The notes below the pieces were generated by a model that worked only from the letters and a program-made list of their open reading frames with translations, did not search any database and was not told where the DNA came from. From positions 62,001 to 126,000 of the forward strand of contig NZ_JAUYRI010000007.1 in the NCBI RefSeq assembly GCF_030696885.1: a DNA stretch of 64,000 bases. Reading direction: 5' to 3'. Below are positions 1 through 64,000 of the stretch, one piece after another. A program made the position numbers and the translations under genes. The stretch's first letter is position 1. Each line of letters begins with the position of its first letter. This DNA comes from Thiobacillus sp. (GTDB lineage Bacteria > Pseudomonadota > Gammaproteobacteria > Burkholderiales > Thiobacillaceae).

Positions 1-2
1 AA

Positions 3-515
3 GCCGAGGCCCGCGACAACATCCGCGCCACCGCCGTCCGGCTGGCACGCGACGACGGCCTGTTCGAGCTGATTCCGGCGCCGGCACTGGCCGCCGCCGA
101 GCTCGACCACCTCGACGCCCACATCGGCCTGTATGACCGCGTCGCGCAGTCGGTGTTCGTCTATGGCCGCGGCGAACAGGCCGCCTGGGCGCACAAGAAG
201 CACGAATTCGACTATACCGTCGGTCCAGGTCTCGCCTTCCTGCGCGAGCAGACCGGCGCCGATGCCGCGCTGATCGTGCTGGGATCCGATTTCATCTCCT
301 CCGGCGGCCGCCGCGCGGCCTTCATCGCCGGTCTCGCGCTCGGCATCGTGATGCCGCTGGGCCAGGCCTTCATCACGGCCGGTGTGGTGGACCTGAAAAC
401 CGGCGACGTGCAGTGGATGAGCTTCGATTCCAGCAGCAGCAAGGATACGCGCAAGCCGGCCGACGTCGACGCGCTGATGCGCGACCTCTACCAGACCTGG
501 CCCGGGCCGCGATGA
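3..515 (+). CDS. Hypothetical protein, 5' end truncated by window start
   Basis: Frame open from the window edge (AEARDNIRATAVRLARDDG...) through ORF 153..515; stop overlaps the ATG of the next gene (ATGA). Confidence 0.7.
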   Translation, partial: AEARDNIRATAVRLARDDGLFELIPAPALAAAELDHLDAHIGLYDRVAQSVFVYGRGEQAAWAHKKHEFDYTVGPGLAFLREQTGADAALIVLGSDFISSGGRRAAFIAGLALGIVMPLGQAFITAGVVDLKTGDVQWMSFDSSSSKDTRKPADVDALMRDLYQTWPGPR

Positions 516-1672
516 GGCGCGGGCTGAGCCTGGCGCTGGCGTGCGCCCTGGCCCTGCCAGCCCAGGCCGACACGGTGCTGCCCTGGGCCGATGCTGCCGA
601 AACCCGCGAACTGGCATCCGACGAGAAAGGCCTGTGGCAGGAGGCGGACGAATTCGACCGCGCACTGGTACGGGCCGGCCGCGTCAACACCGATCCCGCG
701 CTGACCGCGTATCTGCAGGGGATCATGGATCGGCTCTATCCCGAATTCAAGGATCGCCTGCGGGTGCGCCTGCTGAACGCCCAGCAGATCAACGCCTTTG
801 CACTGCCCAATGGCAGCATCTACGTCAACGCCGGCCTGATTGCCCGCTTCGAGAACGAGGCCCAGCTCGCCACGGTGCTGGCGCACGAAGGTGCCCATTT
901 CACTCACCGCCACTCGCTGCAGCAGGTCGAGCGCTTGCGCAACGCCGCCGCCTTCGCGCTGGTGGTGGCCATGCTGGGGGTGCCGCTGGTCGGTGACCTC
1001 GTCGCGCTGTCGTCGATGTTCGGCTATTCGCGTGAGCATGAGCGCGAGGCCGACGTCATCGGCTACCAGCGTCTGGTCGCTGCCGGCTACGCCGCGCGCG
1101 AGACGATCCGCACCTTCGAGCACCTGCAGGCCGAGATCAAGGCGGCCGACATCAACGAGCCCTACTTCTTTGCCAGCCATCCCCGACTGCAAGAGCGCAT
1201 CGACAGCTTCAATACGCTGATCCGCGACAGTGACAACGGCGAAACCGCACGTGAACGCTTCACCGAAACCACCGCGGGGCTGCGCCTGGCCTCGTTGGCG
1301 GGCGACCTGGCCGCTTACCGCTACAAGCAGATTATCCTGATGCTGAGCAACCCCGCCACCCGCCGCGAATATCCGCCCGAAGCCTCGTATTTCCTCGGCG
1401 AAGCCTACCGGCTGCGCAACGAGGCCGGCGACGAAGCTGCCGCCGAGCGCGAATTCAAGCTCGCGATCGAGACCGCCCCGCATTACGCGCCACCGCACCG
1501 GGCGCTCGGCCTGCTCCATTTCAAGCGCGGCGACAGCGGTGAGGCCGCCACGCGCCTGCGTCATTACCTCACGCTCGACCCCGGCGCTGCCGACCGTACC
1601 TACGTCGAGTACTACATCACGCTCATGGACAGCCCGGCGCCCGCGGGCAATAATTTGCCCAAAGCCGAATAA
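512..1672 (+). CDS. M48-family metalloprotease with TPR-like C-terminus (BepA/YfgC-like)
   Basis: HEGAHFTHRH zinc motif and EREAD downstream motif; signal peptide-like MRRGLSLALACALALPAQA; ATG at 512. Confidence 0.9.
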   Translation: MRRGLSLALACALALPAQADTVLPWADAAETRELASDEKGLWQEADEFDRALVRAGRVNTDPALTAYLQGIMDRLYPEFKDRLRVRLLNAQQINAFALPNGSIYVNAGLIARFENEAQLATVLAHEGAHFTHRHSLQQVERLRNAAAFALVVAMLGVPLVGDLVALSSMFGYSREHEREADVIGYQRLVAAGYAARETIRTFEHLQAEIKAADINEPYFFASHPRLQERIDSFNTLIRDSDNGETARERFTETTAGLRLASLAGDLAAYRYKQIILMLSNPATRREYPPEASYFLGEAYRLRNEAGDEAAAEREFKLAIETAPHYAPPHRALGLLHFKRGDSGEAATRLRHYLTLDPGAADRTYVEYYITLMDSPAPAGNNLPKAE

Positions 1673-1677
1673 ACCCC

Positions 1678-2697
1678 ATGAGCGCCCCCCTCAACCCCTC
1701 CGAGTCCGACCCCCTCGCCGCCGCGGCGGGTGAGGGCCTCTATCAACGCATTTTCGAGTTCGCCCCGGATGCCCTCCTGGTGGTCGATGCGGAAGGACAC
1801 ATCACCCTGGCCAACGCCCATAGCGAAACCCTGTTCGGCTACACGCGCAGCGAACTCCTCGGCCAGGCCATCGAAAAACTGGTGCCCGCACGCTTCGCCA
1901 CGCACCACGCTCAGCACCGCGCCCACTTCAAAACCTCTGCCCACAGTCGGCAGATGGGGGCGGCCACCGAACTGTGCGCGCTGCACAAGAGCGGCCATGA
2001 GTTCCCGGTCGACATCATGCTGAGCCCGATGCAGGCCGACGGCCAGGGGCTCACCCTGTGCGTTGTGCGCGACATCACCGAGCGCAAGGCCGCGCAGGAC
2101 GCGCTCGAGCGGCAGACGGAGGAACTCCGCCGCCTGCATGCCGAACTGGAACTGCTGGCCAACCACGACGGCCTCACCGGGCTATTCAACTGGCGCGCGT
2201 TCTACGAGCACACTGGGCAGATGCTCAAGATCGCCCACCGGCGCCGGGAAAACGTGACCCTGCTGCTGCTCGACCTCGACCATTTCAAGTCGATCAATGA
2301 CCGCTTCGGCCATCCCGAAGGCGACCGTGTGCTGCAAGCGGTCGCCGCGGCGCTGCGGGAAACCGCACGCGACAACGATATCGTGGCGCGCCACGGCGGC
2401 GAAGAATTCGTCGTGGCCGCGCTCGGGCTCAGCGCGGAGGAAGGCCTGGTCGCGGCGGAGCGTCTGCGCGCCGCCGTTGCCGCGATCGAAAACCTGAAGC
2501 GCCCCATCACGGTCAGCGTCGGCGTCGCCACCCTGCCGCCGCAACCGAACAAGCATGTCGACCCGCGTGCGCTTGCCGAGCTGCTCGACCAGGCCGATCA
2601 GGCACTCTATGTCGCCAAGAACAACGGCCGCAACCAGGTCTGGCACTACGATCCGCTCGGCCCGCCGGCGCAGGCCCATCAGACTCCCGCCGCATGA
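1678..2697 (+). CDS. PAS domain diguanylate cyclase (GGDEF)
   Basis: PAS-like N-terminus (FEFAPDALLVVDAEGHITLANAHSETLFGY) and ARHGGEEFVV GGDEF-type signature. Confidence 0.92.
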   Translation: MSAPLNPSESDPLAAAAGEGLYQRIFEFAPDALLVVDAEGHITLANAHSETLFGYTRSELLGQAIEKLVPARFATHHAQHRAHFKTSAHSRQMGAATELCALHKSGHEFPVDIMLSPMQADGQGLTLCVVRDITERKAAQDALERQTEELRRLHAELELLANHDGLTGLFNWRAFYEHTGQMLKIAHRRRENVTLLLLDLDHFKSINDRFGHPEGDRVLQAVAAALRETARDNDIVARHGGEEFVVAALGLSAEEGLVAAERLRAAVAAIENLKRPITVSVGVATLPPQPNKHVDPRALAELLDQADQALYVAKNNGRNQVWHYDPLGPPAQAHQTPAA

Positions 2698-3290
2698 GGG
2701 CACCGCCCCGCGGCTCCTGCCTTGCGCGGCGCGCAGGGCGCGGCCTCACCATCGGCCTCCTGCTCGCCAGTCTGGCGGCCTGCACCCCCTGGGCCCGCGT
2801 CGACCCCGGCAGCCGCCACGAAAGCAAACGCAACGACTACAGCCTCGAACTGCCGCTCGGCTGGGTCAGGCGCACCGCCGACGCCAACGATTACTTCGTC
2901 ACCCGCGACGGCCCGGCACTCAATTACATCGTCGTCAACCGCCAGCCGCACGACCGCAAGCTGCCGCGCACCCAACGCGAGACGCGTGCCGACATGCTGC
3001 CGCACGAGCTTGCCGAGCTCGCCCTCGCCGAATGGAAAAACACCGCGGCCACCGCCAACCTCGAGCTGCTCGCCAGCACGCCGATCATGCTCGGGGGCAG
3101 GCCCGCCGCCCGTGTGCACATCCGCTACCGCAACGAGCGCGGGCTGCCGATCGAGCGCGTGCTGGTCAGCCTTGTCGACACCCGGGGCCGGCTGTCGCTC
3201 CTGTATGAAGCGCCGACGATCGTCTATTTTCAGCGCGGACTGGCGGATTTTGAATCCCTGCTGGCCAGCGTGCGCTTTCAGCAGAAATAA
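2694..3290 (+). CDS. Putative lipoprotein
   Basis: Lipobox-like LLASLAAC; ATGA overlap with upstream gene. Confidence 0.7.
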   Translation: MRAPPRGSCLARRAGRGLTIGLLLASLAACTPWARVDPGSRHESKRNDYSLELPLGWVRRTADANDYFVTRDGPALNYIVVNRQPHDRKLPRTQRETRADMLPHELAELALAEWKNTAATANLELLASTPIMLGGRPAARVHIRYRNERGLPIERVLVSLVDTRGRLSLLYEAPTIVYFQRGLADFESLLASVRFQQK

Positions 3291-3298
3291 CAGACGAA

Positions 3299-3332
3299 AA
3301 AAGGGGGGTTTCACGTGAAACCCCCCCTTTCA
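3299..3332. terminator. Bidirectional intrinsic terminator between convergent genes
   Basis: aaaaggggggtttcacgtgaaacccccccttt perfect dyad between convergent CDSs ending at 3290 (+) and 3355 (-). Confidence 0.85.
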
Positions 3333-3354
3333 TTGCTGCAGATCGTGCGGGCGA

Positions 3355-5004
3355 TCAGTCCTTGAAGCGGCCCCGCACCCCGACGCGGTTGCCACCGCCC
3401 CGGTTTTCCGGGCCGCCGCTGCGCGGCTGGCCGGGGCGCGCGCTGTTACCACGGTCGCCGTAGCTGCGGCCGGTCGATGCCTTGGCGGCCTTCGCCTCGC
3501 GCTCACGCTTTTCCCAGTATTCCACGCTGTTACCGTTGACTTCGGGCTTGGGCGCGGCCGCGGCGCCGCGATACGCGTCATTGTGCTGCGGCGGGCGTTG
3601 CTCCTGGTTCATGCGCGGCACGTCGGACGGGCCGCGGGCCGCCTGCTCGAAGCGGTTGCCGCGCGGCGCGCCACTGCGCGGACGGTCCGCCGCGGCGGGA
3701 CGCGCATCGGCACGGTAGCCACGGTCACGGTTGTCGCGACTGTCACCACGCGGCGGACGGTCGCCATAGCTGCGCGGTTCGCTGCGCTTGTCGCCAAAGC
3801 CGCCGCGCGGACCCGCATTGCTGCGCGGACGCCCCGTCGACGCCGGGCGGCCGGAAGACGGCTTCTGGGTCGGCTCCAGGCCCGGCAGCGTGTGCACCTC
3901 GATGCGGTTGCCGGTGTAGCGTTCGATATTCTTCACCAGCCCGCTTTCGCGCATGCCGGCAAAGCTCACCGCAATGCCGGTGCGGCCGGCGCGGCCGGTG
4001 CGGCCGATGCGGTGAACGTAGTCCTCGGCCTGCCGCGGCAGATCGAAGTTGATCACATGGCTGATGCCGGCCACGTCGATGCCGCGCGCGGCCACGTCGG
4101 TGGCGACCAGCACCTTGGTGCGGCCTTCGCGCAGACGCTGCAGCGCGCGGTTGCGCTGACCCTGCTGCATGTCGCCATGCAGCGCGTCGGAGGCAAAGCC
4201 GCTCTCGGACAGCAGGTCGGAAATTTCCTCGGTGCTGCGCTTGGTCGATGCAAACACGATGGCCTGCGTCATGTCCACGTCGCGCAACAGCGCGTCGAGC
4301 AGACGGTTCTTGTGGTCCATGTTGTCGGCAAACAGCAGGCGCTGCTCGATCTTCGATTCGGTGTGCGGCACCGCCTCGATTTCGATGCGCTGCGCGTCGC
4401 GGGTGAGTTCGCGCGCCAGGTTGCCCACCACGCCGTCGAGCGTGGCCGAGAACAACAGCGTCTGGCGCTCTTTCGGGCAGCGCGCGGCGATCGCCTTGAT
4501 GTCGTCGACAAAGCCCATGTCCAGCATGCGGTCGGCTTCGTCGAGCACCAGCACTTCCAGACGCGAGAAGTCGATCTTGCCGCGCTCAAGGTGATCGATC
4601 AGGCGGCCGGGCGTGGCCACCACGATGTCCACCGGTTGGCTCAAACGCTTGAGCTGCAGGCCATACGGCGAGCCGCCGACCAGGCAGGCGGTGCGGAAAC
4701 GACGCATGTCCTTGCCGTACGTGATGGCGGCTTTTTCGACCTGCAGCGCGAGTTCGCGCGTCGGGGTCAGCACCAGCACGCGCGGGCCCATGCTCTTGAC
4801 GGTCGGCTCGGCCAGCATGCGCTGGATCGACGGCAGGATGAACGCTGCGGTCTTGCCGCTGCCGGTGTGCGAGGACACCAGCAGATCGCGCCCGGTCAGC
4901 GCGGCGGGAATCGCCAGCGTCTGGACCGGCGTGGCGTTTTCGTAGCCGGCGCTGACAACGGATTTAAGGATGAGGGGATCAAGCCCCAATTCGGAAAAGC
5001 TCAT
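3355..5004 (-). CDS. rhlE: DEAD-box ATP-dependent RNA helicase (RhlE-type) with RG-rich C-terminal tail
   Basis: SSHTGSGKTAAF, VLDEADRML, LFSATL, HRIGRTGRAGR motifs; likely start MSFSELGLDPLIL at 5004. Confidence 0.9.
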   Translation of the reverse strand: MSFSELGLDPLILKSVVSAGYENATPVQTLAIPAALTGRDLLVSSHTGSGKTAAFILPSIQRMLAEPTVKSMGPRVLVLTPTRELALQVEKAAITYGKDMRRFRTACLVGGSPYGLQLKRLSQPVDIVVATPGRLIDHLERGKIDFSRLEVLVLDEADRMLDMGFVDDIKAIAARCPKERQTLLFSATLDGVVGNLARELTRDAQRIEIEAVPHTESKIEQRLLFADNMDHKNRLLDALLRDVDMTQAIVFASTKRSTEEISDLLSESGFASDALHGDMQQGQRNRALQRLREGRTKVLVATDVAARGIDVAGISHVINFDLPRQAEDYVHRIGRTGRAGRTGIAVSFAGMRESGLVKNIERYTGNRIEVHTLPGLEPTQKPSSGRPASTGRPRSNAGPRGGFGDKRSEPRSYGDRPPRGDSRDNRDRGYRADARPAAADRPRSGAPRGNRFEQAARGPSDVPRMNQEQRPPQHNDAYRGAAAAPKPEVNGNSVEYWEKREREAKAAKASTGRSYGDRGNSARPGQPRSGGPENRGGGNRVGVRGRFKD

Positions 5005-5324
5005 GGCAAACCTTTTTTCTGTGCGCACAAACGCGCATAACAAACCTGCGCCCGGTTCAAAACCAGACAGGTCACAAAATACGAACCGGATTGATGCGGC
5101 GTTCAGAAAACGCCCAACGGGTCGCGTCGATCACATCGGCGCCAACCACAAGACTTGTCACGGCCGGTTGCGATAAAACACCGGCGGTACAAAAGAGAGG
5201 TCGAAGACGATGGGGCTGTGAGAACAGTCCCGAGGCACGGCGGCAAAAAATCTGGCCTGCCCACTGCTGTATGCACAACTCGACGGAGTTTATCAGGAAA
5301 CGCTGATTTTCCCGAGTTTTATTT

Positions 5325-7100
5325 TCAGGCCGGATGATACAGCTTGTGATACAGCCCGCCACGGCCGATCAGTTCGTCGTGTCCGCCGGCTTCCACCACG
5401 CGGCCGTTCTCGAAAACCAGGATGCGGTCGGCCTGCTTCACCGCGGACAGGCGGTGCGCAATGATCAGCGTTGTGCGACCGGCGAGGAAGGTGTGCATGG
5501 CAAGATGCAGTCGGCGTTCAGTGTCGCTGTCGAGCGCCGAGGTGGCCTCGTCGAGGATAACAATGCTGGGTCGGGCGACGATCATGCGCGCGATCGCCAA
5601 GCGCTGCCGCTGGCCGCCCGACATGCGCACGCCCTGGCGCCCCACCACCGTATCGAGCGCGTGCGGCAGGTCGGCGATGGTGTCCTTCAACTGGGCGATA
5701 TCCAGCGCCTGCCACAGCGTGGCGTCGTCAACCTCGCGCCCCAGGGTGAGGTTGGCGCGCACGCTGTCGTTGAACAGCACCGGGTGCTGCAGCACTACGC
5801 CGACATGCTCGCGCACCGTCTCCCAGCCGATTTCGGTCACCGGGACGTCGCCGTACAGGATCCGCCCCGCCTTCACCGGGTACAGTCCCAGCAGCGCCTG
5901 CACCAGGGTCGACTTGCCGCCGCCGGAAGCACCCACCAGCGCCACTTTCTCGCCCGGCGCCACCACCAGGCTGACGTCGTCGAGTACCGTCTCGCCCGCA
6001 TCGTAGGCAAAGCTGACGTGATCAAGCGTAATCCCAACCGTGGGCTCGCCGGCAAAGGGGTCGCGCAATGCCGGGTGCTGCGGCTCGCCGGCAAGACCGA
6101 GCAGCGCATTGATGCGCCCCAGCGCGGCGTTGGCGGCATACCAGGCGTACTGCATGTTCACCAGTTCCTGCACCGGCGTCATCATGAACCAGAGGTAGCC
6201 GAACACCGCCAGCATCTCGCCGATGGAGAGATCGGAAAACACCACCATCAGCATCGCGCCGGCGCGGAAGGCGTCGAAGCCGACGAGGAAGATGAAGAAG
6301 GAAAACCGGCTCATCGCATCCGACTTCCAGGCGAAGGCCGCCGCGTGCCGGCGGATATCGGCGGCCTTGTCGGTTACCCGCGCCAGGTAATGCTTCTCGC
6401 GATTCATCGCGCGGATCTGGGTCAGCGCATCGAGCGTTTCGGCAAGGGCGTCCTGGAACACTTCGAAAGCGCGGTTCTCGTGCTTTTTCAGATCCTTTAC
6501 CCGCTTGCCGAGCCGGGTGGAGAACAGAATCACGACGGGGTTCAGGAGCAGGATAAACAGCGCCAGCTGCCAGTGCATCCAGAACAGCACGCCGGCGACG
6601 CCAACCAGCGTCAGCACCGACACCACAAAGCCGGAAACCGACGCGCCGAGGAAGCTGTCGATGGCATTCAGATCGGTGACGAAATGCGAGGTCACCCGCC
6701 CCGCCCCCACGGTCTCGAACTGCGACAGCGCGATTCTGGAAAGCCGGTTCAGCATGCGCACACGGATTCGATACACCACGTCCTTCGCCAGCAGCGAGAA
6801 GCTGCGCCCCTGCCACACGTTGAGCAGGATGGCCGCCAGCCGCAGCACCACCGACAGCAGCAATGCCGCGCCGATGAACAGCACCGGTCCGTGCCAGGCA
6901 ACCGGAAACCACGCGCCGATAGCGGCGACCATCCTGCCCGGATGGTGCAGCAGCACCTCGTCGACCATCAGCGGCAGCAAGAGCGGGATCGGCACCGAGG
7001 CCACCACCGCCAACAAGGCAATGATATTGGCCAGCAGCAGGCGCCGGCGGTGGGTCTTGAGTTCGTCGGCGATGCCGCGCCAGCTCAGCATGACGCTCAC
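5325..7100 (-). CDS. ABC transporter, fused permease/ATP-binding protein
   Basis: Walker [10 protein letters not shown], signature MSGGQRQR, Walker [13 protein letters not shown]-terminal TM segments. Confidence 0.9.
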
Positions 7101-8437
7101 TTGCCGATGCAGAATGTGCTGAAGATCTCGCCCAGCAGATCGTCGGCGGTGAATTCGCCGCTGATCTCGGACAGGGCGGATTGCGCCAACCGCAGCTCCT
7201 CGGCAAACAGCTCGAGTTGCGCTGCCGTCGTCCGGGCGGCGGCCAGATGCCCGGCGGCGCGGGAAAGGGCATCGAGATGCCGCGCACGCGCCATGAAGGC
7301 GCCCTCGCCCGCCGCCTGCCAGCCGGCTGTCTCGAGCAGCTTGCTGCGCAGCAGCGCCATCCCGGCACCGGTCCTGGCGGACAGCCAGATCTCGTCACCC
7401 ACCGCACGCGGCGGCTCGCCGCCGACGTCGATCTTGTTGTGGATGGTGAGGCGCGCCACTTGCGGCAGACGTGTCAGGATCGCCGCTTCGCGTTCGCTGA
7501 CGCCATGCGCGGCATCCACCAGCAGCAGTGCCACGTCGGCCTTATCCACTGCCGCCCAGGTGCGCGCAATGCCGATCTTCTCGACCGGGTCGTCCGTGTC
7601 ACGCAGGCCTGCAGTGTCGATGATATGCAGCGGCACGCCCTCGATCTGGATCGCCTCGCGCACGGTGTCGCGCGTGGTGCCGGCGATCTCGGTGACGATC
7701 GCCGCCTCGAACCCGGCCAGCTGGTTCATCAGGCTCGACTTGCCGACGTTCGGCTGGCCGACCAGCACCACCGTCAGGCCTTCGCGCAGCAGCGCCCCCT
7801 GCCGGGCCTGCGCCCGCACGGCCTGCAGGCTGGCGTCGATCGCATCGAGCCGGCCGAAGGCATTGGCCTGCTGCAGAAAATCGATTTCTTCTTCGGGAAA
7901 GTCCAGCGTGGCTTCCACCAGCGTGCGCAGGCGGGTCAGCGCCTCGACCAGTTCGGCGATGCGCGCCGAAAACGCGCCGGACAGCGAGCGCACCGCCGAG
8001 CGCGCCGCCTCGGTCGACGCGGCGTCGATCAGGTCGGCCACCGCCTCGGCCTGCGCCAGATCGAGCTTGCCATTGAGAAAGGCACGGCGGGAAAACTCGC
8101 CCGGCTCGGCCAGGCGTGCGCCAAGTTCGATGCAGCGCTCAAGGATGAGATTCATCACCACCGGGCCGCCGTGACCCTGCAGTTCGAGCACCTGCTCGCC
8201 GGTGAATGAATGCGGCGCAGTGAAATAAAGCGCGATGCCCTCGTCGATCGGCTGGCCGTCGGCATCGAGGAAAGGACAGAGCGTGGCGTGGCGCGGCGCC
8301 GGGATGCGCCCGAGGATGGCTGTCGCCAACGGCGCGATGTCCGCGCCCGACACCCGCACCACCCCCACCCCACCGCGACCGGGCGCGGTGGCGATGGCGG
8401 CGATCAGGTCGGCGGGGATTCTGGAAAGGATCGTCAT
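7097..8437 (-). CDS. mnmE: tRNA modification GTPase MnmE
   Basis: [21 protein letters not shown]-terminus, [21 protein letters not shown]-terminal CIGK. Confidence 0.97.
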
Positions 8438-8639
8438 CGGCTGCGGGAAGGAAGGCGCAGAAGCCCAAAAGCCTCGACGGTCATTGTAATTGTAACGTGA
8501 GCCTGGCTGCGCCCGTCATAACCGAAAGCGCCCGGGCCTATTTGCCCGAATGGCTTAATTTACGGTTATTTATGTCGTTATTTTCTGACGATGTGTCACG
8601 CTTCGGTAAATCTCAGTTCATCCACCCTCGACCTCGCCC

Positions 8640-11600
8640 GTGTCTGAACAGTCCCCTTTCGCGTTGCGATCCATTTTGCTGCCTGCCGTCCTGCAAGTGG
8701 AGGACCAGGCGCCTTGCTTTGGAACTATCGCCAGCCTGTCGGAACAGGGTCTGTCTTTCGATTTCCGGGGTGAGCCCCTTTCGCAGCGTTCAGTCGGCCT
8801 GACTGCCCAACTGGACTTCGACCTGCAGGACAAGCACCATTCCTGCAAGGGCCTGATCGTCAATATTCAAGGCGGGCGGGCGCTGCTCTCATTGCGAAGC
8901 ATGCCCTCGGCTATCGTAGCCGCACTGCAATCCGCCCCTCGTCACGGCGGTTCAACCCTGACCGCACGTCTTTCCAGCCTGCAGGTTCAGCAGGGGTGCC
9001 ATGCGTCATTCATGGAAAACATGAAAGCGGTGGTAGACGATTTTTATGCTTTGTTACCGGAGCAGATCCAGCTAAGCGTTCAGCCTGAGGAGGCGAACGA
9101 CCCAGCCGGGATGAGCCAACTGCAGAAAGACCTGGTCCGACTGCGGCCGCAGTTCACCCGGTGGTTCACCCAAGCTTACCCGATGCACCCCGAATTGCGG
9201 GGCAGCGTCCCGGCCGCGTCGCCAGCCAACGCCACAGACCCGATCGACATGGCACGGGTGGATGACTGGATTCGGCGCACTACCATTGCACAAAAAGCGG
9301 TCGAATCCCTCGGCACACTGCTGGAGGCATTCGACCTCCACTACAGCAACCTGCTGAACAGCGGCGGAAAGCGCGCAAGCCATCCCTTCCAACTGGATGC
9401 CTTACTCAGCGTTCTGGCAGACCTGCTCGAACCGCTGAAAATTGCCCCGGACAAGCAGATTGTCTGCTACGAGCTGATGGCGCGGGCGTTTACAAAGCAT
9501 GCGGTTTCCCTCTACCAGTCCCTGCTCGATATCGTCGGCGATGCCCCACCCGAGCTCATTCATCACCCACAACAAATCACCAGCCTGGAAGAATGGCTAA
9601 AGCTCTTCGCAGCAGGTGCGGCCCCGGGAGCCGAGAGCGAAAACGCGGACGCCAACGCATCGAGCCGTATCAATGAACTGTCAGCCTTGCTGGGCAGGCT
9701 CACGAACACCCTCGGTGAACTGAACCTGCACCTGCCCATACCCCCGTCTTCCGAGACTGGCGGCGTAGTACCCTCCGGCATGCTGGTCCCTGCCATGCTG
9801 GCCCGCGACCGTATATTCGGGCGTTTTCTGCCGGCCACGACGGGGCTCCTCGATGCAGGCAACCTGCTGCTGCTCGACCCGGCGCGCCTTGCTGCAGGTT
9901 CGGGCATGAGCGCCGTCGGGAAGGTGCTCGGTGGTCTGACCGATCTAGACAATGCTGCATTGCAGGGCCTGCATGCCTTGATGCGGCAACCCCCCCCGAT
10001 CGATCCCGGTCCTGAAAAGCTTGGCCAGGCGTCCCAGGTTCGGGCCCTGATGCTGCAAGCCCAGGGTTTGCTGCTGGAATACACGCTCAACGGCCTTACC
10101 TATGAATCACAGCCGGACCATCCCGCCTGGACACTGATCAACGCGCTCGACGCCCTGCACCAGGGTGCCGACGACCGCGGCCAATTTCTTGATCCCGCGC
10201 TTCACCATGGGATCAGCCTATCCATGCAGTGGCTGCTGGGGCAGGAGAACGTCGATGCCGCGCTCGAGCAAATCGACCGACTGCTGCTGAAGATCAACAC
10301 GCAACTGCAGGAAGCGCGGCAATCTCGGCGGGAACAGCATCTAAAAACGCTGGGGTCCCTGATACTGGACTCTTCCCTCATCGGCACCGCATGGTGCGTC
10401 GTCAAGCAGGGCGATGTAGCGATCCCCTATGAAGTGCTGGGCACGCATGAAGACACCTTGTACCTGCTCAACCGATCCGCCACCGTGCTGCTGGACATTC
10501 CGGTTGAGCGCTTCCTCCAGCAACTGGACAGCGGTCAGATCGAGGAAGCTGAAAGTTTCGACGAACCCTTTCTGGAGCGTATTGCAGATGCAACGCTCAC
10601 GGCCAGCCTGAATGCCGTCCATGCCTTTACATGGCAGGATCCCGCCAGCGGCTGTCTCAAGCGCAATGCCCTGATGGATGAACTGGAGCGGCGCCTCGCT
10701 CATCCGGTCACCGAGCCCCCCACGTTTTGTGCGCTGATTGAAATCCCCACCATGCGGCCCAGCCTGTCTTCCTTGCCCGGCGACGAGCTCGCGGTCATGC
10801 AAAAGCGCACCGGGGAAATCATTTTGAACGCGCTGGAAAACGGCGAACGCTGCGGTCGCCTGAGCGATGTCTCTTTCATGCTGGTGTTTGCTCCCCAGGA
10901 TCCGGAGGGACTAGCAACCCGGCTTTCGCAGCTCAAGATCGATATGGAAAGCCTGCATGCAGAATGGAAGATGATCGGGGCGGTCGTACCGCTGCTTGGC
11001 GAGGAGGCTTCGCTCGCGCCATCAAGCGTTTTGCGCCGGGCCAACCAGGCTTGCACTCCGCTACGCCAGCATGCCGGATTCGATCTCTCTTGCCTGAGCA
11101 ACGTACCTCCGGTGTCCAACCAGATTGATCCGCTGCCGTTTTCCTCGCTTTATTTGCGCTGCCAGAAAATAGCTTCCTGCGACAAAAGCGCACCGTCACA
11201 TTATGAAATTTTGCTGGGCGTCGACGAGGCTCTGGTCCCCTCCCACACCACCCAGAGCTTTGTTGTCATGGCTGAGCAGACAGACCGCATCCATGCTCTG
11301 GACACATGGGTGCTGAAAACCGTTCTTGAATGGATGGGTAGCAACGCAGCCGGGCTGGACAAACTAAGCGGCCTGTCGGTCAATGTATCTGGCAACAGCC
11401 TAACGCTGACGCATCATGTCGACGCCATGATCAGCCTGCTCTCCGACCACCCCCATCTGACCAGCAAGCTCATCATCGAGGTCACCGAGACGGCTGCCAT
11501 CGACAACATGGACGTAGCCGTGCGTTCGCTGCGCAAACTGCGCGCGCTGGGATGCCGGATCGCACTGGATGATTTTGGCAGCGGCTACAGTTCCTATAGC

Positions 11601-11852
11601 TATGTGCGCAGCCTGCCGCTGGACTACCTGAAGATCGACGGCACCTATATCCGCAACATCCTCACCGACAAGACCGACCAGGCACTGACCGCATCCATGG
11701 TGGATGTCGCCCATGCCCTCGGGCTCAAGGTCATCGCCGAATACGTCGACAGCGAGGCCACCTACGCCTGGCTAAAAGAGCTCGGCGTGGATTACGTCCA
11801 GGGCTACTGGGTGCACAAACCGGAGCCGCTCAACACCCTGGTCCTGAACTAG
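8640..11852 (+). CDS. DUF1631-like protein with degenerate GGDEF and C-terminal EAL domain
   Basis: EAL-type motifs EILLGVDE, SVNVSGNSL, EVTETAAI, DDFGSGYSSYSY, LKIDG, VQGYWVHKP; the GGDEF position reads RLSDVSFML. Confidence 0.85.
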   Translation: MSEQSPFALRSILLPAVLQVEDQAPCFGTIASLSEQGLSFDFRGEPLSQRSVGLTAQLDFDLQDKHHSCKGLIVNIQGGRALLSLRSMPSAIVAALQSAPRHGGSTLTARLSSLQVQQGCHASFMENMKAVVDDFYALLPEQIQLSVQPEEANDPAGMSQLQKDLVRLRPQFTRWFTQAYPMHPELRGSVPAASPANATDPIDMARVDDWIRRTTIAQKAVESLGTLLEAFDLHYSNLLNSGGKRASHPFQLDALLSVLADLLEPLKIAPDKQIVCYELMARAFTKHAVSLYQSLLDIVGDAPPELIHHPQQITSLEEWLKLFAAGAAPGAESENADANASSRINELSALLGRLTNTLGELNLHLPIPPSSETGGVVPSGMLVPAMLARDRIFGRFLPATTGLLDAGNLLLLDPARLAAGSGMSAVGKVLGGLTDLDNAALQGLHALMRQPPPIDPGPEKLGQASQVRALMLQAQGLLLEYTLNGLTYESQPDHPAWTLINALDALHQGADDRGQFLDPALHHGISLSMQWLLGQENVDAALEQIDRLLLKINTQLQEARQSRREQHLKTLGSLILDSSLIGTAWCVVKQGDVAIPYEVLGTHEDTLYLLNRSATVLLDIPVERFLQQLDSGQIEEAESFDEPFLERIADATLTASLNAVHAFTWQDPASGCLKRNALMDELERRLAHPVTEPPTFCALIEIPTMRPSLSSLPGDELAVMQKRTGEIILNALENGERCGRLSDVSFMLVFAPQDPEGLATRLSQLKIDMESLHAEWKMIGAVVPLLGEEASLAPSSVLRRANQACTPLRQHAGFDLSCLSNVPPVSNQIDPLPFSSLYLRCQKIASCDKSAPSHYEILLGVDEALVPSHTTQSFVVMAEQTDRIHALDTWVLKTVLEWMGSNAAGLDKLSGLSVNVSGNSLTLTHHVDAMISLLSDHPHLTSKLIIEVTETAAIDNMDVAVRSLRKLRALGCRIALDDFGSGYSSYSYVRSLPLDYLKIDGTYIRNILTDKTDQALTASMVDVAHALGLKVIAEYVDSEATYAWLKELGVDYVQGYWVHKPEPLNTLVLN

Positions 11853-13489
11853 TCCTTCGCCTTGTGGGCCGGGGCGCCCTCGACCTGCCGGTTGATCGCC
11901 CATTGCTGCGCAATGGACAGGATGTTGTTGACCACCCAGTACAGCACCAGGCCGGCCGGGAAGAACACAAACATCACGGTGAACGCAACCGGCATGATCA
12001 TCATGATCTTGGCCTGCATCGGGTCCATCGGCTGTGGGTTCAGCTTGACCTGCAGGATCGAGGTGATGCCCATCAGGATCGGCAGGATGAACCAGGGATC
12101 CGGCGCGGTCAGGTCGGTGATCCAGCCCAGCCAGGGCGCGCCGCGCATTTCCACCGCGGCCAGCAGCACCCAGTACAGCGCGATGAACACCGGGATCTGG
12201 ATCAGGATCGGCAGACAGCCGCCGAGCGGATTGATCTTCTCGGTCTTGTACATCTCCGCCATCGCCTGATGCAGCTTGGCGCGGTCGTCGCCGTAGGTGT
12301 CCTTCAACAGCTTCAGCCGCGGGGTCAGCTTCTTCATCTTGGCCATCGACTTGTAGCCCGCGGCCGACAGCGGATACAGCGCCAGCTTGATCAGGATGGT
12401 CAGGATAATGATGGCCCAGCCCCAGTTGCCAACGATGCGCTCGATCTTTTCCAGCGCCCAGAAAATCGGGTAGGCAAGCGGCGTCAGCCAGCCATAGTCG
12501 CGTGACAGCTCGAGGCCTGGCGCAATCTTTTCCAGCGCGGTCTGGGTTTGCGGACCGGCATACAGGGGGACCGTAAAGGTCTTCTGCTGGCCGGGTTCGA
12601 GCGTGCCTTCGGCGAGAATCACGCCGGCGGCATACAGACCTTCGCCCAGCGAGCGGGTGTAGTACTCACGCTTGACGTTGCCCTGGGGCAGCCAAGCCGA
12701 CACGAAGTGATGCTGCACCAGACCGACCCAGCCATTGTCGGCACTTTTCTCGAAATCGGCCTTGCCTTCCTGGATGTCCTTGAACGCGACTTTCTGGAAC
12801 TTGCGCGCATCCGTATAGAACGCCGGGCCGGTGTAGGTATAGAGGAAGAAGGATTCGCCGCGCGGCGCTTCGCCGTGACGCGTGAACTGGTAGTAGGGCG
12901 TCAGGTCGATCGGCTTGTCACCGCCGTTGATGACGCGGGTCTGCACACTGACCTGATAGCTGCCGCGCTTGAAAATATAGGTTTTTTCGACCCGCACACC
13001 CGTGGCGGGGTCGCTCCATACCAGCGGCACCTGCAACTGCGCCGCACCGCCAGCCAGACGATAGGTGCCCGGGTTGAGTTCGAACACGCTGCGGTGCGTC
13101 GGCAGGCCTTCGCCGACCAGACCGCTTTGCGCCAGATAGGGCCGCGTCGCGCTGTCTTCGAACAGGGTCAGGATCTGGTTTTTGTCTTCCGTCTCACGAT
13201 AGGTCAGCAGCTTCAGCTCGCGCAGGTCGCCGCCATTGGCGTCGATGCTGGCGCGCAGCACATCGGTTTCCACTACGGCCCGCTGGCCCTTGGCAAAGCC
13301 ACTGGTCGGCGCCGCTGCCGGGGCGGGCGGCGCATTCAGCGCCTGGGTTGGCGTCGGCGCCCCGGTGGCGGGTGCGCTGGCGGTGGTGGGCGTTTCAGGC
13401 ACCGGCGCATTCTGGTCCTGCCAGGCCTCCCACAGCAAAAGCAGCGTGAAGGAAAAGACGATGAAAAGAATCAGCCGCTGGTTATCCAT
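11849..13489 (-). CDS. yidC: Membrane protein insertase YidC
   Basis: MDNQRLILFIVFSFTLLLLWEAW N-terminus and the conserved WGWAIIILTILIKLALYPLSAAGYKSMAKMKKL region. Confidence 0.97.
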   Translation of the reverse strand: MDNQRLILFIVFSFTLLLLWEAWQDQNAPVPETPTTASAPATGAPTPTQALNAPPAPAAAPTSGFAKGQRAVVETDVLRASIDANGGDLRELKLLTYRETEDKNQILTLFEDSATRPYLAQSGLVGEGLPTHRSVFELNPGTYRLAGGAAQLQVPLVWSDPATGVRVEKTYIFKRGSYQVSVQTRVINGGDKPIDLTPYYQFTRHGEAPRGESFFLYTYTGPAFYTDARKFQKVAFKDIQEGKADFEKSADNGWVGLVQHHFVSAWLPQGNVKREYYTRSLGEGLYAAGVILAEGTLEPGQQKTFTVPLYAGPQTQTALEKIAPGLELSRDYGWLTPLAYPIFWALEKIERIVGNWGWAIIILTILIKLALYPLSAAGYKSMAKMKKLTPRLKLLKDTYGDDRAKLHQAMAEMYKTEKINPLGGCLPILIQIPVFIALYWVLLAAVEMRGAPWLGWITDLTAPDPWFILPILMGITSILQVKLNPQPMDPMQAKIMMIMPVAFTVMFVFFPAGLVLYWVVNNILSIAQQWAINRQVEGAPAHKAKD

Positions 13490-13505
13490 TGAGACGGGAC
13501 GCGTT

Positions 13506-13892
13506 TTAGTTGGAGGAGGGATCCGGCACGACATCGGCCGCCGGTGCGGTAGGCCATTTTGCCATGGCGCGCTCACCCGCACGTTTAAAGGTGCGTGACA
13601 GATCGCGCGCCTCGTCGCCGGCGACCGGTTTGGCGATCAGTCGAACGACGAAATCGCAGGCGGGCAACGTCGGCAGCATCTCCCGGAAACTTTCGCGCAC
13701 GCAGCGCTTGACGCGGTTGCGGTCAACCGCGCGTGCGAGCAGGCGCTTGGCGATCACCATGCCCAATCGGGGATAGCCCACCTGGTTGGGACAGGCCATG
13801 ACCACGATGCTGTCAGTGCGCGCACGCTGATTGCGGGCAAACACCCGGGCGAAATCGGCCGGGCGGACGAGGCGCGCGTCGTGCAGGCGCAC
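13506..13892 (-). CDS. rnpA: Ribonuclease P protein component (GTG start)
   Basis: RLVRPADFARVFARN ... RLGMVIAKRLLARAVDRNRVKRCVRESFR; located immediately after rpmH. Confidence 0.95.
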   Translation of the reverse strand: MRLHDARLVRPADFARVFARNQRARTDSIVVMACPNQVGYPRLGMVIAKRLLARAVDRNRVKRCVRESFREMLPTLPACDFVVRLIAKPVAGDEARDLSRTFKRAGERAMAKWPTAPAADVVPDPSSN

Positions 13893-13922
13893 GCCTCCGG
13901 TTTTGCCGGGATGCGTGTCGAT

Positions 13923-14057
13923 TTAGACAGCCAGGCGGGTGCGGCCCTTGGCGCGGCGCGCGTTGATCACGGCGCGGCCGGCCTTGGTTTTCATGCGGGC
14001 GCGAAAACCATGGGTGCGCTTGCGGCGAACGGTAGACGGCTGGTAAGTGCGTTTCAT
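13923..14057 (-). CDS. rpmH: 50S ribosomal protein L34
   Basis: Hand translation: [44 protein letters not shown] (44 aa), too short for the ORF track. Confidence 0.98.
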
Positions 14058-14211
14058 GTCGAGTCCTTTCTAAGGCTGCTGGCCGGTTCCGCACGGGCAA
14101 GAGCCGGCCAGCACTAAAAAATCTGTTGAAAAACCGCATATTAGACATTCCCGACCCCGGTGCTGTCAAGCGCGTGCAGCCAGGCGGCCTGCGCGCCGGG
14201 GTTCTTCCGCC

Positions 14212-14220
14212 TGTGGATAA
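14212..14220 (-). promoter_or_regulatory. DnaA box upstream of dnaA
   Basis: TGTGGATAA, exact reverse complement of TTATCCACA. Confidence 0.75.
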
Positions 14221-14288
14221 CCTCGCCGAAGGGGAGTAAGATTCGTCGCTTGAATCTCATGCCGCTTACCCCTTCCCGCCCATCGACT

Positions 14289-15626
14289 ATGGATTCCTTC
14301 TGGGACCTTTGCCAAGAGCGCTTTCGCGCCAGTTTGACCCAGCAGCAATTCAGCACGTGGATCAAGCCCCTGGTGTTTGAAGACGCGGGCGGTGAGGTGC
14401 GGATCCTCGCGCCCAACCACTTCGTGATGGACTGGGTGCGCGAAAAATTCGCTGAACACATCGACGGCTGGGCCCAGGAATTCTACGCCCGTCCGGTCTC
14501 GATCCATTATGCGCTGGGCAAAAAGGCGACCGCCCCGCGGACTGCGGCGCCGGCGCCTGCCGGCGTTGCGCGGGTGCCGGCCGCCCCGGCGCCGCCTGCG
14601 GTCGGCGGCATGCGCATCAATCCGGCCTTTTCGTTCGACAACTTCGTTTCCGGCCGGGCCAACCAGCTGGCGCGGGCCGCGGCCCTGCAGATTGCCGACA
14701 ACCCCGGTACCGCCTACAACCCGCTGTTTGTCTATGGCGGCGTTGGCCTCGGCAAGACCCACCTGCTGCAGGCCATCGGCAACACCGTGCGCCAGGCCAA
14801 CCCCGACGCGCGCATCAGCTATATCCACGCCAACGATTATGTCGACGACGTGGTCAAGGCCTATTTGAACAAGCAGTTCGACGACCTCAAGCGACGCTAC
14901 ATGTCGCTCGACCTGCTGCTGGTCGACGACATCCAGTTCCTGGCCAAGAAGGACCGCACCCAGGAAGAGTTCTTCTATGTGTTCAACTCGCTGATCGAGA
15001 ACAAGAAGCAGATCGTCATCACCTGCGACACCTTCCCCAAGGAAATCACCGGGCTCGACGATCGCCTGAAATCGCGTTTCGCCTGGGGTCTGACCGTGGC
15101 GGTGGAGCCGCCCGAGCTGGAAATGCGGGTCGCCATCCTGCTGGCCAAGGCACAAGCCGAAAACATCAAGCTCGACGAGAACGTCGCCTTCTTCATTGCC
15201 AAGCAGGTGCGTTCCAACGTGCGCGAACTCGAGGGCGCGCTCAAAAGAGTAATCGCCTTCTCGCGCTTCCACGAAAAGCCGATCTCGCTGGAGCTGGTGA
15301 AGGAGGCGCTGCGCGACCTGATCGCCTCGACTTCGCGCATCGTCTCGATTGAGAACATCCAGAAGACCGTCGCCGACTTCTACAAGATCAAGGTCGCCGA
15401 CATGTTTTCGAAGAAGCGCACGCGCAACCTGGCGCGTCCCCGCCAGATTGCGATGGCGCTGTCCAAGGAACTGACCAACCAGAGCCTGCCGGAAATCGGC
15501 GAGTCCTTCGGCGGGCGCGACCACACCACGGTGATCCACGCCTGCCGTAAAGTGGCCGAGCTGCGTGAGACCGAAGCGGATATCGGGCGCGATTATCTGG
15601 TGTTGCTACAAAGCCTGACAGGCTGA
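14289..15626 (+). CDS. dnaA: Chromosomal replication initiator protein DnaA
   Basis: [66 protein letters not shown]. Confidence 0.99.
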
Positions 15627-15805
15627 GGATGAAATGTGGATAAGACAGGCTCGATCGGCCGGCAAGCGAAAACGCTCCCCAGCTCTCCCGTATCGTACCG
15701 CTTTTGCCCACACCCAATAATGACGACAATGACATGATTCGATTGAGTAAAGAAGCTTATCCCCAGATTTAGGCCGCCTTTATTACGACTTTCAGGAATA
15801 TATAA
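15627..15805. other. dnaA-dnaN intergenic region, candidate oriC
   Basis: DnaA box TGTGGATAA at 15635-15643, near-match TTATCCCCA at 15757-15765, AT-rich tract just before dnaN. Confidence 0.45.
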
Positions 15806-16909
15806 ATGCTATTAGTACAAAGCGAACGCAATGCCCTGCTGGCTGCCCTGTCGGCAGTTGTGGGCGTGGTGGAACGCCGCCACACCCTGCCCATCCTGTC
15901 CAACCTGCTGCTGGAGAAAAAAGCCGGCAAGTTGACGCTGCTGGCAACCGACCTGGAATTGCAGGTCAGCACCCAGATCGATGCGCCGGGGGGCGAGGAC
16001 TTCGCGATCACCATCGCAGCACGCAAACTGTTCGACATCGTGCGGGCGTTGCCGGACGACGCCAAGCTCAAGCTGGACAGCAAGGACAGCCAGGTCGTGG
16101 TCAGTGCCGGCAAGTCGCGCTTCACGCTGCAAACCTTGCCGGCCGCCGATTTTCCGCGGGTCGAAACCGGCGCCGGCCTGGGTGCTGCGATCCAGCTGCC
16201 GCAAAAAACGCTGAAGCGCCTGCTGCAGCTGGTGCAATTCGCGATGGCGAGCCAGGACATCCGCTATTACCTCAACGGCATGCTGCTGGTGCTGGAAGGC
16301 AAGCAGCTGCGCGTGGTGGCGACCGACGGCCATCGCCTGAGCTATGCCGAAACCGCGCTGGACGCCGAAGTCGAGGCGCGCGAAATCATCATTCCGCGCA
16401 AGACCGTGATGGAATTGTCCAAGCTGCTGGGCGACGTCGACGACGCGGTCGAGCTGCGCATCGGCGCCAACCAGGTCACCTTCACCCTGCCTGGTACCGA
16501 ACTCGTCACCAAGGTGGTCGACGGCAAGTTTCCTGACTACCAGCGCGTCATTCCGGCCAACCAGCCGCGTCACCTCAAGGCCAGGCGTCAGAACGTGATG
16601 CAGGCGCTGCAGCGCGCGGCTATCCTGTCGAACGAAAAATTCCGCGGCGTGCGTCTGGTGATGAGCGAGAACACGCTCGGCATCGTCTGCAACAACAACG
16701 AACAGGAAGAAGCGGCCGACGAAATCGAAGTCAGCTACAACGGCGATCCGCTGGATGTCGGCTTCAACGTGACCTATTTGCTCGACGGCCTGGGCGCTGT
16801 CAATACCGAAGAAATCACGCTGTCGCTGGGCGACGCCAACAGTAGCATGCTGCTTACCAGCGAAGGCGAGCCGGGCTTCAAGTACGTCGTGATGCCGATG
16901 CGGATTTGA
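15806..16909 (+). CDS. dnaN: DNA polymerase III beta subunit (sliding clamp)
   Basis: MLLVQSERNALLAALSAVVGVVERRHTLPILSNLLL ... C-terminal YVVMPMRI. Confidence 0.99.
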   Translation: MLLVQSERNALLAALSAVVGVVERRHTLPILSNLLLEKKAGKLTLLATDLELQVSTQIDAPGGEDFAITIAARKLFDIVRALPDDAKLKLDSKDSQVVVSAGKSRFTLQTLPAADFPRVETGAGLGAAIQLPQKTLKRLLQLVQFAMASQDIRYYLNGMLLVLEGKQLRVVATDGHRLSYAETALDAEVEAREIIIPRKTVMELSKLLGDVDDAVELRIGANQVTFTLPGTELVTKVVDGKFPDYQRVIPANQPRHLKARRQNVMQALQRAAILSNEKFRGVRLVMSENTLGIVCNNNEQEEAADEIEVSYNGDPLDVGFNVTYLLDGLGAVNTEEITLSLGDANSSMLLTSEGEPGFKYVVMPMRI

Positions 16910-16954
16910 GCGTGCCGGCATGGAAGCCGGCATTGCGTGATGCATGCCTCCTAG

Positions 16955-19465
<2,511 letters not shown>

Positions 19466-19510
19466 CAACCCACCCTCCGCCAGCAAGCGGAATGAGCGAA
19501 AGGGTAGTGG

Positions 19511-19542
19511 AAAGGCCAACCAGAGAAGGTTGGCCTTTTTTT
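19511..19542 (+). terminator. Rho-independent terminator of gyrB
   Basis: aaaggccaaccagagaaggttggccttttttt hairpin plus T-run. Confidence 0.9.
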
Positions 19543-19560
19543 CGAGCCCGGGCAGGTGGC

Positions 19561-19588
19561 TTGTCTGCTACCGGCCAGAAGCTGTCAT
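19561..19588 (+). repeat. Left copy of imperfect direct repeat flanking the GIY-YIG gene
   Basis: ttgtctgctaccggccagaagctgtcat; 19/28 identical by hand alignment to 21020..21047. Confidence 0.4.
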
Positions 19589-19619
19589 CTGCGGCCATTC
19601 TCCAAAGCGGCCTCTGCGA

Positions 19620-20969
19620 CTATCTTCGTTTTTCTAGCCGCTTCTTATTGGCTTGAATAACCAGCACTGCCTCCTCTATAGACAAGCCTTTCTTCATATG
19701 TCGTCTGAGTGCGTCAGTGCTGATCTCATAGCGTGCAGCACACGCCGTGAGAGAGGGAAATTTATTGCCAAATGCCGTTACATCTACGCCTTGATATTTT
19801 ACTGTCTCGGGTGCACTAGAAATGCCCAAGGCTTGTTCAATTGTCCAGCCGTTAGTTTTGATCCTGCCCCACACAAGTTTATAGTCAAGGCCATGTGTCT
19901 CTGCTGCTTGCTTGATCGAAGAAAAGGTTGCACCACCAACCTCAGTTCTGTTTCTGGAAAATTTCCCTCTTCGTTCGATCTCAGCTGCCTGCTCGGGTGT
20001 CCAGCCGAGGCGTGATACTCGAATATTGAAGACAGACACATCTATCCCGAAATAGTCAGCCGCAGCACCTCTTGAGGGAAATGCCATACCTCCAACAGTG
20101 ATGTGCGTAGGTGTACCAATGGAACCACCAGGGCTTATGTTATAGCCATTTTCGATGGTGCCTCTCTTATGGATTTCGCTGACTTCCTGCTGCTGAAGCT
20201 CAGTAAATGATCTGGCATCCGATCTAAGCAGTTCTATCGAGAAGTTCTCTATCCCATGAAGCCGAATGGCGTTGTAGAGCTTCGTATTGGTTCCCTTTGT
20301 TGCTGACCTCTTGTGGCCACTGAAACGTTGCCATAGAGGGTTGATCGTAATGCCTACGTACTGCTTTCCATTGACCTTATTGGTAACCAGGTAGAGCTTA
20401 TATTCGCCCTGCTCAGTAGCCGGGTACTCCTTCTCATCAACTATCTCGACCTTCCTCCAAAAAGGGTTGGTCCCACCGTTGTTTTGATTCCTGAACCGTG
20501 GGGGTGCCGCCTCAAGTTCTACCGCCTGCTCGGGTGTCCAACCAAGGAGAAGACGTTTTGCTACCAGTTTCTCCTTCTTTCCATAAACCTGAGCCATAGC
20601 CCAACTATTGGGGTAGCGCCTCCCCGCACAGGCGATTTCCTTGGTCTGCTTTGGAGATTTCTTATGATCTTCCAGCCCAACCGCCTGATCTGGAGTCCAA
20701 CCCATCGCTAGTCGCTTATGGATGGTGCCTTCCTCAATTCTGAAATGCTCCGAAGCATCCCGTATTGAGGCAAAAGTGCCCGCACTTGTTGTGAGCTTTA
20801 TGCACCGGCTGGGCTTCTTCTTGTGCGGCTCTAATCCAAGCGCCTCTTCATAAGACCATCCGCTTTTGATGCGTCTCGCAACATTTCCATAGGGCTGCTC
20901 GAAATGGGCTGCTGCCTCTCTCATGGAGGAGAAGGTAATTCCGGCGACAGTGATCGAGACTTTTGCCAT
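19620..20969 (-). CDS. GIY-YIG nuclease-like protein with six flanking DNA-binding-type repeats (homing endonuclease-like)
   Basis: YKLYLVTNKVNGKQYVGIT...RFSGHKRSA...LQQQEVSEI...NGYNISPGG core (about 20115..20408); repeats of the form VxGxxFxSxxxAAxxFxxxxxxVxxRxxxGWTxEQAxxLE, three before and three after; visibly lower GC than neighbours. Confidence 0.85.
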   Translation of the reverse strand: MAKVSITVAGITFSSMREAAAHFEQPYGNVARRIKSGWSYEEALGLEPHKKKPSRCIKLTTSAGTFASIRDASEHFRIEEGTIHKRLAMGWTPDQAVGLEDHKKSPKQTKEIACAGRRYPNSWAMAQVYGKKEKLVAKRLLLGWTPEQAVELEAAPPRFRNQNNGGTNPFWRKVEIVDEKEYPATEQGEYKLYLVTNKVNGKQYVGITINPLWQRFSGHKRSATKGTNTKLYNAIRLHGIENFSIELLRSDARSFTELQQQEVSEIHKRGTIENGYNISPGGSIGTPTHITVGGMAFPSRGAAADYFGIDVSVFNIRVSRLGWTPEQAAEIERRGKFSRNRTEVGGATFSSIKQAAETHGLDYKLVWGRIKTNGWTIEQALGISSAPETVKYQGVDVTAFGNKFPSLTACAARYEISTDALRRHMKKGLSIEEAVLVIQANKKRLEKRR

Positions 20970-21019
20970 CTCCTAATGCTATCTTGGAACCGCTGAATGT
21001 CCGGTCATGTTTAAGCTAA

Positions 21020-21047
21020 TTGGCTGCTTTGGGTCGATAGCCGTCAT
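21020..21047 (+). repeat. Right copy of imperfect direct repeat flanking the GIY-YIG gene
   Basis: ttggctgctttgggtcgatagccgtcat; internal ggct...agcc dyad. Confidence 0.4.
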
Positions 21048-21359
21048 GGAATTGACCCTCGACACCCAAAAAACGCCAAGCGGCCTTAAGCGCTGATTCG
21101 GGGCGGGCCCGTTCCGCAATAAACGCCCGATCAAACCCGCACGCGTAGCTTGCCATCCAGCGCGTCGGTCCTTAACACCTTCCCCAAATACCGCTTCGCC
21201 CAGTCCGCAGGGCCGCGGCCCCGGCTCGCATCAAAAAGCGGAAGCGTCATTAAACCGTAACACTCAATCCCTATCGTAGCGATCGCTGAACGACGGAATG
21301 ACTCGTTCGTGCATTTTGAGACACGCCCCGCCCTCGTTACCCCATTGGAGATTAAGCAT

Positions 21360-22343
21360 ATGGTTCAGAATAAAATCGTTGCCGCACTTGGCTTTGTGGC
21401 CTGCTCGTTGGTCAGCCATGCTGCGCTTGCCCAGGCCGTCAAGGTCGATCCCGCGCTGCCGTCGTACCAGAAGGCCAGCGGTGTGTCCGGTAACTTCACC
21501 AGCGTCGGTTCCGACACGCTGAACAACCTGATGACGCTGTGGGCCGAGACCTACAAGCGCAACTACCCCAACGTCAACATCCAGATCCAGGGTGCCGGTT
21601 CCTCGACCGCGCCCCCCGCGCTGATCGAAGGCGCTGCCAACTTCGGCCCGATGAGCCGCCTGATGACCGCCAAGGAAATCGAGGCTTTCGAGAAGAAGTT
21701 CGGTTACAAGCCCACCCCGGTGCCCGCCGCGATCGACGCGCTCGCCGTGTACGTCAACAAGGACAACCCGATCAAGGGTCTGTCGCTCACCCAGGTCGAT
21801 GCGATCATGTCCGCCACCCGCAAGTGCGGCGGCGCAGCCGACGTCACCACCTGGGGTCAGGTCGGCATGACCGGCGAATGGGCCAGCCGCACCGTCGCGC
21901 TGTACGGCCGCAACTCGGTATCCGGCACCTACGGCTTTTTCAAGGAAAAGGCGCTGTGCAAGGGTGACTTCAAGCGCAACGTCGCCGAGCAGCCGGGTTC
22001 CGCCTCGGTGGTGCAAAGCGTGACCGGCCAGATCGGCGCCATCGGCTACTCAGGCATCGGCTACAAGACCTCGGGCGTGCGTGCGCTGCCGCTGTCGCAG
22101 AAGGATGGCCAGCCCTTCGTCGAACCGGATGCCACGCACGCCATCGACGGCACCTACCCGCTCGCCCGCGTGCTGTACTTCTACGTCAACAAGCGTCCGA
22201 ACCAGCCGCTGGCTCCGCTCGAGCGCGAGTTCGTCAAGCTGGTGCTCTCCAAGCAGGGTCAGGAAGTCGTGATCAAGGATGGTTTCGTGCCGCTGCCTGC
22301 CGCGCTGGCCGCCAAGGCGATGGCTGATCTGGGCATCAAGTAA
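21360..22343 (+). CDS. pstS: Phosphate ABC transporter substrate-binding protein PstS
   Basis: [25 protein letters not shown] signal; [42 protein letters not shown]; followed by pstC/A/B. Confidence 0.92.
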
Positions 22344-22425
22344 GCCTGCCGCTCAATCAAGCCAGGCCGGTCCCCCAGCATCGGGCGGATCGGCCTGGCG
22401 CGACACACTCACGGAGACTCAAATC

Positions 22426-23073
22426 ATGCAGGAAATCAAACGAACCCTTTCTTACGGCCTGGCTTCCGTCCTCGCGCTCGGCGTGCTGAGCGGCTGCGCC
22501 ACGCAGTCGAACACGGCCAAGGCGCCCGAGAGCAAGCCAGCGATGGCCGCGCAGCCTGCTGCCCTGGCTGCGGCGCCGGCGCCAGCGGCCGCGGCCCAGC
22601 CGGCCACGGCCTCCACCCAGCACTACTTTCTGGTATTCCATGAAAACGGCCGGATTTATCCGATCGCCGATGCCAAGAATTACCTGGCCTTTCTCGATGT
22701 CAACGAGCTGATCTACACCCGCACCCGTGTTGGCGAAGGCCCGGCAGGCGAGACCCTCGTGTTCGGCATCGAGAAGAAAGAGGCCGACGACCTGAACAAG
22801 CCGGCCAAAGCCGAGCTTTTATACGACGGCAAGATGGACGTCTCAGGTCCGTTCTACGGCGAGGTGGTGAAGGATGGCCGCTTCCATGTGTTCGGCACCT
22901 GGCAGGACTTCAAGGACTACCTGGTCAACAAGGAAATCACCTACACCTTCACCGAAGTCGGTACTGGCCCCAAGGGTGAAACGGTGATCTATGCGATGAA
23001 CAAGAAGACCAGCGCGGACGGCCGTCCGGTTGCGCTGATCGAGTCCTTCAAGAAGTTCCACAGCATCAAGTAA
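22426..23073 (+). CDS. Putative lipoprotein with two tandem copies of a ~57-aa module, within the pst locus
   Basis: LALGVLSGCATQ lipobox; repeated NELIYTRTRVGEGPAGETLVFGIEKK / KEITYTFTEVGTGPKGETVIYAMNKK. Confidence 0.8.
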   Translation: MQEIKRTLSYGLASVLALGVLSGCATQSNTAKAPESKPAMAAQPAALAAAPAPAAAAQPATASTQHYFLVFHENGRIYPIADAKNYLAFLDVNELIYTRTRVGEGPAGETLVFGIEKKEADDLNKPAKAELLYDGKMDVSGPFYGEVVKDGRFHVFGTWQDFKDYLVNKEITYTFTEVGTGPKGETVIYAMNKKTSADGRPVALIESFKKFHSIK

Positions 23074-23179
23074 GGGCACCACAGCACAGGAATCAGGAAG
23101 GGGCGGGCCCTGTGCCCTCCCCTTCTTTTACTGAAGGGCTCCGGTGTTGCGGCGCAGACAAAAGATAACGCGGTGAATC

Positions 23180-25456
23180 ATGGAAAAGATCGAGACCAAC
23201 ATCAGCAAGGTCGGCGGCTATACCGGCCAGCGCATGGCCAGGGACAGGCTGTTCAAGCATGTCATGACCTTTGGCGGCTTGAGCGTGATCATCGCCATCA
23301 GCGCCATCTTCTTTTATCTCGCGAGCGTCGTCGCGCCGATTTTCATGCCGGCACAGATGGACGATCTGCAGAAACTTTCCCTGCCGAAAAACGGCGGGGG
23401 AGCCACCGTTCACCTGACTTCGGAGGAGCAGGCCGAAATCGGCGTGCGCATGACCGATCGTGGCAGCGTGAGCTTTTTCGATTTGCGTGACGGCCGCCTG
23501 ATGGCCGAAGAAAACGTCGCCCTGCCGGAAGGGTCCGAAATCCGCAGCTTCGCTGCGGGCGACCCCTCGCAGCAGGCGGTGGCCTATGGATTGTCCGATG
23601 GCCGCATGCTGATCCTGGAACAGGATTTCAAGGTCACGTTCCAGGTGGACCCGGAAGACTCCGAAAAGGACATCCGCACCATTACCCCGAGCATCGCCTA
23701 TCCGGCGGGCAGCGAACCCCTGGTCGTCGACGAATCCGGCAAGGGCCTGATGCTTCTCTCCGTCCAGCACAACGAAGAAAACACCTCTGCCGTGGCGCTG
23801 ACTGAGGACAACCGCCTGGTTCTGGCATCCTTCGTGAGCACCAGCAACATGATCACCGGCGAAGTCTCGACCGAACGCTTCAGCGTCGATCTGCCGCCGG
23901 TCGAGGGCGAGATCAGCCAGCTGCTGCTGGAAGTGAAGCAACGCGACCTCTACGTGGTACACGGCGGCCGTTTCGTCAGCCATTACGACGTCATGAACAA
24001 GCAGGCCCCGCGCCTGATGCAGACGGTCGCGCTGGTACCGGAGGGTGAGACCATCACCGCGGCGACGATCCTGAGCGGCGGCTACTCGCTCATCATCGGC
24101 ACCGACCAGGGCAAGGTCGCACAGTGGTTCCAGGTGCGCGGCGACGACAACGTCGACCACCTGACGCACATCCGCTCGTTCAAGCCGATGGTGGGCCGGG
24201 TGACGACCATGGCGCCGGAGCATTTCCGCAAGGGTTTCCTGGCGGGCGACGACCAGGGCAATATCGGTCTCTACTACGCCACCTCCGAGCGCCTGATCCT
24301 CAAGCGCTCGACCGGCAGCGAGCCGGTGCGCGTGGTCGGCATCACACCGCGCGCCAACGCGATCATGGTCGAGAGCGCGGGCGACGCGATCCAGGCGGCG
24401 CGGGTCGAGAATGATTTTCCCGAGATTTCCTTCTCGTCGCTGTGGCAGAAGGTCTGGTACGAGAGCTACCAGGAACCAGAATACAGCTGGCAGTCCTCCG
24501 CCGCCACCTCCGATTTCGAACCCAAGCTGAGCGTCGCCCCGCTCACTTTCGGTACGCTGAAAGCCGCGTTCTACGCGATGCTGGTGGCCGTCCCGCTGGC
24601 GGTGCTGGGCGCCATCTTCGCCGCCTACTTCATGTCGCCGAAGATGCGCGGCGTGGTCAAGCCGTCGATCGAGATCATGGAAGCCCTGCCGACGGTGATC
24701 CTGGGCTTTCTCGCCGGCCTGTGGCTGGCACCCTGGGTCGACAACAACCTCGCCGGCACGCTGATGGCGATTTTCATGCTGCCGTTCAGCTTCGTCATCA
24801 CGGCCTATGTGTGGCATCTGCTACCGCAGCGCCTGACGGCCGGCATCGGCGCCGGCTGGGAAGCCGCCTTGCTGATTCCCGTCATCATCCTGGTGATCTA
24901 TGCGGCGATCCAGCTTGGGCACCCAATCGAGGCCGCCTTCTTCGGCGGCAACATGCCGCACTGGCTGACCAACGAACTCGGCATCACCTACGAGCAGCGC
25001 AACTCGCTGGTGGTGGGCATCGCGATGGGCTTCGCGGTGATTCCCACCATCTTTTCGATTGCCGAGGACGCGGTGTTCAGCGTGCCCAAGCACCTCACGT
25101 CGGGATCGCTCGCGCTCGGCGCGACGCCATGGCAGACCCTGTTCTTCGTCGTGCTGCTGACCGCCAGCCCCGGCATCTTCTCCGCCATCATGGTCGGCAT
25201 GGGGCGCGCCGTGGGCGAGACCATGATTGTGCTGATGGCCACCGGCAACACCGCGGTGATGGACCTGTCCATCTTCACCGGCTTCCGCACCCTGTCCGCC
25301 AACATCGGGGTGGAAATGCCCGAGGCGGCCGTCGGCACCACCCACTACCGCCTGCTGTTCTTCTCGGCGCTGGTCCTGTTCGTGTTCACGTTTTGCGTGA
25401 ATACGGTGGCAGAACTGGTGCGCCATCGCCTGCGCGAAAAATACAGCTCACTTTAA
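23180..25456 (+). CDS. pstC: Phosphate ABC transporter permease PstC with large N-terminal extension
   Basis: C-terminal permease segment (ALPTVILGFLAGLWLAPW ... GSLALGATPWQTLFFVVLLTASPGIFSAIMVGMGRAVGETMIVL); ~400 aa extra N-terminal region. Confidence 0.9.
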   Translation: MEKIETNISKVGGYTGQRMARDRLFKHVMTFGGLSVIIAISAIFFYLASVVAPIFMPAQMDDLQKLSLPKNGGGATVHLTSEEQAEIGVRMTDRGSVSFFDLRDGRLMAEENVALPEGSEIRSFAAGDPSQQAVAYGLSDGRMLILEQDFKVTFQVDPEDSEKDIRTITPSIAYPAGSEPLVVDESGKGLMLLSVQHNEENTSAVALTEDNRLVLASFVSTSNMITGEVSTERFSVDLPPVEGEISQLLLEVKQRDLYVVHGGRFVSHYDVMNKQAPRLMQTVALVPEGETITAATILSGGYSLIIGTDQGKVAQWFQVRGDDNVDHLTHIRSFKPMVGRVTTMAPEHFRKGFLAGDDQGNIGLYYATSERLILKRSTGSEPVRVVGITPRANAIMVESAGDAIQAARVENDFPEISFSSLWQKVWYESYQEPEYSWQSSAATSDFEPKLSVAPLTFGTLKAAFYAMLVAVPLAVLGAIFAAYFMSPKMRGVVKPSIEIMEALPTVILGFLAGLWLAPWVDNNLAGTLMAIFMLPFSFVITAYVWHLLPQRLTAGIGAGWEAALLIPVIILVIYAAIQLGHPIEAAFFGGNMPHWLTNELGITYEQRNSLVVGIAMGFAVIPTIFSIAEDAVFSVPKHLTSGSLALGATPWQTLFFVVLLTASPGIFSAIMVGMGRAVGETMIVLMATGNTAVMDLSIFTGFRTLSANIGVEMPEAAVGTTHYRLLFFSALVLFVFTFCVNTVAELVRHRLREKYSSL

Positions 25457-25468
25457 GGAAGAATCGCC

Positions 25469-27124
25469 ATGCGTAACTGGTACAAAAGCGGAGAACCCTG
25501 GATCTGGACGACGGCCGGCGCGATCGCCCTGTCGCTGGTGGCGGTCTACACTGTGGTCTGGCTCACGGCGGCGCGCGGTCTGACCCATTTCTGGCCCAAG
25601 CCGGTCACCGAGGTGACTTTTCAGGAACGGGATGGCTCCAGCTCGCGCCTGATCGGCGAGATACGCGAGAAGCAGGAGGTGTCGCTCGTCCGTCTGCGCG
25701 AGCAGGGCTACGAGGTCGATACCCAGGACCTGTTTGCCGAGCGTTATCTGTTCAAGGTGGGCAACAAGGACCTCACCGGCGTTGATTTCAAGTGGTATCC
25801 CGCTCCTTTTCTGGGTGAGTTCACGTATCCCAAGGATCTGCTGGCCATCGAACGTCGCGAATGGGGCAACTTTTATGGCCACCTGAAAGCGGTTAAGGAA
25901 GCCGGCGTTGTGGTGGCCGAAGGGCCCGCGGCCTGGGAAGAGGCGCAGAAACGGCTGGAACGCTCCAACGCCCTGTTCAGGGAAGCGCTGCGTATCGAAA
26001 AAAGCGACATCGGCAAGATCAACTATGCGCTGGAAAAAGTTCGCCTGCGTGAACGCGGGCTGGAGATCGATGACAAACTGACTGAAGCCGCCAAGGCCGA
26101 ATTCGCCCGGGAGCGCGAAGCGCGCGAAGCCGACTATCTGGTCTTGCAACAGAAGATGGACCAGCTCCGCGTCGACATCGAGCGCGACAGCGTCACGGTT
26201 GAAACGAACGACGGCCAGTTGGTGGACATTCCGCTGGCCAAGGTGGCCGACATGTACATGCCCAACGCGATGAGCGTGTGGCAGAAGATCGGCTTCTATG
26301 TACACAAGTTCACCGAATTCGTTAGTGATGATCCGCGCGAGGCCAACACCGAGGGCGGCATCTTCCCCGCCATTTTCGGTACGGTGATGATGGTGCTGCT
26401 GATGTCGGTGATGGTCACGCCGCTCGGCATCATGGCGGCGATCTACATGCGTGAATACGCCAAGCCGGGCCCGGTGATCCGCGCCATCCGCATCTCGGTC
26501 AACAACCTGGCGGGGGTGCCCTCCATCGTCTACGGCGTGTTCGGCCTCGGCTTCTTCGTCTATGTGCTGGGCGGCTCGATCGACGAACTGTTTTTCGCGG
26601 CAGCGCTGCCGGCGCCCACCTTCGGCAGCCCCGGCATCCTGTGGGCTTCGCTGACGCTGGCGATCCTGACCCTGCCGGTGGTGATCGTCGCCACCGAAGA
26701 GGGGCTGTCGCGGGTGCCGCGCACCATTCGCGAAGGCAGCCTCGCGCTCGGTGCCACCAAGGCCGAAACGCTGTGGCGCACGGTGCTGCCGATCGCCAGC
26801 CCGGCCATGATGACTGGACTTATCCTGGCGATTGCACGCGCGGCGGGCGAGGTGGCACCGCTGATGCTGGTCGGCGTGGTGAAGCTCGCCCCCAGCCTGC
26901 CGCTCGACGGCAACTTCCCCTTCCTGCACCTGGAGCGGAAGTTCATGCACCTGGGCTTCCATATCTACGACGTCGGCTTCCAGAGCCCCAACGTCGAGGC
27001 GGCGCGCGCGCTGGTGTATGCCACGTCGCTGCTGCTGGTGATCATCATCGTCGTGCTCAACCTGTTCGCGATCCGGCTGCGCAACCGCCTGCGCGAGCGT
27101 ATGCGCGGACTCGAAGGCGTTTGA
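25469..27124 (+). CDS. pstA: Phosphate ABC transporter permease PstA with N-terminal extension (DUF3333-like)
   Basis: GSLALGATKAETLWRTVLPIASPAMMTGLILAIARAAGEVAPLML permease signature; adjacent to pstC and pstB. Confidence 0.9.
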   Translation: MRNWYKSGEPWIWTTAGAIALSLVAVYTVVWLTAARGLTHFWPKPVTEVTFQERDGSSSRLIGEIREKQEVSLVRLREQGYEVDTQDLFAERYLFKVGNKDLTGVDFKWYPAPFLGEFTYPKDLLAIERREWGNFYGHLKAVKEAGVVVAEGPAAWEEAQKRLERSNALFREALRIEKSDIGKINYALEKVRLRERGLEIDDKLTEAAKAEFAREREAREADYLVLQQKMDQLRVDIERDSVTVETNDGQLVDIPLAKVADMYMPNAMSVWQKIGFYVHKFTEFVSDDPREANTEGGIFPAIFGTVMMVLLMSVMVTPLGIMAAIYMREYAKPGPVIRAIRISVNNLAGVPSIVYGVFGLGFFVYVLGGSIDELFFAAALPAPTFGSPGILWASLTLAILTLPVVIVATEEGLSRVPRTIREGSLALGATKAETLWRTVLPIASPAMMTGLILAIARAAGEVAPLMLVGVVKLAPSLPLDGNFPFLHLERKFMHLGFHIYDVGFQSPNVEAARALVYATSLLLVIIIVVLNLFAIRLRNRLRERMRGLEGV

Positions 27125-27166
27125 TCGCCCCCTACCCCTACAACGATAGACCCGAAGGATTTAGAA

Positions 27167-27994
27167 ATGAGCGAAGCCAGCCCGAAAACCCACGCGATCA
27201 AACTCGCCGACCTGGGACGCACGCAGACGGAAGAGACGGATGAAGTGGCGATCCGCGTCGAGAATCTCGATCTGTATTACGGTGAGGCGCAGGCTCTGAA
27301 GAACGTCAGCATGAACCTGCCAAAAAACCGCGTGACCGCGTTCATCGGCCCCAGCGGCTGCGGCAAGTCGACGCTGCTGCGCTGCTTCAACCGCATGAAC
27401 GACCTGGTCGAAATCTGTCGCGTTGACGGCAAGATCCTGATGGAAGGCAAGAATATTTACGACCGTGACGTCAACGTCGCGTTGCTGCGCCGTCGCGTCG
27501 GCATGGTGTTCCAGAAGCCCAACCCGTTTCCCAAGTCGATCTTTGAAAACGTGGCCTACGGCCTGCGCATCATGGGGGTCAACAATCGCAGCACGCTGGA
27601 CGAGGCGGTCGAGAAGGCCTTGCGTGGCGCCGCGCTGTGGAACGAGGTCAAGGACCGTCTTGACGAGAACGGCCTCAGCCTGTCCGGCGGCCAGCAGCAG
27701 CGTCTGGTGATTGCGCGTGCGATCGCGCTGGAGCCAGACGTGCTCTTGCTCGACGAACCGGCTTCCGCGCTCGACCCCATTTCCACCGCCAAGATCGAGG
27801 AGCTGGTCAACGAGATGAAGAGCCAGTACACCATCATCATCGTCACCCACAACATGCAGCAGGCCGCTCGCGTATCCGATTACACCGCCTTCATGTACAT
27901 GGGCGAACTGATCGAGATCGGCCGCACCAACGACGTGTTCCTGACGCCCGCCGTCAAGCAGACCGAGGATTACATCACCGGCCGCTTCGGCTGA
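27167..27994 (+). CDS. pstB: Phosphate ABC transporter ATP-binding protein PstB
   Basis: [54 protein letters not shown]. Confidence 0.97.
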
Positions 27995-28005
27995 TCGCGG
28001 CACGG

Positions 28006-28827
28006 GTGATGCGGGTGGATAGTCCGGGTACAGCGATGCGCCCGCCCCTTTCGAGCCAGCCTGGTGTGCTGCGGCCGGATGCCGAGGCTGACATCTCGGC
28101 GATCTTTGCCCCGCGGCTCTATCTGGTCGATGCCGATCCGCAGACACGCGCGCAGCTGGTGTCGTGTTTGCGCGAGAAAGGCTTTGACGTCGTCGCGGCG
28201 ACGGACATGAACGCCGCGCCCCCGCCGGCGGATGTGCTGATCGTTGCACTGGCCGGCCTGGGACCGCGTGCAAACGTACCGGAATGGCTCGCGGCCAAGC
28301 CGGCCACGCCGCTGATCGTGCTGGATCGGCCCCAGGTGTTTCCCGGCCGCACCGCACCGCTGAGCTTCGCGCCGGATGCCCGGCTCAGCCTGCCGGTCCA
28401 GCCGCGCAAGCTGGTGGCCACGATCAGACAGGCGCTGAGCCTGGCGCGCATCGAATCCGCCGATCGCTATGCAGCGACCGCGCGCACCTATCGCTTTGCC
28501 GGCTGGCTACTGGATTCCGAAGCGCGCCAGCTGACCGCGCGCGATGGCACGACGATTCTGCTCGACCCGCGGGAATGCGACGTATTGAAGGCCCTGCTGA
28601 CGTTTCCCCGCCAGGTGCTGACGCGCCCGCACCTGATTGCCATGGTCTGGGGGGCGGGCGAAGCCATCGAGAACAGGACACTGGATCGCCCGATCACGCG
28701 GCTGCGTCGTCACCTGGGCGACGACGTGCGTTTTCCGGTATTGCTCAAAACGGTAGTCGGCGTTGGTTATCGGCTCGACGTCGACGTCGAGAAAACCGAC
28801 TCGCCGGCGGACGCAGCCGCGGGGTAA
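28006..28827 (+). CDS. OmpR-type winged-helix regulator with degenerate receiver domain
   Basis: C-terminal wHTH (LLDPRECDVLKALLTFPRQVLTRPHLIAMVWG...RLRRHLGDDVRFPVLLKTVVGVGYRL); receiver lacks the expected Asp (ADVLIVALAGL). Confidence 0.8.
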   Translation: MMRVDSPGTAMRPPLSSQPGVLRPDAEADISAIFAPRLYLVDADPQTRAQLVSCLREKGFDVVAATDMNAAPPPADVLIVALAGLGPRANVPEWLAAKPATPLIVLDRPQVFPGRTAPLSFAPDARLSLPVQPRKLVATIRQALSLARIESADRYAATARTYRFAGWLLDSEARQLTARDGTTILLDPRECDVLKALLTFPRQVLTRPHLIAMVWGAGEAIENRTLDRPITRLRRHLGDDVRFPVLLKTVVGVGYRLDVDVEKTDSPADAAAG

Positions 28828-28834
28828 GGCCGGG

Positions 28835-29422
28835 TCAGTCGCCCTTCGCCCCGGCTTTTCTCAACGCGTCCAGCCACTTTTCAGCCTGCTTCGCATCCAG
28901 GTTTCCCGTCCCGCCGATCAGCGTCTCGTGCACCGGGGCGAAGCCCACGAAGCCGAGGATATTGCGTTCCAGCGCACGCACGCTGTGGGCGCGAAACACC
29001 CAGCGATAGAGTGCTGCCGGCATGCCCATGGTGACGACGACGCGGGCGGAGCGGCCGGCCAGGCGCTTCTTGAACATGGCTTGGCTGTCGCTGCGCTCGA
29101 TGGCGAAGCCGGGACGCAGGACCTGCTCCAGAAAACCCTTCAGCAACGCCGGCATGTCGCCGAGCCAGAGCGGAAAGAACAGCACCAGGTGCCCGGCCCA
29201 GAGAATGTCGTCCTGCGCGGCGGCGAGACCGGACGGCACGCTGCCCTCCTCCCAGTTGGCGGGGCTGCGTAGCAGCGGAAAATCGAGCGTGGCCACGTCG
29301 ATGCGCCGGACTTCGTGGCCGGCGGTGGTGGCACCGTCGGCGTAGGCGTCCGCCAGCGCGTGGCAGAGATGCGGCCGGAGGGTGTCCGGGTGGCCCTGAA
29401 TCAGCAGGATGTGTTTGCTCAC
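28835..29422 (-). CDS. NAD(P)H-dependent oxidoreductase, flavodoxin-like fold
   Basis: VSKHILLIQGHPDTLRPHLCHALADAY; LVLFFPLWLGDMPALLKGFLEQVLRPGFA; probable GTG start. Confidence 0.85.
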   Translation of the reverse strand: MSKHILLIQGHPDTLRPHLCHALADAYADGATTAGHEVRRIDVATLDFPLLRSPANWEEGSVPSGLAAAQDDILWAGHLVLFFPLWLGDMPALLKGFLEQVLRPGFAIERSDSQAMFKKRLAGRSARVVVTMGMPAALYRWVFRAHSVRALERNILGFVGFAPVHETLIGGTGNLDAKQAEKWLDALRKAGAKGD

Positions 29423-29493
29423 AGTGCGCTCCAAGCAAAGACCGGCTTTCAATGTAGCGGATTTTGCGGGGCCGGGAGGGGAAACGCGGCGCG

Positions 29494-29518
29494 AAAAAAA
29501 GCCCGGCAGGGCCGGGCC
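29494..29518 (-). terminator. Intrinsic terminator downstream of the 29539..30684 gene
   Basis: Minus strand reads cggcccggccctgccgggcttttttt. Confidence 0.8.
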
Positions 29519-29538
29519 GATTCAGGAGGAGAGGTGCT

Positions 29539-30684
29539 TTAGTTGTTCTTGGTAGCGGTCGGCAGGCCGGCCTCACGCCATTCCGGGAAACCGCCGCGGA
29601 ACCAGTGGACGTTCTTGTAACCGGCCTTGATCGCCATCACCGCGGACTTGTAGCCGCGCCAGCAGATGGTGCCGTCGCAGTAGACGATGAAGGGCGTGGT
29701 CTTGTCCTTGGGCAGGCGGCTGAGTGTCCACTGGTCGTCGCCCGGATCGAAGCCGACTTCCTTGGCGCTGCCTTCCTTGTAGGTGAGCGAACGCGCGCCC
29801 GGGATATGGGCCTTCTCGAACTCCTCTTCCACGCGCACGTCGTACACCGCCATGCCCTTGGCGATCAGGGCCTGGGCTTCGGCGGCGGTGATGACCTTGG
29901 CGCCGGGCAGCACGGTCGGGGTGGTGTTCAGCATCGAGCCGACGATCTTGAAGTCGTTCTTTGTGGCGGTGCTGAGTGCAAGATTGAGGCTGTTACCGTT
30001 TTGCAGCGAGGTGGACAGCTTCTTCTGGGTGCTGGCCGACACGGTCTCCGGCAGCACGCTCAGCGCGCGCAGCGGGACCGCCGTGCTGGTGAACACGATG
30101 CGTCCGCCGTTGGCGGCGGTCCAGGTCTTGGCTTCTTCTTCGGTCGCGACCGCGAGGTCGTAGCGGCCGATTTTCAGGCCAAACAGCGGTGCCTCCGCCA
30201 TGCGGTGAAACTTCATCTCGGCAAAGTCGGCCTTGCTCAGGCCGCGACTGTTGATTTCGCTGCGTGCAATGCCGCCCATCAGCGATTCATAGTCAGGTAC
30301 GCCGAGCCGGGCGCCGGATTTCGCGGCCAGTGTGCCTTTGAAATTGGGGCTGGCGACGAACGCGGCGGCGGTGGTTTCGTCGGACTTGAGCAGGGGCTCG
30401 AACTTGAAGCGGCCCAGGTTGGCGATGACCTGGGCGGGGCCGAACACCATGTCAAGGTTGCCGTCGCGCGCCTGCTTGAGGGCGGCAAAGCCCCGGGTGT
30501 AGTACTGCAGGCGGACCGGCTCGCCAATCGACTTTTCGACATCCTTGACGAATGCGCGATAGCGCTGGGTCGTGGCCATGTCCGCCAGGGATTCATGCTG
30601 GTCCAGCACGATGCCAAGGGTGAGCGGGGCTGCTTGCGCCGTGCCAGCAAGCAGCATCAGGGGAATCAGGGCATAACGCAACAT
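29539..30684 (-). CDS. PhnD-like periplasmic substrate-binding protein fused to a C-terminal rhodanese domain
   Basis: Signal peptide MLRYALIPLMLLAGTAQA; SBP-like LQYYTRGFAALKQARDGNLDMVFGPAQ; rhodanese-like VYDVRVEEEFEKAHIPGARSL ... FIVYCDGTICWRGYKSAVMAIKAGYKNVHWFRGGFPEW. Confidence 0.85.
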   Translation of the reverse strand: MLRYALIPLMLLAGTAQAAPLTLGIVLDQHESLADMATTQRYRAFVKDVEKSIGEPVRLQYYTRGFAALKQARDGNLDMVFGPAQVIANLGRFKFEPLLKSDETTAAAFVASPNFKGTLAAKSGARLGVPDYESLMGGIARSEINSRGLSKADFAEMKFHRMAEAPLFGLKIGRYDLAVATEEEAKTWTAANGGRIVFTSTAVPLRALSVLPETVSASTQKKLSTSLQNGNSLNLALSTATKNDFKIVGSMLNTTPTVLPGAKVITAAEAQALIAKGMAVYDVRVEEEFEKAHIPGARSLTYKEGSAKEVGFDPGDDQWTLSRLPKDKTTPFIVYCDGTICWRGYKSAVMAIKAGYKNVHWFRGGFPEWREAGLPTATKNN

Positions 30685-30766
30685 GGCAGTCTCCTGTTGT
30701 GTTGGTGTGTTCAATTGCCGGCCGGGATGAGCCCGGGATCGGTCAGTACGGATGGTCCAGCAACAA

Positions 30767-31144
30767 TCAGGCCAGCCAGCTCGTCAGGGTGGTGCGCAGG
30801 GCGGTTTCGTCGACCGGCAGCGGCAGCGCGGCATCGATGCGCAAGCGGGCGCGAACGGTGTCGAGCACCGCCTGATGGGCGGTTTCGTAGAAAACCAGGA
30901 TGCGGGTCTGCGGCGTGGCCTGCGCGGCCGCCAGCAGGGATTCCAGGTTGGACAGGCGGTCGCGAAAGTCGGTCTGGTGATAAAAGTCCGCCACGATGAC
31001 CGCAGGCGACGCTTTGCGCAGCGCGCTGATGGCCTTGCGCTCCGACCATTCGGTGACCACGGCGTAGCCCAGTTCCTGAAACAGCGTCTTGTAACCGGCT
31101 GTGCCGATGAAGGCATTGACCATCAGCAGGCGCGGCGCGCTCAT
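30767..31144 (-). CDS. Small receiver-like/hypothetical protein
   Basis: 125 aa ORF with receiver-like pattern (PRLLMVNAFIGTAGYKTLFQELGYAVV ... AVIVADFYHQTDF); overlaps topA stop by a few nt. Confidence 0.6.
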   Translation of the reverse strand: MSAPRLLMVNAFIGTAGYKTLFQELGYAVVTEWSERKAISALRKASPAVIVADFYHQTDFRDRLSNLESLLAAAQATPQTRILVFYETAHQAVLDTVRARLRIDAALPLPVDETALRTTLTSWLA

Positions 31145-33729
31145 GCGGCCGGTTTTTTGCCGGCGGGTTTTTTGGCAGTTGCAGCCTTGGCCGGGGCTTT
31201 TTTGGTGGCGGGCTTTTTCTTCGCGGCGGGCTTTTTCGCGTCCTTGGCGTCGGCGTCGGACGTTTTGGCTTTCTTCGCCGCCGCCGGCTTGGCTGCGGTC
31301 TTGCGCGCCGGCTTCTTGGCCGGGCCCTTGGCCACGCGCGCGGCGATCAGCCCAAGCGCTTCATCCAGCGTGATTTCTTCCGGCGTGATGTCCTTCGGCA
31401 GCGTGGCGTTGGTGCTGCCGTGCTTGACGTACGGGCCGTAGCGGCCGCTACGCACCGTGATGTCCTTGCCGTCCTCCGGGTGCGGGCCCATGTTCTTCAG
31501 TACCGAGGCGGCCGAATCGCCACGCGGCTCGCGTTCCATCGCCAGCACTTCGAGCGCGCGCGCCAGATTGATTTCGTAGACGCTGTCGGCCTTGGGGATC
31601 GACTTGAACTTGCCGTCGTGCAGCAGATAAGGGCCGAAGCGGCCGTTGTTGGCGACGATCGGCAGCCCGGTGGTGGGGTGATGCCCGACTTCGCGCGGCA
31701 GCGAGAGGAATTTCAGCGCCAGTTCCAGCGTCGCGCTGTCCAGCGGAATGTCCTTCGGCCACGAGGCGCGGCGCGGCTTCGGCGCCTTCTTGTCTTCTGG
31801 CATTTCGCCGATCTGCACATACGGCCCGAAGCGGCCCGACAGCAGTTTGACGTCGAGCCCGGTGGCGGGATCCTTGCCGAGGATGTTGTCGCCCTCGGCG
31901 GTGGCGGCGTGCAGCGGGCGCGTGTAATCGCACTCGGGATAGCCGGAGCAGCCGATGAAGAGGCCACGTTTGCTGGCCTGCATGAACAAGGGCTTGCTGC
32001 ACTTGGGGCAGGGCTCCATGATCGGGCAGCCGCGCTCGACATCCTGCTTGGCTTTCAGCTCGCCATCAAACCCTTTCCAGAACTCGCCCAGCAACTGCGA
32101 CCACACGCGAGTGCCGTTCGACACATCGTCGAGCTTGTCTTCGAGCTTGGCGGTGAAGTCGTAGTCGACGTAATGGCTGAAATGACGGGTGAGGAAGCAG
32201 TTGACCAGGCGGCCGATGTCGGTCGGCTGGAAGCGCTTTTTCTCCAGCACCACGTACTCGCGGTCCTGCAGCGTGGAAATGATGCTGGCGTAAGTGGACG
32301 GGCGGCCGATGCCGTGTTCTTCCAGCGCCTTGACCAAGGAGGCCTCGGTGTAGCGCGGCGGCGGCTGGGTGAAGTGCTGTTCGCCGTAGAGCTTGTCGAC
32401 CGGCAGGGTTTCGCCCTCGACCAGCGCCGGCAATTTGGATTCGCCCTCTTCTTCCTCGTCGTCCTGATACACCGCGAGAAAACCGGCGAAGGCCAGTGTC
32501 TGCCCGGTGGCGCGGAAGGTGCCCTCGCCCACCGTGATGTCGGCGGCGACGGTGTCGAACTGCGCCGGCGTCATCTGGCAGGCGACGGTGCGCTTCCAGA
32601 TCAGCTCGTAGAGGCGGATCTGGTCGTGCGTCAGAAAGGGTTTTACTGCTTCGGGCGTGCGCATCACCGCGGTCGGGCGCACCGCCTCGTGCGCTTCCTG
32701 CGCGTTCTTGGTCTTGGCCTTGTAGGCGATTGCGGCGGGCGGCAGGAAATCCTTGTCGAAGTTGGTGCTCACATACTTGCGGATGTCGGTGATGGCTTCC
32801 TGCGCCAGGTTGACCGAGTCGGTCCGCATATAGGTGATGAGGCCGACCGGACCTTCGCCGAGGTCGACGCCTTCGTACAGCTGCTGCGCGGTCCGCATCA
32901 CGCGGTCGGTGGTCATGCCGAGCTGGCGCACGCCGGCCTGCTGCAGCGTCGAGGTGGTAAAGGGCGCGGCGGGGTTGCGCGAGCGGCGCTTCTTCTCGAT
33001 GCGCATGACCCGCGCGTCTTTTGCTTCGAGCGTCGCCAGCCATTCCTTGCTGCGCGCCTCGTGTTCGACCGTGAACTGCTCGAGCTTCTCGCCGCGGAAA
33101 TGGGTGAGTTTTGCGGTGAAAGCCTGGCTGCCTTTATGGCTGTCGAGGTGCAGCGTCCAGTATTCGCGCGGATCGAACGCCTCGATCTCCAGCTCGCGCT
33201 CGACGATCATCCTGAGTGCGGGCGATTGCACGCGGCCGGCGGACAGGCCCGGGCTGATCTTCTTCCACAAGAGCGGCGACAGGTTGAAGCCGACCAGATA
33301 ATCCAGTGCGCGTCGCGCCTGCTGCGCGTCGACCAGGTCGGAGGCGATTTCGCGCGGGTTGCGCACCGCGTCCTGGATGGCCGATTCGGTGATCTCGTAG
33401 AAGGCCACGCGCTTCATCGGCGTCTTGACCTTGCGTTCCTTGAGGATTTCGCTGATGTGCCAGGAAATCGCCTCGCCTTCGCGGTCCGGGTCGGTTGCCA
33501 GCAGCACCAGATCGGCTTTTTTGGCCGCCTTGACGATGGCCTCGACGTGCTTGGCGTTGCGCTCGATCACCTGGTACTTCATGGCGAAGGTTTCGGTATC
33601 GACCGCGCCGGTTTTCGGCTCCAGGTCGCGCACATGGCCGTAGCTGGCCAGGATGTCGTAGTCGTCGCCGAGGTATTTTTTCAGCGATTTGGATTTTGAC
33701 GGCGACTCGACGATGACGAGTTTGGACAT
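31141..33729 (-). CDS. topA: DNA topoisomerase I with Lys/Ala-rich C-terminal tail
   Basis: MSKLVIVESPSKSKSLKKYLGDDYDILASYGHVRDL; GLITYMRTDSVNLA; zinc-finger CPKCSKPL...GCSGYPECDY. Confidence 0.98.
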   Translation of the reverse strand: MSKLVIVESPSKSKSLKKYLGDDYDILASYGHVRDLEPKTGAVDTETFAMKYQVIERNAKHVEAIVKAAKKADLVLLATDPDREGEAISWHISEILKERKVKTPMKRVAFYEITESAIQDAVRNPREIASDLVDAQQARRALDYLVGFNLSPLLWKKISPGLSAGRVQSPALRMIVERELEIEAFDPREYWTLHLDSHKGSQAFTAKLTHFRGEKLEQFTVEHEARSKEWLATLEAKDARVMRIEKKRRSRNPAAPFTTSTLQQAGVRQLGMTTDRVMRTAQQLYEGVDLGEGPVGLITYMRTDSVNLAQEAITDIRKYVSTNFDKDFLPPAAIAYKAKTKNAQEAHEAVRPTAVMRTPEAVKPFLTHDQIRLYELIWKRTVACQMTPAQFDTVAADITVGEGTFRATGQTLAFAGFLAVYQDDEEEEGESKLPALVEGETLPVDKLYGEQHFTQPPPRYTEASLVKALEEHGIGRPSTYASIISTLQDREYVVLEKKRFQPTDIGRLVNCFLTRHFSHYVDYDFTAKLEDKLDDVSNGTRVWSQLLGEFWKGFDGELKAKQDVERGCPIMEPCPKCSKPLFMQASKRGLFIGCSGYPECDYTRPLHAATAEGDNILGKDPATGLDVKLLSGRFGPYVQIGEMPEDKKAPKPRRASWPKDIPLDSATLELALKFLSLPREVGHHPTTGLPIVANNGRFGPYLLHDGKFKSIPKADSVYEINLARALEVLAMEREPRGDSAASVLKNMGPHPEDGKDITVRSGRYGPYVKHGSTNATLPKDITPEEITLDEALGLIAARVAKGPAKKPARKTAAKPAAAKKAKTSDADAKDAKKPAAKKKPATKKAPAKAATAKKPAGKKPAA

Positions 33730-33734
33730 AGGGT

Positions 33735-34181
33735 TTAGTGCAGACGTCCTGGCTCGTGGTTCAGCAACATGTCTTCCAGATGGGTGAAATGCTCGATCAG
33801 CCCGCGGCTCCACAACACGATCAGCGTCATCCAGCGCACGTGGTCCGGTTCGATGTCCTCGCCGCCCAGTGCCATCAGCCCGGAAATCACCCACTCGCGC
33901 GATTCGGGATCGAGGATTTCGGCGCCGACCAGGAAGGACAGCTCGGCGCGGCAGGCGTCGTTCAGGCGCTCAAGTTCTTCCGGCGCGTAATGGCGGTCGA
34001 AGGCCTGCGTCAGCCGGTCATGCGTTGCGCTGCCGGACAGGTTGGCGTACCAGTCGAGCGCGGCGTGGATGTCGGCCTCTTCGAAACCGGCGGCAAACAG
34101 GCGTTTTTCAAGCGCATTGCGGTCTGGCGCGAGTTCGGCCATGCGGAAGCTTTCGTAGAGATAAACCAGAATATCGAGCAT
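33735..34181 (-). CDS. smg: Smg family protein (DUF494)
   Basis: MLDILVYLYESFRMAELAPDRNALEKRLFAAGFEEADIHAALDWYANL; located between topA and dprA. Confidence 0.93.
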   Translation of the reverse strand: MLDILVYLYESFRMAELAPDRNALEKRLFAAGFEEADIHAALDWYANLSGSATHDRLTQAFDRHYAPEELERLNDACRAELSFLVGAEILDPESREWVISGLMALGGEDIEPDHVRWMTLIVLWSRGLIEHFTHLEDMLLNHEPGRLH

Positions 34182-34185
34182 AGGG

Positions 34186-35244
34186 TCAGTGGATTTTTTG
34201 GTAGCGCCCGCCGGGCAAGGATGCAATTCGCCCGTCCAGTTCAAGCGCCAACAGCTTCGCCGAAAGCGCTTCCAGCGTCAACCCGGTTCTTTGAGCCAGG
34301 GTGTCCACCGTGACGGGCGCGCCGTCGAGCGCGTCCAGAACGGGGTCGGTCGAGTGCTCCGGCAGAGACGGTGGCGTCAGGCGCTGCGGCCACGCCAGTT
34401 CGTCGAGGATGTCGGCGGCCGACTCGACCAGCTTGGCGCCCTGCTTGATCAGCGCATGGCAGCCGCGCGCCAGCGGCGAGTGGATCGAGCCGGGAATGGC
34501 AAACACGTCGCGCCCCTGTTCGGTGGCGACCCGCGCGGTGATCAGCGAACCGCTGTCGGGCGCGGCCTCCACCACCAGCACGCCCAGGCTCAAGCCGCTG
34601 ATGAGCCGGTTGCGGCGCGGAAAGTGGCCCGGCAGCGGCGGCGTGCCGAGCGCGAACTCCGACACGATCAGCCCGTTTTCCACCAGCTGGTGTGCCAGCG
34701 CCTTGTTGCGCGCGGGATAGACGCGGTCGAGCCCGGTGCCGACGATGGCCACGCTCGATCCCGCCCCCGCCAGCCCGCCCCGGTGTGCCGCCGCGTCGAT
34801 GCCGAGCGCGAGTCCGCTGATGATGGTGAGCCCGGCGTCGGACAGCGCGTGGGCAAACGCCTCGGCGTCGCGTACGCCCTGCGGGGTGGCGTTGCGGCTG
34901 CCGACGATGCCGAAGCCGGGCTGTTTCAGCAGGTCGCGCCGTCCCTTGCAGTACAGCACCGCGGGCGGGTCGGCGATCTCGAGCAGGGTTTTCGGATAGT
35001 CGTCATCCGCCAGCGTCATCAGACTGTTGCCGGGTTGTGCGAGCCAGGCTTGGGCGGCGTCCACCGCGGCGGCATCGGGTTCACCCAGCAGCGCGTCGCA
35101 CTGGGCGGCCGACAGATGCAGCATCAACGCGCTGCGGCCGGATGCCAAAACGGCCTCCGGAGAACCGAAGGCCGTCAGCAGGCGAAGCAGGCTGGTGTTG
35201 CCCACCCCGTCAGCCAGGACGAGGCGCAGCCAGGGGTCGGTCAC
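34186..35244 (-). CDS. dprA: DNA-processing protein DprA
   Basis: GIVGSRNATPQGVRDAEAFAHALSDAGLTIISGLALGIDAAAHRGGL; FPRRNRLISGLSLGVLVVEAAPDSGSLITA. Confidence 0.96.
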   Translation of the reverse strand: MTDPWLRLVLADGVGNTSLLRLLTAFGSPEAVLASGRSALMLHLSAAQCDALLGEPDAAAVDAAQAWLAQPGNSLMTLADDDYPKTLLEIADPPAVLYCKGRRDLLKQPGFGIVGSRNATPQGVRDAEAFAHALSDAGLTIISGLALGIDAAAHRGGLAGAGSSVAIVGTGLDRVYPARNKALAHQLVENGLIVSEFALGTPPLPGHFPRRNRLISGLSLGVLVVEAAPDSGSLITARVATEQGRDVFAIPGSIHSPLARGCHALIKQGAKLVESAADILDELAWPQRLTPPSLPEHSTDPVLDALDGAPVTVDTLAQRTGLTLEALSAKLLALELDGRIASLPGGRYQKIH

Positions 35245-35272
35245 GCGCGCGGCATCTTCTGCGTGCGCACGA

Positions 35273-36466
35273 TCAGGGGTTCCTGACCGTATCGAGCAGG
35301 TAGACCGGCCCGTCGGACTGCATGATCAGCGCATACGACACGCGGTCGTACACGCGGTACAGCATCACCTGGCCGCTGTAGGCGTCGGGCAGCTTGACTG
35401 CCCGGTCGCTGCGATTGCCGAGGCAGGTGCTGCGGAAGCTGTTGCGCACATCGGCCGCCTGGTCGTAGGTGACCTTGCTGCCTTCCTTCAGGCAGCGCAC
35501 GTCGCTGTAAAGCCAGGCGCCGCCATCGGGGACGCCGGTGGCCTTTTCATTGACCCAGGTCATGCGGTCTTTTTCGTCGCGCGTCAGCATCACGGCCTGG
35601 CCTTCGCGAAACACCGACAGCACATGACCGGGTTCGAGGCCGTCGCGGCTGCCGCGGTTGATCACCACGGTCTGGTAGCGGCCGCTGTCGGACAGGCCGC
35701 CGTAAGCCGAAATGATGCGGCCGCTGACCGCGGTTTCGGGCGCGTGCGGGATGTATTCGAAGGTGGTGCTTTCGTCGGCTTCCACCAGCTTGTCCTTGGG
35801 CAGGATTTCCTGGGCCGACTGGGTGATGTGGATTTTCTGCGGCGCGCCCTCGACCAGGGTGCGCGCATCGCCCAGGTATTCGACTTCGTAGCCCAGCACT
35901 TCGCCGGTTTCCGGGTCCTTGAGCTGCTTGCCGGGGCGCAGCACGTTCCAGCGCGTGACGCCGGGCTTGCCGCCGGTGGCGAAGGCGTCGTCACCCGCGG
36001 CCAGCACCACCCGCTCGGCATTGCTGCCCAGAATGAAGGGCGCGTCGTCGAGCGCGCCTTTCGGCACCACGCGCGGCTGCGACAGGAAGGGGTGGATCAC
36101 GCGGATCGGAATGGCCGGAATCGCGTCGCTGCCGATTTCGCTTGCGCGCGCGCCGGGCGACAGCCGGACGGTCTGCATGCCGCCCTTGTCGCCCCGCACC
36201 AGCGACAGCCGCGGCGCCTTGCCGCTGCGGTCGAGCACGATCAGGTCGCCCGGATAAATCAGGTGCGGGTTGCGGATCTCGTCGCGGTTCAGATTCCAGA
36301 TCTGCGGCCAGCGCCACGGATCCTTGAGGAATTTGCCGGAGATGTCCCACAGGGTGTCGCCCTTGACGACCACATGGGTGTCCGGGGCGTTGTCCTGCAG
36401 TTTAAGGGTGTCAGCCAGCGCAGGTGCAGCCAACAGCAGGGCAAGAGAAACAACGAGTAGACGCAC
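35273..36466 (-). CDS. LysM domain-containing exported protein
   Basis: Signal peptide LLVVSLALLLAAPALA; LysM-like HVVVKGDTLWDISGKFLKDPWRWPQIWNLNRDEIRNPHLIYPGDLIVL; likely GTG start. Confidence 0.9.
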   Translation of the reverse strand: MRLLVVSLALLLAAPALADTLKLQDNAPDTHVVVKGDTLWDISGKFLKDPWRWPQIWNLNRDEIRNPHLIYPGDLIVLDRSGKAPRLSLVRGDKGGMQTVRLSPGARASEIGSDAIPAIPIRVIHPFLSQPRVVPKGALDDAPFILGSNAERVVLAAGDDAFATGGKPGVTRWNVLRPGKQLKDPETGEVLGYEVEYLGDARTLVEGAPQKIHITQSAQEILPKDKLVEADESTTFEYIPHAPETAVSGRIISAYGGLSDSGRYQTVVINRGSRDGLEPGHVLSVFREGQAVMLTRDEKDRMTWVNEKATGVPDGGAWLYSDVRCLKEGSKVTYDQAADVRNSFRSTCLGNRSDRAVKLPDAYSGQVMLYRVYDRVSYALIMQSDGPVYLLDTVRNP

Positions 36467-36627
36467 GGGGGAACCCTCCATTTAGACCTTGTCTAATTTT
36501 CCGTTGAAAATATACTGTGCGCTTAGCTTACGGCTATCCGTCACCTTATATTTAGTGCGGCGCGCCAGAATCATGCAGATTTTGCATCAAAGTGTGCGCC
36601 CATCCCATTCTTTCGTAAAGCTTCGTT

Positions 36628-37161
36628 ATGGCCAGACTCGACATTTTGCATTACCCTGATGCGCGCCTGCACACCGTCGCCAAGCCGGTGAAAGCGGTCG
36701 ACGAACGCATCCGCCAACTGGTCGACGACATGGCCGAGACCATGTATGCCGCTCCCGGCATCGGACTGGCCGCGACCCAGGTCAATGTGCATGAGCGCGT
36801 CATCGTGATCGACATTTCCGAGACCCACGATGCGCTGCAGGTGTTCATCAATCCCGAGCTCGTCGCCCAGTCGGGTACCGAGGAAAGCGAGGAAGGCTGC
36901 CTGTCGGTGCCCGGCGTATTCGACAAGGTGACCCGCGCCGAACGCGTCACCGTAAAGGCGCTGGACCGTGACGGCAAGCCGTTCGAACTCGAGGCCGACG
37001 GCCTGCTGGCGGTGTGCGTCCAGCATGAGATGGATCATTTGATGGGCAAGGTTTTCGTCGACTACCTGTCCAACCTCAAGCGCAACCGCATCAAATCCAG
37101 GCTGCTGAAGCAGGCGCGCGAACACCGGCCCGACGCCGCGCCGGTGCGCGCCTCGCTCTGA
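36628..37161 (+). CDS. def: Peptide deformylase
   Basis: [30 protein letters not shown]. Confidence 0.98.
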
Positions 37162-37169
37162 GCCGGCCG

Positions 37170-38090
37170 GTGCGGATTCTGTTTGCGGGCACGCCGCCGT
37201 TTGCCGCGGCCGCCCTCGAGGCCCTGGCCGACGCCGGCCACGACATCGTCCGTGTGCTGACCCAGCCCGACCGCCCGGCCGGGCGCGGCATGAAGCTCAC
37301 CCCCAGTGCGGTCAAGCAGGCGGCGCTGGCGCGCGGGTTGTCGCTGTCGCAGCCCGCCAGTCTGAAAACCCCCGAAGCCCAGGCCGAACTCGCGGCCCTG
37401 AATGCCGACGTCATGGTGGTCGCCGCCTATGGCCTGATCCTGCCGCAGGCGGTGCTCGACCTGCCGCGTTTCGGCTGCCTCAACATCCATGCCTCGCTGT
37501 TGCCGCGCTGGCGCGGCGCGGCGCCAATCCAGCGTGCGATCCTGGCAGGTGACACCGAGACCGGCATCACCATCATGCAGATGGACGCCGGCCTCGACAC
37601 CGGGGCGATGCTGACGAAAACCCCGGTGCCGATCCACGACACCGATACCGCGGCCAGTCTGCACGACACGCTGGCCGCGGCCGGCGCGCGCGCGATCGTG
37701 GCGGCGCTGGAAAAGCTTTCAACGCTGGAACCCGAGGCACAGGACGACCGCCAGGCCACCTATGCCGCCAAGCTCAGCAAGGAGGAAGCGCAACTCGACT
37801 GGAGCCAGCCGGCCGAGGTGCTGGCGCGCGCGGTGCGTGCCTACAATCCGGCGCCCGGCGCGTGGACGCTGCTCGACGGCGCGCCGCTGAAAATCTGGGC
37901 GGCCGGGGCCGTTGCCGGCACCGGCCAGCCCGGCACGCTGCTGCGCGCCGACGCCGAGCAGCTGGTCGTCGCCTGCGGCAGTGCCGCATTGGCCCTGCAT
38001 GAGGTGCAGCCCGCGGGCAGCAAGCGGATGCCGGCGGCGGCCTTTCTCGCTGGCCGGCCGCTCGCGTCTGGCACGGTTTTCGGCCGCTGA
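37170..38090 (+). CDS. fmt: Methionyl-tRNA formyltransferase
   Basis: RILFAGTPPFAAAALEAL; NIHASLLPRWRGAAPIQRAI; follows def. Confidence 0.97.
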   Translation: MRILFAGTPPFAAAALEALADAGHDIVRVLTQPDRPAGRGMKLTPSAVKQAALARGLSLSQPASLKTPEAQAELAALNADVMVVAAYGLILPQAVLDLPRFGCLNIHASLLPRWRGAAPIQRAILAGDTETGITIMQMDAGLDTGAMLTKTPVPIHDTDTAASLHDTLAAAGARAIVAALEKLSTLEPEAQDDRQATYAAKLSKEEAQLDWSQPAEVLARAVRAYNPAPGAWTLLDGAPLKIWAAGAVAGTGQPGTLLRADAEQLVVACGSAALALHEVQPAGSKRMPAAAFLAGRPLASGTVFGR

Positions 38091-38186
38091 GCCCGGATCA
38101 CGCGACCCGCGTCCTGCTATCATCCGGCGCTTGTCGCAGCGGCCGGAATCCCATGAATCAAGCAATGAACCCGAGCGTGTCCCCCG

Positions 38187-39443
38187 ATGCGTAATCTGCA
38201 AAAACTGGCCGCCGGCGCGCTCGACGAAGTGCTCGCCGGCGCGGCGCTGCACCAGGTGTTGCCGCGGCGTTTGCAGCAGCTGCAAACACCGGGCGAACGC
38301 GGCGCGCTGCAGGACATCGTGTACGGCAGCCTGCGCCAGCTGGGGCGTCTCGACGCCTGGCTGGACGCGCTGCTGGAGCGCCCGCTGACCGATCCCGAAC
38401 TCGGCTGGCTGTTGCGCGTGGCGCTCTACCAGCTGGCCTACACGCGCGCGCCCGCGCATGCGGTGGTGCACAACGCCGTCAGCGCGGCGGGCGAAGGCTG
38501 GCGCCGCGGTCTCGCCAACGCGGTGCTGCGCAACTTTCAGCGTCGCCGCGCCGAGCTGGACAAACTCGCCGATGAACAACCGACCGCGCGCTGGTCGCAT
38601 CCCGACTGGTGGATTGCCAAACTGCAAAGCGAGCACCCGGCGCACTGGCAGGCGATCCTTGAGGCCAGCCTGCTGCACCCGCCGTTCACGCTGCGCATCA
38701 ATTGCCGCCATGGCGATGTCGCGGCGTATTTGCGGCGCCTGAACGACGCCGGCCTGCCGGCCCATCAAACCGGCCCCGATGCGGTCACGCTCGACCGCGC
38801 GGTGCCGGTGCACAGCCTGCCCGGCTTCGACGAAGGCCATGTGTCGGTGCAGGATGCCGGTGCGCAGTGGGCGGCGCGCCTGCTCGATGCGCAAGCGGGC
38901 GAGCGCGTACTGGACGCGTGTGCGGCGCCCGGCGGCAAGACCGGCCATCTCCTCGAGCGCAGTGAAGTGGAGCTCGTCGCGCTCGACGTCGACGCGGCGC
39001 GGCTGGCACGGGTGCAGGAAAACCTCGATCGACTGCAGCTGAAGGCCACGCTCGTTGCTGGCGACGCCGCGCAGCCCGACGCTTGGTGGGACGGCCGGCC
39101 GTTCGATCGCATTCTGGCCGACGTGCCGTGCAGCGCTTCCGGCGTGGTGCGCCGCAACCCCGACATCAAATGGTTGCGCCGCCCCGAAGACATTGCTCAA
39201 TTTGCCGCCCAGCAAGCCGTTATGCTGGAGACGCTGTGGCGACTGCTGGCTCCGGGTGGTACATTGCTTTACGCCACCTGTTCGATATTCCATGAAGAAA
39301 ACGCCGGGCAAGTGCAGGCATTTCTGGCGCGCCATGCCGGGGATGCCGAACGCTGTCCGCTTCCAGAACCTTTGTCCGACGGAGTCCTGCTGCCCGCTGC
39401 CGAACATGACGGTTTTTATTACGCCCTGCTGCGCAAGACCTGA
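38187..39443 (+). CDS. rsmB: 16S rRNA (cytosine-5) methyltransferase RsmB
   Basis: ACAAPGGKTGHLLE; DVPCSASGVVRRNPDIKWLR; LLYATCSIFHEEN; follows fmt. Confidence 0.95.
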   Translation: MRNLQKLAAGALDEVLAGAALHQVLPRRLQQLQTPGERGALQDIVYGSLRQLGRLDAWLDALLERPLTDPELGWLLRVALYQLAYTRAPAHAVVHNAVSAAGEGWRRGLANAVLRNFQRRRAELDKLADEQPTARWSHPDWWIAKLQSEHPAHWQAILEASLLHPPFTLRINCRHGDVAAYLRRLNDAGLPAHQTGPDAVTLDRAVPVHSLPGFDEGHVSVQDAGAQWAARLLDAQAGERVLDACAAPGGKTGHLLERSEVELVALDVDAARLARVQENLDRLQLKATLVAGDAAQPDAWWDGRPFDRILADVPCSASGVVRRNPDIKWLRRPEDIAQFAAQQAVMLETLWRLLAPGGTLLYATCSIFHEENAGQVQAFLARHAGDAERCPLPEPLSDGVLLPAAEHDGFYYALLRKT

Positions 39444-39474
39444 CACTGCCCTGCTGCGCAGGCTGTTCGCGCTG

Positions 39475-40026
39475 GTGCTGGCGGGCTGGCTGGCGCTGGC
39501 CGGAAGCGCGCTGGCCAGCGATAAAAGCGCGGTGCGACAGGCCGCCATCCAGGCGACGCCGCAAGGCTATGTGCTGGATGCGCTGATCGACATTGCGCTC
39601 AATCCCACGCTGGAAGATGCGCTCGCCAAGGGCATCCACCTGCATTTCCAGCTGCAGCTGGAAATGAGCCGCCCGCGCAGCTGGTGGTTCGACGAAGGCA
39701 TCGCCGAGCCGGTGCGCAAGCTGCGGATTTACTACCACCTGCTGCTGCGCCGTTACGTTGTCGAAACTGGCTATACCACCCGCACGGCTGCCACCCTCGA
39801 CGAGGCGCTCACCCTGCTGGGGCAGGTGGAGAGCTGGCATGTGCTGGACCGCGGCGTGCTCAGGCCCGGCCAGCGTTACGATGCCCGCCTGCGGTTGCGT
39901 CTCGACACCGCGCAGCTACCCAAGCCCCTGTCCATCGGCGCGGTGACCAGCGACAAATGGGAGCTGGTGACGCCCTGGTACGACTGGTCGTTCGAAGCGC
40001 CCCTCGTCAAATCGCCCATGCCCTGA
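39475..40026 (+). CDS. DUF4390-like exported protein (start uncertain)
   Basis: In-frame continuation of ORF 39055..40026 after the rsmB stop; located between rsmB and the NtrY-like kinase; GTG at 39475 or an upstream CTG possible. Confidence 0.7.
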   Translation: MLAGWLALAGSALASDKSAVRQAAIQATPQGYVLDALIDIALNPTLEDALAKGIHLHFQLQLEMSRPRSWWFDEGIAEPVRKLRIYYHLLLRRYVVETGYTTRTAATLDEALTLLGQVESWHVLDRGVLRPGQRYDARLRLRLDTAQLPKPLSIGAVTSDKWELVTPWYDWSFEAPLVKSPMP

Positions 40027-42158
40027 TGCGCCGTCTGATCGCCGCCGCCCTCGTCATGGGCATCGCCTTGCTGGGACTGCTGTTCTACGCCAGCGGCGAC
40101 AGCGCCGTGTTCTCCGACTCACTGCCCACCCTGTTCGTCGTCGGCGGTGTGCTCGGCGTGGCGATGCTGCTGCTGCTGGGCTGGCGTTTGTGGTGGCTGC
40201 AAAAACGCATCCGCCGCGGCGTCTTCGGCGCCAAGCTCACGCTCAAATTGCTGGCCATGTTCGGCGTCGTCGCCCTGCTGCCCGGACTGGTGGTGTATGG
40301 CGCCTCGGTGTTCTTTCTCAACCGGTCGATTGAAACCTGGTTCGACGTACGCGTCGACAATGCACTGGCCTCCGGCGTCAACCTCGGCCATGCCGCGCTC
40401 GATGATCTGCTGCGCGAGCTCGACAAAAAAGCCCAGCGCATGGCACTGACTCTGTCCGACGAGGGCATGGGTTCGATCATCACCAGCCTGTCCACCCTGC
40501 GCGAACAGAGCGCGGTGCAGGAGTTGACGCTGTTCGACGAACGCGGCGGCGTGATCGCGCACGTCAGCGGCGAAAGCGGCACCCTGCTGCCGGTGCTGCC
40601 CGAGCGCAGCGTGCTGTGGCAGGCACGACAGCAGCAGCCCTACAGCCGCATCGAGGAAGTGCCCGAGCGCGGGCTCATCATGCACGTCATCGTGCCGGTG
40701 TATACCAGCGCGCTGACCAGCGATACCCGCGTGCTGCAGCTGGTGCAACCGGTGCCGGCCAGCCTCGCGCGTGATGCGCAGGCGGTGCAGCTGGCCTACC
40801 AGGAATACCAGCAGATCGCGGTGTCGCGGCTGGGACTGAAGCGCCTCTATGGCGTGGCGCTGACGCTCACCCTGATGCTCGCACTGCTGATGACGCTGGT
40901 CATCGCCTATCTGCTGTCGGAACGGCTCGGTGCTCCGCTGCGTTCGCTGGCGCGCGGCACCCGCGCGGTGGCCAAGGGCGATTTTTCGCAGATGCCGATG
41001 GTGAAGAGCCGCGACGAACTCGGCGTGCTGATCCAGTCGTTCAACCGCATGACGCGCCAGCTGTCCGAGGCGCGCGAGCAGGTGGCGCAGACCCACCAGC
41101 AGACCGAGCAGGCAAAGGCGTTTCTTGAGCGCGTGCTGGCCAACCTGTCGTCCGGCGTGGTGGTGCTCGACGAGGCGCTGCAGGTGCGCACGATCAACAG
41201 CGCGGCGGCGCAGATTCTGGGTGTCGACGCCTCCGTGCTCGATGCGCGGCCGCTTGCCGGGCTGGGCTTGCCGGGCGAGGTGCTGAACGAATTTGGCATG
41301 CGGATGGTCGCGCGCTTTGGCGAGCATGCAGGCGAGTGGCAGGAGCAGATCGATTATGCCGGCCCCGGCGGCAGCCAGACATTGCTGGTGCGCGGCACCC
41401 GGTTGCCGCCGGGTGTCGAGCGCGGCTATGTGCTGGTGTTCGACGACGTCACCAAGCTGATCGACGCCGAGCGCAACGCCGCATGGAGCGAAGTGGCGCG
41501 ACGGCTGGCGCACGAGATCAAGAATCCGCTCACCCCGATCCAGCTCTCGGCCGAGCGCATCGCGAGGAAACTCGACGGTCGACTCGAAGTGGCGGATGCC
41601 GAGTTCCTGTCGCGCGCCACGCAGACCATCGTCAATCAGGTCGCCGCGATGAAAAGCATGGTCGACGCGTTTGCCGGTTATGCGCGGATGCCGCGCGCCA
41701 AGCTCGAGGCGCTCGACCTCAATGCGCTGGTGCACGAAGTGCTCGCGCTGTACGACGCGCGGGCGCTCGGACTGCAGCTGCAACTCGACGCCGGTCTGCC
41801 GCGTGTTGCGGGAGACTCCACATTATTGCGTCAGGTGATACATAATCTGTTGCAAAATGCGCAGGATGCGCTGGCGGGTCATGCCTCGCCAAAAGTTGAG
41901 ATCAGCACGCATCTCAACAACCAGGCTGTTTGCCTGACCGTAACCGACAATGGAGCCGGCTTTCCGGAGCACCTGATGACGCGGCTGTTCGAGCCCTATG
42001 CAACGACCAAGGCCAAAGGGACCGGTCTGGGGCTGGCCATCGTCAAAAAAATCGTGGAAGAACACCAGGGCAAAATCCAGATCGAGAATCTCAAGTCGGG
42101 CGGCGCGGCGATACGCATCGCGCTGCCTGTTTTTACGGCAGCCGGAGAACACACGTGA
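40026..42158 (+). CDS. NtrY-like sensor histidine kinase
   Basis: TM segments, HAMP-like LGAPLRSLARGTRAVAKGDFSQMP, H-box EVARRLAHEIKNPLTPIQLSAERI, ATPase motifs LLQNAQDAL, GTGLGLAIVKKIVEEHQG. Confidence 0.93.
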   Translation: MRRLIAAALVMGIALLGLLFYASGDSAVFSDSLPTLFVVGGVLGVAMLLLLGWRLWWLQKRIRRGVFGAKLTLKLLAMFGVVALLPGLVVYGASVFFLNRSIETWFDVRVDNALASGVNLGHAALDDLLRELDKKAQRMALTLSDEGMGSIITSLSTLREQSAVQELTLFDERGGVIAHVSGESGTLLPVLPERSVLWQARQQQPYSRIEEVPERGLIMHVIVPVYTSALTSDTRVLQLVQPVPASLARDAQAVQLAYQEYQQIAVSRLGLKRLYGVALTLTLMLALLMTLVIAYLLSERLGAPLRSLARGTRAVAKGDFSQMPMVKSRDELGVLIQSFNRMTRQLSEAREQVAQTHQQTEQAKAFLERVLANLSSGVVVLDEALQVRTINSAAAQILGVDASVLDARPLAGLGLPGEVLNEFGMRMVARFGEHAGEWQEQIDYAGPGGSQTLLVRGTRLPPGVERGYVLVFDDVTKLIDAERNAAWSEVARRLAHEIKNPLTPIQLSAERIARKLDGRLEVADAEFLSRATQTIVNQVAAMKSMVDAFAGYARMPRAKLEALDLNALVHEVLALYDARALGLQLQLDAGLPRVAGDSTLLRQVIHNLLQNAQDALAGHASPKVEISTHLNNQAVCLTVTDNGAGFPEHLMTRLFEPYATTKAKGTGLGLAIVKKIVEEHQGKIQIENLKSGGAAIRIALPVFTAAGEHT

Positions 42159-43429
42159 GCGGGCATATTCTCGTCGTCGACGACGAAGTGGGCATTCGTG
42201 AATTGCTGTCGGAGATTCTGACCGACGAAGGCTACGACGTGCACCTAGCGGAAAACGCCGAGGCGGCGCGCGCCTTCCGCGCACTGCGCCGGCCCGATCT
42301 GGTCCTGCTCGACATCTGGATGCCCGACACCGACGGTGTCACCCTGCTGAAGGAATGGGCGGGCGGCGGCCAGCTCACGATGCCGGTGGTGATGATGTCC
42401 GGCCACGGCACCATCGATACCGCGGTTGAGGCCACCAAGCTCGGCGCGGCCGACTTTCTGGAAAAGCCGGTGGCGCTGGCCAAGCTGATCGACACCGTCA
42501 GCAAGGCGATCAAGCGCGGCGTCGCCCTGCCGCGGCGCGCCCCCAGCATGGACCTGTCGGCCCTCGGCCGCAGCCCGCTGATCCTCGACCTGAAAAAGCG
42601 CCTCAGCCAGATTGCCGGCAACACCGCACCGGTGATGCTGCAGGGCGAACCCGGCAGCGGCTTCGAGGTGTGCGCCCATTTCCTGCATCAAACCGGCACG
42701 CCCTGGGTCGAGATCAAGGACCGCGCGCGCCTGGTGTCCGATCCGCTGAGTTTTGTCGAATCGCTCGGCAACGGCACCCTGTTCCTGTCGGATGCGTGCG
42801 AACTCGCGCGGCTGGAGCAAAAAGGGCTGGGTCTGCTGCTCGACCGCATCGAAGGCACCGGCGCACGTCTGGTGTGCGCCTCCAGCCGCAGCCTCGACCC
42901 CATGGTGGCGGCGGGCGAATTCGACAGTCGGCTGTTCTACCGTCTGTCCAGCCTGGCGATCCAGGTGCCGCCCCTGCGCGAGCACCGCGAGGACATTCCC
43001 GAGGTCGCCAACTTCATGCTGGCGCAGCTGATCGAGGCGGGCGTGTGCCCGGTGCGGCGGCTCACCACGCCGGCGCTCAACCAGCTGCGCAATTTCGACT
43101 GGCCGGGCAACCTGCCGCAGCTCAACAATGTGGTGCGCACGCTGGCGGTCACCGCACTGGCCGGCGAAATCGACGCCATCGACGTCAACCGCGTGCTGGC
43201 ACCGATGAAGCAGGCCTCGCCCGCGGTGGCCCACGGCATCCCGCTCGACATTCCGCTGCGCGAGGCGCGCGACGCCTTCGAACGCATGTATTTCGAACAC
43301 CTGATCCAGAAGGAAGGCGGCAGCATGACGCGGGTCGCCGACAAGTCCGGACTGGAGCGCACCCACCTCTATCGCAAGCTCAAGCAGCTCAACATCAAGC
43401 ATGGCCGCCGACTTGACGAAGACCTCTGA
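42155..43429 (+). CDS. NtrX-like response regulator with degenerate AAA+ domain
   Basis: Intact receiver (ILVVDDE...DLVLLDIWMPDTDG...MMSGHG), Fis-type HTH at the C-terminus (MTRVADKSGLERTHLYRKLKQLNI), Walker A reads GEPGSGFE. Confidence 0.88.
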   Translation: MSGHILVVDDEVGIRELLSEILTDEGYDVHLAENAEAARAFRALRRPDLVLLDIWMPDTDGVTLLKEWAGGGQLTMPVVMMSGHGTIDTAVEATKLGAADFLEKPVALAKLIDTVSKAIKRGVALPRRAPSMDLSALGRSPLILDLKKRLSQIAGNTAPVMLQGEPGSGFEVCAHFLHQTGTPWVEIKDRARLVSDPLSFVESLGNGTLFLSDACELARLEQKGLGLLLDRIEGTGARLVCASSRSLDPMVAAGEFDSRLFYRLSSLAIQVPPLREHREDIPEVANFMLAQLIEAGVCPVRRLTTPALNQLRNFDWPGNLPQLNNVVRTLAVTALAGEIDAIDVNRVLAPMKQASPAVAHGIPLDIPLREARDAFERMYFEHLIQKEGGSMTRVADKSGLERTHLYRKLKQLNIKHGRRLDEDL

Positions 43430-43504
43430 CCTGGGTGAAGCGTCAGGTGTGAGGGGTGCGCTGCGCCTGGCATTCACCCTTCCCCCTTTGCCCAGCACCG
43501 CATC

Positions 43505-44878
43505 ATGAAAATCATCATCCTCGGCGCCGGCCAGGTCGGCTCCAATCTGGCCGCCAGCCTGGTCGCCGAAAACAACGACATCACCGTGGTCGACCTCGAC
43601 GCCGCGCGCCTGTCCGAGCTGCAGGACCGCTTCGACCTGCGCACCGTGCGCGGCCACGCCGCCCACCCGTCGACGCTGAAGGCGGCCGGCGCCGGCGACG
43701 CCGACATGCTGGTGGCGGTGACGCAGAGCGACGAAACCAATCTGGTGGCCTGCCGGCTGGCCGCGACGCTGTTCAACATTCCCACCCGCATCGCGCGCAT
43801 CCGCTCGAACGACTTTCTGGAATCCGAGGGCGAATTCCTGTCCGAGCATTTCGGCGTCGACCACATCATCAGCCCCGAGCAGGAAGTTACCGACACCCTG
43901 CGCCGGCTGATCGAGCACCCCGAAGCCCTGCAGGTGCTGGACTTTGCCGGCGGCAAGGTGCGGCTGGTCGCGGTGCGCGCCTACCATGGCGGCCCGCTGA
44001 TCGGCCACGAGCTGCAGGACCTGCGTCGCCACATGCCGGACATCGACGCGCGGGTGGCGGCCATCTACCGGCGCGACCGCGGCATCGTGCCGAAGGGCAT
44101 CACGGTCATCGAGCCGGGTGATGAGGTCTTCTTTCTCGCCCGCAAGCAGGACATTCCGGTCGTCATGCGCGAGCTGCGCCGCATGGAGCGCCCGGTCAAG
44201 CGGGTGATGATCGCCGGCGGCGGCAACATCGGGCGCCGGCTGGCGGCAGCGCTCGAGCGCAACTACGAGGTCAAGCTGATCGACCACAACAAGGCCACCT
44301 GCGCTCAGCTGGCCGAGCAACTGCACCGCACCCTGGTGCTGCAGGGCGACGCCACCGACGAGGAGCTGTTCGAGCAGGAAAACATCGAGGCCATCGACGT
44401 CTTCTGCGCACTGACCAACGACGACGAGGACAACATCATGTCCGCGCTGCTGGCCAAACGCATGGGGGCGCAGCGGGTGATCGCGCTGATCAACCGCTCG
44501 GCCTACGTTAACCTGGTGCAGGGCGGCGAGATCGACATCGCGATTTCGCCGGCGCAGGCCACGGTGGGCCCGCTGCTGTCCAAGATCCGCCGCGGCGACA
44601 TGGCGGCGGTGCACAGCCTGCGCCGGGGCGCCGCCGAAGTGCTGGAAATCGTCGTCCACGGCGACACGAAGACCTCCAAGGTGGTGGGCAAGCGCATTGG
44701 CGACGTCGCGCTGCCGGATGGCGCCTCGATCGCCGCCATCATCCGCGGCGAGGAGGTGCTGATCGCCCACCACGACACCCTGATCCAGGCCGAAGACCAC
44801 CTGATCGTGTTTGCGCTCAACAAGCGCATCATTCCCAAGGTCGAAAAGCTGTTCCAGGTCGGTTTCGGCTTTTTCTGA
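43505..44878 (+). CDS. trkA: Trk potassium transport regulatory protein TrkA
   Basis: MKIIILGAGQVGSNLAASLVAENNDITVVDLD and a second Rossmann motif VMIAGGGNIGRRLAAALE. Confidence 0.95.
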   Translation: MKIIILGAGQVGSNLAASLVAENNDITVVDLDAARLSELQDRFDLRTVRGHAAHPSTLKAAGAGDADMLVAVTQSDETNLVACRLAATLFNIPTRIARIRSNDFLESEGEFLSEHFGVDHIISPEQEVTDTLRRLIEHPEALQVLDFAGGKVRLVAVRAYHGGPLIGHELQDLRRHMPDIDARVAAIYRRDRGIVPKGITVIEPGDEVFFLARKQDIPVVMRELRRMERPVKRVMIAGGGNIGRRLAAALERNYEVKLIDHNKATCAQLAEQLHRTLVLQGDATDEELFEQENIEAIDVFCALTNDDEDNIMSALLAKRMGAQRVIALINRSAYVNLVQGGEIDIAISPAQATVGPLLSKIRRGDMAAVHSLRRGAAEVLEIVVHGDTKTSKVVGKRIGDVALPDGASIAAIIRGEEVLIAHHDTLIQAEDHLIVFALNKRIIPKVEKLFQVGFGFF

Positions 44879-44917
44879 TACCCGCCCGAAGACCCACGGA
44901 CACCTTGTTGCCGGATC

Positions 44918-46447
44918 GTGCCCCACGACGCGCAAGCCAGTAACCCGCCGCCTCGCCCCCGCGTGAGCTCAAGCCGGATGCGTCGCCCGATCTCCCGTTT
45001 TGCGCCGGTCCTGCATGTGTTCGGGATGGTGATTCTGATTTTTTCCTTCACCATGCTGGTGCCGCTGCTGACGGCCCTGGTCGGACACGATGCCGCACAG
45101 TTCGCGTTCGACGAATCCTTTGCCGTGACGCTCATCGCCGGCTTTGCGCTGTGGCTGGGGGCGCGGCGCTGGCGCCGCGAACTCAAGGTGCGTGACGGCT
45201 TCCTGCTGGTGATGCTGGTGTGGACCGGCCTGCCGGCCTTCGCCACCCTGCCCTTCCTGATCCATTCGCCGGAGATGAGTTTCACCGATGCCTATTTCGA
45301 GGCCATCTCGGGACTCACGACGACTGGCGCCACCGTGATGAGCGGGCTCGACACCCTGCCGCCTTCGCTCAACCTGTGGCGACACCTGCTCAACTGGCTG
45401 GGCGGCATGGGCATCATCGTGCTGGCGGTGGCGATCCTGCCGCTGTTGGGCGTCGGCGGACGCCAGCTGCTGAAAGCCGAGCTGCCGGGGCCGATCAAGG
45501 ACACCAAGCTCACGCCGCGCATCGCCGATACGGCCAAGCTGCTGTGGGCGACGTATGCAGCGCTGACCGTGGCGTGCGCGGTGGCGCTCAAGTGGGCCGG
45601 CATGAGCTGGTTCGACGCCGTCTGCCACGCCTTCGCCGCGCTGAGCCTGGGCGGCTTCTCGACTCACGACGCCAGTGTCGGCTATTTCGACTCGCCGCTG
45701 ATCGAGGGCGTATTGATCGTCTTCATGTTGCTGGCGGCGCTCAACTTCGTCACCCATTTCCTTGCCTTCCGCCAGAGGAGCCTGCAGCCCTACCGACACG
45801 ACCCTGAAGTCGCCGGCGTGCTCGGACTGGTGATCGCGAGCTGTCTCGGCATCAGCCTCTATGTCTGGCAGGCCGGGGTGTATCCGGAATTTCTCACCGC
45901 GCTGCGCCACGTCAGCTTCAATCTGGTGTCGCTCGCCACCGACTGCGGGTTTGTCAGCACCGACTTCAACACTTGGCCGATGTTTGCGCCGATGTGGATG
46001 CTGCTTCTGTCCTGCATCACCGCGAGCGCCGGCTCGACCGGCGGCGGCCTGAAGATGATCCGCGCGGTGTTGATGTTCCGCCAGGGCGTGCGCGAGCTCG
46101 AACACCAGCTGCATCCCGCAGCGCGCCTGCCGGTCAAGATCGGCGGCCACGCGGTGCCGAACCAGATCGTGTTCGCGATCCAGGCCTTCGTCATGATGTA
46201 TATCGCCACCATCGTGACCATGACGCTGGTGTTGCTGGCCAGCGGGCTCGATTTCGTGAGCGCGTTTTCCGCCGTCATTGCCTGCATCAACAATGCCGGG
46301 CCCGGACTCAATGAGGTCGGCCCTGGAACGAACTACGCCAGCCTCAACGACTTTCAGACCTGGGTACTCGCGTTCACCATGCTGCTCGGGCGGCTCGAAC
46401 TGTTCACCGTATTCGTGTTGTTCACCCGCGCCTTCTGGCGCGGCTAG
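44918..46447 (+). CDS. trkH: TrkH-family potassium transporter (copy 1)
   Basis: SFTDAYFEAISGLTTTGATVMSGLD; SLGGFSTHDASVGYFDS; GSTGGGLKM selectivity-loop motifs. Confidence 0.92.
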   Translation: MPHDAQASNPPPRPRVSSSRMRRPISRFAPVLHVFGMVILIFSFTMLVPLLTALVGHDAAQFAFDESFAVTLIAGFALWLGARRWRRELKVRDGFLLVMLVWTGLPAFATLPFLIHSPEMSFTDAYFEAISGLTTTGATVMSGLDTLPPSLNLWRHLLNWLGGMGIIVLAVAILPLLGVGGRQLLKAELPGPIKDTKLTPRIADTAKLLWATYAALTVACAVALKWAGMSWFDAVCHAFAALSLGGFSTHDASVGYFDSPLIEGVLIVFMLLAALNFVTHFLAFRQRSLQPYRHDPEVAGVLGLVIASCLGISLYVWQAGVYPEFLTALRHVSFNLVSLATDCGFVSTDFNTWPMFAPMWMLLLSCITASAGSTGGGLKMIRAVLMFRQGVRELEHQLHPAARLPVKIGGHAVPNQIVFAIQAFVMMYIATIVTMTLVLLASGLDFVSAFSAVIACINNAGPGLNEVGPGTNYASLNDFQTWVLAFTMLLGRLELFTVFVLFTRAFWRG

Positions 46448-46535
46448 GCGCCGGCGCTGGTAACATCGCGTTAATCGAAGCCCGCCCCATCCCTGCCATG
46501 TGCGGCGGAAGGGTAAACGCCACCCCAAACGACAT

Positions 46536-47993
46536 ATGTCGCAAATCCTGCCCGTCGTTCACATCCTGTCGAAAGTGCTGATGCTGTTTTCGGCAGCTTT
46601 CCTGCTGCCGCTGGCGGTCTCGCTCGTTCTGGAGGATGGCGCGCACAAAGCGTACGACTGGGCGATCGCCGTCACCTTCCTGTCCGGGCTGGTGCTGTGG
46701 GTTTTTTCCCGCCGGGGCAAGCGCGAACTGCATACGCGCGACGGTTTTCTGCTGGTGGTGATGATCTGGACGATCCTGCCGCTCTACTCCGCCATCCCGC
46801 TGCTGTCCTACATGCCCGAGCTCAGCTTCACCGACGCCTATTTCGAGGCGGTATCGGGCCTGACGGCCACCGGCGCGACGGTGCTGTCGGGGCTGGATGC
46901 CCTGCCGCCGTCGATCAATGTGTGGCGCACCGAAATGCACTGGATCGGGGGCATGGGCGTGATCGTGCTGGTGGTCGCGGTGCTGCCGATGCTGGGGGTC
47001 GGCGGCCGCCAGCTGTTTAAGGCCGAGACGCCGACGCCGATGAAGGACAGCAAGCTCACCCCGCGCATGGCGGAAACCGCCAAGGGGTTGTGGCTGGTGT
47101 ACGCCATCTTCACCGTGTTCTGCATTCTGGCGCTGTGGCTGGGCGGCATGAGCTGGGTGGACGCACTGGTGCATGCCTTCAGCGTCATGAGCCTCGGCGG
47201 CTTTTCCTCGCACGACGCCAGCATGGGCTACTTCGATTCCGTGGTGCTCGAGATCATCGTCATGGTGTTTGCGCTGATCGCGGCGATCAGCTTTTCTACG
47301 CACTTCATGGCGCTGCGCATGAAGAACCTGTCGGCCTACCGTTTCGACACGGAAATCCGCTGGGTCTTTTTCGTGCTCGGCGCCAGCATTCTCGGGCTGA
47401 CCTTCTACCTGCTGTACAAGGGCTTTTATCTGGATTTTCCCGAGGCGCTGCGCTATGCGGCCTTCAACACGGTCTCCGTCGCCACCACGCTTGGGTTCTC
47501 CACCACGGACTACAACGTCTGGCCCTATTTCGCGCCGCTGTGGATGCTGTTCCTGTCGAGCTTCATCGCCGGCTCCGGCTCCACCGGCGGTGGCATCAAG
47601 ATGCTGCGCGCGATCCTGCTCTACAAGCAGGTCTATCGCGAGATGATCAAGCTGGTGCACCCCAGCGCAACGGTGCATACCAAGCTCGGCAACCAGCCGG
47701 TGCCCAACAAGATTACCTATGCGGTGCTGGCCTTCCTGTTCATCTATGTCGCTTCGATCGTGCTGCTGTCCTTCGTGCTGTCGGCGTCGGGGCTGGACAT
47801 CTTCACCTCTTTCACCGCCGTGGTCGCGATGGTCAACAACACCGGCCCCGGCCTCGGCCAGGTCGGCCCCGCCAGTACCTACGCCATCCTGAATGACTTC
47901 CAGACCTGGGTCTGCAGCTTTGCCATGCTGCTCGGGCGGCTGGAATTCTTTACCCTGCTGGTGGTGCTCACTCCGGTGTTCTGGAGAAAATAA
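46536..47993 (+). CDS. trkH: TrkH-family potassium transporter (copy 2)
   Basis: SFTDAYFEAVSGLTATGATVLSGLD; SLGGFSSHDASMGYFDS; GSGSTGGGIKM; extensive similarity to copy 1. Confidence 0.92.
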   Translation: MSQILPVVHILSKVLMLFSAAFLLPLAVSLVLEDGAHKAYDWAIAVTFLSGLVLWVFSRRGKRELHTRDGFLLVVMIWTILPLYSAIPLLSYMPELSFTDAYFEAVSGLTATGATVLSGLDALPPSINVWRTEMHWIGGMGVIVLVVAVLPMLGVGGRQLFKAETPTPMKDSKLTPRMAETAKGLWLVYAIFTVFCILALWLGGMSWVDALVHAFSVMSLGGFSSHDASMGYFDSVVLEIIVMVFALIAAISFSTHFMALRMKNLSAYRFDTEIRWVFFVLGASILGLTFYLLYKGFYLDFPEALRYAAFNTVSVATTLGFSTTDYNVWPYFAPLWMLFLSSFIAGSGSTGGGIKMLRAILLYKQVYREMIKLVHPSATVHTKLGNQPVPNKITYAVLAFLFIYVASIVLLSFVLSASGLDIFTSFTAVVAMVNNTGPGLGQVGPASTYAILNDFQTWVCSFAMLLGRLEFFTLLVVLTPVFWRK

Positions 47994-48005
47994 AGGGGAA
48001 ACTTG

Positions 48006-48341
48006 ATGCCGTCGATCGCCGATTTCGAATCCATGCTCGCCGCCGGCCGCGACAACGCGCTGCTGCGCTTTTCGCTCGGCAACGAATATCTGAAGGCGGG
48101 CAATGCGGGAAAAGCCGCCGAGCATCTGCGCCGCGCGGTCGAGCACGACCCCAAGTATTCGGCCGCCTGGAAGCTGCTCGGCAAGGCCTTGACCGACACC
48201 GAATCCTGGGAGGATGCGCTGGCCGCCTACCGGCAGGGCATTGCCGTGGCCGAGGCGCGCGGCGACAAGCAGGCCGCCAAGGAAATGGGGGTATTTGCCC
48301 GCCGCATCATGAAACAGCTTGGGTTAGAATCGGGCGATTGA
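48006..48341 (+). CDS. TPR repeat protein
   Basis: NEYLKAGNAGKAAEHLRRAVEHDPKYSAAWKLLGKALTDTESWEDALAAYRQGI. Confidence 0.85.
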   Translation: MPSIADFESMLAAGRDNALLRFSLGNEYLKAGNAGKAAEHLRRAVEHDPKYSAAWKLLGKALTDTESWEDALAAYRQGIAVAEARGDKQAAKEMGVFARRIMKQLGLESGD

Positions 48342-48359
48342 TTTTTGAGGGAGCAGCAA

Positions 48360-48635
48360 ATGACGCGGATGGTGAATTGTGTGAAGCTCGGGCGCGAAGC
48401 CGAAGGCCTGGCCTTCCAGCCGGTGCCCGGGGAACTGGGCAAGAAGATTTTCGAGAATGTGTCGAAGGAAGCCTGGGGCGGCTGGCAGCGCCACCAGACC
48501 ATGCTGATCAACGAAAACCGCCTCAACCTGGCCGACCCGCAGGCGCGCAGCTATCTGATGGAACAGATGGAGCGCTACTTCTTCGGCGGCGGCAATGTCG
48601 ACGCCGCAGCGGGCTACGTTCCGCCCGCCAAGTAG
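48360..48635 (+). CDS. yggX: Fe(2+)-trafficking protein YggX
   Basis: [56 protein letters not shown]. Confidence 0.97.
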
Positions 48636-48661
48636 TGCGTGCTTGTTGACGCATACGATTT

Positions 48662-48686
48662 CCACATGGGCTTTAGCCCATAGTGG
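48662..48686. repeat. REP-like palindrome between yggX and phoU
   Basis: CCACATGGGCTttAGCCCATaGTGG, 11-bp arms with one bulged base. Confidence 0.6.
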
Positions 48687-48813
48687 ATCGGAGTCCTTTA
48701 GGGCTGCAGCGGCTTTAAAACCACGGCCGACCCCTCGCGGGTAAATCCGGGACAGGCACCCTAACAAAACGGGCTCCCGCAGGAACCGCGTTTGCCTTCG
48801 CGGCGCAAAAAAA

Positions 48814-49515
48814 TCACATCACTTCTTTTTCGATTTCTTCCAGCGAGGTGTGGCGCACGTCCTTGCCCTTCACCATGTAGACCACGTATTCCGACATGTT
48901 CTTGGCGTGGTCGCCCATGCGCTCGATCGCCTTGGTGACGAACAGGATGTCGATGAAGACCGAGATCGTGCGCGGGTCTTCCATCATGAAGGTGATCAGG
49001 TGGCGCAGGTTGAGGCGGAATTCCTCGTCCACCGCCTGGTCCTGGCGCGCGATTTCGACCGCCTTGGTGGCGTCCAGGCGGGCGAAGCCGTCGAGCGCCT
49101 TTCTCAGCATGTCGAGCACGAGGTCGGACATGTATTTCACTTCGGAAAAGCGCGGCAGGCTGATGCGCTCGGCCTGGTGAATCAGCTTGGCCATGCGCGC
49201 GATCTTGGCGGCCTCGTCGCCGATGCGCTCGAGGTCGGTGATGGTCTTCACCACCATCATCACCATGCGCAGGTCGGATGCGGTCGGCTGCCGGCGCGCG
49301 ATGATGTGGGTGCAGTCCTCGTCGATCGCCACTTCCAGCGCGTTGACGTGGTGGTCGTTGGCGTCCACGCGCTCGGCCAGGTCCATGTTGCCCGAGATCA
49401 GGGCCTCGATCGCATTGGTGATCTGCTCCTCGACCAGACCACCCATTTTCAGCACGCTGGCGCGTACGGCTTCCAGTTCGGCGTCGAATTGTTTATAGGT
49501 ATGTTCTGTTGGCAT
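48814..49515 (-). CDS. phoU: Phosphate transport system regulator PhoU
   Basis: ANDHHVNALEVAIDEDCTHIIARRQPTASDLRMVMMVVKTITDLERIGDEAAKIA; ERMGDHAKNMSEYVVYMVKG. Confidence 0.97.
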   Translation of the reverse strand: MPTEHTYKQFDAELEAVRASVLKMGGLVEEQITNAIEALISGNMDLAERVDANDHHVNALEVAIDEDCTHIIARRQPTASDLRMVMMVVKTITDLERIGDEAAKIARMAKLIHQAERISLPRFSEVKYMSDLVLDMLRKALDGFARLDATKAVEIARQDQAVDEEFRLNLRHLITFMMEDPRTISVFIDILFVTKAIERMGDHAKNMSEYVVYMVKGKDVRHTSLEEIEKEVM

Positions 49516-49585
49516 GGCGGTGATCTCTCAAGAAATATCGTCTGATTATATGCGCCGACTGTGACGATTTGGTGTACGGCAGGTT

Positions 49586-50005
49586 TCAGCGCGACTTGAA
49601 GGGCAGCGCGTAGCGGGTCCCGTCGACATCGAGAAACAGCGTCCAGTCGTGCCGCCCGCTGATGCAGACCGGCAGCGTCACGTTCGAGGCAAACGCCCCG
49701 TCGCCCGCGGGCCGCAGGTCATACCGGTTGAAACCCATGTCCATCCCCACCATCTGGAATTCGGCGCTGATGCGACGGGCGTTGGGCGCCGAAACGCGCA
49801 GGCCGAACGCTTCCAGCGGCGTCGGCTGCGACAGAAAACGCACGTCCACGGCTGCGCCGCGGTGGCTGAACGCGCAGCCGGCCAGCGGATCGGCGCAACT
49901 TACCGCCACGGCGTCGGCCGGGCGTTTCAGCCACCAGCCGGTCACCGCGATCGCGATCAGCGCCGCCGCCAGCAGCAGCGGCACGGCCACCCGTTTCATG
50001 TCCAC
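49586..50005 (-). CDS. Hypothetical membrane-anchored protein
   Basis: N-terminal TM segment (VAVPLLLAAALIAIAVTGWWL); overlaps the Nudix-ThiE gene start/stop. Confidence 0.65.
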   Translation of the reverse strand: MDMKRVAVPLLLAAALIAIAVTGWWLKRPADAVAVSCADPLAGCAFSHRGAAVDVRFLSQPTPLEAFGLRVSAPNARRISAEFQMVGMDMGFNRYDLRPAGDGAFASNVTLPVCISGRHDWTLFLDVDGTRYALPFKSR

Positions 50006-51012
50006 GCTCCGCGCAGCAGCGCCACGCCGTGCGCGCCGTGCGATTGCGCCAGCGCCACGTCGTCGCGTTCCAGCCCGCCCAGGCCGTAGACCGGAATCGG
50101 GCTGGCAGCGGCAAGCTCGGAAAACGTCTCCCAGCCCAAGGTGGCCGCGCCCGGATGTGTGAGTGTGGGCAGCACCGGCGACAGCAGCGCGAAATCGGCG
50201 CCGATTTCAGCGGCATGGGCGAGCTCGGCGCTGTCGTGGCAAGACACCCCGATCAGAAAATCGTCCGCCTCGGCGTAGTCCGGCCGCGCGGCCAGCTGGC
50301 CTGCGGCGGACGAATCGAGATGCACGCCGTCGGCGCCCGCGGCGTGCGCCAGCTCCGGGTTGCCGTTGACCAGTACGCGCGCGCCGTGCAGATGGGCGCG
50401 GCGCACCGTCTCGCGCGCCAGCGTCAGCCGCACGTCCTCGGGCAGCGTCTTGTCGCGCAGCTGGATCAGCCGCAGGCCTTGGGCGAGCGCGACATCCAGC
50501 CGTGCCAGAAAGCTGTCGACGCCGAGCGACTCGGCGTGCGAAATGCCCAGCACCGGCGGCAGCGCCAGCGCCTTCAGGATCGGGAAATTCGCCGGCAGCA
50601 GCGGCGTTACCTCGACCGCGTCGGGCAGCTGCCAGGAAAAAAGCTGCCCTTCATGCGGATGCGGCACGCCTTCCCACTGGAAGACGCGGAAAAAATTCAG
50701 CCGTACGGTCGCGTGCGGGTAGACGAAAACGCGGGTGATCCAGCGGCAGGTGCGGGTGACGACGATGCCGAGTTCCTCGTGCAGCTCCCGCGCCAGCGCC
50801 GCGTCCAGCGATTCTCCCGCCTCCACCTTGCCGCCGGGGAATTCCCAGTGGCCCGCATACACCTTGCCCGGCGGCCGCTGCGCCAGCAGCACGCGGCCGT
50901 CGGGCTGGGTCAGCACCGCGGCGACAACGATTAATTCGTTCTGGGCATCACGTTCGCCCCCTCTCCCATCTGGGGTCAGGGTTGGGGAGAGGGCACTCGA
51001 GCCGGGATTCAT
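49996..51012 (-). CDS. Nudix hydrolase (MutT-like) fused to ThiE-like thiamine phosphate synthase domain
   Basis: Nudix box GGKVEAGESLDAALARELHEELGI; ThiE-like LIQLRDKTLP...GADGVHLDSS...LLSPVLPTLTHPGA. Exact start uncertain. Confidence 0.9.
   Translation of the reverse strand: MNPGSSALSPTLTPDGRGGERDAQNELIVVAAVLTQPDGRVLLAQRPPGKVYAGHWEFPGGKVEAGESLDAALARELHEELGIVVTRTCRWITRVFVYPHATVRLNFFRVFQWEGVPHPHEGQLFSWQLPDAVEVTPLLPANFPILKALALPPVLGISHAESLGVDSFLARLDVALAQGLRLIQLRDKTLPEDVRLTLARETVRRAHLHGARVLVNGNPELAHAAGADGVHLDSSAAGQLAARPDYAEADDFLIGVSCHDSAELAHAAEIGADFALLSPVLPTLTHPGAATLGWETFSELAAASPIPVYGLGGLERDDVALAQSHGAHGVALLRGAWT
50955..50993. repeat. CCCTCTCCC-type inverted repeat at the 5' end of the Nudix-ThiE ORF
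   Basis: gccccctctcccatctggggtcagggttggggagagggc; arms gcc(c)cctctccc / ggggagaggGc. Confidence 0.65.
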
Positions 51013-51848
51013 TTACGTCCCGCCCAGTCCCGCGCGAACTGCCATGCAACCCGCCCGTTGCGCGCGCCGCGCCCGAGCGACCACTGCAGCGCGGCGCGCT
51101 CGAAGCCCCCGTCCGCCGGTGCGCCGAGGCTTGCGGCCCAGTGGCGCGCGATGGCGAGATAGGTGTCCTGGTCCATCGCGTGGAACGACACCCAAAGCCC
51201 GAAGCGGTCGGACAGCGAAATTTTTTCCTCGGTCGCCTCACCCGGATGTACTTCGCCACCGAGGTGCTTCGTCTCCAGGTTCTCCGCCATGTATTCCGGC
51301 ATCAGGTGACGCCGGTTCGACGTGGCGTAGATCAGCACGTTGTCGGACGGCCCGGCGAGCGAGCCGTCGAGCGCGGCCTTGAGGCTGGCGTAGCCCGGTT
51401 CGTGCTCGGCGAAAGAGAGGTCGTCGATGAAGACGATGAAACGGTAGTCGGCGTCGGCCAGCAGATCGAACAGGTCGGGCAGATGGGGCAGTCCGGCCTT
51501 GTCGACCTCGATCAGGCGCAGCCCTTTCGGCGCGTATTTGGCATGCACCGCCTTCACCAGCGAAGACTTGCCGCCGCCGCGCGCACCGGTCAGCAGCACG
51601 TTGTTGGCGGGCTTGCCGGCGACGAACTGACGCGTGTTGGTGTCAACCCGCTGCTTCTGCTCGTCGATCGCCAGCAGGTCCCTGATTGCCACCCGCTGCG
51701 GATGCAGGATGGGTTTGAGCGTTCCTGCCTGCGCCGACCAGCGCGCGGCGCGCACGGTCTTCCAGTCGAGACCGTGCGCGGTGGCAGACGTGTCGAGGCG
51801 GTCGAGCAGGCGCTCGATGCGGGGCAGCAAGTGGGCGAAATCGGTCAT
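51009..51848 (-). CDS. ATP-binding protein (DUF815-like AAA)
   Basis: NVLLTGARGGGKSSLVKAV; FIVFIDDLSFAEHEPGY; NVLIYATSNRRHLMPE. Confidence 0.9.
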   Translation of the reverse strand: MTDFAHLLPRIERLLDRLDTSATAHGLDWKTVRAARWSAQAGTLKPILHPQRVAIRDLLAIDEQKQRVDTNTRQFVAGKPANNVLLTGARGGGKSSLVKAVHAKYAPKGLRLIEVDKAGLPHLPDLFDLLADADYRFIVFIDDLSFAEHEPGYASLKAALDGSLAGPSDNVLIYATSNRRHLMPEYMAENLETKHLGGEVHPGEATEEKISLSDRFGLWVSFHAMDQDTYLAIARHWAASLGAPADGGFERAALQWSLGRGARNGRVAWQFARDWAGRK

Positions 51849-52007
51849 GCCGTGATTCTAGCGGACGGCGCGCGCCATCCAACCCGCCCGCGCTTAGGGA
51901 AAATTTAGGTTTCCGCTAGCAAACACTTAGCAACGCGCCGGCCGCAGCCCGCCTATGCTTCCGGCTTCGGGTGCGGGGTGCGCCCGCCCACGACGAGGAG
52001 ACGAACC

Positions 52008-52493
52008 ATGAATGTCCATCTGACGCTGGCCGCGTGGCTGCTTGCCAGTTCGGCCGGCCTGGCTGTCGCTGGCCCGGCGGACGACATCCGCCACGGCCGC
52101 TATCTGATCCAGACCACCGGCTGCAACGACTGCCACACTCCCGGCTTCATGCAGAAGGATGGCCAGGTGCCCGAAAGCGAATGGCTGACCGGTGACGCGA
52201 TGGGCTGGCAGGGGCCGTGGGGCACCACCTATCCCGCCAACCTCCGGCTGCTGGCGCACAGCCTGACCGAGGCGCAGTGGGTCGCCCGGGCCCGCCAGCC
52301 GATGCGGCCACCCATGCCCTCGCCCAGCCTGCGCGCGATGACCGACGCCGACCTGAAGGCGATCTACCGCTATGTGAAGAGCCTGCCGCTGAAGGGCCCG
52401 GCCGCGCCGGCCTACGTGCCGCCCGGCGGCAAGGTGGCGACCCCCTACCTCGACCTGACACCGAAGAACCTGCCGCCAGTGGCGACGAAGTAG
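52008..52493 (+). CDS. Mono-haem c-type cytochrome
   Basis: Signal peptide; single CNDCH haem motif; C-terminal LKAIYRYVKSLP. Confidence 0.9.
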   Translation: MNVHLTLAAWLLASSAGLAVAGPADDIRHGRYLIQTTGCNDCHTPGFMQKDGQVPESEWLTGDAMGWQGPWGTTYPANLRLLAHSLTEAQWVARARQPMRPPMPSPSLRAMTDADLKAIYRYVKSLPLKGPAAPAYVPPGGKVATPYLDLTPKNLPPVATK

Positions 52494-52499
52494 GCGGCT

Positions 52500-53807
52500 T
52501 CAGGCCGATTGCAGGGCCAGCGGGCGATCGATATTGAGGCGGAAGCGCCCGCGCCCGGTTTTTTCCAGCGCGATCTGCGGGCAGCGTTCGGCCAGCCGCC
52601 GTTGCAGCAGGATGAGCCGCGTTTCCAGGTTGTCGGAAAGGTCCGGCAGGGGCAGGCGCGGATCGCGGCGCAGCTCGCGGTTGCAGAAATCGCGCCGGCC
52701 GCTCGCCAGGTGTTCGTTCAGCAGCGTCCACAAAATGCTGCCGGCCACGCCCTTTATCAAATAGCCGTTGTCGACGAACACGCTGTGGTCGTGGGCGAAG
52801 TAGCGTACCGCGAGCGGCGTGCCGCGGGGCTGCGTACGAGGCAGAGGGAGCGCCGCACTCTCCTCGTCGGGCAATGCCGCGATCCGGCTGACGAGCGCAC
52901 CGAGGTGGCGGCCGTAGATCTGCAGCGCATCCTCGTCGGCGTGCCCGAAAAAGGCGTCGTGTTCGCTTTCGGCATAAAGCACGCCGAGCAGGCACTCACC
53001 GTCGACGACCGGCACCGCGATCTGGCTGTGCGCATCGGTCAGCACCGGCAGCGCGATGCGCGGCGTCGCCGGGTCGGCCACGCGCAGCGCGGCGTGATAG
53101 GTGTAGTCGCCGGTGCGGTGATTGATGCGGACCGGAATGCGCTCGCGCGCGGCGACGCCGATCAGACCTTCGCCCAGCGCGACCTCGGCGCCGACGCCCG
53201 AGGCCGGGTAGCCCAGGCTCGCAAGCGTGTAGAGCGCGTTGCCGGTTTCGTCTAGCATCGCCAGCTGCGCATGGCGGATGCCGAAGCCGTGTGTGAGCGC
53301 CGCCAGTGCGCGGTCGGCCAGCACCGCGAGGTCGTCGCACGTCCCCAGTTGGTCGAGCGTGCGCCGCAGCCCCAGCAAGGCATCCGGCCGTGGCGGTGCG
53401 GCCGGCAGGTGCGGATCGACGTTCTCGATATCAAGTACCTGGTAGACGTCGGCTCCGCGCAGCACGAACACCTTGTCCATGCCGGTCTGCGCCGCGATGC
53501 CGGCCAGCTGCGCCTTCATATATTCGAACAGCGGTCCCGCGGTTTCGGTGCGCAGGTAGCGCACCCGCAGGCGGAAATGGCGGAAGCTGCCGGGTTCGAT
53601 CACCTGCACTTGCGCGTAGGGATGCGCCAGCACGTTCTCGCGCGTTTTGCTGAAAAACTGGAACGACAGCGCCACGTGTGCGGCGTCCACATAATGCACC
53701 TGCGAGGCGTAGGCCACATTCGGTATGCCGTCGGGCGAACAGGTCGACACCACCGCGGGCACTGCGCCGTCGAGGCAGGACCGCAGCGATTCGAGCGGGA
53801 TCTTCAT
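52500..53807 (-). CDS. PNPOx-like domain + GAF domain + C-terminal (possible winged-helix) protein
   Basis: N-terminal VSTCSPDGIPNVAYASQVHYVDAAHVALSFQFFSKTREN (FMN-binding split-barrel-like), central GAF-like AVPVVDGECLLGVLYAESEHDAFFGHADEDALQ, distinct C-terminal segment. Confidence 0.75.
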   Translation of the reverse strand: MKIPLESLRSCLDGAVPAVVSTCSPDGIPNVAYASQVHYVDAAHVALSFQFFSKTRENVLAHPYAQVQVIEPGSFRHFRLRVRYLRTETAGPLFEYMKAQLAGIAAQTGMDKVFVLRGADVYQVLDIENVDPHLPAAPPRPDALLGLRRTLDQLGTCDDLAVLADRALAALTHGFGIRHAQLAMLDETGNALYTLASLGYPASGVGAEVALGEGLIGVAARERIPVRINHRTGDYTYHAALRVADPATPRIALPVLTDAHSQIAVPVVDGECLLGVLYAESEHDAFFGHADEDALQIYGRHLGALVSRIAALPDEESAALPLPRTQPRGTPLAVRYFAHDHSVFVDNGYLIKGVAGSILWTLLNEHLASGRRDFCNRELRRDPRLPLPDLSDNLETRLILLQRRLAERCPQIALEKTGRGRFRLNIDRPLALQSA

Positions 53808-54289
53808 GCGCGCGCCAACACGCGGCCGGCCTGCGGCCCGGGCGTCTGGTCGAACACGACCTCGGGTACGAAACGCAGACCCGTCAGGTCGTCGGTCGGC
53901 AGCAGCGCTGCGAGTGCCGTGGCCAGATCGTCGCCGTAGCCGAGCGCGGCCAGCTCCGCGCCGAATCCAGCCACGCAGCGCGCGCTCGCCGCCCGGTGCG
54001 CGGCGGTCACCGCGACCCGTTCGGCGCGCGCCGCCTTCAGCTGCAGTGTGGCGTGCGTCGCCGGCCGGCTCGCCACCAGCGTGATCGCGCTGCCGGCGTC
54101 CAGCGCGTCGAGCACAGCGCGGCTGCGCACACTGGAAAGCAATACCGTCAGCGTGCGCCGGTCGCGCGCCACCACGATGCCCTGCGCGCGGCTCACGCAC
54201 GGCCAGCCGTCGCGCCCGACCGCGCCGACGTTCATCGACAGCGGGCCTTGCAGGAAGGCGATCTGTTCGGGCGAGAGCAGCACGCTCAT
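53804..54289 (-). CDS. Pyridoxamine 5'-phosphate oxidase-family protein
   Basis: LQGPLSMNVGAVGRDGWPCVSRAQGIVVARDRRTLTVLLSS; 4-nt overlap with downstream PNPOx-GAF gene. Confidence 0.75.
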   Translation of the reverse strand: MSVLLSPEQIAFLQGPLSMNVGAVGRDGWPCVSRAQGIVVARDRRTLTVLLSSVRSRAVLDALDAGSAITLVASRPATHATLQLKAARAERVAVTAAHRAASARCVAGFGAELAALGYGDDLATALAALLPTDDLTGLRFVPEVVFDQTPGPQAGRVLARA

Positions 54290-54293
54290 GGCA

Positions 54294-55520
54294 TCAGGTA
54301 CGGTACTCCGCGTTGATCTTCACGTAGTCGTAGGAAAAATCGCAGGTCCACACCGTGGCGTCGACGCTGCCGCGATTCAGCACGACGCGCACGGTGATCT
54401 CCGCTTCCTTCATTACCGCCGCACCCTGCGCCTCGGTGTAGCTCGCGGCGCGGCCGCCGTTTTCGGCGACGAGCACGTCGCCGAGGTAGACCTTCAAGGT
54501 ATTCACATCGAGGTCGCTCACGCCGGCATAACCGATGGCGGCGAGGATGCGGCCGAGGTTGGGGTCGCTGGCGAAGAACGCGGTCTTGACCAGCGGCGAG
54601 CGTGCAATCGCGTAGGCGATCTGCTTGCATTCGGCGCGGTCGCGGCCACCCTCGACGGCAATCGTCATGAACTTGGTCGCGCCTTCGCCATCGCGCGCCA
54701 TCGCCTGCGCGAGTTCGATCGCGACGTCACTCAGGGCGGCTTTCAACGCGGCATAGTCGGCGCTGGCGGCATCGGTGACTTCGGGGTTGCCGGCCTGGCC
54801 GGTGGCGATCAGGATGAAGCTGTCATTCGTGGACGTATCGCCGTCGACGGTGACGCAGTTGAACGACACGTCGGCGACGTCCTTTACCATGCGTTGCATC
54901 AGCGCCGGCGCGATCGCCGCGTCGGTCGCCACGTAGCCCAGCATGGTCGCCATGTTGGGGTGGATCATGCCGGAGCCCTTGGCGATGCCGGTCACCGTCA
55001 CGGTCTTGCCGCCGAGCTGCATTTGTCGCGAGGCGCCCTTGGCGACAATGTCGGTGGTCATGATCGCGTGCGCGGCTTCGCTCCAATGGTTCGCAGCGAG
55101 ATCGGCTTGGGCTGCGGGCAGTGCGGGCAGGATCTTGTCGATCGGCAGCGGCTCGAGGATCACGCCGGTGGAAAACGGCAGCACCTGTTCGGGTTTGATG
55201 CCGAAGAGATCGGCCACCGCCGCGCAGGTCCGGCGTGCGCGATTGAGGCCTTCCTCGCCGGTGCCGGCGTTGGCGTTGCCGGTGTTGATCAGCAGCGCGC
55301 GGATGTCGTCGCTGACCAGATGCTGTTTGCAGACCGTGACCGGGGCGGCGCAGAAACGGTTTTGCGTGAACACGCCGGCCACCTGCGAGCCCGGTGCCAG
55401 TTCGAACAGCGTGATGTCGCGCCGGCCGGGTTTCTTGATGCCGGCGGAGGCGATGCCGAGGCGAACGCCGGCAACCGGCAGCAGGGAAGCGGGATCAGGG
55501 GCGGCGAGGTTGACGGGCAT
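54294..55520 (-). CDS. argJ: Bifunctional glutamate N-acetyltransferase/amino-acid acetyltransferase ArgJ
   Basis: [57 protein letters not shown]. Confidence 0.97.
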
Positions 55521-55566
55521 GGCGGCAGACCGGAAGGAAAGCCGCTATTTTATTCTGCCCGCGTGC

Positions 55567-55806
55567 TTATTGCGTGCGCCCCAGCAGCCAGTCGAGGGTG
55601 CGGCGAAAACCCGGCCGCCACGGCCACACCGGGTCGAACTCGATCGAGCGCGCCAGCGCCGCCAGCGAAATCAGGCCGAACACCGAGAACAGCAGCTGTG
55701 AAACCAGCTGGCGCGGCGTGAGCACGCCGAAAGGAATATCCAGAAAGTCCGGGATATAGAACAGGCTGGCAAAGGCCGCGAAAAGGAAGGCCGGTCCGAG
55801 ATACAT
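55567..55806 (-). CDS. Small hypothetical membrane protein
   Basis: Hydrophobic MYLGPAFLFAAFASLFYIPDFL...LVSQLLFSVFGLISLAAL; start chosen at internal Met. Confidence 0.5.
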   Translation of the reverse strand: MYLGPAFLFAAFASLFYIPDFLDIPFGVLTPRQLVSQLLFSVFGLISLAALARSIEFDPVWPWRPGFRRTLDWLLGRTQ

Positions 55807-55934
55807 GGTTATCGTTACCCGCGTTGTCGTTTTATACCGAGCTTGCGAGCAATGCATGTGCCAGCAGCAAAACCCCATTAAAAACAGCGACATGTGCCGC
55901 ATGACTGGGGGCGCACTGTAAATAAAACCGACAG

Positions 55935-56273
55935 TTACTTTCCTGCTGGCATTGCGGCCAGCTTGCGCAGGATTTCATGCGACAGCGAGTAAAACCGCGG
56001 CGTCGGACCGAGATCCTCGTAAATCGGATCGCCGTAGTCGTCCTCGGCAATGATGCGGTTTCCCGGAATGTAGGGCATGGCGACTTCCAGCTCGTCGAGC
56101 GCGGCCCGGATCAGGTCGGCCATCAGCTGGGAATCGCTGCGGCCCGGGTACATCAGGTGCAGGGCTTCGACGCGAGCGGCGTCGCGCAGCGGCAAATGCA
56201 CGGCATAGGCGCGCACGTCGGCGCGTGCGTGGCCCTCCTTGCTCCAGCGCTGGATCAGTTCGGCAATGCGCAT
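55935..56273 (-). CDS. Conserved-looking hypothetical protein
   Basis: 112 aa ORF with no opposing strong [41 protein letters not shown]. Confidence 0.6.
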
Positions 56274-56353
56274 GAACGTTCCTTAATCCCACGATGGTTT
56301 CGTTATAGCAAAGCACCCAGTGAGACAAGGACGGTCACGCAGGTAAATTCATC

Positions 56354-56950
56354 CTATTCCATGCGCCAGACGAGGGTTCGGTTGTTGGCCGGCATCGCGA
56401 TGTCCTGCTGCAGAACCAGGCCCTGCGCGCGCGCCAGCGCGTCCACCGCCTCGAAATCGCGCACCCCGGAAGCGGGGTCGCGCGCCTTCAGCCAGGCGTC
56501 GAAGCGGGCGTTGCTCTCCGACGAGTAGGCGCCGTTGTAGTTGAACGGACCATAGATGACCAGCGTACCGCCGGACGCCAGTACCGCGCCGATGCCGGCA
56601 AAGCATTGCGCGACCTCGGGCCAGCTCATGATGTGCAGCGTGTTGGCGGAAAACACCGCGTCGTAGCGGCCGCCGTGCCAGGCCGTGTCGTTGGCGTCGA
56701 GCGCCAGCGGCGGCCGCACGTTGGGTAGCGCGGCGTCATCAAGCCAGGCGCGAATGCCGGCGTGGTGCGGCGGCACGTCGGCGGTCTGCCACACCAGATG
56801 CGGCAGCTCGGGCGCGAAATACACCGCGTGCTGGCCGGTGCCGCTGCCGATTTCCAGCACGTGGCGGCGGTCGGCAAACCAGATGCGCAGCACCGCCAGG
56901 ATCGGCTCGCGGTTCTGCAAGCAGGATTCGGAGAAGGGCTTGTCAGTCAT
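56354..56950 (-). CDS. DUF938-like class I SAM-dependent methyltransferase
   Basis: [71 protein letters not shown]. Confidence 0.9.
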
Positions 56951-59900
56951 GTTTGATTTTCCATGTGAATCAGCCGGCCGTCGGCCAATAGCAGCGCGGC
57001 ATGGACCGGCTTGCCGGCGTGGAGTTCGGCCAGCAGCGAGCGGTAGTCGGCCAGCTGCGCGCGATGGCGCTCGACCAGCTGCGCGTCGCTGACGCCGCGG
57101 CTGTCGTCGCCGGTCTTGTAGTCGATCAGCCAGATCGCATCATCGAATTCCACCACGCGGTCGAGCCGCTGCAGCCGGCCGCTGCGGTCCAGCAATGCCC
57201 ATTCGCTGTGGGCGCAGCGGTACTGCGCAGGGTCGAAAAAGCGCGCCAGATGCGGCTGCGCCAGCAGCGCGCGGGCGGCCGCTTCGGTGCGGTCGAGTTG
57301 CGCCTCCAGCCCCAGGCGGGCGGCCAGCGCCGGCAGGTCGCGCGGCGCCCCGGGCGGCGCATGGTGTTCCAGGCAGGCATGGAAGAGCTCACCCATCGAT
57401 GCCGCCGGATTGACTGCGAGCGGTGCGATGCGTTGCCCCACCGCCGGCGCATCAATGCGAGCCGACGGCGGGGCGGAGATGGCGGCTTCGGCCGCCGCGA
57501 TCGGCAGATCGGCCGGCAGCGCCCGGCCTTTCCAGGCCGCGTCTACGCGCGCCAGCCAGGCGTTTTTGTGGGCGTCGCCGCTGACGATCAGCGCCTGTCG
57601 GGGACGGGTCAGCGCCACATACAGCAGGTTGTCGGATTCGCGTTGCGCGAGATCGGCTTCTTCTTTGAACCAGTCTTCCCGCGCGACGCCCCGGTCGTCC
57701 TGCCGACTGAACAGCGAAAAATGCAGCGGCCTTGGCGCCTCGGGCGGCCACGGTGCCAGCACCGCGTAGCTTTCCCCTTTCGGGTGGTCGCTGCCGCCCA
57801 GCAGCCAGACGATCGGCGCTTCCAGCCCCTTGGCACCGTGAATGGTCAGCAGCCGCACCGCGTTTTCGCCGTCGGCCGCCAGCCCCTCGCCGGGCGCGGC
57901 GTCACTGTCGTCGACCAGCGACGCCAGCTCACGCACGAAACCGGCCAGCGTCGGATAGCGTCCACCGTCCTGCGTCAGTGCCAGCTGCAAAAAGGCGCGC
58001 AGGTTGGCGGCCACCTGCGGCCGCATCGCCTCGGACACCGCGGCGGCATAGCGCGCCTCGACATCACCCTCGAAATAGATGCGGTCGAGCAGGTCGTGCA
58101 CCGGCAGCGTACCGACGTGGGCGCGCCAGCGGGTCAGCAGTCGCGCCGCGCGTGTGAGTGTCGCGGGACAATCGGGCGCGGCGGCGAGCGCGAGCAGCTG
58201 TTCCCAGCCGCGCAGCGCGTCGCCAGGCGCAAACACTTGCAGCAGCTCGTCGTCGCTACAGCCGAAGATCGGGCACTTCAGCACGTGTGCCAGCTTCAGC
58301 TCGGCGTGCGGCAGCAGCAGGGTTTCGATCAGCGCAATTACATCCTGCGCTTCCAGCGCGTGCAGCAGGCCGCCGCGGCGCGAGGTGATGAAGGGGATGC
58401 GCGCCTTCTCCAGCTCGCGTTCGTACAGATGCAGGTGGGTGCGCTTCTTCACCAGCGCCATGACGTCGCCGGGGCGCGCCGCGCGCAGGGCGCCCGTCTT
58501 GTCCGCCACGCCCCAGCGCCCCAGCACCTCGTCGCGCAGCACGCGGGCAAATTGCCGCGCCTCTTCGTGCACGGCGCGGTCGTCAGCCTCCGGTTGTGGC
58601 GTGGTGAGCGGGTTGCGCAGTCGACTCCACACGTCGGCCTCGGCTCTATCGGCCTGCACCGGCAGGCAGCGGAGTGCGCCAGCGCGACTTTTGTTTGCCG
58701 GCGCGTGCGTGTGCTCGGCAAAGCCTTCGATGCCGGCGAATACCGGGTTGAGCGCCTGCACCACCGCCGGCGCCAGCCGCCGCGTCATGTCGGTGCTGAA
58801 GCGCGGCGCGTCGAAATGCGCCGCCAGGAATGCCGCCGCCGCGTCGAACACGCGCGCTTCGCCGCGGCGGAAACGATAAATCGCCTGCTTGGGATCGCCC
58901 ACCATGAATACTGTCATGTCGCTGTCGGCACCGTGTGCTTCGGCGAGCCAGGTCGACAGCGCCTGCCACTGCAGCGGGTTGGTGTCCTGGAATTCGTCGA
59001 GTAACAAATGTTTGTAGCGCGCATCCAGCTTCAGCGCCAGTGCCGGCGCGTGTTCCTCGCTGGCGAGCAGGCGGCAGGCCAGCCACTCGGCGTCGGCGAA
59101 GTCGATCACCCCCTGCTGCGCCTTGGCGTCCTGATACGCCGCCAGTAGCGCGTGGCCGAGCAGTAGGCCATGGCGGTTGAGCGCCCAGATGCGCTGGTCG
59201 GTCTGGATCGCGGCGATTTTTTCGAGCGCGGTTTCCAGCGTGTCGAGGTCACGCAGATAGGCGTCGAGCCCGGCGCCGAGCGCTTTTTCCAGTTCCTTCG
59301 TCGCCTGTTTCTTGCGCCGCTGGCCCGCGGTCATCAGGTGCTTCATCAGCGCGGCGTGCGCGGCGTCGGGCGGCAGACTCAGACTGCGCTGGATTTCCGG
59401 CGCACGCGCCTGTTCGCTCTTGCCGCCTTTTTCCAGCGCAAAGCCCACCCGCTTCACCCGCGCCACCATCAATTCGTCGGCCCAGAAGCCCGCTACCGGA
59501 TCGCTGTCCAGATCGGGGAGCAGGCCGGGCCGCAACGCTTCCAGCGCATGGGTCACCGGGTCGGCGGCCTGTTCCGTGTAGGCCCACCATTCCGCGCGTG
59601 CATCGAGAAAATGCCGCAGCAGCGCGCGCAGGTTGTGCTCGCCGATGTCGCCCAGCAGGGCGAGCAGGGCGCCACCTTCCGGAGATTCTGGCGAAGAGGC
59701 CCACTTCGCCAGCAAGCGGTCGCGCACCTCGTCCTGCAGCTGCCGGGTGCGCTCCAGCAATGGCGCTCCCCAGGGTAGTCCGGCCTCCAGCGGCGCGCGT
59801 TTCAAGAGATCGAGAAACCAGCCGTGAAACGTCGTCACCGTCGGTCCCGGCTGCGCGATCAATACCGTTTCCAGCAGGCCGCGCGCGCGCGGCAACAGCG

Positions 59901-60186
59901 CGTCGATGTCGTTCTCCGCCACGTCGCGATCGCGCAGGAATGTCCGCACCGTCGCGTCGTCTTCCAGCGCCAGCACGCGCAGCCACTCGTGCAGGCGGTC
60001 GGTCATTTCCTGCGCCGCCTTGCGCGTGAACGTGATCGCCAGCAATTCCGAGGGCGCGGCGCCTGCCAGCAGCAAGCGCAGCATGCGCGACACCAGGAGC
60101 CAGGTCTTGCCGCTGCCGGCGCAGGCTTCCACTACGCACGAGGCGTGCGGATTGAGTGCGACTGCGTTGTCGAGCGGTTCACGCAT
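56947..60186 (-). CDS. UvrD/AddA-like helicase-nuclease subunit
   Basis: EACAGSGKTWLLVSRMLRLL; LLLDEFQDTNPLQWQAL; VGDPKQAIYRFRRG; C-terminal nuclease-like RLDRVVEFDDAIWLIDYKTG. Confidence 0.92.
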   Translation of the reverse strand: MREPLDNAVALNPHASCVVEACAGSGKTWLLVSRMLRLLLAGAAPSELLAITFTRKAAQEMTDRLHEWLRVLALEDDATVRTFLRDRDVAENDIDALLPRARGLLETVLIAQPGPTVTTFHGWFLDLLKRAPLEAGLPWGAPLLERTRQLQDEVRDRLLAKWASSPESPEGGALLALLGDIGEHNLRALLRHFLDARAEWWAYTEQAADPVTHALEALRPGLLPDLDSDPVAGFWADELMVARVKRVGFALEKGGKSEQARAPEIQRSLSLPPDAAHAALMKHLMTAGQRRKKQATKELEKALGAGLDAYLRDLDTLETALEKIAAIQTDQRIWALNRHGLLLGHALLAAYQDAKAQQGVIDFADAEWLACRLLASEEHAPALALKLDARYKHLLLDEFQDTNPLQWQALSTWLAEAHGADSDMTVFMVGDPKQAIYRFRRGEARVFDAAAAFLAAHFDAPRFSTDMTRRLAPAVVQALNPVFAGIEGFAEHTHAPANKSRAGALRCLPVQADRAEADVWSRLRNPLTTPQPEADDRAVHEEARQFARVLRDEVLGRWGVADKTGALRAARPGDVMALVKKRTHLHLYERELEKARIPFITSRRGGLLHALEAQDVIALIETLLLPHAELKLAHVLKCPIFGCSDDELLQVFAPGDALRGWEQLLALAAAPDCPATLTRAARLLTRWRAHVGTLPVHDLLDRIYFEGDVEARYAAAVSEAMRPQVAANLRAFLQLALTQDGGRYPTLAGFVRELASLVDDSDAAPGEGLAADGENAVRLLTIHGAKGLEAPIVWLLGGSDHPKGESYAVLAPWPPEAPRPLHFSLFSRQDDRGVAREDWFKEEADLAQRESDNLLYVALTRPRQALIVSGDAHKNAWLARVDAAWKGRALPADLPIAAAEAAISAPPSARIDAPAVGQRIAPLAVNPAASMGELFHACLEHHAPPGAPRDLPALAARLGLEAQLDRTEAAARALLAQPHLARFFDPAQYRCAHSEWALLDRSGRLQRLDRVVEFDDAIWLIDYKTGDDSRGVSDAQLVERHRAQLADYRSLLAELHAGKPVHAALLLADGRLIHMENQT

Positions 60187-62830
60187 CCCACATCCCCTTG
60201 CGGCACAGTCCGCGCGCTTCGCAATATTTGCAGACACTGTCGACGCCATGGGCCGGCAACGCGGCGTGCCGGGCGATCGCTTCGAGCAGCTCGGGCAGGC
60301 GCAGGCTGATCGCGGCGACGTCGGTTTCGCCGTCGAGTTCGAGCGCGGCGACGGGGGCTTCGTTGATCGGCAGGTAGGCGGCGGCGGCCTCGCACAGCCA
60401 GGCATAGAAGGGCAGCTGCACGGCTTCGTCGGGCGCCTTGAGTTTCTTCTTTAGGCCCTGCGCGGCGCTGGTCTTGTAGTCGATCACGTAGCGAGCGTCG
60501 GCTTTTGCATCGACTCGGTCGACGCGGCCGTGCAGGGTGATCTCGCCCAGGCCTTCAACGCTGTATGGCACGGCGAAATCGGTTTCGCCGGACTTATAGC
60601 GCCAGCCGGCAGATGCGTGCGCCAGCCAGGCGTCGATGTAGGCGGGCTGGATGCTGTCCCACCGGCTTGCCCAGGCGGCGGCGGTGTACGCGGGCAGGGT
60701 AGCGAACTCGGCGGTGGAGCAGGCATTCAGCTGCGTCAGCGCAGCGTCGCGTTCGAGCGGCGGATCGCTGTCGTGAAAGGCCTTGAGGATGCGGTGCAGC
60801 GCGTTGCCGTAGTCGCTCTTGTCGAGCGCTTCGTCGGCCTCGTCGAGTTCACGCAGGCCGAGCACGCTGCGTGCGAAGAAGCGGTAGGGGCAGTCGAGCA
60901 GGGTCTGGTAGGCGGTGGGCGAATAGTGCCGCGGCAGCTGCGCGGGCGTGACCGTTGGCGCGGGCTGCACGCAGGCAGCAGGCAGCGGGCTCGCCTGCGT
61001 GGGCGGCGCGCCGGGGGCCTGCGTCGGCAGATCGCTGCCCCACGCGGCCCGGTGCAACGCCTGCAGCCGCAGCACCAGCGGCGAGGCGGGGTTGGGCTCG
61101 TCGTCGTTCCACGCCTGCCAGCTGATGAGCGCGGGCCCCTGGACCAGCAGCTGCATCAGGTCGGCGGTCGCTGCCGCGGCGTCGTCGACGGCCGTCGGCA
61201 GGCCCAGTTGCCCGCGCGTGGCCTGCGAAAACAGGCCCGGCGCGGGGCGCGCGGGCAGGTGACGGGCGTCGGCGCCGATCACCGCGACGGCGTCGAACAG
61301 GCGCCCGCGCGCGGCGGGCAGCGAGGTCAGCACGAGGGGGCTGGCGACGCTGGCGTCGATGAAGCTCGCCGATTCCAGCGCCAAGTTGAGCCAGCGCCTC
61401 CATTCGTTGAAGCCGTATTTTTCGGTGTCGTCGGCCAGGTCGCGGCGTAGGTCTTCGAGTGTTTCGAGTACGCGGGCGCCGGCGGCGTCGGCCTTGAGCG
61501 GGGTTCCAGCATCCAGCCTGGCGAGGCTGTCGGCGAGGCGGGTGAGCCAAATGACGAGCGGGGCGCGGCGTTGCACGAACGCCTGGTGCGCGTCGAACAG
61601 CGCGGCCAGCCAGTCCGGCAACGTGCCGAATTCGCGCTGTGCCAGTCGCCGGATATCGGCCATGCCCTGCGACACGCCGTGGCGGCGCAGCGCCAGCTCG
61701 AATGTCAGCACCTGATCCTGGCGCGCGGTGGGCGCGCCCAGCACGAAGGGCGACTTCAGCAGGTCGAGCAATTCGACATGGGGAAAGTCGCTCGCGACGC
61801 ATTCCAGCCAGCGGTCGATCACCGCGGCGGCAGCGGTGGTCGACAGCGTCCAGCCGGTTTCGTCGGCCACCAGCACGTCCATGCGCTCGAGCAGCGCGCG
61901 CACCCGCCGCGCGGTTTCGCGGTCGAGTGCGATCAGGGCGAGGTCGCGCTTGCCTGCATTGAGCTGCGCGGCCACCCAGCTGGCGACGGCGCGCGCTTCG
62001 GCTTCCAGATGCGGCGCGGGGGCAAGCATCAGGCGATCCCGCAGCGGCGAGACGGGGAGGCGCTGCACCAGCGCGAGGGCGCGGTCGCGCAGCGGCGGAT
62101 CGGTTTGCATCCAGGCCTGGTGCAGCGTGTGGGCCAGCGGGGCCTCGGCGTCCGCTTCGAACAGGATGAGCGGGGCGTGTTCGGCGCAGCGCGCGAGGAA
62201 CTGCCGCTCGACGGCGGTGAGCGTGCCCAGCGCGTAGCCATAGATCGGTTGCGGCGCTGCCGCGATCTGTTCGGCCAGCGCATCGAGCGCGCGCGCGTAG
62301 CGCGCCTGCGGATCGTGGCCGTCGCGGTTGAGCGTTTGCCACACCGCCTCGATCAGTGCGGTTTCGCGGTCGAGCGTGTCGGCGTGTAGCGCGCGGATCT
62401 GCGAGCCGATATCGCCGCCCAGGCGCGCGGCCGACAGTTCGTCGGCCAGCGCCAGCAGTTCGCCGGCGAGCGTCCAGCGGTCGACGCTGCCGAGCCAGTC
62501 GGTTTGACGCAGCACGCCATGCAGCTGTGCCAGCCGCCGCGCCTGCGGCTCGGCATGGCCGGCGGCCACACTGTCGGCCCAGCTTTTCAGCGGCGTGATC
62601 CGCGGCGGAATCAAAACGGCGCGACCGGCTGCCTGCGCCAGCGCGCGGGCGAAGTCCTGCCCGGCGCGCAGGTTGGGGACAAGCACGGTCAGCCCGGACA
62701 GGTCGGGCAGGCGGTCGGCGTGGTGATCGAGCAGGTGGTGGGCGACAGCATGCGGCAGCGCGCCGTCGCCGAAAGTGTTCAAGCGGCTCAGCGCTCCAGG
62801 TACTGGCGTTTGTCCTTGGTCTGGGCCCAT
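60179..62830 (-). CDS. AddB-like PD-(D/E)XK nuclease/inactivated helicase subunit (start uncertain)
   Basis: C-terminal [14 protein letters not shown] ... [26 protein letters not shown] ... [13 protein letters not shown]; overlaps the AddA-like start. Confidence 0.88.
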
Positions 62831-63111
62831 TCGTCGGCGTCAGGCAGCGGGTCCTTGCTTTCGAGGATGACCTTCCATTCCTTGGCAAGCTCAGCGTTCA
62901 GCGCGATGTAGGCACGCTGGTCGTCCGGCACGTCGTCTTCGGCGAAAATGGCTTCCACCGGGCATTCGGCCACGCAGAGGGTGCAGTCGATGCACTCCTC
63001 GGGGTCGATGACGAGGAAGTTGGGGCCTTCGTGAAAGCAGTCGACCGGACAGACGTCGACACAGTCGGTATATTTGCACTTGATGCAGGCGTCGGCTACA
63101 ACATAAGTCAT
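62788..63111 (-). CDS. fdxA: 7Fe-4S ferredoxin FdxA
   Basis: [56 protein letters not shown]. Confidence 0.97.
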
Positions 63112-63272
63112 TCGGATTTACCCAGATGGATGGAAAAAGCCCCGGTTGCTTGCGGGCGGCAATTTTGATGTAGCATATCGGCACAAAACCGAATTTTCCA
63201 GCTTTACCGTCAGCGTCAAACGCACCCAGGCCAGTTCCGGCTATCCCCTTCCCTGATTAGGAGCTTCACCAA

Positions 63273-63599
63273 ATGAGCGAGCATGTTCATTACATATCCG
63301 ACGATTCCTTCGAGCAGGAAGTCCTGCAGGCCGGTGTACCGGTGCTGGTGGACTACTGGGCGGACTGGTGCGGCCCTTGCAAGATGATCTCGCCGATCCT
63401 CGACGAAGTCGCCAAGGAATACGCCGGCAAGCTCAAAGTGTGCAAACTCAATATCGATGAAAACCAGGCCACGCCGCCCAAGTTCGGCATCCGCGGCATC
63501 CCCACCCTGATGATCTTCAAGAACGGCAACGTCGAAGCCACCAAGGTCGGTGCGCTGTCCAAGTCGCAGCTCACCGCTTTTGTTGATAGCAACATCTGA
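63273..63599 (+). CDS. trxA: Thioredoxin
   Basis: [27 protein letters not shown]. Confidence 0.98.
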
Positions 63600-63712
63600 A
63601 TATGCATTCCCCGGACGAAGTGCCCCGCGAGCCGTCTGAGCCCGCAGCATCGTCCGGCCCCACCCCTCCCCCAAGTCCGGCTCCTTCAAGCGAGCCCATT
63701 CAGGCCTCCCCC

Positions 63713-64000
63713 ATGCATCTTTCCGAGCTCAAGCAAAAACCCATCACCGAACTTCTCGAAATCGCCGCCACCAGCGGCATCGACAACGCCAACCGCTTTC
63801 GCAAACAGGAGCTGATTTTTGCCATCCTGAAGGCGCAGGCCAAGCGCGGCGAGAGCATCTACGGTGACGGTGTGCTGGAAGTGCTGCCGGATGGCTTTGG
63901 GTTCCTGCGGTCGCCGGAATCCTCGTATCTGGCCAACACCGACGACATCTACGTGTCGCCGTCGCAGATCCGCCGCTTCAACCTGCACACCGGCGACACG
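63713..64000 (+). CDS. rho: Transcription termination factor Rho, 3' end truncated by window
   Basis: [96 protein letters not shown] (hand translation); an in-frame ATG also occurs at 63602. Confidence 0.95.

Follow-up and report, generated by a model that had tools for sequence, protein, structure and literature searches.

A free-standing GIY-YIG homing-endonuclease-like gene with three NUMOD1-type repeats on each side of the nuclease, in the gyrB-topA interval of a Thiobacillus genome

The 449-amino acid protein encoded just downstream of gyrB in this Thiobacillus genome is a member of the GIY-YIG homing endonuclease class. It has the domain, the catalytic residues, an I-TevI-like fold and NUMOD-type modules. 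Its distribution is sporadic and mobile. The modules stand in two arrays of three, one on each side of the nuclease; with this symmetric 3+3 layout the protein is a rare variant within a class already known, not a new kind of system. The family, the fold, the residues and the distribution make it probable that the gene encodes a free-standing homing endonuclease of the GIY-YIG type that came from phages and was borne on phage or island DNA. The window (the whole stretch of DNA that was analysed, 64 kb) also holds a variable interval between gyrB and topA, and all features are collected in Table 1.

Table 1. Features of the window, with strand and the evidence on which each rests
Feature	Position	Strand	Basis
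GIY-YIG homing-endonuclease-like gene, R3-GIY-R3, 449 aa	19620..20969	(-)	ORF, domain and repeat scans
N-terminal array, three NUMOD1-like beta-hairpin + HTH repeats (residues 4-47, 57-100, 111-153)	20511..20960	(-)	repeat HMM, leave-one-out, model
GIY-YIG catalytic domain, residues about 188-285 (Y193, Y204, R215, E262, N277)	20115..20408	(-)	Pfam match, orthologue alignment, I-TevI fold match 1ln0
C-terminal array, three NUMOD1-like repeats (residues 288-332, 342-384, 395-437)	19659..20108	(-)	repeat HMM, leave-one-out, model
gyrB terminator stem CCAACC-AGAGAA-GGTTGG; edge of conserved gyrB sequence	19516..19533	(+)	kept in most relatives examined
Variable interval, gyrB to the conserved gene before topA; endonuclease, pstSCAB, others	19466..30769	(.)	congener comparison
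PhnD-like gene; in some relatives also found in the gyrB-topA interval	29542-30783
topA, right-hand anchor; nearer to gyrB in relatives	about 31144..33729	(-)	congener comparison

Nuclease core, repeats and composition

The original prediction, made from the letters alone, described a GIY-YIG-like core with kept catalytic-type Y, R, E and N positions, flanked by three NUMOD- or helix-turn-helix-like repeats per side, and this description has held up in all its parts. It placed the gene at 19561-21050; the gene is indeed there, but these bounds are slightly generous. For the nuclease, Pfam PF01541 (GIY-YIG) scores 26.7 bits (cut-off 22.6) over residues 192-231, NCBIfam TIGR01453 scores 70 bits against a cut-off of 56.05, and among the PHROG matches are several homing endonuclease families, including phrog_314 and phrog_7168. 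Y193, Y204/G206, R215, E262 and N277 are invariant across the protein and its two orthologues, one in Rubrivivax albus and one in a genome of the same order (G157). A sequence-only search of solved structures returned nothing significant (I-TevI, E 0.67), but the fold search was clearer: with a predicted model of the protein, the top Foldseek match is the I-TevI catalytic domain 1ln0 (probability 1.00, E 3.9e-3, TM-score 0.75 by target length). The I-TevI DNA-binding domain gave a weak match only.

The repeats are recognised by Pfam as PF20987 I-TevI_DNA-bd (28.2, cut-off 27) and PF07453 NUMOD1 (25.8, cut-off 22.8). A repeat HMM that places the same six copies from which it was made is a circular fit, and hence every copy was tested with an HMM built from the remaining five alone. 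These leave-one-out scores range from 17.8 to 53.8 bits, against a maximum of 6.7 in 60 shuffles of each, so the repeats are far beyond chance. An AlphaFold2 model based on a shallow alignment of four sequences, and of low global confidence (mean pLDDT 67.8, pTM 0.26), has a beta-hairpin followed by three helices in each of the six repeats, which makes them six like units, and a GIY-YIG strand-helix order in the centre of the protein; the predicted overall arrangement of the six modules is of low confidence. Long, modular DNA recognition by the six repeats would be plausible.

The gene is single-copy in this genome and lies well inside a contig of 147.8 kb. The fall in GC that had been noticed within it is real. 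Its GC is 0.50 and its GC3 0.51, compared with 0.63 and 0.87 for gyrB and 0.64 and 0.86 for pstS, and GC3 in the neighbouring genes is 0.82-0.87; this composition marks the gene as foreign. The pattern that had been named as evidence against a recently acquired element, a gene fixed at this locus with matching GC, was not found, as the gene occurs in 1 of 56 congeners and the 55 others have no orthologue.

Orthologues and known relatives

The two full-length orthologues, at 48% (R. albus) and 51% (G157) identity, have the same 3+3 layout, and the sample of the order contained one full-length orthologue. In one congener, G006, the only counterpart is a more distant GIY-YIG protein, 564 amino acids long and with another N-terminal part. 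In 16 of 18 comparisons a repeat best matches the same-position repeat of an orthologue, and the 3+3 array was therefore present in the common ancestor of the orthologues. Identity between orthologues is 62% in the GIY-YIG part and 48% in the recognition helices. In R. albus the gene lies in a prophage, directly after the terminase large-subunit gene and with a phage-type repressor downstream. In G157 it is found in a 3.6-kb islet (L077:7734-11430) that also holds a hypothetical gene and a small gene for an HNH endonuclease. One edge of the islet is a complete tRNA-Arg(acg) gene, and the other an exact 47-bp repeat of the 3' end of that gene. GC within the islet is 0.52-0.64, against mostly 0.65-0.73 in the surrounding DNA, and none of the islet ORFs was seen to encode an integrase. 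Both orthologues have a higher GC than the window gene. One orthologue is in a prophage and the other in a tRNA-Arg islet, so phages and islands carry this family along. A search for a target motif common to the flanks of the three orthologues gave nothing above shuffles.

Among 96 GIY-YIG frames in relatives, which are loci retrieved by similarity searches and not a census, the 3+3 layout is found in the two orthologues only; the other arrays are 0+6, 0+5, 0+4, 2+1, 1+2 and 1+1, or clear repeats are few or lacking. Phages and viral contigs carry relatives whose arrays are shorter or one-sided, and two of these are set between terminase gene parts. In NUMOD-bearing GIY-YIG endonucleases the NUMODs are typically C-terminal, and the bacterial members are thought to be phage-derived (PMC1564403). 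The window protein shares with the I-TevI type (TIGR01453; PF01541 with NUMOD1/PF20987) the fold, the catalytic residues and the NUMOD1/I-TevI HTH-type modules, but it differs in having six modules in two arrays flanking the nuclease, and its gene is not intron-encoded. Two-sided modules mark a variant: the C-terminal order is typical and not obligatory, so class membership stands. The terminase-gene endonucleases of Staphylococcus phage PH15 and Enterococcus phages BC611/Entf1 have a homologous GIY-YIG core, but are about 200 amino acids long with an N-terminal nuclease and at most one weak repeat, and their genes lie between terminase gene parts. The GIY-YIG endonuclease of Burkholderia phage BcepSaruman is likewise free-standing with repeats on both sides (1+2); it differs in its length (357 amino acids), its fewer repeats, its 26% identity and its position adjoining a thymidylate synthase gene.

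The gyrB-topA interval and the competing explanations

gyrB is intact, ending at 19465, and the endonuclease gene converges on its terminator stem. An Rfam scan of 19000-21600 for a group I intron or other RNA gave only a sub-threshold microRNA match. An endonuclease encoded in a group I intron was thus rejected, and the earlier view of a free-standing gene outside any intron or intein is upheld. In the congeners examined, gyrB is followed by varying cargo and then by a conserved hypothetical gene and topA. There is no cargo at all in G002, a DNA methyltransferase and a Vsr-like nuclease in G006, and large helicase- or restriction-like genes in G004 (the last two by reading of the ORFs). Since the cargo differs between congeners, the spot is generally permissive. 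Alignments of relatives to the gyrB side stop at or just past its stop codon.

It is worth noting that here the gyrB-topA interval contains the pst cluster, while none of the 55 other congeners examined has gyrB on the same contig as pstS. This placement is a relocation or, less likely, an assembly join. The source genome is a draft of 35 contigs, and a misjoin at the gyrB-pstS junction might conceivably be present, though both sides and topA are of the same genus by sequence. No tRNA was found in the window, and consensus scans for promoters and terminators did no better on the sequence than on shuffles. The flanks of the gene are single copy in the genome and were dismissed as a repeated genomic element.

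It had been proposed that the gene is a homing cassette at the gyrB flank. In this explanation the endonuclease would recognise the gyrB 3' flank as its landing site, and indeed the 3' end of the gene is 155 bp past the gyrB stop. Some free-standing endonucleases sit beside the genes they target, as the T4 seg genes do. However, unrelated cargo occupies the same spot in congeners and the orthologues lie away from gyrB, which weakens a gyrB-specific reading. Nor do the ends of the gene carry repeats: there is no exact direct or inverted repeat of at least 10 bp flanking it in the window, and an imperfect inverted alignment of the flanks (score 19, shuffles at most 16) was discarded as an end repeat, being gappy and spread over 150 bp of each flank. 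Divergence along gyrB, also near the gene, is the same as that among relatives, so there is no foreign co-converted tract in gyrB; a dip at 18801-19200, considered as a sign of co-conversion, is equally present among relatives. The comparison of downstream regions that had been suggested found no empty site for the endonuclease alone among the 55 congeners, where gyrB and pstS never share a contig; the locus is rearranged. Recognition of the gyrB flank is for these reasons considered improbable.

A defence or anti-competitor nuclease, kept by host or prophage for cutting invading phage DNA, is also unlikely. It would fit the restriction-modification and helicase-like genes that ORF reading places at the gyrB-topA spot in G006 and G004, and the PADLOC models HEase and UzuA match the protein (E 1.3e-6 to 5.8e-4, for models without a curated cut-off). 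The phage homing endonuclease SegB is reported to aid phage evasion of defence (PMC13096335), and genes of this kind can thus be of consequence in conflicts involving phages. On the other side, no partner gene or defence system adjoins the gene, a single congener carries it, and its closest matches are homing families. Somewhat easier to entertain, though still doubtful, is inert cargo, a leftover phage endonuclease gene whose mobility or activity has been lost. No phage genes were seen around it within the window, where it is the lone foreign gene of the region, but its reading frame is intact and the catalytic-type residues and all six repeats are kept. The three unrelated contexts of the orthologues could equally mean that these genes are plain cargo of phages and islands, a point that counts against the homing explanation preferred below.

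The free-standing homing endonuclease is the preferred explanation. The gene would have come in with the DNA of a phage or an island. Cutting would fall to the central GIY-YIG domain, as family, fold and conserved residues suggest, and the six NUMOD1-type HTH modules, three per side, would grip a long DNA site. An allele without the gene would be cut and repaired from a gene-carrying copy, and the gene would spread in this way, as is general to the class; homing of this particular gene is thus suggested by analogy with its class. The position next to gyrB would most likely reflect landing in a cargo-tolerant chromosomal spot, and not recognition of gyrB.

NUMOD1-type repeats in other proteins

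In the loci examined, the NUMOD1-type repeat occurs in one to eleven copies and with different partners. It stands beside a GIY-YIG nuclease in 3+3, 0+6, 0+5 and 1+2 layouts, is present twice in a recombinase-like protein and eleven times where no nuclease is recognised, and also accompanies the MUG113/T5orf172-like tail of f237 ORF8. The recombinase-like case, a protein of 723 amino acids (L079:5159-7330), contains two NUMOD1-like repeats and weakly matches Phage_integrase, and it may join the repeat to a recombinase-like core; it is set in a stretch of 50% GC with other large ORFs and a thymidylate-synthase-like gene beside it. The eleven or so copies are in a 760-amino acid protein on the Alteromonas mediterranea plasmid pAMCP48-600 (L082:2483-4765), in which Pfam found no nuclease domain. 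ORF8 (Vpf497, L055:1435-2928) of Vibrio phage VfO3K6/f237 is a PCR marker of pandemic V. parahaemolyticus and is believed to be an adherence protein (PMC3878053). An alignment covering 82% of its length links it to the window protein (E 2e-16); it has about seven NUMOD1-like repeats, and ends in a C-terminal MUG113/T5orf172 GIY-YIG-like stretch that is below cut-off (E 0.012 and 0.022). Judged by these matches, ORF8 is probably not an adhesin but a nuclease-like protein that binds DNA.

A more speculative idea, to which we give little credence, is that the NUMOD1-type repeat serves as a DNA-reading unit that is shuffled and strung into arrays, and that the 3+3 form reads a long site on both sides of the cut, each module perhaps taking one stretch of bases. 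The symmetric six-module form is naturally suited to testing whether DNA is read additively by NUMOD1 arrays, and the three orthologues, in which the order of repeats matches and the recognition helices have diverged, lend themselves to a comparison of targets. For pandemic Vibrio, the repeat family further points to a DNA-binding, nuclease-like protein as the product of a marker gene in wide use.
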